NCBI GenBank assembly: GCA_023381015.1
Contig: JAMCTE010000012.1
Span: forward strand, 1-64,000
Direction: 5' to 3'
DNA: 64,000 nucleotides
DNA from: Patescibacteria group bacterium
Lineage (GTDB): Bacteria; Patescibacteriota; Microgenomatia; UBA1406; GWC2-37-13
Below, piece after piece: positions 1 to 64,000 of the stretch; the stretch's first letter is position 1; every line of letters starts with the position of its first letter. A model generated the notes under the pieces. That model searched no databases, was not told the DNA's origin, and saw nothing but the letters and a program-made list of their open reading frames with translations. The translations under genes and the position numbers were made by a program.

Positions 1-809
1 CTCTCATCTTTTTCAAGTTTTTATTCTCTAAAACCGAATACTTCGGCCTTTTTGCCCGGGTCGGGAAGTGGGATGAGTCAACCGGGTTACATTCTACTTT
101 CATTTTCATTTGCTTAAAAATTTCGCTGGCAAATTCGTACCAGCTGCACTGTCCTTGCGAAGTCATATGATAAAGACCATAATTGTCGGTTTTCAACAAT
201 TCATTTAAATTCTCGGCGATGTTTTTCGTGTAAGTCGGGGTACAGGTCTGGTCGTCAACGACGCTGACCTGGCCTTTTTCTTTTCCTAATCTAATCATCA
301 ATTCGACAAAATTACCGCCTTTCCCCGACGATCCTGCCGTACCATGTAGGCCACAAACCCTGATAACAAAATGCCTGTCGGCGATGTAACGGGTAAAATT
401 TTCTCCGGCTAATTTAGAAGTTCCATAGACATTTACCGGTCCAGTATTATCGGCTTCGGAAAAGGGTGTATTTCTTTTTTCGTCCAGACCAAAGACGTAG
501 TCAGTGCTAATAAAAACCGTCGTCCAGCCCTTTGACTGACAAAGTTCGGCTATATTTTTTTGGGCGCTGGCGTTAACTAAAAAAGCTTTATCCGGATTGT
601 CTTCAACTTCGTCGACTTTGTGATACGCCGAAGTATTAATAACGATGTCTGGATTAATGCCTTCTAAAACTTTTTTTACATTAGTTATGTCCGTAACTTC
701 TATATCTTGATGGGTGAGGGGAGTGATCGAGTAAAAATCTTTGTCGAAGACTTTCCTGATATCGGTCGACAGTTGGCCGTTGGCTCCGATAAGGGCGAGT
801 TTCTTCATA
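1..809 (-). CDS. rfbD: dTDP-4-dehydrorhamnose reductase (RmlD/RfbD), C-terminus off the window edge
   Basis: Manual reverse translation from ATG at 807-809: MKKLALIGANGQLSTDIRKVF...VFISTDYVFGLDEKRNTPFSEADNTGPVNVYGTSKLAGE; Rossmann start and YxxxK motif. Absent from the ORF track because it has no stop inside the window. Confidence 0.9.
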
Positions 810-879
810 ACCAAATGATAGCAGATAATTTTTTCAGTTTATATATGTCAAACCAAAATAAAAAAATATCAGCTCATTT

Positions 880-906
880 TGTCATTCCGGCGTAGGCCGG
901 AATCCA
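880..906. repeat. Palindromic repeat TGTCATTCCGGCGTAGGCCGGAATCCAG
   Basis: CCGGC..GCCGG stem; same unit as 7874-7899 inside a CDS; related to 54461-54546. Confidence 0.8.
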
Positions 907-982
907 GACTATAATTATACAATTTAAATTCGGCGTAACACTTGCCATTGACATCGGCAAGAATAATCCCTATAAATTTAGT

Positions 983-1945
983 ATGAGATCAAAAAAATCC
1001 AGGAAAAAGATGAGAGTGGCAAGACCTGCAAAATCAACCAGCGCTTTCTCCCTGATAGTTTTTTTGGCGGTCCTGACGATCGTCGTCTGGGGATTCAACT
1101 TCTACAATTCAAGGCCAAAAGTTCTCGGAAGCCAGACTTTCTTGAGTGACCAAGCGGAAGGAAGCGACAACAACAATACTGCCAACACCTCCGAATCGAC
1201 CGGCGGCAAACAAGAATCAGTCAGCCAACCGGCAGAAACCAAAACTGCCGAACCGACCGAAGTCCGCCAGCAGACTGAGACCCCCGAGCCGAGCGAAACG
1301 CCGAAACCAAAAGAAGTTACCGAGCCGGCCGATGTCCCGGAAATCAAACAAAAAACCCAAGAAATCAACAATGAGATTGGTCAGCAGGTCAAAAACGATA
1401 GCCTCAACGAAATCGACGTCGAAGCGCCAGGAGACGTTTCCGGTTCAGGAAAAATTGTCTTGAAAGACGCTTTTAACCGGCTAAGAGTTTTGAGTGCACC
1501 TGTCGCGACGTCAACACCGCTTACCCAGATCAACACACCTGACGCCGGCGAAGTCAGCGTCCGCGTCGGAGGAACAAACAATGTCGCCATCCAAAACGGG
1601 CCTTATACCGTCAACAGCCAATTCCCGGTCGTCATCGATCCGAAAAACCATACAATCGCCATCAGGACGCCAAGCGGAATCATCATCTTAAATAATCTGC
1701 CGGTCCAGGCTTTCCAAAACTTGCCGGCTGACAGCAGACTGTCGTCGGTCAACTCGATTAATCTGACATTTAACGCTGGTCAACCGACCTACCAGACCGA
1801 GGGAGTGCAAACCAGGCAATTCCTAGGCCTCGTACCGGTAAGCGCGAACGTCGTCATGCAGATAAATGCCCAAACGGGGCAAGTCGTCAGCACGAAGCTG
1901 CCGTGGTACTTCTCGCTTTTCGGTTTCGCTTTCAAAACGATATAA
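983..1945 (+). CDS. Membrane-anchored protein of unknown function, single N-terminal TM and Thr/Pro/Glu-rich linker
   Basis: 320 aa ORF; TM SLIVFLAVLTIVVWGFNFY followed by low-complexity TETPEPSETPKPKEVTEPAD and a globular C-terminus. Confidence 0.75.
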   Translation: MRSKKSRKKMRVARPAKSTSAFSLIVFLAVLTIVVWGFNFYNSRPKVLGSQTFLSDQAEGSDNNNTANTSESTGGKQESVSQPAETKTAEPTEVRQQTETPEPSETPKPKEVTEPADVPEIKQKTQEINNEIGQQVKNDSLNEIDVEAPGDVSGSGKIVLKDAFNRLRVLSAPVATSTPLTQINTPDAGEVSVRVGGTNNVAIQNGPYTVNSQFPVVIDPKNHTIAIRTPSGIIILNNLPVQAFQNLPADSRLSSVNSINLTFNAGQPTYQTEGVQTRQFLGLVPVSANVVMQINAQTGQVVSTKLPWYFSLFGFAFKTI

Positions 1946-1954
1946 TATTCCTAT

Positions 1955-3049
1955 ATGACAATTGGAATAGACATCACCCCTTTGCTTTTCCAAGGCAGCG
2001 GCGTTGCTGACTATACCTACAATCTCGTCAAAAACCTTCTTCTCATCGACAAAAAAAACCAATACAAACTGCTTTTTACCTCACCCCGGATCAACAAGAG
2101 CTTCCCATTCCTTGAAGAATTCAAAAAGATGGGCGCGAAAATCTACCGCTATCCGCTTCCTTTTGTTTTTTTCCAAATCTGCTGGGAAAAACTGGACGTC
2201 GTCCCGGTCGAATGGCTGATCGGGCCGATCGACGTCTTTTACGCATCCGACTTCCTGAGACCGCCGTCAACGGTCAGGACCGTCACCACCGTCCACGACC
2301 TGATCTGGAAAATCCATCCCGGCTACCACGAAGATTTCATCGTCAAAACCCACGATAAGAAACTGTCCAAAACCATCCAATACCGCGACACCGTCGTCGT
2401 CGACTCGCAAACCACCAAAAACGACCTGCTCAAATATTTCCCCAGAGTCAACCAGAAAAAAATCCACGTCATCTATCCGGGGATAGGAGAAGAGTTCAAG
2501 CCGCCTGACCAGAGGCCCAAACGATCGCTTTCCGATAAACCATACATCCTTTATGTCGGCGCCATCGAACCGAGGAAAAATCTTTTGACGGCGATCGAAG
2601 TTTTTCGCGAATTGATTAAGGATAAGTATTTTTCCGACTTCGAATTCTTGATCGCCGGTATGGCCGGCTGGAGGAAAAACCAGGTGACAGACGAGGTCAA
2701 AAATCTCCGCCTGGAGGGCAGGGTAAAATTCTTGGGTTACGTCAAAGACCAAGACCTGCCCGGACTTTATTCAAAAGCGAAGCTTACTGTTTATCTTTCC
2801 TCCTACGAAGGCTTTGGCTTGCCGCCACTCGAATCACTGGCTTGCGGCACGCCGGTATTGGCCGGCGACAACTCCAGCATGAAAGAAACCATTGACCGGC
2901 AGTTCCTGGTCGACGTCTTCGACAAAAAAGAAGTCCTGAAAAAGATGAAGTTTCTCCTTAAGAGCGCTGCCGTGGTCGACTCCCTGAAAGTCCGGGAGAA
3001 ATTTTCCTGGCATTCAGCAGCAGAACAATTACTGAGGTTATGGCAATGA
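1955..3049 (+). CDS. Glycosyltransferase family 4 (group 1)
   Basis: YVGAIEPRKNL and SSYEGFGLPPLESLACGTPVLA motifs. Confidence 0.93.
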   Translation: MTIGIDITPLLFQGSGVADYTYNLVKNLLLIDKKNQYKLLFTSPRINKSFPFLEEFKKMGAKIYRYPLPFVFFQICWEKLDVVPVEWLIGPIDVFYASDFLRPPSTVRTVTTVHDLIWKIHPGYHEDFIVKTHDKKLSKTIQYRDTVVVDSQTTKNDLLKYFPRVNQKKIHVIYPGIGEEFKPPDQRPKRSLSDKPYILYVGAIEPRKNLLTAIEVFRELIKDKYFSDFEFLIAGMAGWRKNQVTDEVKNLRLEGRVKFLGYVKDQDLPGLYSKAKLTVYLSSYEGFGLPPLESLACGTPVLAGDNSSMKETIDRQFLVDVFDKKEVLKKMKFLLKSAAVVDSLKVREKFSWHSAAEQLLRLWQ

Positions 3050-3950
3050 TCACTCCCGTGAAAACGTACCAGTTGATAAGGTTAACGTTCATCCAGTCGA
3101 GCGAAAAGATCACCAGATTGTGGATAAAGAAAATCGGATAGGAATAAAAGCTGAAAAAGAAAAGGATCTTCTCGAGTCTAAGAACCTTAAATAACTTCAT
3201 TTTCGACATGAAATAGAATATCAAGGTGACGAAGACGCCGTAGCTGATGTGGAAGACGTTTGGCGGATATTTGTTGTAGTACTGGGTCACGTTGTGGCCA
3301 AGATTGATCACAAGCTGCATCGAGGCATAATAAACTATGGCGGCGGCAATCCCAAGACCCAATAGTCTCTTCCACCTCTTTTGGTTTTCGATATAAAAAA
3401 TCACAAAATAGATGACTAAGGACCAGGGCAGCCACATGACGAAACGGTAGTTCCAGTCGCGAAGATAAAGGTAGTAGACCGCCGACCCAAGGCTGACGAA
3501 AAAATAAAGATAGTAAAGGACTTTGTTTTTCTTCCAGAAGTAGTAGACGACCGGAAAAACCAGCGTCAATTCAAAAAAAATCAATACCAGCCAGTTGAGG
3601 TCAAGTCCGCCGTAAAGAAATATGTTTTTGACAACATCGTTCAAGCCGATTTTTTTCGAATAGAGAAAATAACGCAAAGGAAAATAGAAAATCAAAAAAT
3701 AAAAGTAGGGAAGATATAGTCGCAAGAACCGCTTCTTGACGTAGGCGAAAAAGTTTTTCCAACCGAAAATGAACTCCCTCGTATAAAAAAGATAGGCCGA
3801 ACAAAACAAAAAAGCCACGACGGACCATTCGCTCAGGTTCCAAAACAAATAAGCCGTCTTGTCTTTTAAAAAATAGGCGGTGGCGTGGTCCACTATCATC
3901 GCCAGCATCGCCAAACCGCGGAGATTGTCTATATCTTGATTTCGAGGCAT
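2958..3950 (-). CDS. Acyltransferase family 3 (OafA-like) membrane protein
   Basis: N-terminal RNQDIDNLRGLAMLAMIVDH motif and about 10 TM segments; converges on and overlaps the glycosyltransferase 3' end. Confidence 0.8.
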   Translation of the reverse strand: MPRNQDIDNLRGLAMLAMIVDHATAYFLKDKTAYLFWNLSEWSVVAFLFCSAYLFYTREFIFGWKNFFAYVKKRFLRLYLPYFYFLIFYFPLRYFLYSKKIGLNDVVKNIFLYGGLDLNWLVLIFFELTLVFPVVYYFWKKNKVLYYLYFFVSLGSAVYYLYLRDWNYRFVMWLPWSLVIYFVIFYIENQKRWKRLLGLGIAAAIVYYASMQLVINLGHNVTQYYNKYPPNVFHISYGVFVTLIFYFMSKMKLFKVLRLEKILFFFSFYSYPIFFIHNLVIFSLDWMNVNLINWYVFTGVIIAITSVIVLLLNARKISPGLSGSRPRQRS

Positions 3951-4040
3951 ATAAAGATTATTTTAGCATTAATATCTTCTAAAAATGTGGTCTTGTAGCA
4001 TATAGGCTATAGACTTACTAATAATCTATTTCTAGAATAA

Positions 4041-5485
<1,445 letters not shown>

Positions 5486-5522
5486 TTAGATTATAACATA
5501 ACTAAAACAAATACAAATCAAA

Positions 5523-5646
5523 ATAACCAATCACCAATAACGCAAGTATTCCAAACAAATTACAATGACCAATATTCAATTGAAAATTTGAAAATTTGAA
5601 AATTGGAAATCGTTTGTTTATTGGAATTTGGTTATTGGTTTATTGC
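5523..5646 (+). repeat. Gene-less (MITE-like) copy B of the four-helix-bundle element
   Basis: CAAGTATTCCAAACAAATTACAATGACCAATATTCAAT...AATTGGAAATCGTTTGTTTATTGGAATTTGGTTATTGG matches both ends of 4041-4508; interior lost, keeping only ATG ACC AAT ATT CAA TTG AAA ATT TGA. Confidence 0.75.
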
Positions 5647-5672
5647 TTCTGCCGTTATGCTACAATTATATA

Positions 5673-6956
5673 ATGCTCGAAAGAATCCTTGGTTTTATCA
5701 GGAAGCCTACCAGCCGCGACGTCATCATCAACACCGTCGGCAACTACCTCAACGTCGTCTTCACGGTATTTTTCGTCGTCCTTCTGGTCCGCGTCCTCAA
5801 CCCGTCAAAGTACGGAGAGTTTGGCGTCCTTCTTGGCATCGCCTATGTCCTTGCCAATATTCTTGATTTCGGGACCACCGCCAGCATCTATTCTTACTTG
5901 CCGGAAATGATCGAGAAAAAACACAAGAATCTTTATGTTTTCCTGAAAACAATCTTCGTTTACCAGACGGTTTTTTCTTTGATCATCATCGCCGGACTTT
6001 TCATCAGCTTCCCATACTTGGATAAGGTTTTTTTCAAAACCGGCGCCCCCAAATACGAGCTCTACCTGACGACTTTTTCCGTCCTGTTTTTCGTCTGGCA
6101 AAATTACATAACGAACGCCATGAACGCCGCCAAAGAGTTTTTTAAGATCAACCTTTGGACCAATCTCTCCAACGTCATAAAAACCGTCGTCATCGTCGCC
6201 TTGATACCGTTCCACCTGGTGACGGTCGGTTCGATCATATTTATCTTCGGACTTCTCGGCCCGGCGATTTTTTTTGCCATCCTCTTTTACGACAAAAAGC
6301 ACGTCTTCGTCCACATCCTCAAAGCGTCCGTCGTCAAAAGCGAATTCAGGTTTGCCTACACGCTGACTTTTTTTATCGGCAGCCAATTCTTGAACCTATC
6401 CCAAAGGATCGACCTTTTTCTTCTTTCCTATTTCATGTCCAGGTCAAACGACGTCGGCTACTACGTCCTGGCCCAAAAAATCATTCTGACCATCATCACG
6501 GCGATCTCGTCAATCACTCAGGTCCTTTCCCCGAACTTCGCCCAGATAAAAAAAAAGGCCGAGATCAGGCAACAGTTCAAGCACGGGCTCCTTTATCTAT
6601 CGATCCCGGCAGTCCTTTTCCTTGTCCTGTATTTGACTCCCTCCTGGGTTTTCACTTTGGTATTTACAAAAAACTATGACAAGACTACCGCCATCTCCCA
6701 CGCCTTGAGCCTGCCTTTCATTATCTTCGTCGCAATCAACCTGCCGGTGCTTTTCCTCCTTTATACGGTCAAAAAACCCGCCTACGTCCTCTATGCTTAT
6801 ATGGCGATCTTTGTCATCATCGCCGCCGGGTGCTATTACCTGATCCCGAAATACGGACGCTTTGAGGATGTTTACGCCATGACCGCCGCTTTTATCGTCA
6901 GTCTTCTCATCTTGAGCGGAGCGACTTGGAAAGAGTATAAAAATTACAAAGAGTAG
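5673..6956 (+). CDS. Polysaccharide flippase (Wzx/MATE-type oligosaccharide transporter)
   Basis: Multi-TM protein, MLERILGFIRKPTSRDVIINTVGNYLNVVFTVFFVVLLVRVLNPSKYGEFGVLLG; start set at 5673 instead of the track's 5628. Confidence 0.87.
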   Translation: MLERILGFIRKPTSRDVIINTVGNYLNVVFTVFFVVLLVRVLNPSKYGEFGVLLGIAYVLANILDFGTTASIYSYLPEMIEKKHKNLYVFLKTIFVYQTVFSLIIIAGLFISFPYLDKVFFKTGAPKYELYLTTFSVLFFVWQNYITNAMNAAKEFFKINLWTNLSNVIKTVVIVALIPFHLVTVGSIIFIFGLLGPAIFFAILFYDKKHVFVHILKASVVKSEFRFAYTLTFFIGSQFLNLSQRIDLFLLSYFMSRSNDVGYYVLAQKIILTIITAISSITQVLSPNFAQIKKKAEIRQQFKHGLLYLSIPAVLFLVLYLTPSWVFTLVFTKNYDKTTAISHALSLPFIIFVAINLPVLFLLYTVKKPAYVLYAYMAIFVIIAAGCYYLIPKYGRFEDVYAMTAAFIVSLLILSGATWKEYKNYKE

Positions 6957-8353
6957 GTCATCACTTCCAGATTTCCCCGGAAAGTCTTCTTGTCTTTCAA
7001 TTTATATCCGTCTCTACCGAGAACGGTTTTATAATCGAATCCATAAATGTCGGCTGTATAAGGTATTACAATTACTTCCCCACTTAACTTTTTAACCGGT
7101 AAACTTTTTAACTCCCTCAACTCGTTGACTTTTATATTATTGTTGTAATACTTGACCGGATCGCTTGATGGAATAATCATATAAATAGGAATATCTTTTG
7201 GCTTTGTCCGGTTTGGCTTTTTCCAATCTTCACGGTGGAACTGCGGAGATAGCAAATAAATCAATGAAAACGACATAAATCCCGCCGCGATCAAAGGAAC
7301 CTTCCAATACAACCTCCGAGGTTGTACTTCGGCACCGTTTGACAATCCAAAGCTCAAGATAACAGTCATAATTGGTATTAGATATATAAACCTAAAATAC
7401 TGGAGCAGGGGAGTGACAAACGAAGTAACAAAACCTAACGCTAATGGAAAAACGAACAAAAAGGCGAGTAAAGTTTTTAGTTTTAAGTTTTTAGTTTTTA
7501 ATGAATTTTTAAGCAAAATAAAAAATACGAAAAACGTCCACAATCCGGCAGTAGCGTAATATAACCACTTAGGATAGAAATCTATCCGACCGACGCTGAA
7601 CTTAATGGGGATCAAGAGCAGATTCTTCAGGTTGGCTTTACCCAAGACGCTGGCCCAGTTAGCCACCGTCGGCAGGACGATCCTGGCGTTCATCAACTGG
7701 TGATAAAGCAGGGGAGAGACTACCAGGAAATCTACAAATATTACAAATAGACAAATAAACAAATGATTGTATTGCTTCTTAAAAAACAAATAAATCACGA
7801 AGGCAGCTATCAAAAAAATCGATCCGTAAAACGTAAAAAAAGCCAGGGTGATAAAAAAAAGAAAAAATAAAAAGTCATTCCGGCGCAGGCCGGAATCCAA
7901 CCTAAAACGTTCATTTCTGATCTTTGATTCTGATTTTTGTCGGGATGACAACTGCAAAAAATAATATAGAGCCATCGTCAAAAACATCGTCGCCATCATA
8001 TACATGCGGGCTTCCTGCGAATAGTAAACGATAAGGGGATTAAATAAAAAAAACACCGCCGCCCAAACTCCTCCAATAAGATAGACAAAATAACCTGCTG
8101 CCAAACTAGATAGAACAGACGGCATCCGCAAAGAGATTTCCGAATGTCCGAAAACGCCGGTCCAGAATTTCTCCAACCAGTAAAACAACGGCGGATGAAA
8201 ATCAAAGGGAGAAAATTTGGTCAAGATACCAAGATAGCCGTACTGTTGGACGACCCGGGCCGTCGTCGCCTCGTCCAGCCAGAGCGACTGATTGAGGGCA
8301 ATCAACCTCAATAAAAATGCCGCGAAAATAATCAGGATGATTTTTTTACTCAT
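6944..8353 (-). CDS. GT39/ArnT-like membrane glycosyltransferase
   Basis: SLWLDEATTARVVQQYGYLGIL...DFHPPLFYWLEKFW...GHSEISLRMPSVLSSL plus many TM segments. Confidence 0.87.
   Translation of the reverse strand: MSKKIILIIFAAFLLRLIALNQSLWLDEATTARVVQQYGYLGILTKFSPFDFHPPLFYWLEKFWTGVFGHSEISLRMPSVLSSLAAGYFVYLIGGVWAAVFFLFNPLIVYYSQEARMYMMATMFLTMALYYFLQLSSRQKSESKIRNERFRLDSGLRRNDFLFFLFFITLAFFTFYGSIFLIAAFVIYLFFKKQYNHLFICLFVIFVDFLVVSPLLYHQLMNARIVLPTVANWASVLGKANLKNLLLIPIKFSVGRIDFYPKWLYYATAGLWTFFVFFILLKNSLKTKNLKLKTLLAFLFVFPLALGFVTSFVTPLLQYFRFIYLIPIMTVILSFGLSNGAEVQPRRLYWKVPLIAAGFMSFSLIYLLSPQFHREDWKKPNRTKPKDIPIYMIIPSSDPVKYYNNNIKVNELRELKSLPVKKLSGEVIVIPYTADIYGFDYKTVLGRDGYKLKDKKTFRGNLEVMTYSL
7874..7899. repeat. 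Palindromic repeat inside the GT39 CDS, translated as LDSGLRRND
   Basis: GTCATTCCGGCGCAGGCCGGAATCCA; the antisense reading is in frame with 6944-8353. Confidence 0.85.
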
Positions 8354-8383
8354 TTGCTTTCCATTATTATATATAATCCATAT

Positions 8384-9322
8384 ATGTCCAAAAACACGAT
8401 ATGCGTTTCCAAGAAACTCGTCTATTCTATTACCGGATTAATGATAGTAATTTTTAGCTTGTTGGTCGTTAACTATCTATCCAATCATAAACTGAAAAAC
8501 AGCGCCGAAGCCGCTTATAACAATAAATACAAAAACTTCATCATCGGCGGCAACCAAACCAGGCCGGCTGACCTGCCGTATGTGGCGGCAATAGTCGTCA
8601 AAAATTCCACCATCGATATCCGTTGTACCGGAGTATTGATCAAACCTCAGTGGATATTGACGGCCGCTCACTGTCTAAAAGACGTTATCAATGTTAACGA
8701 CATCAGCGTTGCCGTCGGGATCACCGACGTCAACGGCATGAACGACCTCAATACCTTGAAAGCGGAAAATTATTTCATCGACCCGGAATTCTTATACGCT
8801 TCCAATAAAGACAATTTCGACGTCGCCTTGATAAAACTGCCGTCGCCAATAAATTCAGTTTTCTTGCTTCCGGAAATTCCCGATTACCAATATGTATATT
8901 CGGAAAACGGCGCCCAGGATCTTTATGCGATAAACAGTTTGGTCAGAGTCGCCGGATTCGGCATCACCATGCAGGATAAGGTTTATCAAAAAATGGGGGT
9001 GAGCAATCTTTTTGGAATAAATTCCAAACTGAACGATATCGCCCTGCCGATAGACAACCCCGTAGATAATCTTGATACCGATATGGACCACGTTTTCCTG
9101 GTTGGTTACGACCCGAATAACGTCCTCAATTATTTATATACTGTCGGAGAAGGGGATTCGGGCGGACCGATTCTTGTTGCCCAGACGAACCGTTTCCTTT
9201 CTCCTTATCTAATCGGGATCGTTTCCCAAGGCACCTCAGGCGACGCCCCTCTTCCTTTCAAAGCGATGAAACTAACCGACTTCAAGAGCTGGATCGACCA
9301 AACCATCGCCAACAATGGTTAA
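8384..9322 (+). CDS. Secreted/membrane-anchored trypsin-like serine protease (S1 family)
   Basis: IIGGNQTRPADLPYVAAI, LTAAHC, NFDVALIKL, GEGDSGGPIL give the complete His/Asp/Ser triad; N-terminal TM. Confidence 0.92.
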   Translation: MSKNTICVSKKLVYSITGLMIVIFSLLVVNYLSNHKLKNSAEAAYNNKYKNFIIGGNQTRPADLPYVAAIVVKNSTIDIRCTGVLIKPQWILTAAHCLKDVINVNDISVAVGITDVNGMNDLNTLKAENYFIDPEFLYASNKDNFDVALIKLPSPINSVFLLPEIPDYQYVYSENGAQDLYAINSLVRVAGFGITMQDKVYQKMGVSNLFGINSKLNDIALPIDNPVDNLDTDMDHVFLVGYDPNNVLNYLYTVGEGDSGGPILVAQTNRFLSPYLIGIVSQGTSGDAPLPFKAMKLTDFKSWIDQTIANNG

Positions 9323-9351
9323 TAATTGTTATAATATTCTTTGGTCGTTTT

Positions 9352-9422
9352 GCGGGATTAGTTCATCGGTAGAACATCTGATTTCCAATCAGATAGGACG
9401 GGTTCGATTCCCGTATCCCGCT
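9352..9422 (+). tRNA. tRNA-Gly(UCC)
   Basis: GCGGGAT...ATCCCGC acceptor stem, CTGAT-TTTCCAA-ATCAG anticodon arm, GGGTTCGATTCCC T arm; TATAAT box upstream near 9330. Confidence 0.95.
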
Positions 9423-9431
9423 CATTTCGTC

Positions 9432-10436
9432 TTATTTTTCCCAACCTTGGGGATGAGCTTTATACCAGACGAGAAGTGATTTGATCGAATCTTCGATAGT
9501 TTTACGCGGTTTCCAACCGAGGACGGTCTCCGCTTTTTTTATGGCGGCGATTTTTTTGGCGTCGTCCCCCTGGCGGGTATTGGCCTTGTCGACCGGGATA
9601 GTCTTTCCGGTAAATTTTTCCACCTGCTTGACGACTTCCAGGACCGAGTTGCCGGTTCCGGTACCTAGATTGATTATTTCGCTAGTTCCGTTTTTCAATA
9701 GGTATTCCATCGCCTTGAGGTGGGCTTCGTTTAAGTCGACGACGTCGATATAGTCGCGGATCGGGGTTTTGTCCGGGGTATCGACCTCAGGGCAAGTAAG
9801 ATAAAATTTCTCGATCCCCAGGGCGCCTCGTACCGCATTCTGGACCAGCAAGGTCGACGGTTTTTTAGAGTCACCGATCGTCCCTTCTTCACTGGCGCCG
9901 CAGACGTTGAAATAACGAAGGATCATATAGCTAAATCCTTTGAGCTTGGCATACCATTGGATCACCTCTTCGGCCATTTTTTTCGATGCCCCGTAAGGCG
10001 TCGATGGCTTGAGGGGATGTTTTTCGTCAATCGGGAAGTATTCGGCTTCGCCGTAGACGGCGCAAGTCGAAGAAAAAATTATTTTCTTGACTCCGAACTT
10101 ATCCATCGTCCGCAACAAATTGGCGCTGGCGCTGACGTTATTAAAAAAATACTTTCCCGGATCTTTCATCGACTCGTCGACTAAACAAGAAGCCGCATAA
10201 TGGATGACTACCTCTATTCCTTTTTCCTTTTCGAAAATAGGGGAGGGGTCGTTTTTCAAATCGAATTCGTAGAAACTGAATTTGTCACCGTATTTGTTTT
10301 TGAGAAGTTCCACCGGTCCTTTGTATCCGGTTTGGAAATCGTCGACCCCGACCACCTGATATCCGTTTTTCAAAAACAAATCGGTGGCGATGGAACCGAT
10401 GTAACCGGCACAACCGGTAACCAGTATTTTTGCCAT
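9432..10436 (-). CDS. galE: UDP-glucose 4-epimerase
   Basis: MAKILVTGCAGYIGSIATDLFLKNGYQVVGVDDFQTGYKG; SSTCAVYGEAEYFP; TPYGASKKMAEEVI; RYFNVCGA. Confidence 0.95.
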   Translation of the reverse strand: MAKILVTGCAGYIGSIATDLFLKNGYQVVGVDDFQTGYKGPVELLKNKYGDKFSFYEFDLKNDPSPIFEKEKGIEVVIHYAASCLVDESMKDPGKYFFNNVSASANLLRTMDKFGVKKIIFSSTCAVYGEAEYFPIDEKHPLKPSTPYGASKKMAEEVIQWYAKLKGFSYMILRYFNVCGASEEGTIGDSKKPSTLLVQNAVRGALGIEKFYLTCPEVDTPDKTPIRDYIDVVDLNEAHLKAMEYLLKNGTSEIINLGTGTGNSVLEVVKQVEKFTGKTIPVDKANTRQGDDAKKIAAIKKAETVLGWKPRKTIEDSIKSLLVWYKAHPQGWEK

Positions 10437-10454
10437 ACTATATTCTAACAATAA

Positions 10455-11426
10455 TTAATTAGTTTTATTAGCGAGCTCTGCCAATCTTACCAATATTTTT
10501 TTGTCTATGGCGCCGACATTTTTTTCCATTTTTTTAAGCAGGTGGAACGGATGCCAATGGATCCTGCCTTCGGCCAGATAAATGCCTCCGAATACCAAAA
10601 AACTCCCCAAGAAGTAAAACAGGTCCGGATATTCGTGGAGGAGGGGAATGGCGATGACGACGGCCGCCACCGGATCGATATAGGTAAAAATTCCGGCGTC
10701 TCCGGCGTCGATCTTGGACAGTCCGTAATAGAAAAGGAAATAAGCCAAAGCCGAACAAAGCACGACTCCAAAAACAATCCCGATCAAACCGGCCGAGTTT
10801 AACTGCGAAAAACTCCACGTCTTCAGTTCCGTGTTCATATAGGGAATGAAAAACAAACTTCCCGCCAAAAATGTTATCAGTGAAGCTTGATAGGCGTTGA
10901 TTTTTTTCAGGCTGTCTTTGCCGAAAAGCGTCTGTAGGACGGCGCCGATGTTGGAGATAAAAATCAGGATGTTGCCTTTTATCTCGCCAAGCACCATCCT
11001 TTGCCCGCCAAAAAAGAAAGGTGAGAAAATGATCACCAAAACGCCAAGCAAGCTAATCAACATGCCGAAAGTTTTTTTAGACTTCGGTTTTTCCCCCAAA
11101 AATACGATCGACAGGGCATAGATGATGATTGGCGCCGAGGAAGCGATGATCGGAGCGTTGATGCTCTGCGTCGTCTCGAGTCCGATGAAGTAAAAACTGA
11201 TGTTCAGTGAAATTCCGAAAAAGGCCACCAGCATCAACTCCAGCCACTGCCTCAAGGTCAACTTTTGCCAGTGGCCGATACAAAAGGGGACGAAGATCAA
11301 ACCGGCGAGAAAAAATCTGAGAAAGGCCAGGGTAAAAGGCGGAATGTTTGTGAAAGCGAATTTGAAAATCGGCGACGCCGCACCCCAGATGACGTTGGCG
11401 ACGATAAGCGCGAGAATCGGGTTCAT
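10455..11426 (-). CDS. EamA/DMT superfamily transporter
   Basis: About 10 TM; duplicated EamA pattern (NVIWGAASPIFKFAFTNIPPFTLAFLRF). Confidence 0.9.
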   Translation of the reverse strand: MNPILALIVANVIWGAASPIFKFAFTNIPPFTLAFLRFFLAGLIFVPFCIGHWQKLTLRQWLELMLVAFFGISLNISFYFIGLETTQSINAPIIASSAPIIIYALSIVFLGEKPKSKKTFGMLISLLGVLVIIFSPFFFGGQRMVLGEIKGNILIFISNIGAVLQTLFGKDSLKKINAYQASLITFLAGSLFFIPYMNTELKTWSFSQLNSAGLIGIVFGVVLCSALAYFLFYYGLSKIDAGDAGIFTYIDPVAAVVIAIPLLHEYPDLFYFLGSFLVFGGIYLAEGRIHWHPFHLLKKMEKNVGAIDKKILVRLAELANKTN

Positions 11427-11438
11427 TATTTCAGTTTA

Positions 11439-12314
11439 TCAGCTTTTTCCTTTTTTATGAAGAAAGACGATCAACTCACCGATGATACCCGTCATGACGA
11501 TTTGGATGCCGACGATCACCAACAACATGCCCAAAAACAGGATCGGTCTGCGGTACAGCATCACCCGGAAAAAAATCCTCTCGATGGCAAGTACGATTAA
11601 TATTACCGATCCTGCTAAAAATGACAAACTGCCGACCGATCCGAAGAAATGGAGCGGCCGCTCGGAAAACTTATAAAGAAAGTAGGCGGTCAAGGTATCG
11701 AAAATACCGACCCACAACTTGCCCGAGCCGAACTTGGTCTGACCGAATCTCCGCCTGTTATTCCTGACTTCGACTTCAGTCACCTTATTGCCGTTGTAAA
11801 AAACCCGCAAAGGAAAAAAACGGAAATTGTTTCCGTAAAAAACAAATCCGTTTATGACATCTCTCTTGAAAGCTTTAAAGCCGCAGTTGATGTCCGTGTA
11901 CGGCGAGTGGAGGAATTTTTTCAAAAAGCCGGTCGCCAGGGAAGAGTAGAATTTTATCAAAGCGTTATCCTTTCTGTCGACCCGGACGCCATTGACAAAA
12001 CCATATCCCTCGTCGATTTTTTTCAGCATCTTTGCTAGATCCCTCGGGTCGTCCTGCAGATCGCCGTCCATAAAAACAATGGTCTCACCGGAAGAATTAT
12101 CGATCCCTGTTCTTAACGCCTGGCCTTTGCCGAATCTTTTCTTATGGGTGAATATTTTTACTTTGTCGGTAGTTTTATTCTTGTAGCCGTCGGTTGAACC
12201 GTCGTCGACCAAGATTATTTCGTAATCCTTGCCCTTAAGCTCTTTGCCGATATCCTTGATGAGGATAGGCAAACTTTCTTTCTCGTTGTGAAACGGGATT
12301 ATTATCGATATCAT
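11439..12314 (-). CDS. Glycosyltransferase family 2 (dolichol-phosphate-mannose-synthase-like)
   Basis: MISIIIPFHNEKESLPILIKDI...ILVDDGSTDG...FMDGDLQDDP. Confidence 0.93.
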   Translation of the reverse strand: MISIIIPFHNEKESLPILIKDIGKELKGKDYEIILVDDGSTDGYKNKTTDKVKIFTHKKRFGKGQALRTGIDNSSGETIVFMDGDLQDDPRDLAKMLKKIDEGYGFVNGVRVDRKDNALIKFYSSLATGFLKKFLHSPYTDINCGFKAFKRDVINGFVFYGNNFRFFPLRVFYNGNKVTEVEVRNNRRRFGQTKFGSGKLWVGIFDTLTAYFLYKFSERPLHFFGSVGSLSFLAGSVILIVLAIERIFFRVMLYRRPILFLGMLLVIVGIQIVMTGIIGELIVFLHKKGKS

Positions 12315-12334
12315 GGACTAAAAAAATGCCAATT

Positions 12335-13828
12335 TTATAAGTTACTGACCCTCTGATAGACTTCGATGCTGTCAGCACCCTGATCGTCGGAAAAGATCAT
12401 CCGGTAATTCCTGTCGGTCAGGAAATTTTGGTAGAACTTGACCGCCAGCGTTCCTTTACTGAGTCGGCCGATTTCCGCCCTATCTATGATAACATACTCT
12501 GCCATTTTGTAAACGTTTTCGCTGGTCGCGGTGACGTCCTCATCGGTATATCCCATCGAGGCATAGGCCGGATCAAACAAGAAATTATAATAATATTCCC
12601 GCTCGGTAAAATAAGGGGCGAGGATCGGAGTCGTCGCCACTTTGATGCTGGGATCTTTCAGTTTTTCTTCCCAATCTTCCACCGTCTTCAATTTGAGACT
12701 CGTTTGTTTCCGCAATACTAAAGGATCTTTCAAGAACTTAAGAGGCAAAGGACTATAGAGATAGACCGAATATAGATTGGAAAAGATAAACAAAACCAGG
12801 ATCGAATTTTTTAGCAATTTGCTTTTTATCCTTTCGTCCAGGAATTTATATCCAAGGATGGAACTATAAAAGACAAAAGGCACGATGATGGCATTGTAAT
12901 GGAAAAAAATCGCCCTCATGTTGCTGTTTAGGCTGAAGACGTTGATCGCCAACTCGGGCAGAGCGATCAACAAAGTGAAAGGGGAGAACAGAGAATAAAA
13001 CATCGGCGAAAACAACCTGAATAGATAAGTATAGACGTCGGGATGAAAAAAATATCTTATCGTATACAGCGGGTACCTGACCAGATTAAAAACCACCAGC
13101 GTCGGACTGTCGCCAAAATCCTGGAAATAACGCAGAGCAAAATGGGTCTGCTGCCTGAAGTAGGGAATGATGAAATAAACGGTCGCGATGAAAAAAACCA
13201 TTCCCAACAAAAACGTCGTCAACCCTGTCTTCTTGTCTTTCTTGAAAATGAAGATATAGACCCCCAAGAAGGCAACCACTAAGCCGACATGCTCCTTGGT
13301 CAAAAGAGACAGCAGGACGAAAAAGAAAAATAAAAACTTTTTTTTCGACAAATAAAAATAGATGGCGAAAAGGAAAAAAGTCGTCGCCAGGACAACGGCG
13401 TGGAAGTCAAACAGGTTTGCCCGGGAAACCGGGAAATATAAGAGATACAAAACGGAAAACAACAAACTCAACCATTCTTTTTTGAGGATTTTTTCCGCCA
13501 ACAAATAGACCGCCAAAGCCCCAAGAGCGACGATGACGGTCTGTCCGATCAACAACGTTTCCGCACCGGGATAGATTTTATAAAAAGGCGCAAAAGCGGC
13601 AAGGATCGGATCGAAATGGACGGCCAGGCGACTGATGTTTTTTTTTAACGTCTGGTCGGTCATCTCAAGAAAATGTCCCTGGGAAGTGTTGTAAACCGTC
13701 TGATTCATGATGCCAAGATCATAATAGTGAGAGTTAAGAGTGCGATATCTCTTGATGCTTAGGTAAGAAAAGAATACTGTATATGAAATTATCAACAACC
13801 AAAGGATGATTTTTGTTATTTTCATCAA
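12335..13828 (-). CDS. DUF2079 family membrane protein
   Basis: YYDLGIMNQTVYNTSQGHFLEMT...HFDPILAAFAPFYKIYPGAETLL...NLFDFHAVVLATTFFLFA typical of DUF2079. Confidence 0.85.
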   Translation of the reverse strand: MMKITKIILWLLIISYTVFFSYLSIKRYRTLNSHYYDLGIMNQTVYNTSQGHFLEMTDQTLKKNISRLAVHFDPILAAFAPFYKIYPGAETLLIGQTVIVALGALAVYLLAEKILKKEWLSLLFSVLYLLYFPVSRANLFDFHAVVLATTFFLFAIYFYLSKKKFLFFFFVLLSLLTKEHVGLVVAFLGVYIFIFKKDKKTGLTTFLLGMVFFIATVYFIIPYFRQQTHFALRYFQDFGDSPTLVVFNLVRYPLYTIRYFFHPDVYTYLFRLFSPMFYSLFSPFTLLIALPELAINVFSLNSNMRAIFFHYNAIIVPFVFYSSILGYKFLDERIKSKLLKNSILVLFIFSNLYSVYLYSPLPLKFLKDPLVLRKQTSLKLKTVEDWEEKLKDPSIKVATTPILAPYFTEREYYYNFLFDPAYASMGYTDEDVTATSENVYKMAEYVIIDRAEIGRLSKGTLAVKFYQNFLTDRNYRMIFSDDQGADSIEVYQRVSNL

Positions 13829-13870
13829 GAGACTATATTTTACCTTAAAAAAACTGATAAAGAGCTGAAA

Positions 13871-14833
13871 TCAACGGTTACCTGAATGGTATTTTTCGTG
13901 GATTTCCTTGAGCCTGACGTTGGTGACGTGGGTGTATATCTGGGTCGTCGATATATTCTTGTGGCCGAGCATCTCCTGGACGCTCCTCAAATCGGCGCCG
14001 TGCTCCAAAAGGTCGGTCGCGAAGGAATGGCGGAGGATGTGCGGCCCGATCCGGAATAGCAAACCCGATTTTTTCCTGTACTTGTCGATCATCCGCTCTA
14101 CCGACCTGACGGAAAGCCTCAAACCCTCGTTGCTCAGACCGGTTTTCACCCTTGGACCCGAGTAACGGATAAAAAGAGGCTGGTAAGGATCGCTCCTCGT
14201 CCCAAGATACTTGCTCAACCAGTCTTTGGCCTGTTTGGAAAGAAAAACCACCCGGGCTTTGCCGCCTTTGCCGATGACTCCGAATTCGCCCGCCTCGAGG
14301 CTGATCTGTTCCCGGTTCAAGGACACCAATTCGGAGACACGAAGGCCTGTAGAAAACAGGACTTCCAAAATCGCTCTGTCTCTAAGCCCGGACTCTTCCT
14401 TCAGGTCGACGCTACGGAAAAGTTTTTCCAATTCTATAGGTTGCAAGAATTTGATATTCCGGTCGCGATTCTTGCCCAATTCAATCATTTCGGGGTGACA
14501 TACCGGTAGTTTCTGCCTTATCAGGTAGCGGAAGAAGCTCCTGAGTGCTACCAAAAAATAATTTTGCGTCTGTCTCTTGAGTGAGCCTTTATAAGGGTTT
14601 TTATATGAGTGGGAAATGAACAAACGAAAGTCTCTAATGGTATTGTCATCTATATCCTGTACGTTAATATATTTTTGCTTGCCCGCCGTAGCCTTGGCGA
14701 AGGCGGGGCTTTGCAACAACCATTGCTTGAAAAAATTAAGGTAATAACCGTACATGCGCACCGTCTTAAGCGACAAATTACGGTCGAGTTCGCAGTATTC
14801 CAAAAAACGCAAAATGGCTTCGTTGACGTCCAT
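13871..14833 (-). CDS. Tyrosine recombinase, XerC/XerD-like
   Basis: LEVLFSTGLRVSELVSL, GPHILRHSFATDLLEHGADLRSVQEMLGHKNISTTQIYTHV: R-H-R-H-Y catalytic residues. Confidence 0.93.
   Translation of the reverse strand: MDVNEAILRFLEYCELDRNLSLKTVRMYGYYLNFFKQWLLQSPAFAKATAGKQKYINVQDIDDNTIRDFRLFISHSYKNPYKGSLKRQTQNYFLVALRSFFRYLIRQKLPVCHPEMIELGKNRDRNIKFLQPIELEKLFRSVDLKEESGLRDRAILEVLFSTGLRVSELVSLNREQISLEAGEFGVIGKGGKARVVFLSKQAKDWLSKYLGTRSDPYQPLFIRYSGPRVKTGLSNEGLRLSVRSVERMIDKYRKKSGLLFRIGPHILRHSFATDLLEHGADLRSVQEMLGHKNISTTQIYTHVTNVRLKEIHEKYHSGNR
14681..14709. repeat. Repeat inside the Xer CDS, translated as SPAFAKATAGK
   Basis: GCCCGCCGTAGCCTTGGCGAAGGCGGGG palindromic ends; antisense reading encodes SPAFAKATAGK in the N-terminal domain. 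Confidence 0.8.
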
Positions 14834-14873
14834 TAATTTATATTAAACGACGCGCAACAAATAATCAACCGTC

Positions 14874-14957
14874 GTTATCCCGGCCACGATTTTTATCGGG
14901 GTAAATCCGGTCTTGTCACCCCGACAAAGGTCGGGGTCCAGTCAATAATATTCATTT
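14874..14957. repeat. Composite double-palindrome repeat, copy 1
   Basis: CGATTTTTATCGGGGTAAATCCGGTCTTGTCACCCCGACAAAGGTCGGGGTCCAGTCAATAATATTCATTT; homologous to 54461-54546. Confidence 0.8.
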
Positions 14958-14977
14958 TGTTATAATTAAAAGCCTTA

Positions 14978-15790
14978 ATGAAAAAACTCATCTCAACCGA
15001 CAGTGTTGGTTTCTTGGGAAGCCCGGAGCAGTTCCTTTACCTTTACCGGGAATATTTCCAAGACGCTACCTTTGACGGCGTCGAGATGATCGCTTTCAAA
15101 CCGCTCGGCCGCCTGAAAAATTTCGTCGCCGTTTTGGAAAAAAGCGGGATTGCCACGGTCTCGTTCCACGGAAAAACCGCCGGCGAGAACCGCCTGCCGG
15201 CCCATTACGGAGTGGTCATGACTATTGTCAACTCTTTGATATTTGACGCCTGGAAGCTGGCTAAAAGTTTTCCTGAAGTCGAATTCCTCTCCCATACGCC
15301 TTACCTGGAAAAAAATCAGATAAAAAATTTTCTTACCAAACGCCCGCCGAAAATCTTTTGGGTAGAAAACCACGCCTACGGAAAACAGGGGATCGACAAC
15401 GCCATCAAGCTGATTGAATGGTATTGGAAACGCGGACTCAACGCCCAAGGCATGCTCGACGTCTATCACCTCCTGGCAAAAATCCCGCCCGGTGATTTGC
15501 AAAAAAAATGGTCAACCATCTTGGACGAAATCAGCGGTTATTTAAAATGGTTTAGGGGCATCCATTTCCCGATCGGTACCCGGAAAAACGATTCCTTGGA
15601 CATCGAAAATATGAGCGACGAGATGCTGGCCCTTTTTGGCAAAAAAATAGTTTCCCGCCTCGATCGAGTCGTCATCGAAAACCAACAAAAGAACTTGGGG
15701 CTATTCTTTTCGGCCAATTCCGCAATCAACAAAATCAAACGGAGAAACCGGATCAACTTTACCCGCCTGAAGAAGGCCGGGATACTTTGA
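14978..15790 (+). CDS. Conserved protein, possible TIM-barrel (xylose isomerase/AP endonuclease-like)
   Basis: 270 aa; periodic pattern with SFHGK, WVENH, MLDVYH, VVIENQ strand ends. Confidence 0.5.
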   Translation: MKKLISTDSVGFLGSPEQFLYLYREYFQDATFDGVEMIAFKPLGRLKNFVAVLEKSGIATVSFHGKTAGENRLPAHYGVVMTIVNSLIFDAWKLAKSFPEVEFLSHTPYLEKNQIKNFLTKRPPKIFWVENHAYGKQGIDNAIKLIEWYWKRGLNAQGMLDVYHLLAKIPPGDLQKKWSTILDEISGYLKWFRGIHFPIGTRKNDSLDIENMSDEMLALFGKKIVSRLDRVVIENQQKNLGLFFSANSAINKIKRRNRINFTRLKKAGIL

Positions 15791-15869
15791 TACTCTTTGA
15801 ATTAATTAATCCTACTTGCAAGTTATTTTTTTATTTTTTAGAATAAAAATTATCAATTTTATATTAAAA

Positions 15870-17312
15870 ATGGATAAAAATAATGATAATCTCAGAAACT
15901 TTTTGGAAATTTCCTATGACAGACTCGAGGAGTTGAACCTCGACGCGAAAAAGAGACGGTTTTCCAGCGCTACGGACGCCGAACTGAAAAAATACTACCT
16001 CGACTACCTGAAAAAAGAAAAACGACTCAAAGCCGTCACCATCGGATTCTCCGACGTCGAAGGCCGGTTCCATATGATCGATTACGACAAGAAATTTTTC
16101 CTCGATAGCTTTGAGAATCTGACATTCGACGGCTCTTCAATCAGAGGATTTTCGAGACAGGCCGAGTCTGATTTGCGCCTCAAGATCGACTGGCGGGCTT
16201 TCTGGTGGCTGCCCTCGGATGTTTTTGGTTCGGGAAAAGTACTGATGATGGGAGAGATTTTCGGGCAGGACGAAAAACCGTATGCGATGGACTCCAGAGG
16301 ATTGCTTAAAGCTTATGCCAAAAAAATCAAATCGGAAAAAGGCTACGTCGCTTATGCCTCAAACGAAGTCGAGGGATTCTTGGTGAAAAACCCAGACGCC
16401 GAAAAAAACTTCAACGAAAGGATCGGTTTCGAGCTGGCCGCCAAAGGCGGCTATTATCATTCTCTCCCAACCGACGTCCTGAGACAGTTCATCGACCGGA
16501 CTGCCGAAGCGCAAAGGGCAATGGGTTTCGAAAACGAAAAGGACCACCCCGAAGTCGCACCGTCACAGTTCGAACTAAACTATTCCTATTCCGAAGTCGT
16601 CAACGCCGCCGACCAGATCCAGATCTACAAGCTGACGGCCAGGCAGATCGCCGCCAACCTCGGCATGACCGCCTGTTTTCTCCCCAAGCCGATCGTCGGC
16701 ATCAACGGCAGCGGAATGCACACCAATTTTTCCATTTCGAAAAACGGCAAGAACCTTTTTTACGACAAAAAGGGCAGGGGACAGCTGTCGAAGTTTGGCT
16801 GGGACATCGTCAACCGCATCCTTTCAAGCGCCAATGACATCTGCCTCGTCCTCAACAGCAGCGTCAATGCCTACCGCCGACTCGACCCCCACTTCGAGGC
16901 TCCGAACGAAATCAAGGTATCGGAAGTCGACCGCGGCTCCATGATCAGGATTCCGCTTTTCAACGAGAAATCGAGCCGGATCGAAGTGCGAAGCGTCGCT
17001 CCGGACGCCAATCCGTATCTCGTCATGTATATCCTAGCCAAAGTCGCCCTTGAGGGCCCAATCAAAAAGGAAAATCCCGGAGCCAGGCAAAGAATCAGCT
17101 ATCTGCCTGGAAACATCCAAATCGCCATCCAGAAATTCAAGAGCAGCGACACGATCACGAAGATACTGGGCGAAGAGTTCAAGAGGAAATTCCTGGCCCT
17201 GAAGGAAAACGCCGCCGCCAGAAGCCCGCTCGAACTCGGCACCCGGGTGAAAAACGGCGAAGTCCTTTACCACCACGAAGTCTACAACCAGGTGCTGTGG
17301 AATGATTTTTGA
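15870..17312 (+). CDS. glnA: Glutamine synthetase family protein
   Basis: ENLTFDGSSIRGF, KPIVGINGSGMHTNFS, RIPLFNEKSSRIEVRSVAPDANPYL. Confidence 0.9.
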   Translation: MDKNNDNLRNFLEISYDRLEELNLDAKKRRFSSATDAELKKYYLDYLKKEKRLKAVTIGFSDVEGRFHMIDYDKKFFLDSFENLTFDGSSIRGFSRQAESDLRLKIDWRAFWWLPSDVFGSGKVLMMGEIFGQDEKPYAMDSRGLLKAYAKKIKSEKGYVAYASNEVEGFLVKNPDAEKNFNERIGFELAAKGGYYHSLPTDVLRQFIDRTAEAQRAMGFENEKDHPEVAPSQFELNYSYSEVVNAADQIQIYKLTARQIAANLGMTACFLPKPIVGINGSGMHTNFSISKNGKNLFYDKKGRGQLSKFGWDIVNRILSSANDICLVLNSSVNAYRRLDPHFEAPNEIKVSEVDRGSMIRIPLFNEKSSRIEVRSVAPDANPYLVMYILAKVALEGPIKKENPGARQRISYLPGNIQIAIQKFKSSDTITKILGEEFKRKFLALKENAAARSPLELGTRVKNGEVLYHHEVYNQVLWNDF

Positions 17313-17441
17313 TCGACCTTTGATGTTTTGGTTAATTTAATTCTTTTGACACTACAACTACATTATTTTGTTGATTATAGTCCATAGACAATTTATTGAT
17401 TAAAAAATAAGAAATAAAAATTAAAAAAATGCTTTTGCGTT

Positions 17442-17876
17442 TTATCTTTTCCCCTTCGTCGCCGTGGCAAAATGGAAACTGGCATAAGACAGATAAGCGC
17501 CCACAACCAGTCCGATCCAACTCACCCATATTGGAACCGTTAAGTTACCAATAACGATCGGTAAACTATAGGCGATCCTTAGAAAATGGGCAAATGATAC
17601 CCCGGCAAAAACAACACCGACAAGCTGGAAGACAGATTTTTGCGTGACCGACGGCGAGATGATGTTGGCTCTCCACCCGTAATGGACAAGTAAGGCAAAC
17701 GTAACGACGTCGCAGAACATCCAGGCCATTATCATGTTACGGTCAAAAGCGATTCCCAAAAAAACGACCGAATTGACCTTCATCAGCGCCACCCAAAGGC
17801 CGACCAAAAAATCACCGACTACCAACCCGGAAAAAAACTTCGCCAACTCCCTCAATAGATGTTTGTGGTTACTCAT
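17442..17876 (-). CDS. Small multi-pass membrane protein of unknown function
   Basis: 144 aa, about 4 hydrophobic segments. Confidence 0.6.
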   Translation of the reverse strand: MSNHKHLLRELAKFFSGLVVGDFLVGLWVALMKVNSVVFLGIAFDRNMIMAWMFCDVVTFALLVHYGWRANIISPSVTQKSVFQLVGVVFAGVSFAHFLRIAYSLPIVIGNLTVPIWVSWIGLVVGAYLSYASFHFATATKGKR

Positions 17877-17941
17877 GCTTGATTAATGAATTGATAATAT
17901 ATTTTAAGTATAGTATTTTTCGAAAGTCAATAAACAACCAA

Positions 17942-18724
17942 TCAAATCGATGACATGGAATCGAAGTCTGCCTCAGATAGATCTATTTTCAGGCTGTTGA
18001 CGTTTTGCCTAAGGTGCTCCATCGACAGCGAACCGGGAATGGGAAGCATTGCCGGGGAGCGCTTCAGGAGCCAAGCCAAAGCCAACTGTTGGTCGGTCGC
18101 CTGGTATCTATTTCGCAGCCTCTCAAATAAGCCGGAGTCTTTAATCTGAAAATGCAAAGGAAAAAAGGGAACGAAGGCAAGTCCGTTTTTCCCGCAGTAG
18201 TCGACGACACTGTCATGATGTTTAGTTGTGAGATTGTATTCGTTCTCAACGGCGACGATGTCGACCATCTTCCTGGCTTCTTCTATCTGGTCGATTGTCA
18301 CTTCGGATAAGCCGACGTTTTTGATCTTGCCGTCTTCCTTCATCTGTTTCAGGAACCCGATTGATTCCTTGAGAGGCACTTTCGGGTCGACCCGGTGTAG
18401 GAAATAGAGATCAATGCTACTGGTCCTCAAGTTTTTCAGGCTGGCTTCGAGCTGCTTCGACAACATCTCGGGCGAAGAGTCGACTGCCCAGTCGGGTGGG
18501 GGAAGCATGCCGCCTTTGGTCGCGATGACGACGTTTTTGGTGTTTGATAAAGTTTTGCCGATCGCCGCCTCGCTACTACCTCCGGTATAGGCGGCGGCCG
18601 TATCGATGAAGTTGACGCCGAGCTCGACTGCTTTGCGAAGCGCCTGCGCCGACACTTCGTCGTCGACGATCCTATTCGTCCCCAAACCGATCCTGTTAAC
18701 CGTCAAATCTTTTCCGATTTTCAT
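17942..18724 (-). CDS. Aldo/keto reductase
   Basis: VNFIDTAAAYTGGSSEAAIGKTL, IDLYFLHRVDP, KNVGLSEV. Confidence 0.95.
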   Translation of the reverse strand: MKIGKDLTVNRIGLGTNRIVDDEVSAQALRKAVELGVNFIDTAAAYTGGSSEAAIGKTLSNTKNVVIATKGGMLPPPDWAVDSSPEMLSKQLEASLKNLRTSSIDLYFLHRVDPKVPLKESIGFLKQMKEDGKIKNVGLSEVTIDQIEEARKMVDIVAVENEYNLTTKHHDSVVDYCGKNGLAFVPFFPLHFQIKDSGLFERLRNRYQATDQQLALAWLLKRSPAMLPIPGSLSMEHLRQNVNSLKIDLSEADFDSMSSI

Positions 18725-18834
18725 AGGTCAATGATAGCACAAACCAACCAATCCCATCCGTGATATAATTTTAGAGACAAAAACCTGTTAACTCGTTAAC
18801 TAACTAACCCGTTAACTTATTAACTGTTTCTTTT

Positions 18835-18921
18835 GGAGAGATGGCAGAGTGGCCGAATGCGTACGCTTGGAAAGCGTATATGGCAGAAATGTCATCGGGA
18901 GTTCGAATCTCCCTCTCTCCG
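18835..18921 (+). tRNA. tRNA-Ser(GGA)
   Basis: GGAGAGA...TCTCTCC acceptor, TACGC-TTGGAAA-GCGTA anticodon arm, long variable arm, GGAGTTCGAATCTCC T arm. Confidence 0.95.
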
Positions 18922-18951
18922 CAAACGGTTTTTAAGCATTATAATGACTTT

Positions 18952-19515
18952 ATGAATAAAAAATACGATAAAGTAATTATTCTTCACGGCTGTCCTCCCA
19001 ATGAAAAAATGGTTCCTCCAAAAGAACAAAAGTGGATGAACTGGTTAGAAAAGAAATTAATAGAAAAAGGTTTTAATGCAGTTGCCCCAGATTTCCCAGT
19101 TTCTTGGAATCCAAAATATATTGAATGGAAAAAAGTATTTAATAAATACCAGATAACAAACAATTCATTATTAGTTGGCCACAGCTGCGGCGGTGCATTC
19201 TTAGTTCGATATCTGTTGGAAACAAACAAAAAAGTTAGAAAATTAATTCTTGTAGCTCCGGCAAAAGTACCTGAGACACCTGACGATACAAGAAGAGATC
19301 TATATGATTTTGACTTACCTAAAGACGCCACTCATATTGCAGATGAAATAGTAGTTTTCTCGTCAAACGATTTTCCTCACCATTTAAAATCACTAGAAAT
19401 GTATAAACTTTCACTAAAACCGAAAATTATCAAACTTAAAAATAAATTCCACTTTCTTTATTTTCAAATGAAAACTAACGAGTTTCCAGAACTATTAGAA
19501 GAAATTATCAGTTAA
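18952..19515 (+). CDS. Alpha/beta hydrolase (RBBP9/YdeN-like)
   Basis: VIILHGCPPN, SLLVGHSCGGAFLVRYL, NKFHF; start moved from 18841, which reads through the tRNA. Confidence 0.85.
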   Translation: MNKKYDKVIILHGCPPNEKMVPPKEQKWMNWLEKKLIEKGFNAVAPDFPVSWNPKYIEWKKVFNKYQITNNSLLVGHSCGGAFLVRYLLETNKKVRKLILVAPAKVPETPDDTRRDLYDFDLPKDATHIADEIVVFSSNDFPHHLKSLEMYKLSLKPKIIKLKNKFHFLYFQMKTNEFPELLEEIIS

Positions 19516-19656
19516 ATAAGCTCCAACGTCGTACCACGTTCTCCGCCAGATACCAGACGGCATCTGGCTGTGCCAGGTATAGCAATGTATCTGGTTGGGA
19601 GGCGCAGGCATGCGCCTCCTGCATTATGGAGAATTAGATCATATGATTACATCTAT

Positions 19657-20226
19657 ATGAGAAATATTTTTATTTTTCATGGCACCGGAGGAAGTCCTGA
19701 TGGGAATTGGTTTCCTTGGTTAAAAGAAAAATTGGAAGAGGAAGGGCTGCATGTCATTGTTCCAAAATTCCCTACTCCAGAAGGACAATCATTATCAACT
19801 TGGCTCAACATATTAAATAAATATAAAGAATATATAAATGAAGAAACGATTTTTGTTGGCCATAGCTTAGGAGGCATGTTTTTACTTAAAGTACTTGAGC
19901 AATTGAAAGGACATGTGTCGGCTGCTTTTTTTGTCTCTGCCCCGGTAGGTGTCAGGCCGATAAAATATTACGACAGTGATTATGCTTTCACCCATTTTGA
20001 ATTCGACTGGCCGTCAATAATCCACAAGGCAAAAAAATTCCGCGCATATCATTCCGACAACGATCCGTATGTTTCTTTGGGAAACGGAAAAGAGCTGGCA
20101 CGACGATTGGGGATAGAGCTTACTTTCATACCAAGCGCAGGCCATATAAACGCCGAAAGCGGTTGGATAAAATTCGATAAACTTTATCAGGATATCGAAA
20201 TTGTTCTGAAAAGTTATATGGCTTAA
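19657..20226 (+). CDS. Alpha/beta hydrolase (RBBP9/YdeN-like), second copy
   Basis: MRNIFIFHGTGGSPDGNWFPWLKEKLEEEG, TIFVGHSLGGMFLLK, SDNDPYV, SAGHINAESG. Confidence 0.9.
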   Translation: MRNIFIFHGTGGSPDGNWFPWLKEKLEEEGLHVIVPKFPTPEGQSLSTWLNILNKYKEYINEETIFVGHSLGGMFLLKVLEQLKGHVSAAFFVSAPVGVRPIKYYDSDYAFTHFEFDWPSIIHKAKKFRAYHSDNDPYVSLGNGKELARRLGIELTFIPSAGHINAESGWIKFDKLYQDIEIVLKSYMA

Positions 20227-20383
20227 AAAGTTTCAAACCCTGACACTCCACCAGATATCGGACGGTATTTAACAAAAAGACATAAATTTGTATCTTGCGT
20301 GTCCTGGAGAATAAAACCGCAGACTAGTATAATTTTTACACCTCAGAGGTGAAAATAGGTGGAAATAAACGGATCCTGGAAAA

Positions 20384-21049
20384 TTAAGTTTTAACTATAG
20401 AATATCTTTTGAAGTAGGGGATAAAGGTCGGGCCCTCGACGAACTCAAATCCAGAAGAAATTATATTATTCCTCATTTCCTCGCGGGTATGCCGGTAAAC
20501 AGTCACGCCCAACCAGACTCTTCCGGTCCAAACTTTAAACCTGTCGACATATTCCTGAAATTTCCATCTGGAAGAGGTTGCCGTTGTAGTGATGAACCCA
20601 TCCTTATTGAGGATGTTTTTCCAAACCGCCAAAAGTTTTTTTAATGATTTATTGTCAAAAAACTCGAACAAACCGTCCGTCTCTAACCAATCGATAGAAC
20701 CGGGTTTAATGATTTGATCCAATTCAAGCGCGTTTGTCTGTTTAATCTTTACATTCAGTTTTGGAAATTTTCTAGAAATCATTGTTTTTACGGCATCGAT
20801 CTGTTCCTTGCCTAAATCAATTATCCAGACCGCTGGATTTTCATTTCGCTTGACGACAAATTTTATGTACTCTTCGGCAGTTGCTTCGTTGCCGACACCA
20901 CACAAAAGACAGGTAAAATTTTTCTTTTTGAAATCAGGTTTGAACCGGAGTTTTCCAAAATCATCGATCGACTTATCAAGCACCCATCTTATGTATACCC
21001 GCCAGAGGGGATTTCCCAGAACCAAACCAAAATTTTTGTAATAACTCAT
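20384..21049 (-). CDS. Class I SAM-dependent methyltransferase-like protein
   Basis: CLLCGVGNEATAEEY...VWIIDLGKEQIDAVK...DWLETDGLFEFFDNKSLKKLLAVWKNILNKDG. Confidence 0.7.
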   Translation of the reverse strand: MSYYKNFGLVLGNPLWRVYIRWVLDKSIDDFGKLRFKPDFKKKNFTCLLCGVGNEATAEEYIKFVVKRNENPAVWIIDLGKEQIDAVKTMISRKFPKLNVKIKQTNALELDQIIKPGSIDWLETDGLFEFFDNKSLKKLLAVWKNILNKDGFITTTATSSRWKFQEYVDRFKVWTGRVWLGVTVYRHTREEMRNNIISSGFEFVEGPTFIPYFKRYSIVKT

Positions 21050-21102
21050 CTTGTTTTATTATATACTATAAGGAACTAAAGTTTCCGGCCCCTAGGCCCC
21101 GT

Positions 21103-22029
21103 ATGAATAAAAAAACCGCACCGAAGATAAAAAATATCGCCATCGTCCTCGTCGTCATTTCCGCTTTCCTTAATACAACGATGGGAATCTGGGTCAGGAT
21201 CCTCGGCAGCCATTTCGCCAACTTCCAGCAGATCTGTGCCCGGTCCCTGATGGGGGGCCTGCTGGGACTCATCGTCTACACCGTCGTCCGAAAGCTGAAG
21301 TACAAGGATTTCCTGAAGATGACGGGGAAAGACGCCTTTTTTATTTTGATAAGGACCCTTTCTCTGGTCGTCGGCATCGGCCTTTATACCTATGCGATCA
21401 GAGCGGGCAATTTTTCCAACGTCAACATGATCTACGCCCTCCCGACGACGGCGATCCTCGGAGTATTCATCCTCAAGGAAAAGTTGACCCTGATGAAATC
21501 TTTGGCGATCGTTTTCGGCTTTATCGGCATAATGTTGATTTCGGTCAAGAGTCTCGGATCGGTGACGGTATTCGGCTTTGGCGAACTGGCGGCTTTGGCA
21601 TCAACATTCTTCTATTCTTATAACTATATCACCAGAAAGTTCATCTCCAAGGCCGTCAACAACGAAGAAATCGCCGTCATTGGTGCTTTGTTGTTGGGGA
21701 TAATCGCTTTTGCCATCTCGGTCTTTTCCGGAAACAACATCAATAACTTTTTCACTATCGACTGGACGATCGCCCTCACGATCCTTGCCGCCGGCGTCAC
21801 TTTCATCCTGATCGGCGTCCTGAATAACTACGGCTTCCAATACCTGGAGGCGATCACCGCCAACAACCTTTTCACTCTTGAGTCGCTGTTCGGACTCCTT
21901 ATCGGGGTTTCCCTTTATCGTGAGCCGCCAACGCCGGTCAGCTTGGTCGGTGGGATCCTCGTCGTTTCTTCGGCCTTATTGGCCAACTATTCGGAAAAAT
22001 ACGAAATCGAGAATGAGATGGATTTATAG
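21103..22029 (+). CDS. EamA/DMT superfamily transporter
   Basis: Ten hydrophobic segments, RSLMGGLLGLIVY, IYALPTTAILGVFILKEKLT. Confidence 0.9.
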   Translation: MNKKTAPKIKNIAIVLVVISAFLNTTMGIWVRILGSHFANFQQICARSLMGGLLGLIVYTVVRKLKYKDFLKMTGKDAFFILIRTLSLVVGIGLYTYAIRAGNFSNVNMIYALPTTAILGVFILKEKLTLMKSLAIVFGFIGIMLISVKSLGSVTVFGFGELAALASTFFYSYNYITRKFISKAVNNEEIAVIGALLLGIIAFAISVFSGNNINNFFTIDWTIALTILAAGVTFILIGVLNNYGFQYLEAITANNLFTLESLFGLLIGVSLYREPPTPVSLVGGILVVSSALLANYSEKYEIENEMDL

Positions 22030-22050
22030 AAAAAAATCACAAAAAAACAA

Positions 22051-22731
22051 ATGATACACGTGATGTTTGACATCGACGAAACGATGGTCTCGATCAAAAG
22101 GGGACTGAACGCCAAAGCCTCGAGACTGATGTTCAAAAATGTTTTCGGCGCCGATACCGACGAGGAGACCGTCGATAATTTTTCCAAAACCGAATCGTGG
22201 ATAATAAAAGCCGTCCTTGACAAAGTCGGCATCAAGATCGATCGGGTCCCTGAGACTGCCTATAAAACGTGGGCCGAAGAAACCCTGAAAATGTTGGCGG
22301 ACGATCCTCCGAAAGTCTTGCCGGGTATACGAGAAATCCTCGACGCCCTGTCCAAAAACGAAAACGTCCAATTATCTCTCCTGACCGGCAATTCCCCATG
22401 GAGGGCGGATGCCAAGATCCACGCCGTCAACTTATGCCAATACTTCACGTCTCAGGATCACCAACTGAGAGGCGTCTTCGGGGATATGGCCGACGAAAGG
22501 GAAGAGTTGATCAAAATATTCAAACGGAAAAATAAAGGAGACGATAAAATAGTCATCGTCGACGATTCGCTCATCGGAGCCAAAATGGCCAAAGACCAAA
22601 ACATCCCTTCGATACTGGTCTCAACCGGTAAAATCCCGAAATCCGAATTGGAAAAATATTCGGAAAACGTCTTTGCCGATTTTGGAGAAAACCGGTGGGA
22701 AAAAGTGATCGGAATCATCGGAAACCTCTAG
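22051..22731 (+). CDS. HAD-superfamily hydrolase
   Basis: MFDIDETMVS (DxD), LLTGNSP, IVIVDDSLIGAKMAKDQNI. Confidence 0.85.
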   Translation: MIHVMFDIDETMVSIKRGLNAKASRLMFKNVFGADTDEETVDNFSKTESWIIKAVLDKVGIKIDRVPETAYKTWAEETLKMLADDPPKVLPGIREILDALSKNENVQLSLLTGNSPWRADAKIHAVNLCQYFTSQDHQLRGVFGDMADEREELIKIFKRKNKGDDKIVIVDDSLIGAKMAKDQNIPSILVSTGKIPKSELEKYSENVFADFGENRWEKVIGIIGNL

Positions 22732-22803
22732 GCTCCAGGCCTAAATACAAATCATCTTCCACCGTATTGTAAGGAAAAACGTGCCGTGTTAGAATAGCTG
22801 GAT

Positions 22804-23661
22804 ATGCCTTTCGAACTTTACGCCTGGATCGCCACCTTGTCTTCGGGTTTGGTGGCCGTTTCCCAGAAACTGACGAGCAAACATTCCATCTCCAATCCAT
22901 GGCTCTTGAATTTCTTTTTTACTCTTTTTATCCTGGTGTTTTTGGTTCCGTTGGGACTCGTCAACCACGTCGGACTGCCACGCGAATGGGGCAACATCTT
23001 CCTGTCGGCTCTTTTCGACGAACTTTTCTGGATACTTTTCATCATCTCCTTGTATAAGCTCGACATCAGCGTCATCAGCCCTCTTTTTAATTTCCGATCG
23101 ATATTCAGCGTTTTTCTCGGCGTCTCTTTCCTGGGGGAAGTCCTGAAAATGCAGCAGGTTTTATTGATCGGCCTGATCATAATTTCTGGTTTTTTTGTGG
23201 CCGTTGACGAAAAATTCAAACTGACTTCATTTCTCAAACCGGCTATCGGCCTGGTATTGACCGCTATGCTGGCTTTGGCTCTCAATGGATTTTTTATCAA
23301 CAAGGCAGCCGTACATAATACTTTTTGGCAGATCACCGTGTGGGAAGTGGTCTTCTCACAGCTGATCCTTATATTGACCGTTCCGCTTTTCGTCAAGGAT
23401 TTGCCCAAGGTCAGATTCAACCAGTACGCGATACTTTTTTTCATCGCCCTTCTTGAAGTTTTCTACAAGCTATCGGCCAACAAGGCTTTTTCATCTAACT
23501 TGGTCATCACCGCCGTCATCATATCTCTTCCGGCATCGATGATCATCGCTTTTTTGTTTTCCATCTTCGCCCCAAAACTACTGGAAAAACATCCTCTTAA
23601 AGTTTATCTTATTAGGTTCATCGCTGCCGGCCTGATGATTTTCGCATCCCTGCACCTGTAA
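22804..23661 (+). CDS. EamA-like DMT transporter
   Basis: About 10 TM; FNFRSIFSVFLGVSFLGEVLKMQQVLLIGLIIISGFFVAV. Confidence 0.8.
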   Translation: MPFELYAWIATLSSGLVAVSQKLTSKHSISNPWLLNFFFTLFILVFLVPLGLVNHVGLPREWGNIFLSALFDELFWILFIISLYKLDISVISPLFNFRSIFSVFLGVSFLGEVLKMQQVLLIGLIIISGFFVAVDEKFKLTSFLKPAIGLVLTAMLALALNGFFINKAAVHNTFWQITVWEVVFSQLILILTVPLFVKDLPKVRFNQYAILFFIALLEVFYKLSANKAFSSNLVITAVIISLPASMIIAFLFSIFAPKLLEKHPLKVYLIRFIAAGLMIFASLHL

Positions 23662-23731
23662 CCGCTATTCAAAGAAGTCAAAACGATTTGCTTCGTCTAC
23701 AAAACTTAGAAGGTGATACTATAATTAACTC

Positions 23732-23863
23732 GTGACTAAAGCAAAATCTATCCGATGCGGTCGAGGACACCTCTTCGATAAAAACCGATATCCGACCTCG
23801 AGCGGCACGGCAGCTTTCAAGAGGGAAATATCCCAATACAAGAATGCCAGGGGATCGGTTTAA
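23732..23863 (+). CDS. Candidate 43-aa small protein, GTG start
   Basis: VTKAKSIRCGRGHLFDKNRYPTSSGTAAFKREISQYKNARGSV*; TATAAT at 23720-23725, 6 nt before GTG, as for neighbouring genes. Missing from the ORF track. Confidence 0.5.
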   Translation: MTKAKSIRCGRGHLFDKNRYPTSSGTAAFKREISQYKNARGSV

Positions 23864-23940
23864 TTCCCGTTGGACAAACCGATTCCCTTCGGGTTGATTA
23901 AAAAAATAGTCCTTTTCCGTGTCAAGGAACTTGAAAGATA

Positions 23941-24627
23941 ATGGAAAAACTAAATGAAACCCTTAACCGAATATTCCAAATTCTCGCCATGTCAAAAAAT
24001 TTGGATTTGGACGGTTGTCCTGCCAAAGTGGAAAAAACCCGCCTCATGACTGCCGTCGGGGATGCGTCCGAGCTATTGTCAAACAGGAAAAGCAAGTTGA
24101 ATGATCAATTGATCGATCTGAATTTGCTCAAAAATCTTTTAGTCTATTTGGACAAAAATGGTCTGATCGTCAGGCTGAATCACGTAGGATTCGGTTATAG
24201 GGTAGATTCGCAACAGGAAGAAAAACAAAGGCTGATCAGACTGGTCAAAAAAACCGACCAGCATCTTTATGAAGAAGAGTCCAACGATTTCGCCTTGTGG
24301 CTATTCTTGGGAAACGTATCTCAATGGGAAAAACCTTTGATCGAATTCGTTCCTGTCGAAAAAAACGACCCCATGTCCGATTACTTCCTGCCGCATATTC
24401 AATTTGACATTGATACCAAATTAAACGCCGACGAAATCGAGGATACGGTAAAAAGAGTTTGCCATAATTTGATTCAACCATATCGTATCGTCGTGATTGA
24501 CGGGATCACTTACGTCGTAAGAAACCGTCTCGGCGTAGTTGACGGCGTCAATATTTTTTTGGATCTGGCGACACGATCAAGAAACGTTGAGTATCATCGC
24601 AAAAACATATTGAAACGAATTAGCTAA
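23941..24627 (+). CDS. Hypothetical protein
   Basis: 228 aa ORF with host-like codon usage; no family recognised. Confidence 0.7.
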   Translation: MEKLNETLNRIFQILAMSKNLDLDGCPAKVEKTRLMTAVGDASELLSNRKSKLNDQLIDLNLLKNLLVYLDKNGLIVRLNHVGFGYRVDSQQEEKQRLIRLVKKTDQHLYEEESNDFALWLFLGNVSQWEKPLIEFVPVEKNDPMSDYFLPHIQFDIDTKLNADEIEDTVKRVCHNLIQPYRIVVIDGITYVVRNRLGVVDGVNIFLDLATRSRNVEYHRKNILKRIS

Positions 24628-24669
24628 TTTCTAGACGCTCGTTACTTCGTTGTTTTGATAAAATATTCT

Positions 24670-25680
24670 ATGCAGATAAACGCCTGGGCGGCATTAGCAA
24701 AAAACGCGCCTCTTACTCCTTTCGTTTATGAAAAAGAATTGACGCCGGAAGACGTCTTGATAAAAGTCAAATATAGGACACTCTCAAATAGCGACGTCTT
24801 GTTCATCGGCGATTTTTGGGGAAACACCAAATACCCTTTGGTGCCTGGCGAGGATATCATCGGAGAAATCGTTAAAAGGGGAGATCGAACAAAAGGATTG
24901 GAAATCGGCGACGTAGTCGGAGTCGGCTACCAGGTATATTGTTGCGGTTTATGCGAATGGTGTAAAAGTGGACTGGAGCAATTTTGCCGGAAGCAGAAGA
25001 ACCTGCGCATCCATGAACACGGCGGTCTTGCTGACTTCATGATAGTCAATCATAAATTCGCCTTCAAAATCCCTGAAAATCTCCAAAGGCCCGAGGCAAC
25101 TCCGCTTTTTTGCGGAGGACTGACCGTCTATTCTGCGATCATTAATAATGGTGTCGCAAAAGACATGAAAGTGGGAGTTGTCGGTATCGGAAGGCTCGGA
25201 CATCTGGCTTTAAAATTCCTAAAAAGCATGGGGTGCCAAACATACGCGTTTACCTCAAACACCGATAAAAAAACCGATTTGGCAAAAAAAGGATATAATG
25301 TCATCGATCCCAAAAACGACTTTACCGAATACAAGGAATCGTTTGATCTTTTGCTTTATACGTCGACGGCCGACTTGGACTGGAATAAGTATTTGAGCTT
25401 GCTCAGACCGGTCGGAAAAATATGCTTGGTCGGTTTTCCACAAAATAGAGTACAGTTTTATGCCGGTCTGTTGAATGATTATTCGAGAAGACAGATTGTA
25501 GGAAATTTTATCGGCAGCAGAAAAGACATGATTGACATGATCGGTTATGCGTCAAAACACAAAATTTTAGCCGACGCGGAAATCTTCCCTTATCAAAAAT
25601 CAAACGAGGTATTGAGCTTGGTTCGAGACGGTGCTATTCAATACATATCAGTCATTACCAAGTTAAAGGAGATTTTGTAG
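24670..25680 (+). CDS. Zinc-dependent alcohol dehydrogenase (cinnamyl-ADH type)
   Basis: GEDIIGEIVKRGDRTKGLEIGDVVGVGYQVYCCGLCEWCKSGLEQFC; VGVVGIGRLGHLALKFLKSMG. Confidence 0.92.
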   Translation: MQINAWAALAKNAPLTPFVYEKELTPEDVLIKVKYRTLSNSDVLFIGDFWGNTKYPLVPGEDIIGEIVKRGDRTKGLEIGDVVGVGYQVYCCGLCEWCKSGLEQFCRKQKNLRIHEHGGLADFMIVNHKFAFKIPENLQRPEATPLFCGGLTVYSAIINNGVAKDMKVGVVGIGRLGHLALKFLKSMGCQTYAFTSNTDKKTDLAKKGYNVIDPKNDFTEYKESFDLLLYTSTADLDWNKYLSLLRPVGKICLVGFPQNRVQFYAGLLNDYSRRQIVGNFIGSRKDMIDMIGYASKHKILADAEIFPYQKSNEVLSLVRDGAIQYISVITKLKEIL

Positions 25681-25711
25681 AATCGATTGTTAAACTTGTT
25701 ATAATCTATTT

Positions 25712-25933
25712 ATGAAACTCGGAAGATACCTCCATTACAAAAATATACTAGTCGAAGTCATCGGCACTGCCCTCCACAGCGAAACTCTGGAAGAACTGGT
25801 CGTCTACAAAAAACTCCAAGCGTTCAAGGGATATAAAAAGGGCTCCCTCTGGGTCAGACCGAAAAAGATGTTCTTGGAAAAAGTCAAAGTAAACGGCAAA
25901 CTTGTTCCCAGATTTAAATTCGTCGGCAAATAA
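25712..25933 (+). CDS. DUF1653 family protein
   Basis: RYLHYKNILVEVIGTALHSETLEELVVYKKLQ...LWVRPKKMFLEKV. Confidence 0.88.
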   Translation: MKLGRYLHYKNILVEVIGTALHSETLEELVVYKKLQAFKGYKKGSLWVRPKKMFLEKVKVNGKLVPRFKFVGK

Positions 25934-25940
25934 ATATCAG

Positions 25941-26423
25941 ATGATCACCTGCAGTTTCGAAAACGGCAACAAAACTTCGCTCCGTCACGTCACCGTCAAC
26001 GCCATCGTTGTCAAAGACGACCGTGTGCTCCTCGGCAAAAGGGGCAGCTTGAACGGCAAACCGATCCTGGAGTCGGGGAAGTGGGGGCTGTTGGGCGGAT
26101 TTTTGTCACGCGACGAAAACCTGGCCCAGGCGGTCAAACGCGAAGTTATGGAGGAGAGCGGTTGGGAGATCACCAACCTGAAGCTGTTGATAATAAACGA
26201 CAATCCAAACCGCCCGAAAGAGGACAGACAAAACGTCGACGTTATCTTCGTCGCCGACGCCGTCGGAAAAATCAAGGCCGGGGACGAGGAAGTCATGGAG
26301 TTGAAATGGTTTCCCGTCGACGAGCTGCCGGGTAAAGGCGAGATGGCCTTCGACCACGGGTACGACATCGAAATCTACAAACGGTATCTTAAGGAAAATT
26401 TTCCCCTGCCGGTTTTTGGTTAA
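25941..26423 (+). CDS. NUDIX hydrolase
   Basis: GLLGGFLSRDENLAQAVKREVMEESGWEI (Nudix box); start moved from 25902 to 25941. Confidence 0.92.
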   Translation: MITCSFENGNKTSLRHVTVNAIVVKDDRVLLGKRGSLNGKPILESGKWGLLGGFLSRDENLAQAVKREVMEESGWEITNLKLLIINDNPNRPKEDRQNVDVIFVADAVGKIKAGDEEVMELKWFPVDELPGKGEMAFDHGYDIEIYKRYLKENFPLPVFG

Positions 26424-26464
26424 AAACCGCTGGTATAAAGGAGTAAATGTTATAAAATAAGGTT

Positions 26465-27304
26465 ATGAGCGGATTGGCGAAATTTTTCGACACTATCAAG
26501 AAATCGATCTTCGACTTTTCCTCTTACCGGGAAATCGGACAGAAAAGTTTTTGGTCTGCCTACAAATACCAACTCCTTTTTCTGTCGGTTTTCGTCATTA
26601 TTAAATGTTTCCAGATTTCCGGCATCTACCTCGTCAACCGGCCCCACATCCAACCGTCCGTCAACCAATTCCTGGCCTCGGCACAAAACTTTTATCCGGG
26701 CAACCTGAAAATCAAGATCGAAAACGGCCAGCTATCAACCAACCAAAAGGAACCCTATATCTTCGACGCCTACCAGAAACTCAACCACCACCTTCTGGTG
26801 ATCGACACCAAAGGATCGATTGAGAACTATCCCAACTACAACACTTATATCCTCGCCACGAAAAACGCTTTGGTCTATCCGTCGCAGGTCAAAAACAACG
26901 TCCAACAAACCAGCGTTTTCTACTTCCAAAACATGACCCAGAACGTCACTCTTGATAAGAACGTCTACCTGGCCTTGCTGGAAAAAGTAAAACCATACGC
27001 CCTGCGGGCCATTAATTTTGTCGACTCGATATTTTTGGCCTTGTTGTTCTTGTATTTGGTTTTGGCGCCTCTTTTTTGGTCCAGCTCGATTATGACCGGA
27101 CTTTTTGTCTTGATATTTTTGGTTTGGTTGGTCAACCTGATCTTCAGAAAAGGCTTCGGTTACTGGTCACTTTACAAAATGGGCATGTATGCCGTCACCC
27201 TGCCGGTCATCATCAACGAAATCTTCAAGCTGTTTTCCGTCTCGATTCCCGGCAGCTACAGTCTGCTGTTTCTCCTTTTCATGATGGTGGTAATATTTTC
27301 TTAA
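26465..27304 (+). CDS. DUF1189-like membrane protein
   Basis: FFDTIKKSIFDFSSYREIGQKSFWSAYKYQLLFL and C-terminal TM cluster. Confidence 0.75.
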   Translation: MSGLAKFFDTIKKSIFDFSSYREIGQKSFWSAYKYQLLFLSVFVIIKCFQISGIYLVNRPHIQPSVNQFLASAQNFYPGNLKIKIENGQLSTNQKEPYIFDAYQKLNHHLLVIDTKGSIENYPNYNTYILATKNALVYPSQVKNNVQQTSVFYFQNMTQNVTLDKNVYLALLEKVKPYALRAINFVDSIFLALLFLYLVLAPLFWSSSIMTGLFVLIFLVWLVNLIFRKGFGYWSLYKMGMYAVTLPVIINEIFKLFSVSIPGSYSLLFLLFMMVVIFS

Positions 27305-27322
27305 TTTGTTATCATTAATATT

Positions 27323-27772
27323 ATGAACATCGGTATTTTTTATGCCACCTATTCCGGGGGAACCCAGGCCGCCAGCGAATTTTTATCCCAGACCCTCCAA
27401 GCCATGGGACACCAGGCAACCGTCAAGATGATCAACGAAGTCACTTTCGAAGAAACGCTCAATTTCGATCTGACGATCTATTCTTCGCCGACCTGGGACT
27501 TCGAAGGAAAAGAGGGGCAGGCCCACCAGGATTTCATCGCCTTCATGGAAAAATCAAAAGGCAAGTCCGCCGCCGGCAAAACCTTTGCCGTCTTCGGGCT
27601 GGGGGATTCTTCCTATGCCCATTTCTGCAGCGCCGTCAATATCATCGAGGACTTCGTCAAAGCCGCCGGAGGAACGGTAAAAAGCCCGTCCCTGCCGATC
27701 GACGGCTACCTTTTTGACACGGAAAAAAACAACGGCCTTATCACCGAATGGGCCAAAAAAATAACTTCATAA
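27323..27772 (+). CDS. Flavodoxin
   Basis: IGIFYATYSGGTQAASEFL, IYSSPTWDFEGKEGQ, FAVFGLGDSSYAHFCSAV. Confidence 0.92.
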   Translation: MNIGIFYATYSGGTQAASEFLSQTLQAMGHQATVKMINEVTFEETLNFDLTIYSSPTWDFEGKEGQAHQDFIAFMEKSKGKSAAGKTFAVFGLGDSSYAHFCSAVNIIEDFVKAAGGTVKSPSLPIDGYLFDTEKNNGLITEWAKKITS

Positions 27773-27913
27773 ATAAGCCTACCTTTCCCTTAACTGGCAG
27801 CGATGCTATAATATAAGAAATATAATTATCGCGGCATGACTTTACGAGTGGATAGCTGCGATACAAAACAGGAAGATTGTTGGGAAGGAACCTTCGGTTC
27901 CATCCCAAGGCTA

Positions 27914-27998
27914 GCCGCAGTGGTGAAATTGGCATACACGCAGGATTTAGGATCCTGTGCCCTTATACGGCGTAGAGGTTCAAGTCCTCTCTGCGGCA
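27914..27998 (+). tRNA. tRNA-Leu(UAG)
   Basis: GCCGCAG...CTGCGGC acceptor, CAGGA-TTTAGGA-TCCTG anticodon arm, GAGGTTCAAGTCCTC T arm. Confidence 0.95.
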
Positions 27999-29515
27999 CA
28001 AGAAGAGATAGCACCGTTATCAAAGGTGCAAATTGATTGATATAACGGGCTAATCTCGCGGTTCAATGTACCATTTTGACTCCAAGCCAGTCCCAAGGGG
28101 AAGATTGAACCCAAGAGTACTTTGATCTGGCTAATACTCGATCTTCTGTATGCTTCTCCCAAATCTGCAAGTAATGTTCGTATAAATGTGGTCACATCAT
28201 CGATATTGTATCTATCAATTGTGGCATCGTTTTTAACCACCTGAGCTTTTACCATTCTGTCTTCAACTACAGAATTTTGCTCCTTAAATACTTCATCCGA
28301 ATACACGCCTGCAAGGTTCTTCTCTACTAGTGTTTGTCTGAGTGCTTTCAGGGTCGTGATTTCCTGATCTGCCTGGCTTTTAATCTTCTGTAATCTTGCT
28401 AGACGCGTGTGATAAGTGCGATATAGAAAAGCGATAAATAGATCTAGACATTCTTTCTTCGGGGTTACCTCTTTGAGCGTCTCAATTACTGATCCTTCCA
28501 AGACATCTGCTTTGGCTGCAACTCCTTTGCAGATACCACCGCAACGATAGTAGGCATACTTTGCATGGCGACCTTTGCTCCAGCCCCCGGTCATTCCTGT
28601 GCCACACTCCTTACATCGAACAATTCTTCGCAATGGGAAATCTGGGTTAGAGTGAACTCTCTTGGCTAGGGCAACTTTATTAGGATTTCTCCCGTCCAGA
28701 ATCGCCTGTACGCGGTAAAATTGTTCCTCGGTAATCATTGGCACGTGCTGAGCTTTGACTTCCTCACGATACGTTTTAGAAGTTAGTAATCCTAGATAGA
28801 ACTTATTCCTAAACAACACATTTGCACGTTGCGCCCTAATCATAAACTCTCTTTTTCCGTGATGTTCTCGAAGTCCCCAAGTATTCATTAAATCAGCCAT
28901 TTCTTGAAGGCTTTTACTACCAGTGGCCATCAAGTTCCAGGCCTTTTTCATCAAATCCCATGTTTTATCATCTTTAATGGCATAACCAGCTTGAACTGAG
29001 TAACCTAGTGGTACTTGGCCTGTCACAATCATTCCAGATAAGTATCGAGCCTTTAAGCCATTTCGCGATCTTTCACTGCGAATATCGTTATCCAGTTGAG
29101 CAAACCCGGCAAGAATAGTTTCTACGAGCTTTTCAGTAGGGCTATCTCCGGTAGGCTCAGTAGCCGAAATAATGGTGACACCGTTTTCAGTGAGCTTTTT
29201 TCTAATTGCTAAATAGTCGGCAGTAATACGAGAGACGCGATCAAGACGATAAACAAATACGGCCTGTACCTTATGCTTTTGTTTTCGACAGAACTCTAAA
29301 AGCTGAATAAGAATTGGTCTTCCAATAATTGTCTTGGCTGAGCGGCCTTCCTCTCGAAACACTTCAGTAATTTGATAACCTCTTTTTTCTGCTTCTTTCC
29401 GACAAATTTCCTCTTGCGTATCCAGCGAGAAGTTATCTACCTGTTCTTCAGTCGAAACACGAAGATAAAGTACTGCTTTTTTACCGTCTGCATATATCGC
29501 ATTTGTTGTATTCAT
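27980..29515 (-). CDS. Large serine recombinase (resolvase domain, recombinase domain, zinc ribbon, coiled coil)
   Basis: AVLYLRVSTEEQVDNFSLDTQEEICRKEAEKRGY; VYRLDRVSR; CKECGTGMTGG...YYRCGGIC. Confidence 0.96.
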   Translation of the reverse strand: MNTTNAIYADGKKAVLYLRVSTEEQVDNFSLDTQEEICRKEAEKRGYQITEVFREEGRSAKTIIGRPILIQLLEFCRKQKHKVQAVFVYRLDRVSRITADYLAIRKKLTENGVTIISATEPTGDSPTEKLVETILAGFAQLDNDIRSERSRNGLKARYLSGMIVTGQVPLGYSVQAGYAIKDDKTWDLMKKAWNLMATGSKSLQEMADLMNTWGLREHHGKREFMIRAQRANVLFRNKFYLGLLTSKTYREEVKAQHVPMITEEQFYRVQAILDGRNPNKVALAKRVHSNPDFPLRRIVRCKECGTGMTGGWSKGRHAKYAYYRCGGICKGVAAKADVLEGSVIETLKEVTPKKECLDLFIAFLYRTYHTRLARLQKIKSQADQEITTLKALRQTLVEKNLAGVYSDEVFKEQNSVVEDRMVKAQVVKNDATIDRYNIDDVTTFIRTLLADLGEAYRRSSISQIKVLLGSIFPLGLAWSQNGTLNREISPLYQSICTFDNGAISSCAAERT

Positions 29516-29859
29516 TTTGCTCCTTTCTCATGTAGTAATTCTTGAAGTGTTAATCCATCAAATATATTTCGCTCGTATTCATCCAGCCAAGACTCGGTTA
29601 GATATTCGACCTCTGTAATTATGTCGCTCAGTTCTGTTTCGGTGAATTGATTTGCTAACGTCCCCAAGGCATCCTTAGCAACCTTGATTCGCTTATCTGC
29701 TTGTTTTTGTTCTGGGAAGATCGCTTCAAGTGATTGGGAAATTGTTGGTGTTTGATTGTATTTAAAAGTCGATTGACCAACAGGTTGAAGATATGGCTGA
29801 ACGATTTCCTGTCTGGTATATTGCTGTTGGATGTGTACTAATTCTAGGCTCATGGGCAT
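29512..29859 (-). CDS. Hypothetical protein, translationally coupled to the recombinase
   Basis: 115 aa ORF, ATGA overlap with the recombinase start. Confidence 0.6.
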   Translation of the reverse strand: MPMSLELVHIQQQYTRQEIVQPYLQPVGQSTFKYNQTPTISQSLEAIFPEQKQADKRIKVAKDALGTLANQFTETELSDIITEVEYLTESWLDEYERNIFDGLTLQELLHEKGAK

Positions 29860-30020
29860 GTATTAACTATAAATATATTTATAGTTTATATAAATATAAT
29901 GATAGTGTCAAGTGGTTTATCCTCAAGGAGGCTTTGCCAAATCAGCCTCTCGGGAGTATCATTCAAGCAACATCAAATATGATTAATAGTTGATGTAAAA
30001 CTGCCCACTCATGGGTAGTT

Positions 30021-32642
30021 ATGTTGGAAAATAATTTAATTCTCAAAATCCTTCAAAAAGAATTCTCTTTGTTACTGCGTTTTTTGCTTCCGTATTATGG
30101 TTTGATCGTTCAATTTTTCGAGATAGTGAAACCTTGGCTATTTGCTTTTATAGTCCTCTCTGCAATTTGTTGGACAATTTACTGGTTGATCAAGATATAC
30201 CTGACTTGGACTGAGTCTAATAAGCCTGCTACCTTGTTTGAGGTATCACCGCCAACTTTGACTGAGCAAAGCTCGTATACCACCACTCAATTATTTTCAT
30301 CCGTACACGGCTTACTTAGACAAAGATCTTGGATGTACCGATTGTTTGATGTCAGTAAATCGTATTCATTTGAAATAGTTTCATCCAAAGACAAAGGCAT
30401 TCGCTACATTTTGCGGGTTTCTGCCGATGATGCTTCAATAGTAAAGAAAAATTTAATTGCCTATTTGCCTGGTATTCAAGTCAAAGAAACAAATGATTAT
30501 CTAAATCCAAATTCTCAATTTGGTCACCTCATCGAAATTAAGTCTACCAACCATTTCGCTTTCCCACTCAAGAAACAGGACAACCTTAAAGAATATGACC
30601 CGATCGCATATATCACCGGTAGCATGACTAAATTAACTGAAGATGAACTGGTGGCCGTACAAGTAATAATTTTGCCAACTAGTGACAACGCTTCTCAAAT
30701 TGTTGGTAGGTTACGAGCGTTATTTCTAGCCAATAAGGATGTACTGAGCGAACTTAAGAGTGGTAATCCGGTTGGTTCGATATTTACTTCCCTGATATTT
30801 GTAACGCTACAAATACTCTTGTTCCCAGTTGGGCTAATGATTTGGATATTCACTGGCGGTCGAGAAGGGCCGATCCTGCCAATTTTGAGATTTGATCGAA
30901 TAATGCCTGATAGTACCTACCGAGATATCATTGAAACCCAGATCAAACAAAAAATTGATCAGCCACTATTTACTGCCTCTTTGCGAATTCTTACCGTTTC
31001 AAAATCACATACCAGTAGGCTAAAAATTGAAAAAGGTTTTATAGCCGCCTTATCACCCTTTACTAATGCCGGTTATCAATCACTTAGACCAAGACGCTAT
31101 CTCAAGCTTGATTTCATCAACAGCATCTTATTCTGGCTTTATTCCCATAGATTAACCAATTTCTTTGGTAATTTAACTCTTTCATCCACCGAGTTATCTG
31201 ACTTGTATCATTTTCCCTTTACCAGTACTACCAAGACGGAAAATTTGTCCAAGCTCCATAGTAAAGAATTACCAGCGCCTTTATCGCTTAAACAAAAAAC
31301 TGAATGTGACTTATATTTTGGACTAAATACCTATGGTGGCAGTGAAACCAAAATTGGCCTAGCTCTGGATGAACGTCGTCGCCATGTCTACATTCTCGGT
31401 GCAACTGGTACTGGAAAATCTACCATGCTTTTATCCATGATCAAACAGGATGTTGATCACAATAAAGGCTTATGCGTGATTGATCCACATGGTGATTTGA
31501 TCGAGCAAATATTGTCAGTGATCCCTAAAGAGCGGATTTCAGATGTGGTGTATTTCAATCCAGATGACATTAGCTTTCCTATGGGTATTAATCTCCTTGA
31601 GTTGACCCCAGGTTTAAATCCTGAGGATACTATCAGGGAAAAAGAATTTATCGCTGAAAGTATTATTTCGGTCTTCCATAAAATTTATACTGATAAATAT
31701 TCCGGGCCAAGAATGGAATACATTTTGCGAAACACTATCCATACAGCCTTTACTGTGCCAGATGCCACATTGTTTACGGTTTATAAGCTTTTGATTAACA
31801 CCTCATACAGAAAAGGGGTGGTTAGGGGTCTGACAGATGAAAACCTTAAAGACTTTTGGAAGTTTGAATTTGCTAAAGCTGGTGATTATCAAAAAGTAAA
31901 AATGATCTCACCAATTACGAATAAGATTGGTCGTTTTCTGTTTTCACCAACGGCTAAAAGAATTCTCGAACAAGGTAAATCAACCGTTAACTTTGACACT
32001 ATCTTAAATGAAGGCAAAATCCTGCTGTGTAATTTATCCAAGGGCAAAATTGGTGAGGATAATTCGAGCGTCTTTGGTGTCTTGATTATGGCTAAGCTTC
32101 AATTGGCGGCACTCAAACGAGCCAGAATGAAACAAGAAGATCGAAAAGACTTCTTTCTATATGTTGATGAGTTTCAAAATTTCGCCACCCCTGCGTTTGC
32201 TCAGATACTATCTGAAGCCAGAAAATACCGACTCGGCGCTATCTTGGCTCATCAAACTACTTCGCAACTTGAAGATTCATCCCTTGTAAATGTCACTTTG
32301 GCCAATACTGGAACGGTGATTTGTTTTAGAACAGCCAACCCAGAAGATGAACGGATGATCTTACCCCAATTTAGACCATATATTGATCAAGGAGAAATTG
32401 CCAGTTTGCCATCATATCGTTTTTATATGCGTCTAGGCGCTATTAATCCAGAAGAACCATTCTCGGGTGTGACGGTGCCAGTTCATATTGAATACAGTCA
32501 AAATCGAATTAATGAGGTTATTGAGTCATCTCGCAGGTTATATGCCATCGCATGGAAAGAAGGAGTTATCATATCTCAAAATAAACCTGTTGAATTTAAA
32601 CAATCATATCGAGCTAGCAACTTTTCTAGCATACTTCCGTAA
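30021..32642 (+). CDS. VirD4/TraG-type coupling ATPase with N-terminal membrane region
   Basis: RRHVYILGATGTGKSTMLLSMIKQDVDHNKGLCVIDPHGDLIEQIL (Walker A), FFLYVDEFQNFATPAFAQILSEARKYRLGAILAHQTTSQL (Walker B and sensor). Confidence 0.93.
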   Translation: MLENNLILKILQKEFSLLLRFLLPYYGLIVQFFEIVKPWLFAFIVLSAICWTIYWLIKIYLTWTESNKPATLFEVSPPTLTEQSSYTTTQLFSSVHGLLRQRSWMYRLFDVSKSYSFEIVSSKDKGIRYILRVSADDASIVKKNLIAYLPGIQVKETNDYLNPNSQFGHLIEIKSTNHFAFPLKKQDNLKEYDPIAYITGSMTKLTEDELVAVQVIILPTSDNASQIVGRLRALFLANKDVLSELKSGNPVGSIFTSLIFVTLQILLFPVGLMIWIFTGGREGPILPILRFDRIMPDSTYRDIIETQIKQKIDQPLFTASLRILTVSKSHTSRLKIEKGFIAALSPFTNAGYQSLRPRRYLKLDFINSILFWLYSHRLTNFFGNLTLSSTELSDLYHFPFTSTTKTENLSKLHSKELPAPLSLKQKTECDLYFGLNTYGGSETKIGLALDERRRHVYILGATGTGKSTMLLSMIKQDVDHNKGLCVIDPHGDLIEQILSVIPKERISDVVYFNPDDISFPMGINLLELTPGLNPEDTIREKEFIAESIISVFHKIYTDKYSGPRMEYILRNTIHTAFTVPDATLFTVYKLLINTSYRKGVVRGLTDENLKDFWKFEFAKAGDYQKVKMISPITNKIGRFLFSPTAKRILEQGKSTVNFDTILNEGKILLCNLSKGKIGEDNSSVFGVLIMAKLQLAALKRARMKQEDRKDFFLYVDEFQNFATPAFAQILSEARKYRLGAILAHQTTSQLEDSSLVNVTLANTGTVICFRTANPEDERMILPQFRPYIDQGEIASLPSYRFYMRLGAINPEEPFSGVTVPVHIEYSQNRINEVIESSRRLYAIAWKEGVIISQNKPVEFKQSYRASNFSSILP

Positions 32643-32668
32643 GCCATTCCTGATACACTATTCTTAGT

Positions 32669-33010
32669 ATGATTGAGCGTTTTTATTTACTTGCTTTACT
32701 GATCCAACTAGTACACTCTACTGAGGAATTAACAACTGGTTTTCATAAGAAGTGGTATTTGTTTAAAATGCCTTTTCAAACATTCCTGCTTTTCGAGATC
32801 ATTTTTTCACTATTTTGGTTAATTGTTTTATTGGTTCCAAGGGTTCCCAATAGGGTATTTTTACAAGAGTTCTTTTTAGTATTGATGTTTGCCAATGGTA
32901 TTCAACATGTTATCTGGTGGGGAGTAACAAAGAAATATGTCCCAGGTCTGATTACTGCTTTTGGTCACATCTTCGTCTTCTTGAGTTTCTATTTTTATAT
33001 TTTGAAATGA
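32669..33010 (+). CDS. HXXEE-like small membrane protein
   Basis: LLIQLVHSTEELTTGFHKKW (HxxEE) and NGIQHVIWW; four hydrophobic segments. Confidence 0.6.
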   Translation: MIERFYLLALLIQLVHSTEELTTGFHKKWYLFKMPFQTFLLFEIIFSLFWLIVLLVPRVPNRVFLQEFFLVLMFANGIQHVIWWGVTKKYVPGLITAFGHIFVFLSFYFYILK

Positions 33011-33166
33011 GTATTTTCTGCCCTAGCTGGCTAGGACAATGTAAATAGTATATTAGATTGATAGTACGGCATTTGTTATTTCTCTTTTTACCCCTATTCC
33101 CTTATAAATAAGGAGAGGAATGATATACTAACGTCAGTTTATAAACTGCCCATAGACTAACCAACT

Positions 33167-33925
33167 ATGGATATAACTATCACCACCAAACAACTCGAAA
33201 TACTTAACCTTCTCTATCGCTTCCGCTTTCTCAATCGCTCACAACTCCAAACTCTACTCAAACACAAAGACACCAAACGCATCAACACCTGGCTCAAAGA
33301 CCTCACCGACAAAAAAATTATTGGTCGTCACTACTCAACCAAAATCAAAGAAAACAATAAACCAGCTATCTATTATCTACTCGCCAAAAGTAAACCATTC
33401 TTACTTAATCAAAAAGCGGTTGATAACAAATTATTATTAAAGCGAATTTATCGAGAGAAAACCCGCTCCCAGCGACTCATTGATCATTGTATTTTGATAG
33501 CTGATTACTACTTAAATCTAACCAACATCATAAAAACTGAAACCCTGCACTTCTTTACTAAAACTGACCTATCAACTCATTATTATTTACCCTACAATCG
33601 CCCCGATGCTTACATTGCCAGAGAAGGTAAAGAGATTAAGCGATACTTATTAGAAATAATCGACGAGGGCACGCCACGCTTCATGATTCGCAAACTCATC
33701 GAGCGTTATATCGAATATTTTGATGCCAATACTTGGCAAAATAAAACTGGCCATCCTTTCCCTAAAATGTTGATCCTGTGTCCCAACACTTTGATAAAAG
33801 ATTTTCTTCACAAACATATATCCCAAGTTATGGAAGAAGAAGCCCAAAATGATATTGAGTGGTACTTATCAACCAAGGATAAGATCGAATGGGTTGATGC
33901 CCTGATTGACATCTCGGACGACTAA
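33167..33925 (+). CDS. Replication-relaxation family protein (winged helix)
   Basis: ITTKQLEILNLLYRFRFLNRSQLQTLLKHKDTKRINTWLKDLTDKKIIGRHYSTK...PAIYYLLAKS...RPDAYIARE. Confidence 0.8.
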   Translation: MDITITTKQLEILNLLYRFRFLNRSQLQTLLKHKDTKRINTWLKDLTDKKIIGRHYSTKIKENNKPAIYYLLAKSKPFLLNQKAVDNKLLLKRIYREKTRSQRLIDHCILIADYYLNLTNIIKTETLHFFTKTDLSTHYYLPYNRPDAYIAREGKEIKRYLLEIIDEGTPRFMIRKLIERYIEYFDANTWQNKTGHPFPKMLILCPNTLIKDFLHKHISQVMEEEAQNDIEWYLSTKDKIEWVDALIDISDD

Positions 33926-34113
33926 TCACGTCCGAGAAAATGATCTAATTCTTTTTGACCTTCCTCGGTTTGTCTAAACTCATAAAACAGTCGAGCGCCC
34001 TTATCACTTAAAAATGGCACAAATTCAGGCAAGTCGTTAAGTGGCACTTTTCTAAATTCCTGCAACCTCATATCGACGGTGTAACCTTTAAAAACCGGTA
34101 GTATTCTGATCAT
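33922..34113 (-). CDS. Small hypothetical protein
   Basis: MIRILPVFKGYTVDMRLQEFRKVPLNDLPEFVPFL; RBS-like GAAAGGAATAAAAAT before ATG 34113; the longer track ORF start is not supported. Confidence 0.55.
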   Translation of the reverse strand: MIRILPVFKGYTVDMRLQEFRKVPLNDLPEFVPFLSDKGARLFYEFRQTEEGQKELDHFLGRD

Positions 34114-34171
34114 ATTTTTATTCCTTTCTAATCCCATCCGCTGGATTGCTAGGCCAGCGGATGGATAACTT

Positions 34172-34486
34172 TTATAATTTGGCACTTGGTACAACTTCAC
34201 TGATTCGCTTTTCATCAAAGTACAAATCTCGCTCAATTCCTAAGCCAAATTTGCCGTGATAATTTTCAAGCTCAACCAGTGAAAATGAACCCCATTCGTC
34301 ATTCCAATCCCCAAAGATGGAAACGAACCCGAAAAACTCTTTTGCCTCTGGGTCGTACTCGGTGGCATACCATGTACCCGCACCCGTTGGATTAAAAAAC
34401 TTAGCGACCACAATCGGATCACTGCTGTCTTCTTGCCTGCCTAGCTTGGCGAATCTTGCTAGTAGCTCCTTGGTAAGTAATTTCAT
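34172..34486 (-). CDS. DUF2958 family protein
   Basis: VVAKFFNPTGAGTWYATEYDPEAKEFFGFVSIFGDWNDEWGSFSLVELE; AAGGAGGTG RBS upstream. Confidence 0.88.
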   Translation of the reverse strand: MKLLTKELLARFAKLGRQEDSSDPIVVAKFFNPTGAGTWYATEYDPEAKEFFGFVSIFGDWNDEWGSFSLVELENYHGKFGLGIERDLYFDEKRISEVVPSAKL

Positions 34487-34528
34487 AACTTTTCACCTCC
34501 TTTTTGGCTATCCCGAAAATTAATGGTT

Positions 34529-34655
34529 GGGAAGTATGGCCATACTTCCCATACCTGGGAATCTTTCTAGCGGGGTGAATTTAGCAAGGGCAAGCGAAGC
34601 GCAGTTTATTGAAGGCGTAGCCGAAAACCCTTGCGAAATGAGGGGTAAGACCCCT
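34529..34655. other. Structured intergenic region; candidate oriT or structured RNA
   Basis: 22-bp perfect palindrome GGGAAGTATGGCCATACTTCCC (34529-34550); long-range GCAAGGG (34584-34590)/CCCTTGC (34628-34634); hairpin AGGGGTAAGACCCCT (34641-34655). Confidence 0.45.
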
Positions 34656-34677
34656 AAAAACATCTCAAATTAAGCAT

Positions 34678-34714
34678 TTGAATAAGCTTGAGCTATCATC
34701 TACAATGTGTAGTA
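34678..34714 (+). promoter_or_regulatory. Promoter with BlaI-type operator 1
   Basis: TTGAAT (34678-34683)-17 nt-TACAAT (34701-34706); dyad ATCTACA-ATG-TGTAGTA at 34698-34714 over the -10. Confidence 0.7.
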
Positions 34715-34717
34715 ATT

Positions 34718-35098
34718 ATGGTAACTAAACAACTCAGCGAGCTTGAGCAAGAAGTAATGAATGAAGTCTGGGAATTAGACAGTTGTACCGTTAGAGATGT
34801 GGTCAATATTTTTACGAAAACTAAAGGATATGCCTACACCACAATTGCCACAATTTTAGAAAGATTACATGAAAAGGGATTATTGAAGAAAGACACCTCT
34901 GCCTTTACAGTGGCTTTTACACCAAAAATTACTCAAGTTGAGTATAGTAAAAAAATTGCTAGCTCTCTATTTGATAAGTTTTTTGGGACTTTCGGCGACG
35001 CTGCCATTGCCTCGTTTGCACAATCAATCGCTGAGTTGCCAAAACACAAAAAGGAAACATTGCTTAAATTGTTGCTTAATCATGATAAAAATAAGTAA
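34718..35098 (+). CDS. BlaI/MecI/CopY family transcriptional repressor
   Basis: QLSELEQEVMNEVWELDSCTVRDVVNIFTKTKGYAYTTIATILERLHEKGLLKK. Confidence 0.93.
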   Translation: MVTKQLSELEQEVMNEVWELDSCTVRDVVNIFTKTKGYAYTTIATILERLHEKGLLKKDTSAFTVAFTPKITQVEYSKKIASSLFDKFFGTFGDAAIASFAQSIAELPKHKKETLLKLLLNHDKNK

Positions 35099-36089
35099 GT
35101 ATATCTGGGTATTTCTGGGTTTGTTTGGAGCTTTATCGGCGCTAATTATCGGTGCCGGTGAAAAGTACTTGCCTTTTTTGTTACATAAAACCATTTATTT
35201 ATGCAAACACGTCATCTCATCTACCCCGATTGAACCCCTCCAAACAAACTTTAGACTCATAACTTATAGTGCAGTGGTGATTTTACTAAGTTATATCGGG
35301 TATCGATTGATGGCTACGATTTATTCGATAATCAAACAGAAGCGAGATCTAACTCAAAAAATAATCCAATCAGGGAAAATTGACCTTTTAGCCAAAGAAC
35401 TTGGATTGCAGAATAAGGTTTTAACTATTCAAGACAATCGACTCTTGGCTTTTTGCTTTGGAGTGTTTGATCCTAAAATCTATGTTTCTAGCAAAATGGT
35501 CGAACAGTTAAGTTCCAACGAACTGAAGATTGTGTTTCGCCACGAAATGTATCATTTGATTAATAAAGATATGTTGGTGATGACTATTGCTAGGTTCGGA
35601 GAGCTATTATTTCCATTCTTACCAGTTCTTTCTGATATTACTGCAAAATACTCCATGCAGCGAGAGGTTCAGGCAGATACCTTTGCCCATGCCAATACAC
35701 TCTCAGGCAAGAGGGACCTAATTTCCGTCCTAACGCAAATGCTTCGTGAAGAGGTTGTCCCAGCTTACGCATTTGCTTCAAATTTGGGAGAGTATGAAAC
35801 CCTAGAGGTGCGAATTAACTTACTTCTTGAAAGACATACTTCCCACCCTGGTTATTCTCCGATAAATCTTCTATTTAGCTTATTTTCACTGATTATTTTG
35901 GGCATTTTGTTTGTTACTCCTGTCAAAGCAATTGAGTACCATTCTCAGGGACAAGATGCGGTGATGGCCTGTATTGATCCATTCGGGTCCTGTAACAACA
36001 CTTGTGAGCTTAACTCAATTAAGTCCAGTTCTACACAGGGCGTTTCTCATTCTTACTCATCCTCTTCTTTTTCTTCGTCTATCTATTGA
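34938..36089 (+). CDS. M56-family (BlaR1/MecR1-type) membrane metallopeptidase; real start probably near 35081
   Basis: VFRHEMYHLINKDMLVMTIARFGELLFPFLP (HExxH-like HEMYH), MQREVQADTFA; the N-terminal part of the track ORF overlaps blaI out of frame. Confidence 0.82.
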   Translation: MSIVKKLLALYLISFLGLSATLPLPRLHNQSLSCQNTKRKHCLNCCLIMIKISKYIWVFLGLFGALSALIIGAGEKYLPFLLHKTIYLCKHVISSTPIEPLQTNFRLITYSAVVILLSYIGYRLMATIYSIIKQKRDLTQKIIQSGKIDLLAKELGLQNKVLTIQDNRLLAFCFGVFDPKIYVSSKMVEQLSSNELKIVFRHEMYHLINKDMLVMTIARFGELLFPFLPVLSDITAKYSMQREVQADTFAHANTLSGKRDLISVLTQMLREEVVPAYAFASNLGEYETLEVRINLLLERHTSHPGYSPINLLFSLFSLIILGILFVTPVKAIEYHSQGQDAVMACIDPFGSCNNTCELNSIKSSSTQGVSHSYSSSSFSSSIY

Positions 36090-36122
36090 CAGGTAGTTAA
36101 TAAGTTACTACACTTTGTAGTA
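36086..36122 (+). promoter_or_regulatory. Promoter with BlaI-type operator 2
   Basis: TTGACA (36086-36091)-17 nt-TACACT (36109-36114); perfect dyad TACTACA-CTT-TGTAGTA at 36106-36122. Confidence 0.8.
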
Positions 36123-36136
36123 GTTATTAATTATTC

Positions 36137-36913
36137 ATGTTCGACCATATGACAGAAGAAAAAAATTCTACTCCAAAAAATATATTTACAAGCAATCTAC
36201 ATATTGTTCTAGTAATTGCCTTGATAGTAGCGTCATTTGCGCTGGGATCGTTATACACAAAGGTAAAGTATCTCGAGAGTAATGGAGGTTCGTTAGCAGC
36301 AGCTAAACCCTCTGCACAGGCTCCCGCAGCTGCTGGAGATGCTCAACCAAAAGTTGCTCTTAAGACCCCAGAACTTACCAACGATGACAGAATTCGTGGT
36401 AATAAAAATGCTAAGGTTACCTTGGTTGAATACTCAGACTTTGAGTGTCCATTTTGTATTCGTTTTCATCCAACCATGCAGCAAGTCATGAAAGAATATG
36501 GTGACAAAGTAAAGTGGGTATATCGAGACTACCCTTTAGCTTTCCATGCCAACGCCCAAAAGGAAGCTGAAGCCGGTTGGTGTATCAACGAGCTTGGCGG
36601 GACTGATGCATTTTGGAAGTATGTAGACGCCATATTTGCCAAAACGACAGGTAACGGAACTGGTTTTGCACTGGAAAAGCTTGGTCCTCTGGCTGCTGAA
36701 CTGGGTGTAAATCAAAGTAAATTTCAGCAGTGTTTAGATTCAGCTAAATATGCTCAAAAAGTAAAAGACCAAATGGCCAAAGGTTCTGAAGAAGGTGTAT
36801 CAGGCACTCCAGGCACGATTATTATCGACGCTAAGGGTCAAACCCAGCTTGTTCCCGGCGCATTACCTTTCGAGCAAATTAAGTCGATGATCGACTCTGC
36901 CTTAAAACAATAA
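36137..36913 (+). CDS. DsbA-family thioredoxin-fold protein, membrane anchored
   Basis: VTLVEYSDFECPFCIRFHPTMQQVMKEYGDKVKWVYRDYPL (CPFC); GVSGTPGTIIID cis-Pro. Confidence 0.93.
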   Translation: MFDHMTEEKNSTPKNIFTSNLHIVLVIALIVASFALGSLYTKVKYLESNGGSLAAAKPSAQAPAAAGDAQPKVALKTPELTNDDRIRGNKNAKVTLVEYSDFECPFCIRFHPTMQQVMKEYGDKVKWVYRDYPLAFHANAQKEAEAGWCINELGGTDAFWKYVDAIFAKTTGNGTGFALEKLGPLAAELGVNQSKFQQCLDSAKYAQKVKDQMAKGSEEGVSGTPGTIIIDAKGQTQLVPGALPFEQIKSMIDSALKQ

Positions 36914-36933
36914 TACATGGAGTTACCTTACCA

Positions 36934-37977
36934 ATGGATATATTTTCTATCTTCATCACCGGCCTCTTTGCAGGCGGCATAACGTGCTTAGCAGTTCAGG
37001 GCGGTTTACTTGCAAGCTCGATTGCCCAACAAGAGGAAAACCTAGCTTCAGAATTTGAGAAACGATCGGGATCATGGATTCCGGTCGTTTCCTTTTTAGT
37101 CGCTAGGTTAGTGGCGTATACAATTTTGGGTATTTTACTGGGTAGCTTGGGTTCATTGTTTCAGCTTTCACTAACTGCTCGAGTCATTTTACAGTTAAGT
37201 GCTGTTGTTTTTATGGTAGGTACAGCCTTTAATTTACTGCAAATTCATCCTCTTTTTCGCTACTTTGTTATCCAGCCACCAAAAATAGTCACCCGACTGA
37301 TTAGAAATCAGTCCCGAAGCCAAGAACTATTTGGCCCGGCAATTCTTGGCGCTATGACCGTGCTAATTCCTTGCGGGGCAACTCAGGCAACCATGGCTTA
37401 TGCTCTCACCACCGGATCTCCAGTAGCAGGTGGGTTAACTATGTTTGCTTTTATTCTAGGTACCTCGCCACTCTTTTTACTTCTCGGAGTATTTGCTCGT
37501 AGTTTGAATCGATTAGCAAATGGAGCATTTAACACCGCAGCAGCGATGGCTATATTATTGTTAGCCACCTTTAATCTAAATGGCACGATTGCGCTCACGG
37601 GTAGTCCGTACACAGTTACAAATTTATTGACAAAAATTGAGTGCACCATTAGTTTTTGCAGTCCTGGCAAAGTAGCCGGAAGTACCACAACGGCCGGCAA
37701 ACCAGTGTCTGAAGCTACCATCTTCATCACCCAAAATGGTTATGAAACCGAGCCTACCAATTTAACAATCAAAGCGGGGTCTAAAGTTAAGTTGAATATT
37801 ATTAATCGAGGTGGCGGAGGTTGCGCTCAATCATTGACAATACCCAAGCTTAATGTTCAGCGAGTCGTATCAGTTGGTCAATCAGATGTTTTGGAGTTTA
37901 CTGCGCCAAAAATGCCTGGACCACTCGCCTTTATGTGTAGTATGGGCATGTATCAGGGAATAATTACGGTTATTTAA
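36934..37977 (+). CDS. Sulfite exporter TauE/SafE-like (CcdA-like) membrane protein with C-terminal cupredoxin-like domain
   Basis: ITGLFAGGITCLAVQGGLLASSI, GAMTVLIPCGATQATMAYA; C-terminal GGGGCAQSLTIPKLNV...FMCSMGMYQGIITVI copper-ligand pattern. Confidence 0.8.
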   Translation: MDIFSIFITGLFAGGITCLAVQGGLLASSIAQQEENLASEFEKRSGSWIPVVSFLVARLVAYTILGILLGSLGSLFQLSLTARVILQLSAVVFMVGTAFNLLQIHPLFRYFVIQPPKIVTRLIRNQSRSQELFGPAILGAMTVLIPCGATQATMAYALTTGSPVAGGLTMFAFILGTSPLFLLLGVFARSLNRLANGAFNTAAAMAILLLATFNLNGTIALTGSPYTVTNLLTKIECTISFCSPGKVAGSTTTAGKPVSEATIFITQNGYETEPTNLTIKAGSKVKLNIINRGGGGCAQSLTIPKLNVQRVVSVGQSDVLEFTAPKMPGPLAFMCSMGMYQGIITVI

Positions 37978-37983
37978 TTAATA

Positions 37984-38196
37984 ATGAAGACGATTACTTT
38001 TAAAGTAACTAATTTGGAATGTACGAGTTGTGCCATGAGTATCGACTTTGACTTGGAGGATTTAAAGGGCGTCGTAGAAGCCAGTACTAACTACGCTAGA
38101 CAACGCACTACTGTGACATATGATCCAGAACTGATTGATCAAAAATCAATCATTGCGAGGCTAAAAAACCTTAATTATGACGTTAAAATTATTTAA
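37984..38196 (+). CDS. Heavy-metal-associated (HMA) domain metallochaperone-like protein
   Basis: KVTNLECTSCAMSIDFDLEDLKGVVEASTNYARQRTTVTYDPELI (CxxC). Confidence 0.92.
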   Translation: MKTITFKVTNLECTSCAMSIDFDLEDLKGVVEASTNYARQRTTVTYDPELIDQKSIIARLKNLNYDVKII

Positions 38197-38198
38197 AA

Positions 38199-38234
38199 TT
38201 GTAAGTCATTGCTGATTTACTACAAAACATAGTA
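38199..38234 (+). promoter_or_regulatory. Promoter with BlaI-type operator 3
   Basis: TTGTAA (38199-38204)-16 nt-TACAAA; imperfect dyad TACTACA-AAA-CATAGTA at 38218-38234. Confidence 0.65.
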
Positions 38235-38248
38235 ATATGGAGGTATAT

Positions 38249-38983
38249 ATGAACGGCGAAAAGAAGTTTGTAATTGGCATTATACTGTCGACGATAGTTA
38301 TATTGGTAGGTGCCGTTTGGTTTTTGGGCAAATCCGATACCAACTCGAATAGCATAGATAAAACATCGACATTATCTCAAGACCAGCAAAAACTGTTGGA
38401 AGTTGTTGATGACGATTACCTTAAAGGCAATAAAGAGGCCAAAGTAACCATTGTTGAATATCTTGATTTTGAATGCGAGGCATGTGGTGCCTATTATCCG
38501 CTCGTGAAATCTTTAATGTCTGAATTTGGCCAAGATATTCGTTTTGTAACTCGTTATTTCCCGCTGCCAGGGCATAAAAATAGTATGCCTGCTGCATTGG
38601 CTGTTGAAGCGGCTGCAAAGCAGGGCAAGTATTGGGAAATGCATGATCTATTGTTTACAGAGCAAAGATCATGGGGTGAAAAAAAATCAGCTGATCCAAA
38701 AATATTTGAGGAGTACGCCAAAAAACTGGGCTTAAATATGGCACAATATGATAAAGACGTTAATTCAAAAGAGGCAAAAGCTCGAGTGGAACGGGATAAA
38801 AATGCTGGAAATCAACTTGGAATATTTTTGGAACCAACTTTCTTTGTTAATGGGAGTAAAATTCCAAACCCTAAGGGCTTGGAGGATTTCAAAACTTTCA
38901 TTAAGGCAGAGTTGCAAAAGAGTGCTCCATCAGATCGTACTCAAGAAGCAACGCCAAGTTCTACTGCCAGTCCAACGCCATAA
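38249..38983 (+). CDS. DsbA-family thioredoxin-fold protein, membrane anchored
   Basis: VTIVEYLDFECEACGAYYPLVKSLMSEFGQDIRFVTRYFPLPGH (CxxC); GGAGG RBS; start moved to 38249. Confidence 0.92.
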   Translation: MNGEKKFVIGIILSTIVILVGAVWFLGKSDTNSNSIDKTSTLSQDQQKLLEVVDDDYLKGNKEAKVTIVEYLDFECEACGAYYPLVKSLMSEFGQDIRFVTRYFPLPGHKNSMPAALAVEAAAKQGKYWEMHDLLFTEQRSWGEKKSADPKIFEEYAKKLGLNMAQYDKDVNSKEAKARVERDKNAGNQLGIFLEPTFFVNGSKIPNPKGLEDFKTFIKAELQKSAPSDRTQEATPSSTASPTP

Positions 38984-39021
38984 CTAGTTGGATAAATCAT
39001 GAAATTAAATGCAGAAACACT

Positions 39022-40923
39022 ATGCTTATTATGGAATTATTTAAACAGCCAAAAATTCGGCAACTTGCCATAGCACTCTCTATAGTCATTCCTCTAGAAG
39101 TATTGTCATTTTTCGCAATCCATTTACCGGCAGTTATTGAGTATCCTTTATTTTTAGGCATTATTTACATCTTCGGCAAAGACGTTATTTTTGGAGGTAT
39201 CCAAAGCCTTCTAAGACTTCGATTCTCAAATATCAACCTGTTAATGACCGTGGCAACAATTGGCGCTTTTTACTTAGGTGAGCTGGAAGAAGCGGTTATT
39301 ATTATTCTGCTATTTGCAGTGAGTGAAGCATTAGAAGAATTTGGCATCAATAAAAGTCAGAGCGCCTTGGAAGAATTAGTTGAGAAAACTCCCAAAACTG
39401 CTCAAGTGTTGGGCGAGCACGGGAGACGTCAGGTAGAAGAGATTAGCCTTGATGAGATTTTAGTGGTCAAGCCAGGTGATTATATTCCCTTAGATGGCTT
39501 GGTTGTTAAAGGTGAATCATTAGTAGATGAGAGTTCAATTACTGGTGAACCGCTACCTAAATCCAAATTTATTGGTGAGATGGTGTTTGCTGGAACACTC
39601 AATAGCCAGGGTTATTTAGAAATTAAAGTTACCAAAATCAGCAAAGATACTACCTTAGCTAAAATTGTTGATCTGACTTTTCAAGCGGCAGAACGTAAGT
39701 CTCAAATTACTAAGTTTATTGAAAAATTCGCACAAATATATACTCCAACTGTTTTTGTGATAGCAATTTTTTTGACATTTATCCCAGTAGTACTGTTTAG
39801 TCAGCCATTTTTATATTGGTTTACTCAAAGCCTAACCATACTACTCATCGCCTGTCCCTGCGCTTTAGTAGTCTCAACACCAATTAGTGTTTTTTCGGCA
39901 ATTGGAAATGCCAGCAAACGAGGCGTTGTGATTAAAGGTGGTCAATTTCTAGAGGAAATTGGCAAGGTTCGAGCCATTGCGTTTGATAAGACTCGGACAC
40001 TAACCTTGGGTGAGCCGCAGGTATCTGATGTCATACCACTTAACGGGTACACCAAGGCTGAACTATTGGCTTGTGTAGCCGGTGCCGAAGCCTTTTCAGA
40101 GCATCCCATAGCCAAAAGTATTGTTGAAAGTGCCCAATCTTATTCAAAAACCCACCATGAGTATCAAAATTTTAAAGCTCTGATGGGAAAAGGAATAAGC
40201 GGTGATTGTTTGGTGTGCGTTGATAAACACCACTGCATCGGAACGTTGCAATTTGTGATGGAAACTCATTCTGTGGATCAGAAAGTTATTGATATTGTAG
40301 AGGGATTTGAGGCTGAAGGTAAAACCGCAATTGTAGTCAGTGACGATAAAAAAATTGAAGGTGTATTGGGGGTAGTAGATGCCCTGCGACCAGAAAGCCA
40401 AGCCACCATCAATAAACTCCACGCCCTTGGCGTTAAAACAGCCATGTTAACCGGTGACAATGATAAAGCTGCTCAAGCTGTAGCTCAAAAAGTAGGCATC
40501 GATAAAGTCTACGCTCGCTTGCTTCCTGATCAAAAAGTTGACAGGTTATTAGAACTTAAACAAAAGTTTCAATCGGTCGCAATGGTGGGAGATGGTGTCA
40601 ATGATGCACCCTCACTGACAACCGCTTCAGTCGGAATTGCGATGGGTGCAGCCGGATCTGAGGTGGCTATTGAAAATGCAGACATAGCGTTAATGAACAA
40701 CAATCTGCGTCTAATTCCATTTTTAATTTCACTGGGCAAACGAACTACTCAAACAATCCAGATAAACACTACTGCTGCAGTCGTAGTAAAACTCTTCTTT
40801 TTGTTTCTAGCACTTCTGGGTAAAAGTAATTTAGCTTTGGCTGTTTTTGCGGATGTTGGAGTAACACTATTGGTTGTTGTGCACAGTCTGCGATTATTCA
40901 ATTTTGAAGTAAAAACAACATGA
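39022..40923 (+). CDS. P1B-type heavy-metal-translocating ATPase
   Basis: LIACPCALVVSTP (CPC), SSITGEPLPK, SEHPIA, MLTGDN, MVGDGVNDAPSL; phosphorylation motif is DKTRTLT rather than DKTGTLT. Confidence 0.94.
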   Translation: MLIMELFKQPKIRQLAIALSIVIPLEVLSFFAIHLPAVIEYPLFLGIIYIFGKDVIFGGIQSLLRLRFSNINLLMTVATIGAFYLGELEEAVIIILLFAVSEALEEFGINKSQSALEELVEKTPKTAQVLGEHGRRQVEEISLDEILVVKPGDYIPLDGLVVKGESLVDESSITGEPLPKSKFIGEMVFAGTLNSQGYLEIKVTKISKDTTLAKIVDLTFQAAERKSQITKFIEKFAQIYTPTVFVIAIFLTFIPVVLFSQPFLYWFTQSLTILLIACPCALVVSTPISVFSAIGNASKRGVVIKGGQFLEEIGKVRAIAFDKTRTLTLGEPQVSDVIPLNGYTKAELLACVAGAEAFSEHPIAKSIVESAQSYSKTHHEYQNFKALMGKGISGDCLVCVDKHHCIGTLQFVMETHSVDQKVIDIVEGFEAEGKTAIVVSDDKKIEGVLGVVDALRPESQATINKLHALGVKTAMLTGDNDKAAQAVAQKVGIDKVYARLLPDQKVDRLLELKQKFQSVAMVGDGVNDAPSLTTASVGIAMGAAGSEVAIENADIALMNNNLRLIPFLISLGKRTTQTIQINTTAAVVVKLFFLFLALLGKSNLALAVFADVGVTLLVVVHSLRLFNFEVKTT

Positions 40924-42131
40924 AACAAATAAACTATATTGACATTAAAAAAGACTTTTCTTTACTTGGTAATCCTAATTTGCATTATTTTGATAATGCC
41001 TGTCAGACCCTGAGACCACGACAAGTCATAGAAGCGATGACGAAGTACTACGAAGATTATCCAGCCTGTGGCGGTCGAAGCATGCATCGACTAGCTGCAC
41101 AGGTAACTAAACAATGTGAAGAAGCTCGTCAGATCATTGCCAGTTTTATTGGGGCCAAGCGAAAAGAGGAAATTGTTTTTACCAGAAACACCACGGAAGG
41201 TATTAATTTGGTGGCCAATAGTTTGAATCTAAAGGCAGGAGATGTTGTTTTAACCACAGACAAAGAACACAATTCCAACCTTATCCCGTGGCAAATGTTT
41301 GTAAAAAAACTAGGAATCATCCATGTGATTGTTCCTTCAAAACCGGACAACACTTTTGACCTTGAAGCCTACACTCAGCTTTTGGAAAAACACTCAGCTA
41401 AGCTCGTTTCTATGGCAATGACTTCCAATCTCGATGGTGTGTCTATTCCTGCTGACAAAGTTGTTAAATTGGCCCACCAGCACAAAGCCCTGATGCTTTT
41501 GGATGGCGCTCAAGCCGTACCTCATCACAGTGTGAATGTAGGTAAGCTTGATGTCGATTTTCTGGCTTTTTCTGGTCATAAAATGCTGGGACCGTCTGGA
41601 ATCGGCGTGCTTTATGGAAAATTTCATTTACTAGAAGAATTAAGTCCATTCCTAGTTGGTGGGGATACGGTTTCATCTTCAACCTATACTACCCAAGAAT
41701 TTTTGCCACCACCAGAAAAGTTCGAGGCAGGTTTGCAAGACTATGCTGGAATTATTGGGCTTGGTGAAGCTGTAAATTACCTCAATAGAGTGGGATTATC
41801 CGCAATTGAAGCTCAGGAGCTTGAGTTAAATACTTATTTGACAGAAGCCATTTCTTCAATTGACGGCTTAAAAATTCTAGGGCCAGAAGACCCAAAAACT
41901 CGTAGTGGGATTGTCTCTTTTTATATTCCAGGTAAAGACCATCACCAAATTGCTTTAATGCTTGATGAAAGTGCAGGCTTTCTTGTTAGATCTGGTCAGC
42001 ACTGTGTTCATTCTTGGTTTGCTCTAAAACAAATACCCGGCACGGTGAGAGTATCCTTTTATTTTTATAATACGCTGGAAGAAGCGGAAGCTTTTGTGCA
42101 TTCGCTCAAAAAAGTTGTGAGTATTTTATAG
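40920..42131 (+). CDS. Class V aminotransferase / SufS-like cysteine desulfurase
   Basis: SMHRLAAQVTKQCEEARQIIASFIGA, SGHKMLGPSGIGVLYGK (PLP Lys), RSGQHCVHSWF (catalytic Cys). Confidence 0.9.
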   Translation: MKQINYIDIKKDFSLLGNPNLHYFDNACQTLRPRQVIEAMTKYYEDYPACGGRSMHRLAAQVTKQCEEARQIIASFIGAKRKEEIVFTRNTTEGINLVANSLNLKAGDVVLTTDKEHNSNLIPWQMFVKKLGIIHVIVPSKPDNTFDLEAYTQLLEKHSAKLVSMAMTSNLDGVSIPADKVVKLAHQHKALMLLDGAQAVPHHSVNVGKLDVDFLAFSGHKMLGPSGIGVLYGKFHLLEELSPFLVGGDTVSSSTYTTQEFLPPPEKFEAGLQDYAGIIGLGEAVNYLNRVGLSAIEAQELELNTYLTEAISSIDGLKILGPEDPKTRSGIVSFYIPGKDHHQIALMLDESAGFLVRSGQHCVHSWFALKQIPGTVRVSFYFYNTLEEAEAFVHSLKKVVSIL

Positions 42132-42134
42132 CCT

Positions 42135-43067
42135 ATGTTTTGTATTGCGTCATTTATTATTTTATCGATTATCGCCATTTTTAATGCGGCTTATCGTGAC
42201 CTTGCCAGAGAGGCCTACGATTGTGTTTTCCGTAGGATTACCTTCAAGCCGTGTAATACCGGATTTAAAGAAAAAATGAAGGCTAAACTTTCCGGTCAAC
42301 TGTTAAATCGATCTGTGCGAGCGGCAAGATTTTTTAATCATCACTTTGAACTTTTGTCCTGGATATTCTTCATACTCACCATTGGGAGTATTTTTTGGAC
42401 TGGCAAGGGATTATTCAATTTTTACATGTATGGTAGTTGCAATGGATTAAATAAATCAGGTTTTTGCGCCCTTGATCCAAAGGGGGAAAATAATAAAGTT
42501 TCTCAGGCTGGAGGAAGTTGCACATCTGGAACTGGAGATGAAAGCAAAGTGACTTTAAACGGAGTCAATACAAGTATATTTCCTTCAATCAACATAGGCG
42601 CAAAAGACTCGGTAGTGTTAATTGGTTGTTATAGCTGTGACTACACTAGAAAAGCCTATCCAACCATTAAAAAATTAATTACAGAAAATAAAGTTAATTA
42701 TACTTTTGCTCACTATCCAGTTAAGGAAGAGACTTTGTATTTATTGCCTATTGGTTACTGTGCCTACAAGCAAAACCCCACCGCCTACTGGCAGCTAAAT
42801 GATCAGTTGTTTGAGAATAGTAAAGAAGATATCGCAAAAAGAGAGTTTGTAGATACATTACTCCAGAAAAATGGTTATGACATTGAGGCAATTAATTCCT
42901 GCATTAGTTCCCCTGAAGCTCAATCAGCTGTGGTGGAGCGACGAATTGAATTAGAAAAAACCAACATATATGGCACACCACTTCTGTTTATCAATAACAA
43001 AGGCTTGGTTGGTCCAAAACCCTATCGAGTATACGAACGAATTCTTAAGGGTTTTAAATTTTGGTAG
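42135..43067 (+). CDS. Membrane-anchored DsbA-like thioredoxin-fold protein
   Basis: VVLIGCYSCDYTRKAYPTIKKLI (CxxC), NIYGTPLLFINNKGLVGPKPY (cis-Pro). Confidence 0.8.
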   Translation: MFCIASFIILSIIAIFNAAYRDLAREAYDCVFRRITFKPCNTGFKEKMKAKLSGQLLNRSVRAARFFNHHFELLSWIFFILTIGSIFWTGKGLFNFYMYGSCNGLNKSGFCALDPKGENNKVSQAGGSCTSGTGDESKVTLNGVNTSIFPSINIGAKDSVVLIGCYSCDYTRKAYPTIKKLITENKVNYTFAHYPVKEETLYLLPIGYCAYKQNPTAYWQLNDQLFENSKEDIAKREFVDTLLQKNGYDIEAINSCISSPEAQSAVVERRIELEKTNIYGTPLLFINNKGLVGPKPYRVYERILKGFKFW

Positions 43068-43134
43068 CTGTAGTAGCTATCTTATTGACTTTCCGCCTGG
43101 TTAGGATAATAATTCCCTCAAGTTTACAAGAGCT

Positions 43135-43157
43135 GCCCCTCCGATAGGGGCTTTTTT
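43135..43157 (+). terminator. Intrinsic terminator/attenuator
   Basis: GCCCCT-CCGAT-AGGGGC followed by TTTTTT. Confidence 0.85.
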
Positions 43158-43210
43158 GTAGCTAGTCCTGCCTAAAGTTATAAATTATTGATTTATATGG
43201 AGGTCGGACT

Positions 43211-43546
43211 ATGAATAAAAAAATAATTGTTACTTCTTCTCTCGCCATAACGGCACTAATGTTTGCGTCACCAGTCATTGCTGCATCAGCAGACGTAACC
43301 AAAATAGAAACCTTCATCAAAAGCATTATCCAAATATTAGTTACACTTGCGGGACTCATTTCAGCTGGCTTCTTTGTTTGGGGTGGCGTTGGATATATCA
43401 CAAGCTCAGGTAATCCAGAAACTCTCGACCGTTCCAAAAAAACTATCATGTATTCCGCGATAGGTTTAGCCGTAGTACTTGGTGCGTTTGTGTTGACTAA
43501 TATCATCTCTGATTTAGCGACTGGAGCATTTGGAGCTACACAATAA
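43211..43546 (+). CDS. VirB2/TrbC-like T4SS pilin
   Basis: Signal peptide, two TM, FVWGGVGYITSSGNPETLDRSKKTIMYSAIGLAVVLGAFVL; GGAGG RBS. Confidence 0.82.
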   Translation: MNKKIIVTSSLAITALMFASPVIAASADVTKIETFIKSIIQILVTLAGLISAGFFVWGGVGYITSSGNPETLDRSKKTIMYSAIGLAVVLGAFVLTNIISDLATGAFGATQ

Positions 43547-43573
43547 GTTCCAATCTTTGGATTATGAACAACT

Positions 43574-44866
43574 ATGAAATTATTGAGTTTGGCACTAACC
43601 ACCATACTTACGACACTCTTCTTTCCAACTGTTGCTTATGCGGTAAGTAGTGCCCCAACAGAAGTAACAACCTTTACGGGTGATGCTCTCACTCTCATAA
43701 CAATGATATCGGCCGCCTCAGCGGTCTTTTTTTTAATTCGTGGTGGTTATATCTACATTACTTCAAGTGGGAAACCTGACGCCCTAGAAGAGGCAAAGAA
43801 AACCATTCGTAACTCATTACTTGGGCTTGTTATAGTTCTAGCATCGAGCGGATTAATTTCACTTTTGTCCGGTGCGCTCGTAGGGGAAACTGGAAGCACC
43901 AATGTCACAACCCTGCCTATTACTCAGATAGAAAGTGTGGCACCAAGTGATGGACTGACGCAGGTACTCATCGATGCGGTTAATGGATTCATTCAAAACA
44001 TTGTTGAGAGCTCCACCAAACCAATCGTTGATGGAATTATGACATTCCTCGGATCAACCCCATCACTTCTAGCTAATGCTTCAATCGTGAAATTCTGGTT
44101 AATTATGCTCGGGATTGTGGACAGCTTGTTCGTCCTCGTAGTTGCATTGCTTGGCCTACAGTTTATGAGCGCTTCCACCTTTGGTTTTGAGGAAATTGAA
44201 TTTAAACATCTCTTGCCTAGAATTGGTCTGGCTTTCCTTGGGGCGAACGCGTCCTTGTTCCTTGCTGACTATGCGATCCAAGCTAGTAACGCACTGGTAT
44301 CTGGTGTTATCTCGGCAACTGGAGGACTTAATCATGCTTGGATTACAAATGCCATAACCATATCTAGTCTGACCAATGGCACTGCTCCATTTATTATTTT
44401 GATTTTTCTACTAATTTTCTTGATTGTCTCTATCGTGCTTCTTCTCATGTATATCAGTCGTTTGATTGTCATAGTTCTTGGCGCTGTTCTTTCACCCTTT
44501 ATTTTTCTTCTGTGGACTCTTCCTAAAACCGCTGACTTTGCTGAGATGGCAGTAAAAGGCTACTTTGTCTCTGTATTTACCATCTTCATCCATGTCGTAA
44601 CGATCCAACTGGCAGGCACATTTTTATCTTTGCCCGAACAAACTAACAACTCACTTATTTCAATCGCTGTCGCGATTGGGTTACTCTTAACTCTGCTTAA
44701 AATTCCCTCATTCATGATGCAACTTATTCTATTTTCAAGAAGTGTGGGGGCAGTTCGTCATATGGGGAGTCAAATTACCAACGTGTTAAGTACTGACTCT
44801 AGCTCAAACATGTCATACAAAGGCACCAAATCGGCCAAGTTGCCTAGAAGGAGTGCCAACCTATGA
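43574..44866 (+). CDS. VirB6/TrbL-like T4SS channel protein with N-terminal pilin-like module
   Basis: N-terminal FFLIRGGYIYITSSGKPDALEEAKKTIRNSLLGLVIVL parallels the pilin; polytopic C-terminal half. Confidence 0.8.
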   Translation: MKLLSLALTTILTTLFFPTVAYAVSSAPTEVTTFTGDALTLITMISAASAVFFLIRGGYIYITSSGKPDALEEAKKTIRNSLLGLVIVLASSGLISLLSGALVGETGSTNVTTLPITQIESVAPSDGLTQVLIDAVNGFIQNIVESSTKPIVDGIMTFLGSTPSLLANASIVKFWLIMLGIVDSLFVLVVALLGLQFMSASTFGFEEIEFKHLLPRIGLAFLGANASLFLADYAIQASNALVSGVISATGGLNHAWITNAITISSLTNGTAPFIILIFLLIFLIVSIVLLLMYISRLIVIVLGAVLSPFIFLLWTLPKTADFAEMAVKGYFVSVFTIFIHVVTIQLAGTFLSLPEQTNNSLISIAVAIGLLLTLLKIPSFMMQLILFSRSVGAVRHMGSQITNVLSTDSSSNMSYKGTKSAKLPRRSANL

Positions 44867-45336
44867 GAACTACGATAATTCCAGCTCAGATTACGACCGT
44901 TGAAGATAAAGTGGCTGGCTCACTCAATATGACTCAGGTATTAATCCTGATGACGCCGATTCTTTGGACTGCTATTGTCTATATTTTGCTCACACCCAGT
45001 ATGAAGCTCACTTCGCTTAAGCTTGTGCTCATTATTATCTCCACGACGATCTCGGGGATTTTAGCCTTGAGGATTAAAGACAAAATAGTGGCAGAGTGGC
45101 TTGGAGTGCTTCTGAAATATCGCCTGAGACCAAAATACTGGCTTTATAACAAAAACGACATAACCAATCGCACTATCGATATTCCCGACATTCCTGATAT
45201 TGCACTAGTCTCAAGAAAATTATCAAAGAAATTAGCTAGTAAGCATAAGACCGAGATTAATATCTCTGATCTAGTCAGATTCGAGCAATTGATCGACTCT
45301 GGCAAAGTTGCCGTTCGTTATCAAATGAAGAATTAA
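44863..45336 (+). CDS. PrgI/VirB3-like T4SS protein
   Basis: IPAQITTVEDKVAGSLNMTQVLILM, two TM, position before virB4. Confidence 0.8.
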   Translation: MRTTIIPAQITTVEDKVAGSLNMTQVLILMTPILWTAIVYILLTPSMKLTSLKLVLIIISTTISGILALRIKDKIVAEWLGVLLKYRLRPKYWLYNKNDITNRTIDIPDIPDIALVSRKLSKKLASKHKTEINISDLVRFEQLIDSGKVAVRYQMKN

Positions 45337-45340
45337 AACT

Positions 45341-45958
45341 ATGAGTATCTTTAGCAAATCAAAAAAGTCTAGCAGTCGAGGGCAAATCCAGATTAGAGAA
45401 GTCGTGGATAATATCCTTGTTCTGCCGGGTAACGAATATCGCCAAATCTTGGAAACTTCGTCAGTAAATTTTGAGCTCAAGAGTGAAGAAGAACAGGATG
45501 TGATTATCGATAGCTTTCAAAATTTCTTAAATTCTCTTCCGTGTGAAATTCAAATACTCGTTCGTGTGCGAGAAGTCGATATTGATCGCTACGTCGAAGA
45601 TATTGGTAAAACCAAAGATAAAGAAACTATCCTTGCCTACAAAAAACAGATTGAGGGCTATTGCTCATTCGTTAAAAAACTAGTCTCTGGTAATAAAATC
45701 CTTTCTCGCCGTTTTTATATTGTCATTCCTTACAAACACACTGAGCGTCATCAAGATATGAAGCTCATCAAAGAACATTTAAATCTTGAGAAAGACATCA
45801 TCATCAAAGGCTTGGAACGCATGCAGATGAAAGCGCGAAGTATAACAGGCCTTGAAATTCTCAATTTATTTTATGGTTTCTACAACCCGGAAAGTCTGAA
45901 AACTCAGGCATTAACGAGAGAAACAGTCGAAGCCTTACTGAAAAATAATTATGTTTAA
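45341..45958 (+). CDS. TraC-like domain protein (VirB4 N-terminal-like, split)
   Basis: IREVVDNILVLPGNEYRQILETSSVNFELKSEEEQDVIIDSFQNFLNSLPCEIQILVRVREVDIDRYV. Confidence 0.82.
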   Translation: MSIFSKSKKSSSRGQIQIREVVDNILVLPGNEYRQILETSSVNFELKSEEEQDVIIDSFQNFLNSLPCEIQILVRVREVDIDRYVEDIGKTKDKETILAYKKQIEGYCSFVKKLVSGNKILSRRFYIVIPYKHTERHQDMKLIKEHLNLEKDIIIKGLERMQMKARSITGLEILNLFYGFYNPESLKTQALTRETVEALLKNNYV

Positions 45959-47750
45959 CTTAAAGAAAAAATTCACTAGCCTAAAACCAATAAAAGCTTG
46001 GCAAAAGAAGCGAAAGCTCAAAGCCATGACAAATCAGGCAGTCAAAATAGCCTTTGGTACGCAGGATCAAGTGGATTTAATTTCCTACGCAGGCCTCAAA
46101 GAGGAATCAAGCTACCTGCAGATTAACGATAGATTCGTTAGAACTTTGTTTGTCTCTGGCTATCCATATGTCGCTTCAACTGGCTGGCTTAATAACCTCA
46201 TCAACTTTAATCACGATATCGATATTAGCTATCACATCGAACAAGTTGACCCGCTTACCGCCTTGCCCAAATTAATCAGAAAGATAACCGAGCTTGAGTC
46301 TACGAAGCGCACCATGCTCAAAGAAGGCAAAGTCATAGGGAGCGAAATTACTGATCCCCTCGAATCCGCTATGGAGCTTAAAGACAAAATCCAGCGAGGC
46401 ATGGAGAAACTCTTTCAAATCTCTATCTACATGACAATTAGCGCAGAATCGCTTATTGAGCTTAACAAAGTCACCAAACTACTAGAAACAGTCATGCAGA
46501 CGAGACTTTTCTACATCAAGCCAGCAACATTCCAGCAGATTGAAGGATTGCAGTCAATCTTGCCAAGAGCCGAGAATAAACTAGCACAGAAGCGTAATCT
46601 TGATAGCTCTAGTGCTGCCTTAACTTTTCCATTTGTCTCGTCCGAGCTGGTACAGGAATCAGGCATCCTCTACGGTATCAACAAATCCAACAACTCACTA
46701 GTAATCATCGACCGATACTCTTTAAACAATGCCAACTCAATTATTTTTGCGCAGTCTGGATCGGGTAAAAGCTATACTGCAAAAGTAGAAATACTCCGCC
46801 ACCTCATGCAAGGCACCAAAGTCATCATTATTGACCCTGAGCGTGAATATAAACAACTGGCTGCAAGTGTAGGCGGAACATATATCAAACTCTCAGCCAC
46901 TTCCAAAGAGAAAATTAATCCGTTTCAGTTCTCTCAACACTCAGTCACACAGGAAAATAATCTGTCGGAGCATATCCAAGATTTAACCGAGCTTATCTCT
47001 CTCATGGTTGGGTCACTCACCTCAGAGGAGCGGGCATCGGTTGATCGAGCACTGCTTCTCACCTACAAAGAGTCTAAACTAACTCCTCGCAAAAACGCTA
47101 AAAAACAGAAAGAACTTGAATACCCACTCCTCAAGGATTTCTATAAAAATCTCAAAACCATGAAGCATAAAGATTTATGCGATAGACTTGAGCGTTTTGT
47201 AAAAGGATCATTATCAACCGTCTTTGATTCCCAAACCAATATTAAATTAGATAACCGTCTGATTGTCTTTGATATCAAAGACTTAAATGAATCCATCAGA
47301 TCAATCATGATGATGGTGGTAGCTAATTTCGTTAATAACGAAGTCAAACAAAATCCTCAGAAACGAATGCTCGTTATTGATGAGGGGTGGATACTCCTCC
47401 AAGAGCCGGAAAGTGCGAGATTTATCTCAGGACTTGTTCGACGCGCCAGAAAATACTATCTAGGTGTCACGATTATTTCCCAACAAGCCAATGACTTCCT
47501 CAACCAAGATTATGGCAAGGCGATTGCAAGTCAATCATCTTTGAGAATCCTCATGCGCCAAGACACGACCACCATTAAAAAAGTGGCTGATGAGTTTCAC
47601 TTGTCTGCCTACGAACAACACTATCTACTAACCTGTGATCGGGGTGAGGCTTTAATTATTGCTGATCAAAACCATGTAGCGGTTAAAATCGTGGCCTCAG
47701 AGCAAGAGCATCCACTCCTGACTACTGATCCCCGGGAAGTCTATATCTAG
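45951..47750 (+). CDS. VirB4/TraC family conjugation ATPase
   Basis: SIIFAQSGSGKSYTAKVEILRHLMQGTKVIIIDPEREYKQLA (Walker A), RMLVIDEGWILLQEPESARFISGLVRRARKYYLGVTIISQQANDFL (Walker B). Confidence 0.95.
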   Translation: MFNLKKKFTSLKPIKAWQKKRKLKAMTNQAVKIAFGTQDQVDLISYAGLKEESSYLQINDRFVRTLFVSGYPYVASTGWLNNLINFNHDIDISYHIEQVDPLTALPKLIRKITELESTKRTMLKEGKVIGSEITDPLESAMELKDKIQRGMEKLFQISIYMTISAESLIELNKVTKLLETVMQTRLFYIKPATFQQIEGLQSILPRAENKLAQKRNLDSSSAALTFPFVSSELVQESGILYGINKSNNSLVIIDRYSLNNANSIIFAQSGSGKSYTAKVEILRHLMQGTKVIIIDPEREYKQLAASVGGTYIKLSATSKEKINPFQFSQHSVTQENNLSEHIQDLTELISLMVGSLTSEERASVDRALLLTYKESKLTPRKNAKKQKELEYPLLKDFYKNLKTMKHKDLCDRLERFVKGSLSTVFDSQTNIKLDNRLIVFDIKDLNESIRSIMMMVVANFVNNEVKQNPQKRMLVIDEGWILLQEPESARFISGLVRRARKYYLGVTIISQQANDFLNQDYGKAIASQSSLRILMRQDTTTIKKVADEFHLSAYEQHYLLTCDRGEALIIADQNHVAVKIVASEQEHPLLTTDPREVYI

Positions 47751-47752
47751 CC

Positions 47753-48370
47753 ATGAATCCAAAGCTAGTACTTACTCTCTGGTCGTTTCGCAAAGAACTT
47801 AAATTCGTCCTCCTCGCATTCCTCACTATCCTCATGCTTCCAGTCATTGCGGTCATTCTGCTAACTCAGGTGGGTATCAATGTCATCTCTGACAAACTGG
47901 TTGATCAAAATACTACAACTCAGGCTATTCAGATCAAAGATCCAACAACTGGAGAGGTGGTAAAGGAGATAAACCCCACCGTTGTGTGGCCAACCAAAGG
48001 CGTAATTACTCTGGAATTTGCACAATCGAGCATGTATCAGGTCTTCCATACTGGCATTGATATTGCCTCTAAGCTTGATGAGCCAGTGAACCCCGCTATG
48101 GACGGCACTGTTATTTACGCGGGAGAGATATTTTGGGGATATGGCAAACACGTCATTATTGATCATGGTAATAATGTCGTGACCATCTATGCCCACCTAA
48201 ACAAGATTTATGTCTTTAAAGGCCAAAAGGTGACCACCAGCGATGTAATTGGTGGCCAAGGTCAAACTGGCTGGGCAACAGGCGTACATCTCCACTTTCA
48301 GGTGAATGTATATGGAGTACCGGTGAATCCGAGAGTCTTTTTGGATAAGGAATATAAAAATATTCACTAA
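47753..48370 (+). CDS. M23-family (LytM) peptidoglycan hydrolase with N-terminal TM
   Basis: HTGIDIASKLDEPVNPAMDGTVIYAGEIFWGYGKHVIIDHGNNVVTIYAHLNK...GVHLHFQV. Confidence 0.93.
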   Translation: MNPKLVLTLWSFRKELKFVLLAFLTILMLPVIAVILLTQVGINVISDKLVDQNTTTQAIQIKDPTTGEVVKEINPTVVWPTKGVITLEFAQSSMYQVFHTGIDIASKLDEPVNPAMDGTVIYAGEIFWGYGKHVIIDHGNNVVTIYAHLNKIYVFKGQKVTTSDVIGGQGQTGWATGVHLHFQVNVYGVPVNPRVFLDKEYKNIH

Positions 48371-49782
48371 TACCTAGTGTTCACATAATAACCATGCCTT
48401 CCGCCACATGGATAACCATATTTATCTTTGTGGGCATTGAGGATTCCATTATTTGAGGATCTCGTAAATTTCTTACCACAATAGCTACATTGGTAGACAT
48501 ATTTAGGACCCAATGAATGTCGAGTACCAATTCTTCTAAAACTAGTTCGTGGGCGAAATTGTGGTTTATTGGGATCAAAAAGGTAAGGATTTTCTGGAGT
48601 TTCTCCTGCTTTCGATAGCTCTATGAGGAATCCCTCTCTCGGAGTGAAGCTATCGTCGGTATTTTCGATGGACTGAAAATTTTCTGCAACAAAACATCTA
48701 ATGCCGGGAAGGTGTTGACCTCCAGAACAGTTATACGCATAAAAATACTCGCGTTGTTGGCCATCCCTTTTCTGTAGATATTTCAAGGAATAAGGCTCAA
48801 TAACGCGATCTTCACCTTTATACCTCACTCTCAAAAGGGTTTGTGATCGAGCCGCTTTCATGATCGGCATGCGCAAATCTTCCCCAAAATAAGCAAAGTC
48901 TGTATATCCACTGTCCGTGTAAATACTAAATATACTTTCGAGGTCAGCAAGAAGAGTATTTATGGCATCATCAACTCCAAAAATAATACTTTTGGCACAT
49001 ACGAGAGATTTGTCCCAGTACTCACGGAAATAGTCGAATGAGGTTTTTAACAGGATATTTTTCAAGACTTGAGGGTTCCGTTCAAATATTGTTTTTTTGA
49101 TTAGTGTTTCAACAACTTCTTTTTTGTTTAGCTGCCCTCCCAGTAACTTTATTGAGTATGCATAATCGAATAGATCGGGTGCATGTTGTCTTTGAAGCAA
49201 ACATTTTAACTTTGTAGCGATAATTTCCTCCAACTTTACACACTTGATATCTACTACAAGCTCCGAGAAATCAGAATAGGGGTGAATAAGTTTTACGCTT
49301 TGAATAGGCAAAAGAACCTTATCAAAGCGGGTTATGTCCATGGATATTTTAATCCTGAAATGATCGGTATTGCCGTAAAAATCTCTAAAATATACCCTCG
49401 CCTCATAAACCTTCAGTCCTGGAATTGGAACTTCGCTAGCAGAAAATTTTTCTTCCACTTTATTATCATCTCTAATAAAAGATATCTCGGCTTTTTCTTG
49501 GATAAAGTCACATACTTTATTAATTTCGCTTAGTAGAACTTCCTGAGAGATATCTCCTGGGATACCAAAATCTAGATCATTTGAATATCTGGTATTTTCA
49601 AAGTATCCTTTTCGTAAAGCGTTACCACCTTTCAGGAACAAAGTTTCCTTCAGATCACTAATGGTAAAAAGACCATATAACAACCAGCCGAAGACATAAT
49701 CTCTTTCCACATTTGCTCGGTGAATTTGAAACTCTAATGATTTTGCATCTATTTCGTCTTTTTGAATCATATTTATACACAA
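48367..49782 (-). CDS. AbiEii/AbiGii-type nucleotidyltransferase fused to WYL-like domain and C-terminal zinc finger
   Basis: FLKGGNALRKGYFENTRYSNDLDFGI (NTase); RSQTLLRVRYKGEDRVIEPYSLKYLQKRDGQQREYFYAYNCSGG...IRCFVAENFQSIENTDDSFTPR (WYL); YQCSYCGKKFTRSSNNGILNAHKDKYGYPC (zinc finger). Confidence 0.85.
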   Translation of the reverse strand: MCINMIQKDEIDAKSLEFQIHRANVERDYVFGWLLYGLFTISDLKETLFLKGGNALRKGYFENTRYSNDLDFGIPGDISQEVLLSEINKVCDFIQEKAEISFIRDDNKVEEKFSASEVPIPGLKVYEARVYFRDFYGNTDHFRIKISMDITRFDKVLLPIQSVKLIHPYSDFSELVVDIKCVKLEEIIATKLKCLLQRQHAPDLFDYAYSIKLLGGQLNKKEVVETLIKKTIFERNPQVLKNILLKTSFDYFREYWDKSLVCAKSIIFGVDDAINTLLADLESIFSIYTDSGYTDFAYFGEDLRMPIMKAARSQTLLRVRYKGEDRVIEPYSLKYLQKRDGQQREYFYAYNCSGGQHLPGIRCFVAENFQSIENTDDSFTPREGFLIELSKAGETPENPYLFDPNKPQFRPRTSFRRIGTRHSLGPKYVYQCSYCGKKFTRSSNNGILNAHKDKYGYPCGGRHGYYVNTRY

Positions 49783-49820
49783 ACTGGCTTATTTACTACG
49801 CAATAGTATAATATAAATAT

Positions 49821-50024
49821 ATGAATAGCCAGGATATGGAGAACTTTGGTAAAAGAATTAAGATTGCCAGAGAAAAGTTGGATCTCACACAAGTAGAAAT
49901 TGCAAAAAAAGCTGACATGACGGTTAACTACTACGCCATGATAGAGCGTGGTGAGGTAAACCCATCGTACGAGAAAATAAAGAGTATTGCCAAAGTCCTC
50001 AAACTCAAGATCACTATTTCCTAG
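49821..50024 (+). CDS. XRE-family HTH regulator, divergent from the NTase-WYL gene
   Basis: FGKRIKIAREKLDLTQVEIAKKADMTVNYYAMIERGEVNPSYEKIKSIAKVLKLKI. Confidence 0.92.
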   Translation: MNSQDMENFGKRIKIAREKLDLTQVEIAKKADMTVNYYAMIERGEVNPSYEKIKSIAKVLKLKITIS

Positions 50025-50283
50025 CATTAAGTGCTAGTTTGGCAGATTCTCTCATCATTTCGACCAGTTTTTCAGCCTCTTCGAATGTTGCTCTCTTAGG
50101 ATTTGTTTGTTGTAGGCTCTCCAGAGCAGATTTGAACATCTGATCGTGATTTGCAGTATCTATAGCAAATTGCAATGTCTCTTTTGGTACTGCCTCAAAT
50201 TTTTCCTTGCCGATAGCAGTAATCTCATCCCACGGTAGCGAAGCAATACTGCTATTTTTATCCATGAGCGTATTATAGTCCAA
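50014..50283 (-). CDS. Small hypothetical protein
   Basis: 89 aa ORF, charged, no family recognised; start may be the internal Met (MDKNSS...). Confidence 0.5.
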   Translation of the reverse strand: MDYNTLMDKNSSIASLPWDEITAIGKEKFEAVPKETLQFAIDTANHDQMFKSALESLQQTNPKRATFEEAEKLVEMMRESAKLALNARK

Positions 50284-50316
50284 GAAGCTTGCAGGAGGAA
50301 ATTACCGATATTTCCG

Positions 50317-50757
50317 CTACATGTATTTTTCGTACCCAATAAAGTTAAATAAATCTACGGCGAAGCCGCCGTCCTCAAGACGGCGCATAAATTCTCTGCT
50401 TTTTGCCTGAGAAAGGATATTTAGGCTACCTTCCCATAGAATATTGCGGTCGATAATGGCTAGTTTTCGGTGGTGATTGCCTGTGCAAAGCAGTACTTGG
50501 ATGCCAATATCCTCAAATTCTTGGATTTCCACCTCAGATTGCTCATCGTAGCCATCTATGTGTTCTCGTGGGTCTCGAGTGATTATGTAGATTTTAACTC
50601 CACGCTCAACCAAACGTCGAAATACTGGCCAAAAAGTCTTCATTCTAGCTATGGTGATGAATGGACTTTCTATAATTACCTCATTCTGACTATTTTCTAA
50701 GTCAGTCAGAAATTTGCAGAAGAAGGTTTTCTCGTCATGTAAAGAGGTTTTAATCAT
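50317..50757 (-). CDS. Phospholipase D-like (Nuc-type) protein, single HKD motif
   Basis: NHHRKLAIIDRNILWEGSLNILSQAKSREFMRR (HxKxxxxD); GGAGGAGG RBS. Confidence 0.87.
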   Translation of the reverse strand: MIKTSLHDEKTFFCKFLTDLENSQNEVIIESPFITIARMKTFWPVFRRLVERGVKIYIITRDPREHIDGYDEQSEVEIQEFEDIGIQVLLCTGNHHRKLAIIDRNILWEGSLNILSQAKSREFMRRLEDGGFAVDLFNFIGYEKYM

Positions 50758-50861
50758 GTAAATCCTCCTCCGACTTCGATTGATACAGTTCCATTAACCT
50801 GGTAAAATGCACTAGGTAATTATCGGAGAGCGGTTCAAAATAAGAATCGTCCTCCGCACCG

Positions 50862-51650
50862 ATGTCAAACTATAAAAAAGAACTTGAGTTTGCAAAAACC
50901 ACCGCCTTGAAAGCGGGCGACATCATCATAAAAAATTTCCTCCATTCCAAAGCTACCGTCAAAGCCAACATTTCTCCCGTGACCGAGACCGACCTGGCCG
51001 TCAGCCGGATGGTCATCGATGAAGTCAAGAAAACCTTTCCTCAGCACCAGGTGATGGATGAAGAGCTGCAAAACGACAAACAAGAATCGAATGACTTTCT
51101 CTGGGTTTGTGACCCAATCGACGGCACCGTTCCTTTTGCCAACCACATTCCGACCTCGATGTTTTCCCTGGCCCTTTGCAAAAATGGCGACCCGGTCGTC
51201 GCCGTCATCTTTGACCCTTACATGAAAAGACTGCTTTATAGCGTAAAAGGTGAACCTTCTTTCGCCAACGACCAGATAACCTCGGTAAGGAAATCCAGAC
51301 TCCAGGTCGGGGATACTGTTTATGCCTTGCCATACTGGTTCAAGGATTTCGATTCCGCCAAATTCTTCTCGATTTTTAGACAAAAGAAAATGCTCGTCTC
51401 ATACGTCGAATCGATCGTCTACCTGGCGATGTTAGTTGCGACAGGCGCGATCCCGGCCTTTGTCAGCTCGGCCGCCAACCCTTGGGACAGGGCCGCTGCC
51501 AAACTGATCGTCGAGGCCGCCGGAGGAAAAATGACCGATGAGAAGGGGAGCGAACTGACTGTTTTCGGAAAACACGAACTATTGATCGCCTCAAACGCAA
51601 TCGTCCACGAAGAAATCCTGGAGATAGTGAAAAGCTGCCGGAAAACTTGA
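50862..51650 (+). CDS. Inositol monophosphatase family protein
   Basis: MDEELQ, LWVCDPIDGTVPFANHIP, NPWDRAAAKLIVEAAGGKMTD. Confidence 0.93.
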   Translation: MSNYKKELEFAKTTALKAGDIIIKNFLHSKATVKANISPVTETDLAVSRMVIDEVKKTFPQHQVMDEELQNDKQESNDFLWVCDPIDGTVPFANHIPTSMFSLALCKNGDPVVAVIFDPYMKRLLYSVKGEPSFANDQITSVRKSRLQVGDTVYALPYWFKDFDSAKFFSIFRQKKMLVSYVESIVYLAMLVATGAIPAFVSSAANPWDRAAAKLIVEAAGGKMTDEKGSELTVFGKHELLIASNAIVHEEILEIVKSCRKT

Positions 51651-51672
51651 CGAAAAAAGTAAGTAAAAAACT

Positions 51673-52914
51673 TTAAGCAAAAGAGTTCAAGGTATCGACC
51701 AATATCTCCAACCCATGATCCAAGGCTTTCCTCTCGATGGTCAAGGGCGGCATCAGTTGGATGCCGGTTTCGCTCGACTTGCATACGTGTAAGCCTTTTT
51801 CGTAAACCGAATCAATAATTTTTTTCGTGGAAATTTTCTTGCCGTCGAGTTTAAGCTGGATGCCGATTTCCATGCCTATGCCGTTAATGTCGTCAACTAA
51901 AGAATTATTGCTTAAATTATTGCGCAACGTTTCCATTACATAATAACCGTCCTTTTCTGCCTTTCTCCAGACTTTATCCCTATTATGGATTTCTAGAGTT
52001 TTCAAAGCCGCGGCGACCGCTACCGGATTCCAGCCAAAAGTCGATTGGGGCTGGCTTTTGGCATAGACAGATTCGGCTATTTCTTTCGCTGTCGCCATCG
52101 TCCCTATCGGCAAAGCTCCGTTTGACATCCCTTTGGCAAAAGTGACAAAATCCGGAACGACATTCTCAAGTTCTAAACCAAACAACTTGCCGCATCTGGA
52201 AAAACCCGTACCGACTTCGTCAAGGATCAACAAAGCGTCATATTTTCTAGTCAAATCCCTGACTGACTTTAGGAATCCGACCGGGGCGACGTCGGTCGTA
52301 CCCCAACCGGTGACTATACCGGCTTCGCAGACAACCGCAGCCACGTCTTTTTTTTGGAGCACTTTTTCCAATTCGTTTATAAATTTTTTCAAAACCGACT
52401 CTTTATTTTTGTCGTGGCTTTTTACCCCGGGAAACTTTAGTTGAACATAGTCTTGGTAAGAAAGAAACAGCGATTTCGACAATAAATATTCGGGTTTGTA
52501 TCCAATCTCCAATACGCTATAAAGCGAGCCGTGGAAAGTATCGGAAAAACCGACGATTTTTTTCTTCCCCGTGAAAGCCCTGGCGGCTTTTATGGCCATG
52601 ACGTTGGCATTGACGCCTCCGGTCTCCCGGCTAAAAACATCCAACTTCTTTGGGAGTTTGCTGGCCAGATAGTCGGCGTACTTTTCTTGAATCGGATCGT
52701 GGGTCCACATCGGGACGTAGGTATTCTTTTTAGCCTGAGCGATTATGGCGTCGGTGACTTCGGGATTGTTCCAACCGAGATTGGTTACATTCCAACCGCT
52801 CGTGAAGTCGATCAGTTTTTTGCCTTGATCGTCCCAGATATAAGGTCCTTGAGCTTTTGATACTCTGAATCTAAAAGCCGAGTTTAAATTATGAATAATT
52901 CTGCCATTGAACAT
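51673..52914 (-). CDS. Class III aminotransferase (acetylornithine/4-aminobutyrate type)
   Basis: LLILDEVGTGFSRCGKLFGLELENVVPDFVTFAKGMSNGALPIG. Confidence 0.93.
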   Translation of the reverse strand: MFNGRIIHNLNSAFRFRVSKAQGPYIWDDQGKKLIDFTSGWNVTNLGWNNPEVTDAIIAQAKKNTYVPMWTHDPIQEKYADYLASKLPKKLDVFSRETGGVNANVMAIKAARAFTGKKKIVGFSDTFHGSLYSVLEIGYKPEYLLSKSLFLSYQDYVQLKFPGVKSHDKNKESVLKKFINELEKVLQKKDVAAVVCEAGIVTGWGTTDVAPVGFLKSVRDLTRKYDALLILDEVGTGFSRCGKLFGLELENVVPDFVTFAKGMSNGALPIGTMATAKEIAESVYAKSQPQSTFGWNPVAVAAALKTLEIHNRDKVWRKAEKDGYYVMETLRNNLSNNSLVDDINGIGMEIGIQLKLDGKKISTKKIIDSVYEKGLHVCKSSETGIQLMPPLTIERKALDHGLEILVDTLNSFA

Positions 52915-52942
52915 TTAGTTGATTTTATAACAGGCCCGGGAT

Positions 52943-53548
52943 TTATTCAACCTCCAAACTCTCCCACAAAATTAGCGAAGCGAAAGATTTATAAGGACTC
53001 CATTTCTTGATGATTTTCTCGACGGTCCTCCTACTGGGATCTTTTTTTAAACCGTAGACTTTCTTGATTCCTTTTTTCAAACCAAGATCGCCGTGGGAAA
53101 AAATATCCGGCCGGCCAAGGGTGAAGATGAGGAACATCTCGGCCGTCCAAGGACCGATACCTTTTACCCGCAAAAGGTGATCTTTTACTTCATCGTCCGT
53201 GAGTTCGTCAAGTCTATCCAAATCAAGTCCGCCGCCTATAATTTCCGTAGCCAAACTCTTGACATACTTTGCTTTGGCGTTGGACATCCCGACTCCGCGC
53301 AAAACCTCGTGCGGCGTTTCGATGACTTTTTTCGGAACGATTTCACCTTTATATAATTTTTTGAAACGTCCGAAAATCACTTCGGCGACTCTTCCCGATA
53401 ACTGCTGGCCTATGATCTCCTGGCAAAGTTTGACGAAGTAGTTTTTCGGATTTTCTTTTTCGATCGTTTTGCTGATTTTCGTCCTCAGGACAAAAGAGTA
53501 GAGGAGAGGGTCGTTTTTTTTGAAGTGATTCAAAATTGTACTGTTCAT
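52943..53548 (-). CDS. HhH-GPD DNA glycosylase (AlkA-like)
   Basis: LCQEIIGQQLSGRVAEVIFGRF; LLRVKGIGPWTAEMFLIFTLGRPDIFSHGDLGLKKGI. Confidence 0.93.
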   Translation of the reverse strand: MNSTILNHFKKNDPLLYSFVLRTKISKTIEKENPKNYFVKLCQEIIGQQLSGRVAEVIFGRFKKLYKGEIVPKKVIETPHEVLRGVGMSNAKAKYVKSLATEIIGGGLDLDRLDELTDDEVKDHLLRVKGIGPWTAEMFLIFTLGRPDIFSHGDLGLKKGIKKVYGLKKDPSRRTVEKIIKKWSPYKSFASLILWESLEVE

Positions 53549-54408
53549 TTTTTGAGTTTTTGGAAATCCTTATGGAAAATTACCATATCCTTAAGCAAAT
53601 GCATTTTGTATTTGCCGATCAATCTTTTGACTTTGGCCTCCAACTCCTGCCGGTAATCTTTTGACTGGGAAGAATAAAATTTCTGCAGGACCGTTTGATC
53701 GACGCCTTTCATCTCTTCAAACAACCGGTTGCGGATGTACTTCGCCAAATTCAGGTGTTCCACGAAAATGTCTTTTGTCCCGGTTTTTGACAAGGCAAAA
53801 AATAGTTTCTCCAACTCTTCGCCCTGGGCGACGAAGTGGGGGAGGAGCGGGCCGATGAAAGCATAGGTTTTTATTTTGTTTTCGTTGAGTTTTTTCAAAG
53901 CGCCCAACCGATGACTGACTCCCGGCGCGTTCTTTTCGAAATATCTGGATATCCCGTCGTCAGTCGACGTCACCGTCATGCCGACGGCCGCGTTCTTGAG
54001 TTTTTTGAAAACGTCGACATCGCGTAACACCAGGTCTGATTTGGTAAGGAAGGAAACGACGCCTGCGAAACCGTAGTCGGCTAATACTTCCAGACAACGC
54101 CGAGTCAGTTTATACTGGCCTTCCGCTCCCTGATAAGGATCGGTGACCGAACTGAAAAAAATTTCCTTGTCTTTGCCTTTATCTCTCAACTTTTTTATTT
54201 CCTTGGCTAACAATTCCGGAGCGTTGATCTTGGCATAGACATAATCGCCCCAATCCTGGATGGTTTTCCCGACAAACCTGCCCATGAACGAAGCATAACA
54301 ATACTTGCAGGCGAACCGGCAGCCGATGTAAGGATTGACGACATAGTCGATCCCGGGAATACCGCAACGGGTAAGAATGGTCTTAGCTTTGACTTCCTTA
54401 AAATCCAT
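53545..54408 (-). CDS. Radical SAM protein (spore photoproduct lyase-like)
   Basis: VVNPYIGCRFACKYCYASFMGRF (CxxxCxxC); FFSSVTDPYQGAEGQYKLTRRCLEVL. Confidence 0.93.
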   Translation of the reverse strand: MDFKEVKAKTILTRCGIPGIDYVVNPYIGCRFACKYCYASFMGRFVGKTIQDWGDYVYAKINAPELLAKEIKKLRDKGKDKEIFFSSVTDPYQGAEGQYKLTRRCLEVLADYGFAGVVSFLTKSDLVLRDVDVFKKLKNAAVGMTVTSTDDGISRYFEKNAPGVSHRLGALKKLNENKIKTYAFIGPLLPHFVAQGEELEKLFFALSKTGTKDIFVEHLNLAKYIRNRLFEEMKGVDQTVLQKFYSSQSKDYRQELEAKVKRLIGKYKMHLLKDMVIFHKDFQKLKK

Positions 54409-54460
54409 GAATTAAATAATAATTGAACAATTGTTCACTGTCAATATTTATTTGACTTTT

Positions 54461-54546
54461 TGTCATTCCGGCCCCGATTTTTATCGGGGTAACTTCGGCC
54501 TCGTCACTCCGTCGTAGGACGGGGTCCAGTCAATGATACTCATTTA
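54461..54546. repeat. Composite double-palindrome repeat, copy 2
   Basis: GTCATTCCGGCCCCGATTTTTATCGGGGTAACTTCGGCCTCGTCACTCCGTCGTAGGACGGGGTCCAGTCAATGATACTCATTT; homologous to 14874-14957. Confidence 0.8.
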
Positions 54547-54612
54547 TATTTTCCTGATCCATGCCTCCGCAGGTATAACATTTTATTTTAGTTCTACTAT
54601 ATAATTTAGTTT

Positions 54613-55539
54613 ATGAAAATCTATATCGTCGGCAGTGGGGGAGTCGGAGGATACCTCGGCGGACTCTTGGCGATAGCAGGCAACGACGTTACCTTCCTCG
54701 CCCGCGGACAACATTATCAAGCGATCAAAGAAAACGGCTTGCAAATAAATGCGGTAAAAGGCGATTTTTTAGTAAAGCCTGCCAAAGTCATATCTTCCTC
54801 TTCAGAAATCACTAATCCCGATCTGGTCATCTTTACCGTCAAAACATACGATACCGAAAGCACGGCAATCGAGCTGAGCAAAGTCGTCAACGAAAATACG
54901 GCCATTATCACTTTCCAAAACGGCGTCGAAAACGATTTGAAAATCAAACAATTCATAAAGGTTGGTAAAATTTTCCCCGGCGTCGCATACCTGATATCGA
55001 CCAAAGTGGGGCCCGGAACGATCGAGCAAATCGGCGGCCCGGGAGGAATCGGGAAGTTTGTCATCGGCGACAGGAACGGTTCTTTTGGAGATTTGTTGGG
55101 AAATATCACCATGGTCATGAAAAACGCCGGAATCGATGCCTCAGTTTCGGAAGATATTACCCAAGACGTCTGGAAAAAATTCGTTTTCATTTCTGCTTTT
55201 TCGGGAATGACTGCTTTTTACGGGAAGCCTATAGGTGGAATCGTCAACGACGCTCAATTGAAAGATGAATACGAAAATTGCGTCAAGGAAACCATCGCCG
55301 TCGCCAAGTCGTTAAAAGTCAATCTTCCCGAAGACACATTCGAAACGACGATGTCCACGACGATCAAAACCAATCCCGCTTCAAAATCTTCCCTGCTCGT
55401 CGACGTGGAAAAAGGAGGAAAAAACGAAATTGAAACCCTGAACGGTAAAGTCGTCCGATATGCGAAACAGCAGAACATCCAAGTACCGATCAACGAAAAA
55501 ATTTATGAGAAAATTAAAAATAAATTAAATGACCTTTAA
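54613..55539 (+). CDS. panE: 2-dehydropantoate 2-reductase (ketopantoate reductase family)
   Basis: MKIYIVGSGGVGGYLGGLLAIAGNDVTFLARGQHYQAIKENGLQI; VWKKFVFISAFSGMTA. Confidence 0.9.
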   Translation: MKIYIVGSGGVGGYLGGLLAIAGNDVTFLARGQHYQAIKENGLQINAVKGDFLVKPAKVISSSSEITNPDLVIFTVKTYDTESTAIELSKVVNENTAIITFQNGVENDLKIKQFIKVGKIFPGVAYLISTKVGPGTIEQIGGPGGIGKFVIGDRNGSFGDLLGNITMVMKNAGIDASVSEDITQDVWKKFVFISAFSGMTAFYGKPIGGIVNDAQLKDEYENCVKETIAVAKSLKVNLPEDTFETTMSTTIKTNPASKSSLLVDVEKGGKNEIETLNGKVVRYAKQQNIQVPINEKIYEKIKNKLNDL

Positions 55540-57158
55540 AAAGATTTTTCTATCTTTATTTTTTCTTTGTTTGTTTCCTGTTTCCGTCTTCGCCAAAGAC
55601 AAACCTCAAGTTCTTTTCATCAACCAGGTTAGGGGAGAGGAGTGCTGCTCCAAAGGAAACCTCGCCAACCTGGAAAAGCAAGTCGGTGCTTTCGTCACTG
55701 ATAAAATCCCTGCCTATTTCGTACTCCGCTACGATGCTTTGACCAACCAGAGTTATGTCGACTACATCAAGCAACAAATCAGCGCCAACCCTGATCTTAT
55801 AAGGTTGGGTTTGATGATCGAAATCACGCCCAAATTAGCCGAAGATTCCGGAGTCAAATACCACGACACGGAAAACCATTGGTATGAAGCGCAAAACTGT
55901 TTCACGATCGGTTACCAAAAACAAGACAGGAAAAAAATCATCGACAAGCTGTTTTCGGCGTTTCGCGGCCAATTCGGCTCTTATCCGAGACTCGTTTCCG
56001 CCTGGTTGATCGACACCGATTCGCTTAATTACATGCATGATAAATATGGCGTGAATGCGGACCAGATCACCCGGGAACAGTGGGGGCAGGACAGTTATAC
56101 TCTTTATGGCGGACCGCCTCACTATCCTTATCCTGCCTCCAGAAACTGGGCGTTTATTCCGGATTTTACCGAAAAAAATCCCGTCATCATGCTGAGACAG
56201 ACCGTTACCGATCCTCTTTACAATTATGGGGAAACAAAAAAAGCTTATACGACTCAACCGAACGACTATGCCATCAGCGGACTTGACTTCGAATACTTCA
56301 AAAAATTAACCAATCAGGCTTTGTTCGATCAAAAATCGACCGGCTTCGCCCTGCTCGGTTTGGAGAATTCCATGGAAGACAAATACCAACAGGACTTCAT
56401 CGGTCAGGTTGACTATATTAACGAGATAAAAGACCAGGTCAGTTTTCCTGATCTTGACCAACTAAAAAACTATTGGCAAAAACAAACCGATACTTCATAT
56501 TCGGGAAAAGATCTGATCAACGGTACAGATAATCGGGCCGAATTCGTCACTACTGCCTACTTCAGGCGGAGAATCAGAACCCGGAGCGGAAAAACTTTTA
56601 CGACCGACTACCGTTATTATGACAAAAAACTGACCGACCCTTATGACGATTATGTCGCCAAAAAAGCCGGCTACTGGATCGTACCTTACGCACTAGACTA
56701 TTCCCACGTCTATAATATCGCTTCATCGGTTTTTCCGGAAACGAGGAACGATCTGTCCTTGGACACACAGCCAAAATTAACGATAAGTAGATTATCAGCC
56801 TACTCTTTCAACAACAATCGTATGGAGAATTATCCTTACTATATGCCTGAAGCGATCGCAAGAAAGATCGATCGGTTCAAAAGCCAAGTCGAAATCATAA
56901 CCGGAAAAATGACAACGATCAAATTTTTTTGCCAGGGATTCGTTCGGTTACCCGGCAAATATCGCCGATCCCGTGACCATGGAAATTTTTCCTCAAAATG
57001 ATGAAGTCAAAACTACCAATGACTCTTCCCTGTATACTTTTACTTTCCCGAACGATTCACAAAACTTACAGGATATCACTCTGTCTTCCGACAAAAAAAC
57101 CGTTAAGAAAATCCTGCTTTTTCCGCAGCCATTTTCCTTTATTAAACTGGTTTTTTAA
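55529..57158 (+). pseudogene. Secreted protein of unknown function split by a frameshift at a T7 run (or programmed slippage)
   Basis: ORF 55529-57001 ends in atypical FFCQGFVRLPGKYRRSRDHGNFSSK; dropping one T near 56923-56930 gives FFARDSFGYPANIADPVTMEIFPQNDEVKTTNDSSLYTFTFPNDSQN, continuing to 57158. Confidence 0.7.
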
Positions 57159-57218
57159 ACAAAAATTGTCCTTACCTAATTTTAAGCAAAAATTCAGTTA
57201 CCGCGATATAATTTTTAT

Positions 57219-57761
57219 ATGATCAAGAAATTTTTGGTTTCTTTGGCGATCGTCGCCGTCTTTGCTTTTTACTCAGACATAAAAGGCAGCGAAAAACAAG
57301 AAACCGCAATTTTGCCGAAAAACAATAAATCATCCCTCTCCCAATCGACCCCTTCGTCCACTCCGGCTCCGGCCGATACTTCAACGCCAGCTCCGGTTTC
57401 AATCGTCAATATCCCCGGACAAAGCGCTTCACCGACTCCCGTACCTAGTACGCCAACGCCAACTCCAAGTCATCAAGGACAGTACAAAGACGGTACATAC
57501 ACCGGACCTGTTGCCGACGCTTTCTACGGAAACGTCCAGATTCAAGTCAAAATCAGCAATGGACTGATCAGCGACGTCCAGTTCCTCCAGTATCCAAACG
57601 ACAGGAATACCTCGATCATGATAAATTCCCAGGCGATGCCCATGCTCCAACAGGAAGCCATCCAATCCCAAACCGGCAACGTCGACATCATCTCGGGGGC
57701 AACAGACACCAGTAATGCCTTTATCCAGTCGCTTACCTCTGCCTTAAGTCAAGCCAAATAA
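57219..57761 (+). CDS. Extracytoplasmic FMN-binding domain protein with flavinylation motif
   Basis: N-terminal TM, Ser/Thr/Pro linker, YKDGTYTGPVADAFYGNVQIQVKISNGLISDVQFLQYP...VDIISGATDTSNAFIQSL (SGAT). Confidence 0.93.
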   Translation: MIKKFLVSLAIVAVFAFYSDIKGSEKQETAILPKNNKSSLSQSTPSSTPAPADTSTPAPVSIVNIPGQSASPTPVPSTPTPTPSHQGQYKDGTYTGPVADAFYGNVQIQVKISNGLISDVQFLQYPNDRNTSIMINSQAMPMLQQEAIQSQTGNVDIISGATDTSNAFIQSLTSALSQAK

Positions 57762-57765
57762 TTAT

Positions 57766-58518
57766 ATGAAAAAAACCGAACTCCTCATGGATATGCCTGT
57801 TACCGTTGAAATCGCCGATGAAGCCGAAAAACAAGACGTCGAAACCGTCTACGATTATTTCCGCTACGTCGACGAAACTTTCAGCACCTTTAAAAAAGGT
57901 AGCGAGATCAGCAAAATCAATCAAGGCAAGTTGAAAATCTCCGATTCAAGTCAAGACATGAAGGAAATCTTCGCCAAAGCCGAAGAAACAAAAAAACTTA
58001 CCCTAGGTTATTTTGACATCAGAAAAGATACCGGTTACGATCCGTCGGGAATCGTCAAAGGTTGGGCGATTTTGAACGCCGCAAAAATCCTGAGGAAAAA
58101 AGGCTACCGGAATTTTTTTATCGACGCCGGCGGCGACATCCAAATCGACGGCCAATCAAAAAACAAGAACTGGTCGGTCGGGATCCGCAACCCTTTTAAC
58201 CGTTTTGAAAACATCAAGATCCTCAACATCAGTAACAGGGGAGTCGCCACCTCAGGCACATACATCCGGGGCCAACACATCTATAACCCGTTTAATAAAG
58301 ATCTTCCCATCAAAGAAATCGTCAGCTTGACGGTGATCGGTCCCGACGTCTATGAGGCCGACCGGTTTGCCACGGCCGCTTTCGCAATGGGAAAAAAAGG
58401 GATAGAATTTATTGAAAGACTGAAAGATTTCGAAGGGTATATGGTCGACAAAAAAGGCATGGCCACCTATACGAGCGGATTTAACAGTTATCTATATAAC
58501 AATGGCAAAAATAATTGA
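57766..58518 (+). CDS. apbE: FAD:protein FMN transferase
   Basis: MDMPVTVEI, VDETFSTFKKGSEISKIN, DPSGIVKGWAI, NFFIDAGGDIQIDG, GVATSGTY. Confidence 0.93.
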   Translation: MKKTELLMDMPVTVEIADEAEKQDVETVYDYFRYVDETFSTFKKGSEISKINQGKLKISDSSQDMKEIFAKAEETKKLTLGYFDIRKDTGYDPSGIVKGWAILNAAKILRKKGYRNFFIDAGGDIQIDGQSKNKNWSVGIRNPFNRFENIKILNISNRGVATSGTYIRGQHIYNPFNKDLPIKEIVSLTVIGPDVYEADRFATAAFAMGKKGIEFIERLKDFEGYMVDKKGMATYTSGFNSYLYNNGKNN

Positions 58519-60022
58519 CGATTTCCTAAACCAAATTACCATGTATAGATTAATCCTTTATTATCTAATCGGTCTAGTATTGGTGTCTGTCATTTACTCG
58601 TCTTTTCATCTATTGGCTTTCAATCCGGTCAACATCATCCTTTCATCTTTATTTTTGGTGTTTTTCAGCGGCTTCGTCAACGATCTGTTGGCCGTCATTT
58701 TTGACGCTCCGACCAATAGCGAATCCGTATACATCACGGCGCTGATACTGGCCTTGATTATCACTCCTGTAAAAACCATTGCTGATTTTGTCTTTTTGGC
58801 TTTTGCCGCCATGCTGGCGATGGCCTCAAAATACATACTGGCGGTCAACAAAAAACACCTGTTCAATCCGGCGGCCATGGCAGTGGTCTTGACGGCATTC
58901 TTCCTCAAACAATCGGCTAGCTGGTGGGTGGGAAGTCTGTCCTTGCTGCCATACGTTGTCATCGGTGGACTGCTGGTCGCCAGAAAAACCCAAAAAGAAG
59001 AAATGATTTTGACGTTCGTTTTATCGGCGGCCGTTACCTTGGCTGGATTTGCAATCATAAAAGGATCGTCTCCTTTAGGAGCGTTGACGACGATGTTTCT
59101 CAACTCTTCGTTGTTTTTCTTCGCTTTCGTCATGCTGACCGAACCTTTAACGATGCCGAATACTTTTTGGAGACAGATGATATTTGCAGTCATCGTCGGC
59201 TATCTTTTCGTGCCCAACGTCAATCTTTTCGGCGTCTATTCGACTCCAGAGCTGGCGCTGATTGTCGGCAATTTTTTTGCCTATATCGTCAATCCCAAGA
59301 CAAAACTGGTCCTTAAACTTCAGTCCAAGATCGCCCTCACTCCCGACACCTATGATTTTATTTTCCCGCTACAAAATAAAATAAACTTCGTTCCCGGCCA
59401 GTATATGGAGTGGACGCTCGCACATAAAGGCGTCGACGGCCGGGGCAACCGGCGTTATTTTACCCTGGCTTCATCGCCGACGGAAAATAATTTAAGGATC
59501 GGCGTCAAATTCTATCAACCGGCCAGCAGCTATAAAAAACAAATGCTGTCCATGAACGAGACGACGCCGATCGTCGCTTCGCAAATCGCCGGAGATTTTA
59601 CTTTACCCGTTGACAAGAACAAAAAAATCGCCTTCATCGCCGGAGGAATCGGCATCACTCCTTACCGGAGCATGATCAAGTATCTGATCGACAGAGGCGA
59701 ACGCCGCAACATCATTCTTTTTTATTCAAACAAGGATCGCTCGGAGATAGTTTATCAGGATGTTTTTAACGAAGCCCAATCAAAACTTGGCATCAAAACA
59801 GTCTACACCCTAACCGATATTAATCAGATACCGGCTGACTGGATAGGAAAAAAGGGCAGAGTCAATGAAGAAATGATCAGGACGGAAATTCCCGATTTTA
59901 TGGAAAGGACTTTTTATCTTTCCGGTCCGCGCCGGATGGTGGTCGGTTTCGAGCAGACTCTCAAGGCCATGAATGTCAAAGACGAAAACATCAAGATAGA
60001 CTTTTTCCCCGGTTTCGTTTAA
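58502..60022 (+). CDS. RnfD/NqrB-like membrane domain fused to FAD/NAD(P)-binding ferredoxin-reductase module
   Basis: N-terminal polytopic NKKHLFNPAAMAVVLTAFFL; C-terminal RRYFTLASSP, AGGIGITPYRSMIKYL, LSGPRRMVVGFEQTL. Confidence 0.9.
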   Translation: MAKIIDDFLNQITMYRLILYYLIGLVLVSVIYSSFHLLAFNPVNIILSSLFLVFFSGFVNDLLAVIFDAPTNSESVYITALILALIITPVKTIADFVFLAFAAMLAMASKYILAVNKKHLFNPAAMAVVLTAFFLKQSASWWVGSLSLLPYVVIGGLLVARKTQKEEMILTFVLSAAVTLAGFAIIKGSSPLGALTTMFLNSSLFFFAFVMLTEPLTMPNTFWRQMIFAVIVGYLFVPNVNLFGVYSTPELALIVGNFFAYIVNPKTKLVLKLQSKIALTPDTYDFIFPLQNKINFVPGQYMEWTLAHKGVDGRGNRRYFTLASSPTENNLRIGVKFYQPASSYKKQMLSMNETTPIVASQIAGDFTLPVDKNKKIAFIAGGIGITPYRSMIKYLIDRGERRNIILFYSNKDRSEIVYQDVFNEAQSKLGIKTVYTLTDINQIPADWIGKKGRVNEEMIRTEIPDFMERTFYLSGPRRMVVGFEQTLKAMNVKDENIKIDFFPGFV

Positions 60023-61569
60023 TCGAAAACAAAATAAGCCGGTTTGTTGAAATAACGCAAGGTTTTTACGTTTAGTTTCTTCTGTATTCTTTGCTTGGTG
60101 AGAAACGTCAAGCAATACTCGTCGACGATCACTTTGTGCAAGTCTTCGGGATTGACTGGTTGATTGGCTTCACATCTTTTGAAAGTAAGATTATTGAAAT
60201 AAAAGATTGACCAATTCCTGTTGAGCATGGCGGAAATCTTTTGCAGATCTTTTTTTGTCAAATCTGACATGAAAATATAACTCATGAAAGTCGAGTAGGG
60301 AAGAGGGGATTCGACCGAATAGTTGCTTTTGTTATTTAACACATAAGTCGCGAGTACCTTATCTTTTTCCCCGAAAACATCGGCTTGCAAAGCCGGTTTG
60401 ACGACATAATAATTCCGAAAGAAAATCGCCATCTGCAAAAACAAAACCGTCGATAGGATAACGGTCATCAACAACCTCAGATAGGTAAACAGTTTTTTCA
60501 TGTTATTAAAAACAAAGGATACTCCTTCGGCCATTAAAGCCGACAGTCCCAAAGCCGCCAAGGCCGAACGGATGGAAAAAGTCAAAGAGTAGACGTTTAT
60601 GAGGGACGGCAGCAAACCGACCAAAGCAAAACCTATCAGAAAATATTCACCCAATGGTATATTTTTCAAGGCAAAAATTCCCAAAAATAAAAATATCAAT
60701 AAAACGCCATAAAACTGACCAGCCACTCCGTTGTTATACTGGGGCACATAATCGCCGCTCTTAAAAAGAAAAGAGAGGTCCCACCCTTTCAATATCCTCG
60801 ACAAGACCATATTAAACAGGTGTCTTCGCCCATATGGTTTGAAGAAGATCAGCTCGCCGGTTCTTTCCCGCAAATTTCCTTCTATTTTTAAACCAATCAA
60901 AGCGAAGACAACAAAAGAAAAAATATAACCGGAAGACGATAAAAGAAATTTTTTGAAGGTGATCTTCTTCGATAGATAAAAATAAAACTCCAAATAAATC
61001 GGTATCGTCAATACCAATGGACGGAAACCCTGATAAGAAAAAAACGTCAAAAAATAAAAAAAATCGGACCAGGCTGATTTTCTGTTTAACTGCAACAGCA
61101 TAGCGGCAAGGATTAACGGCAGGGCCAAATTTATTTCCAATCCTAATCGGCTTATATTATAAATCCAAGGGCTCAGGCAAAAAATCAAACAAACCAGATA
61201 AGACAATTTCTTTTTTTTGGTCAAAAATAAAACAAGTTCAAAAACTAAGATCGGCAGTAAAGACGCCGGCAAAACAAATGCCAAACGGGCATTGGTGACA
61301 TTTTTTATCATTCCGATCTTCCACCAGAAGACGTCATAATACATCGCGACGGCAGGCGCATTGGGCGAGATTCTTTCAAACTTAAGAGGGTAGTAGTTGC
61401 CAAAGAGGTCGTGACCGGTTTTGGCAATCGAATATCCTGTTAAAGCGAGGTCGCGTTCATCGGGCAACAAAAAAGTTTGGTCCAAAAAAATCATCCTGAC
61501 CGCCAGGTAAAAAAAACAAAAAATCAGGATAATTTTTCTTGAGGATAAATATTGAAAAAAACTCCTCAT
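60019..61569 (-). CDS. GT39-like membrane glycosyltransferase
   Basis: FLLPDERDLALTGYSIAKTGHDLFGNYYPLKF...ISPNAPAVAMYYDVFWWKIG...ARLAFVLPASLLPI plus many TM. Confidence 0.8.
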   Translation of the reverse strand: MRSFFQYLSSRKIILIFCFFYLAVRMIFLDQTFLLPDERDLALTGYSIAKTGHDLFGNYYPLKFERISPNAPAVAMYYDVFWWKIGMIKNVTNARLAFVLPASLLPILVFELVLFLTKKKKLSYLVCLIFCLSPWIYNISRLGLEINLALPLILAAMLLQLNRKSAWSDFFYFLTFFSYQGFRPLVLTIPIYLEFYFYLSKKITFKKFLLSSSGYIFSFVVFALIGLKIEGNLRERTGELIFFKPYGRRHLFNMVLSRILKGWDLSFLFKSGDYVPQYNNGVAGQFYGVLLIFLFLGIFALKNIPLGEYFLIGFALVGLLPSLINVYSLTFSIRSALAALGLSALMAEGVSFVFNNMKKLFTYLRLLMTVILSTVLFLQMAIFFRNYYVVKPALQADVFGEKDKVLATYVLNNKSNYSVESPLPYSTFMSYIFMSDLTKKDLQKISAMLNRNWSIFYFNNLTFKRCEANQPVNPEDLHKVIVDEYCLTFLTKQRIQKKLNVKTLRYFNKPAYFVFD

Positions 61570-61600
61570 ATCCTAATTATTATATTGTAAAATATCTGAT

Positions 61601-62251
61601 ATGAATAACAAAAATGTCTTGGTTTGGATTGGCGGAGTCTTGGCTGCCCTGATTTTGATTTTTGCTGCTTATTTGCTCACCAATTCTCCCTCCCAGCCGA
61701 CTGACTTTTCTTCGATCAATGTCTTGAGAAAACAAGATCACTCCACCTGGTCAAAAGCCGACAAGAATCTTCTGATAGAGTATAGCGACATCCAATGTCC
61801 GGCCTGTAAAGCTTTTCATGATCTTTTCCAGACCTTCGAAGCTTCTTCCAGTCCTGACTTTGCCATCACCAAAAAAGTCACTCTGGTCTTCAGGCATTTT
61901 CCCTTATACCAGATCCATCAAAACGCCTTTAATGCCGCTTACGCCGCCGAAGCCGCTTCAATTCAAGGAAAGTTTTGGGAATTCACCAACATCCTTTACA
62001 ACAGGCAAAGCCAATGGTCGGAACTGGCGAACCCATCCGACTATTTCCTTGGCGTTGCAAAAGAATTGAAACTGAACGTCGACAAGTTCAAGACAGACAT
62101 GAATTCCCAGTCCGTCAAAGACCGAGTCCAATCCGACCTCGATGAAGGCAATAAACTGGGAATTAACGCGACTCCGACCTTTTTCCTAAACGGCAAAAAA
62201 GTCGACGTCGTCTCAATCGACCAGTTCAAAAGTTTGCTCAAATCTCTATAA
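61601..62251 (+). CDS. DsbA-family thioredoxin-fold protein, membrane anchored
   Basis: LLIEYSDIQCPACKAFHDLFQTF (CPAC); GINATPTFFLNGKKV. Confidence 0.93.
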   Translation: MNNKNVLVWIGGVLAALILIFAAYLLTNSPSQPTDFSSINVLRKQDHSTWSKADKNLLIEYSDIQCPACKAFHDLFQTFEASSSPDFAITKKVTLVFRHFPLYQIHQNAFNAAYAAEAASIQGKFWEFTNILYNRQSQWSELANPSDYFLGVAKELKLNVDKFKTDMNSQSVKDRVQSDLDEGNKLGINATPTFFLNGKKVDVVSIDQFKSLLKSL

Positions 62252-62252
62252 A

Positions 62253-63362
62253 ATGCCCCGGAAAAAAATCAACATCGGTTTAGTCTTCGGTGGACGAAGC
62301 GGGGAGCACGAAGTATCCCTACTCTCCGCGAAATCAATTTTCGAAGCTCTCGATAAAGACAAATACAACGTCTTTCTCATCGGCATCGACAAAATGGGCC
62401 ATTGGTTACTTGGCAACCCGGCCAACTATCTTCTCAATAGCACCAACCCGAAATTGATTGCCCTAAACAAATCGTCGTCAACCGGCATCGTTCCCGTCAA
62501 CAAAGCGGAAACGTCGGAGATCATCTCGATTGAGTCGGGTAGGGAACTCGGCAAAATAGACGTCTTTTTCCCGATCATCCATGGTACCTTCGGCGAAGAC
62601 GGCACGATACAGGGAATGTTTGAGATGATTAACGCCGCCTACGTCGGCGCCGGTGTTACCGGGTCGGCCCTCGGCATGGACAAGGATTTCCAGAAAAAAC
62701 TCCTCAGGGAAGCCGGCCTTAGCGTCGCCGATTCGATGACCATAAAAAAGAGCGCTTACGGCAAGGACACCATCGGCAAAATCGAAAAAAAATTTTCCTA
62801 TCCTGTTTTCGTCAAACCGGCCAATCTCGGCTCCTCAGTCGGGATCCACAAAGTCCATGACCGGCAAGAACTGGCCGGATCGATCAAAGACGCTTTTCGC
62901 TACGATACTAAAATCATGGTAGAAGAATACATCAAAGGTCGGGAAATCGAATGTTCCGTCCTCGGCAATGACAACCCGATCGCCTCTGTCCCCGGCGAAG
63001 TCCAACCACACCACGAATTCTACTCATATGAAGCCAAATACATTGACGAAAATGGCGCCGGACTGATCATACCGGCCAAACTACCAAAAAATACCATCGA
63101 AAAAATCCAGGAAGCCGCCAAAAAAACTTTCGTTTCTTTGGACTGCGCCGGGTTCGCCAGAGTCGATTTCTTCGTCAGGGACGACAGGGAAATTTTCGTC
63201 AACGAAATAAACACTCTTCCTGGATTTACGAAAATCAGCATGTTCCCAAAATTATTTGCCGCCTCGGGGATCTCCTACCAAGAATTGCTCGACCGCCTGA
63301 TTAATCTGGCCTTGAAAAAAAAACAGGAAAAAGACAAATTGAAACGCAGTTACTCTCCCTGA
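62253..63362 (+). CDS. ddl: D-alanine--D-alanine ligase
   Basis: IGLVFGGRSGEHEVSLLSAKSI; PVFVKPANLGSSVGIHKV; FVNEINTLPGFTKISMFPKLF. Confidence 0.96.
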   Translation: MPRKKINIGLVFGGRSGEHEVSLLSAKSIFEALDKDKYNVFLIGIDKMGHWLLGNPANYLLNSTNPKLIALNKSSSTGIVPVNKAETSEIISIESGRELGKIDVFFPIIHGTFGEDGTIQGMFEMINAAYVGAGVTGSALGMDKDFQKKLLREAGLSVADSMTIKKSAYGKDTIGKIEKKFSYPVFVKPANLGSSVGIHKVHDRQELAGSIKDAFRYDTKIMVEEYIKGREIECSVLGNDNPIASVPGEVQPHHEFYSYEAKYIDENGAGLIIPAKLPKNTIEKIQEAAKKTFVSLDCAGFARVDFFVRDDREIFVNEINTLPGFTKISMFPKLFAASGISYQELLDRLINLALKKKQEKDKLKRSYSP

Positions 63363-64000
63363 AAGAACCGCTTTTTCCTTTTTATCCAAAAATCGTTCTG
63401 CCGGCAGAGTTTTTTTTGATCAGTTTTATCCTTTAATATTTTTTTCACGGCTTCTTCCAAAAAAATCTCGTTTTGCGAACCCTTGACCAGGACGATTGAT
63501 CGGTAGGGTAGAGACTTAAGCAAATAGTCGCCGGCTTCCAAGGCGGTATTAAATCCCCTGACTTCTTTTATTTCTCCTTTCAATTTTGGAATAATGTATT
63601 TTTTAGTATTCGGTCCCAAGCAATATAACCGGTCGGCGCCCAGTGCGATAATTTTTTCGGCGACCTGCTCGTGTTCGGCCTTGGTTTCCTCTCCAAGCTC
63701 CCTCATGTCGCCCAAAACCAAAACCAGCGGCCGTTTTTCTTTCCCGGAGAGACCTTTTGCCAATTCCAGATAGGTAAAAACCGACGCCTTCGAAGCGTTA
63801 TACGACGAATCGATCACGATCGACGAATTGATCCCTTTTAAAATGCTGCCTCGTCCAGCCGGCAGACTAAAGTTTTTTGAGATGCCGGATCTGATCCGGT
63901 CGTTTTCCATGGACAAACTTTTCCCGACGGCAATGGCCGCCGCAAAAACCTCCTGATAACCCCTTGGTAAAACAAAACCGTTTACGATGATTTCGATTGG
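63350..64000 (-). CDS. murF: UDP-N-acetylmuramoyl-tripeptide--D-Ala-D-Ala ligase, N-terminus off the window
   Basis: Reading continues upstream of the track ORF (PIEIIVNGFVLPRGYQEVFAAAIAVGKSLSMEND); VIDSSYNASKASVFTYLELAKGL, VLVLGDMRELGEE, VLVKGSQNEIFLEEAV. Confidence 0.92.
   Translation of the reverse strand, partial: PIEIIVNGFVLPRGYQEVFAAAIAVGKSLSMENDRIRSGISKNFSLPAGRGSILKGINSSIVIDSSYNASKASVFTYLELAKGLSGKEKRPLVLVLGDMRELGEETKAEHEQVAEKIIALGADRLYCLGPNTKKYIIPKLKGEIKEVRGFNTALEAGDYLLKSLPYRSIVLVKGSQNEIFLEEAVKKILKDKTDQKKLCRQNDFWIKRKKRFFQGE

Follow-up and report, generated by a model that had tools for sequence, protein, structure and literature searches.

AbiE is a widespread abortive-infection module. 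To our knowledge, what switches on its nucleotidyltransferase (NTase) AbiEii is not settled, and we know of no AbiEii fused to a WYL domain with a measured toxicity, ligand, or target. AbiE has been described as a bicistronic type IV toxin-antitoxin system (AbiEi/AbiEii) associated with mobile elements and defence, in which hG[GS]x15DhD, R63, K173/R180, and D192 are required for AbiEii toxicity (Dy et al. 2014, PMC3985639). The closest solved fold, matched over about 300 residues, is that of MenT3/TglT (Rv1045) and MenT4 (Rv2826c) of M. tuberculosis, toxins regulated by MenA antitoxins (PMC11375011). WYL-DUF1814 fusions, which have the same domain pair as the protein presented here, have been proposed as ligand-sensing parts of defence systems (Makarova et al. 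2014, PMC4012209). This was the only treatment of WYL fused to AbiEii/DUF1814 that we found in the open-access literature; the main text of that paper gives it one line and does not divide AbiEi-linked from AbiEi-free lineages. The domain pair is thus already known, and the new part is a clade that has no antitoxin. The AbiE of M. huakuii (PMC8436566) was considered as a studied member of the family and rejected, as its whole abiE cassette of 1.42 kb is too short for this architecture.

The gene studied here lies in a 64,000-nucleotide stretch (the window) of contig JAMCTE010000012.1, contig 12 of a 1.06-Mb assembly of an ultra-small bacterium that is 84% complete (GCA_023381015.1); the relatives found in searches were Patescibacteria. 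Its product shares with AbiE the AbiEii NTase fold, the four toxicity motifs, and the mobile-element and defence association, but it has no AbiEi, is not part of a bicistronic system, and carries an added WYL domain and zinc finger. The preliminary description had listed a 471-aa frame starting at TTG and separated by 38 bp from a divergent XRE gene. The frame is indeed open over 471 aa (48367-49782, reverse strand). However, Met5 of this frame is the invariant first residue in the alignment of the homologs, so the TTG start is probably wrong; ATG at 49770 is probably the best start, giving a gene of 467 aa at 48367-49770 and a gap of 50 bp. The gene is tail-to-tail with an M23 peptidase gene (47753-48370, forward strand) and head-to-head with the XRE gene (49821-50024, forward strand), which is real and divergent as first described (HTH_3, 1.8e-15).

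To assign the domains, Pfam and PADLOC profiles were combined with an AlphaFold2 model based on 43 family members (mean pLDDT 85.9, pTM 0.76). The NTase domain (48916-49770, reverse strand; about residues 1-285) was matched by Pfam AbiEii at 1.7e-22, above the curated cut-off, and by PADLOC AbiEii at 8e-49. The WYL domain (48649-48882, reverse strand; residues 297-374) is modeled as a leading helix followed by a five-strand Sm/SH3-like barrel. PADLOC matched it at 6e-4 (residues 306-385), and Pfam WYL was detected in 31 of the 43 family members, the window protein itself being below detection. A disordered linker (388-417) separates the WYL domain from the C-terminal zinc finger (48367-48504, reverse strand; residues 423-467, with C428, C431, H447, and C455). 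In Foldseek searches against the PDB, the NTase part resembled MenT4 (6y56, 2.8e-9, probability 1.00) and MenT3/TglT (about 4e-8), and the barrel resembled ssDNA-bound DriD (6e-4) and CapW (9e-4), as well as BrxR and PafBC; profile searches agree weakly with these assignments. NTase and WYL folds are thus predicted in a single chain, as is the finger, and the structure prediction bears out the fusion proposed from the reading of the sequence. The proposed CxxC...H...C finger held up as well, being invariant in 24 of 24 aligned tails. In contrast, the solved MenT chains (about 290 residues) have neither barrel nor finger. DriD, CapW, BrxR, and PafBC share the WYL barrel but are HTH transcription factors, whereas the window protein lacks the N-terminal winged HTH of WYL regulators and has the NTase in its place as the output domain. 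A stand-alone WYL protein of 87 aa (L144:1489-1752; Pfam 1.6e-13) in another Patescibacteria genome matches the WYL part of the family.

The motifs required for AbiEii toxicity have counterparts in the window protein (467-aa numbering): GG48-49, x15, D65-L-D67, R61, K187/R194, and D199xxD202, where D192 of AbiEii is equated with the DxxD by motif and not by structure. All of them are invariant among the 43 homologs, the solo clade described below included, and the catalytic site is intact as judged from these residues. Pairwise comparison of the four closest sequences gave pN values of 0.17-0.27 and dN values of 0.19-0.33 with saturated pS, and by this measure the gene is evidently under purifying selection. 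A misassembled or decayed copy, which was considered as the origin of the solo state, is ruled out by the conserved clade, the intact motifs, and pN being far below pS.

Scanning the collection with the window protein as a single sequence returned no relatives. On the other hand, an alignment-based scan gave 537 candidates, and 80 genome loci from many phyla were fetched from among the matches listed. Full-length homologs were found on plasmids too, and one on a viral contig, while the phage records searched contained no match to the window protein. The fusion is therefore not specific to this assembly. With a profile built from annotated AbiEi genes, an AbiEi ORF was found directly upstream, overlapping or close to the toxin start, in 72 of the 89 full-length fusions among the matches listed. 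For the remaining 17, including the window protein, no AbiEi was found within the 1.5-6 kb examined. A maximum-likelihood tree (quick search), from which the frame-broken L049, L070, and L116 were excluded, placed the 17 solo proteins in one clade (SH-aLRT 100) and the 72 AbiEi-linked proteins in the other, with one change each. The copy of genome G063 was not counted, since it looks split and its DNA contains a run of unread bases. The absence of AbiEi is thus a trait of the clade. As the tree is unrooted, it fits a clade that has lost AbiEi as well as one that was antitoxin-free from the start. The profile detected no AbiEi in the whole window, in larger stretches around L003-L006, or in the 84% complete assembly, although it was positive in four of four control genomes; the lack of an AbiEi partner noted at the outset is thereby extended to the assembly. 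An antitoxin not homologous to AbiEi might still be encoded elsewhere in the genome.

The solo clade has members in Patescibacteria, Alphaproteobacteria, Limnobacter, Paenibacillus, Streptomyces, and an Aminicenantes bacterium, and since it spans several phyla it has probably moved between them. Within the window's own family, 2 of 72 genomes, the window genome counted, have the solo fusion, a sporadic presence as expected for an accessory gene. The AbiEi-linked operons encode toxins of the same three-part architecture at about 25-31% identity to the window protein, but they differ in having AbiEi directly upstream, in the signature GGTCLKK instead of the GGNxxRK of the solo clade, and in a WYL domain that keeps RxDR. 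In the barrel, R322 and EPY are invariant, while the solo proteins have either lost the R361 and R364 of the AbiEi clade or have K there. It is therefore uncertain that the solo-clade WYL binds nucleic acids in the manner of DriD. As for neighbours, a DUF3800-like gene immediately follows the solo NTase gene of Sinorhizobium (L032:7392-8156), and DUF3800 also occurs near AbiE in the Thermococcus plasmid pTBMP1 (L038).

The WYL domain and the finger can be aligned between the two clades, so the tail probably predates their split; four solo members (L004, L005, L034, and L048) lack the finger. As the tail is equally present in the 72 systems having AbiEi, it is not simply a replacement antitoxin, and for the same reason the anatomy does not require autoinhibition. 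An AbiEii toxin might be tolerated without AbiEi because it is weak or silent, or because some unrelated trans-acting factor neutralises it, with WYL and finger aiding substrate recognition only. The tail common to the AbiEi-bearing clade fits such a toxin, as WYL need not be an off-switch there, and RNA binding is common among Sm-like barrels and zinc fingers. We nevertheless find this rather unlikely, as the solo state is maintained in several phyla, its active sites are intact and under purifying selection, and it is no decaying remnant. Moreover, when the ORFs of 18 loci were read by eye, no conserved neighbour replacing AbiEi in the solo clade was seen. A self-contained NTase gated by its own WYL domain is the reading that we favor.

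The surroundings of the gene agree with the conjugative element suggested in the preliminary description. The element bears a type IV secretion system (T4SS) with a VirB4-type conjugation ATPase (45341-47750, forward strand; split into 45341-45958 and 45951-47750) and a coupling-protein-like ATPase (30021-32642, forward strand). To the right of the XRE gene, a small ORF of 89 aa (50014-50283, reverse strand), present in several elements, and a gene for a PLD-family protein (50317-50757, reverse strand) precede a sharp right edge at 50832-50859 (forward strand), which is common to three genomes and beyond which homology ends. A tRNA-derived direct repeat was sought as a mark of the left end and was not found. 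Compared with an element from another family, VirB6, VirB4, and M23 show 98% protein identity and 86.9% DNA identity over 4.7 kb. The VirB4/VirB6-type cluster resembles the published T4SSs of Patescibacteria (PMC12102498), but those are mainly chromosomal and relaxase-poor, whereas the window element ends sharply on the right and has a variable slot for cargo; a text search of that paper found no mention of defence or cargo. Next to the coupling ATPase, a Replic_Relax protein (33167-33925; PF13814, 2.4e-12) may be relevant to the published view that relaxases are missing from most T4SS clusters of Patescibacteria. By eye, the T4SS region at 34688-42131 contains a BlaI/BlaR-like pair, DsbA-like proteins, a P-type metal ATPase, and a cysteine desulfurase. 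A second M23 homolog (46%) at 6872-7228 of contig 16, of a type that most genomes of the family carry, suggests a second, putatively resident cluster in the assembly.

The NTase gene occupies a variable cargo slot between the M23 and XRE genes (48348-49820); DNA homology to other elements breaks off at 48347-48352 and restarts past the cargo. To compare slots, 37 further stretches were fetched from PLD homologs, picked regardless of cargo. The order VirB6-VirB4-M23-[slot]-XRE-PLD recurs, and the M23 gene of the window's slot flank was found in two relatives. Slots could be read at 20 loci, the window included, and were empty (under 300 bp) in five and filled in 15. In genome G743, 54 bp separate the M23 match from the XRE match, which is followed by PLD, as in an empty site.

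These elements also bear on the XRE gene, which the preliminary description had offered as a possible partner. A two-gene toxin-antitoxin or regulator pair, in which the divergent XRE protein represses or neutralises the NTase, was suggested by the adjacent divergent genes over 50 bp and by the fact that XRE antitoxins are common. However, XRE stands between the slot and PLD in the empty-slot elements L171, L220, L224, and L229, it likewise remains next to PLD when the cargo is CBASS, Avs2, or restriction-modification (R-M), and no divergent XRE accompanies the NTase relatives L039-L041. The neighbourhood comparison and the empty-slot elements thus refute the XRE gene as partner, leaving such a pair extremely improbable; the XRE gene belongs to the backbone of the T4SS element and not to the NTase.

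Recognised defence genes were present in 10 of the 15 filled slots, the window gene counted among them. The slot of G187 encodes a Cap15-type effector (Pfam 4.5e-22) together with a CD-NTase (PADLOC cyclase 5e-100), i.e., CBASS. Among the ten, CBASS occurs four times, in L170, L202 (cyclase 3.6e-125, TRIP13 3.5e-121, NucC 2.8e-81), L218, and L230. L206 carries AbiEi/AbiEii, L208 ThsB/PDC-M50, L221 a type I R-M system accompanied by an OLD-like ATPase, L227 a GajB-like helicase, and L237 Avs2 (2.5e-303); the L227 and L230 matches may be partial systems. At 1e-20, PADLOC matched 131 families in 40 slot ORFs and none in 40 chromosomal ORFs, the latter being window ORFs of one genome only. The AbiEii-WYL gene is therefore located in a defence slot of a T4SS-bearing element, the setting that had been surmised. 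Solo relatives elsewhere adjoin type I and II R-M, Gabija GajA, and OLD/AriA-like ATPases, and together with the slot these neighbours lend support to the idea of a defence effector. The cargo of L225 (1841-5249), with chromate-transporter-like, permease, thioredoxin-like, and ArsR-like genes, looks by eye like metal resistance and not defence. Slot ORFs to which these searches gave no clear defence assignment (L207:6635-9010, L223:2201-3337, the slot ORFs of L214, and L218:5997-7226) are, given their place, candidates for new defence genes.

Two other roles were weighed against this setting. The NTase could serve addiction to the T4SS element or its maintenance instead of anti-phage defence, as AbiE stabilises plasmids (PMC3985639) and the gene rides on the element that is so similar in DNA to the copy of another family. 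This is improbable, since the labile antitoxin needed for classical addiction is absent and the slot, empty in a quarter of the readable elements, holds mainly defence cargo. We give equally little credence to a non-toxic NTase that helps to control the element's transcription or transfer: most WYL domains have regulatory roles (PMC4012209), and the finger could bind DNA, but the gene is missing from the other examined copies of the element and homologs occur far from any T4SS. The best explanation, on which our confidence is evenly divided, is a stand-alone, AbiEi-independent NTase of AbiEii/MenT type that is WYL-gated and carried as defence cargo by a Patescibacteria T4SS element.

For the mechanism, we infer an RNA target, a ligand, gating by WYL, and a role of the finger as follows. 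In healthy cells, the NTase would be held off by the WYL barrel of the same protein, possibly aided by the zinc finger. A nucleic-acid or nucleotide ligand arising from phage or plasmid attack would bind the barrel and thereby switch on the NTase, which would then most likely nucleotidylate tRNA or some other RNA, arresting translation. tRNA is suggested as the target by the MenT fold match and by published MenT work (PMC10435456 and PMC11375011), and ligand sensing is in line with the proposal made for WYL fusions, DUF1814 among them, by Makarova et al. (2014). More broadly, we tentatively propose, as a picture plausible rather than probable, a clade of antitoxin-free NTase effectors, each a single chain, that crosses phyla. 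In it, the WYL barrel would directly gate a MenT-type toxin, so that ligand sensing takes the place of the two-gene logic of AbiE, and in Patescibacteria the clade would travel in a dedicated T4SS defence slot.

In the open-access literature, we found no description of the antitoxin-free clade or of the cargo slot. A lineage that has a sensor-type domain and no antitoxin gene makes the question of how AbiEii is switched on testable with one gene. The M23-XRE slot with its changing defence cargo is possibly more interesting than the fusion itself. Patescibacteria genomes are reported to have few defence systems each (PMC12259885), and the slot adjacent to M23 in their T4SS elements is a simple place to seek new defence genes in this group.
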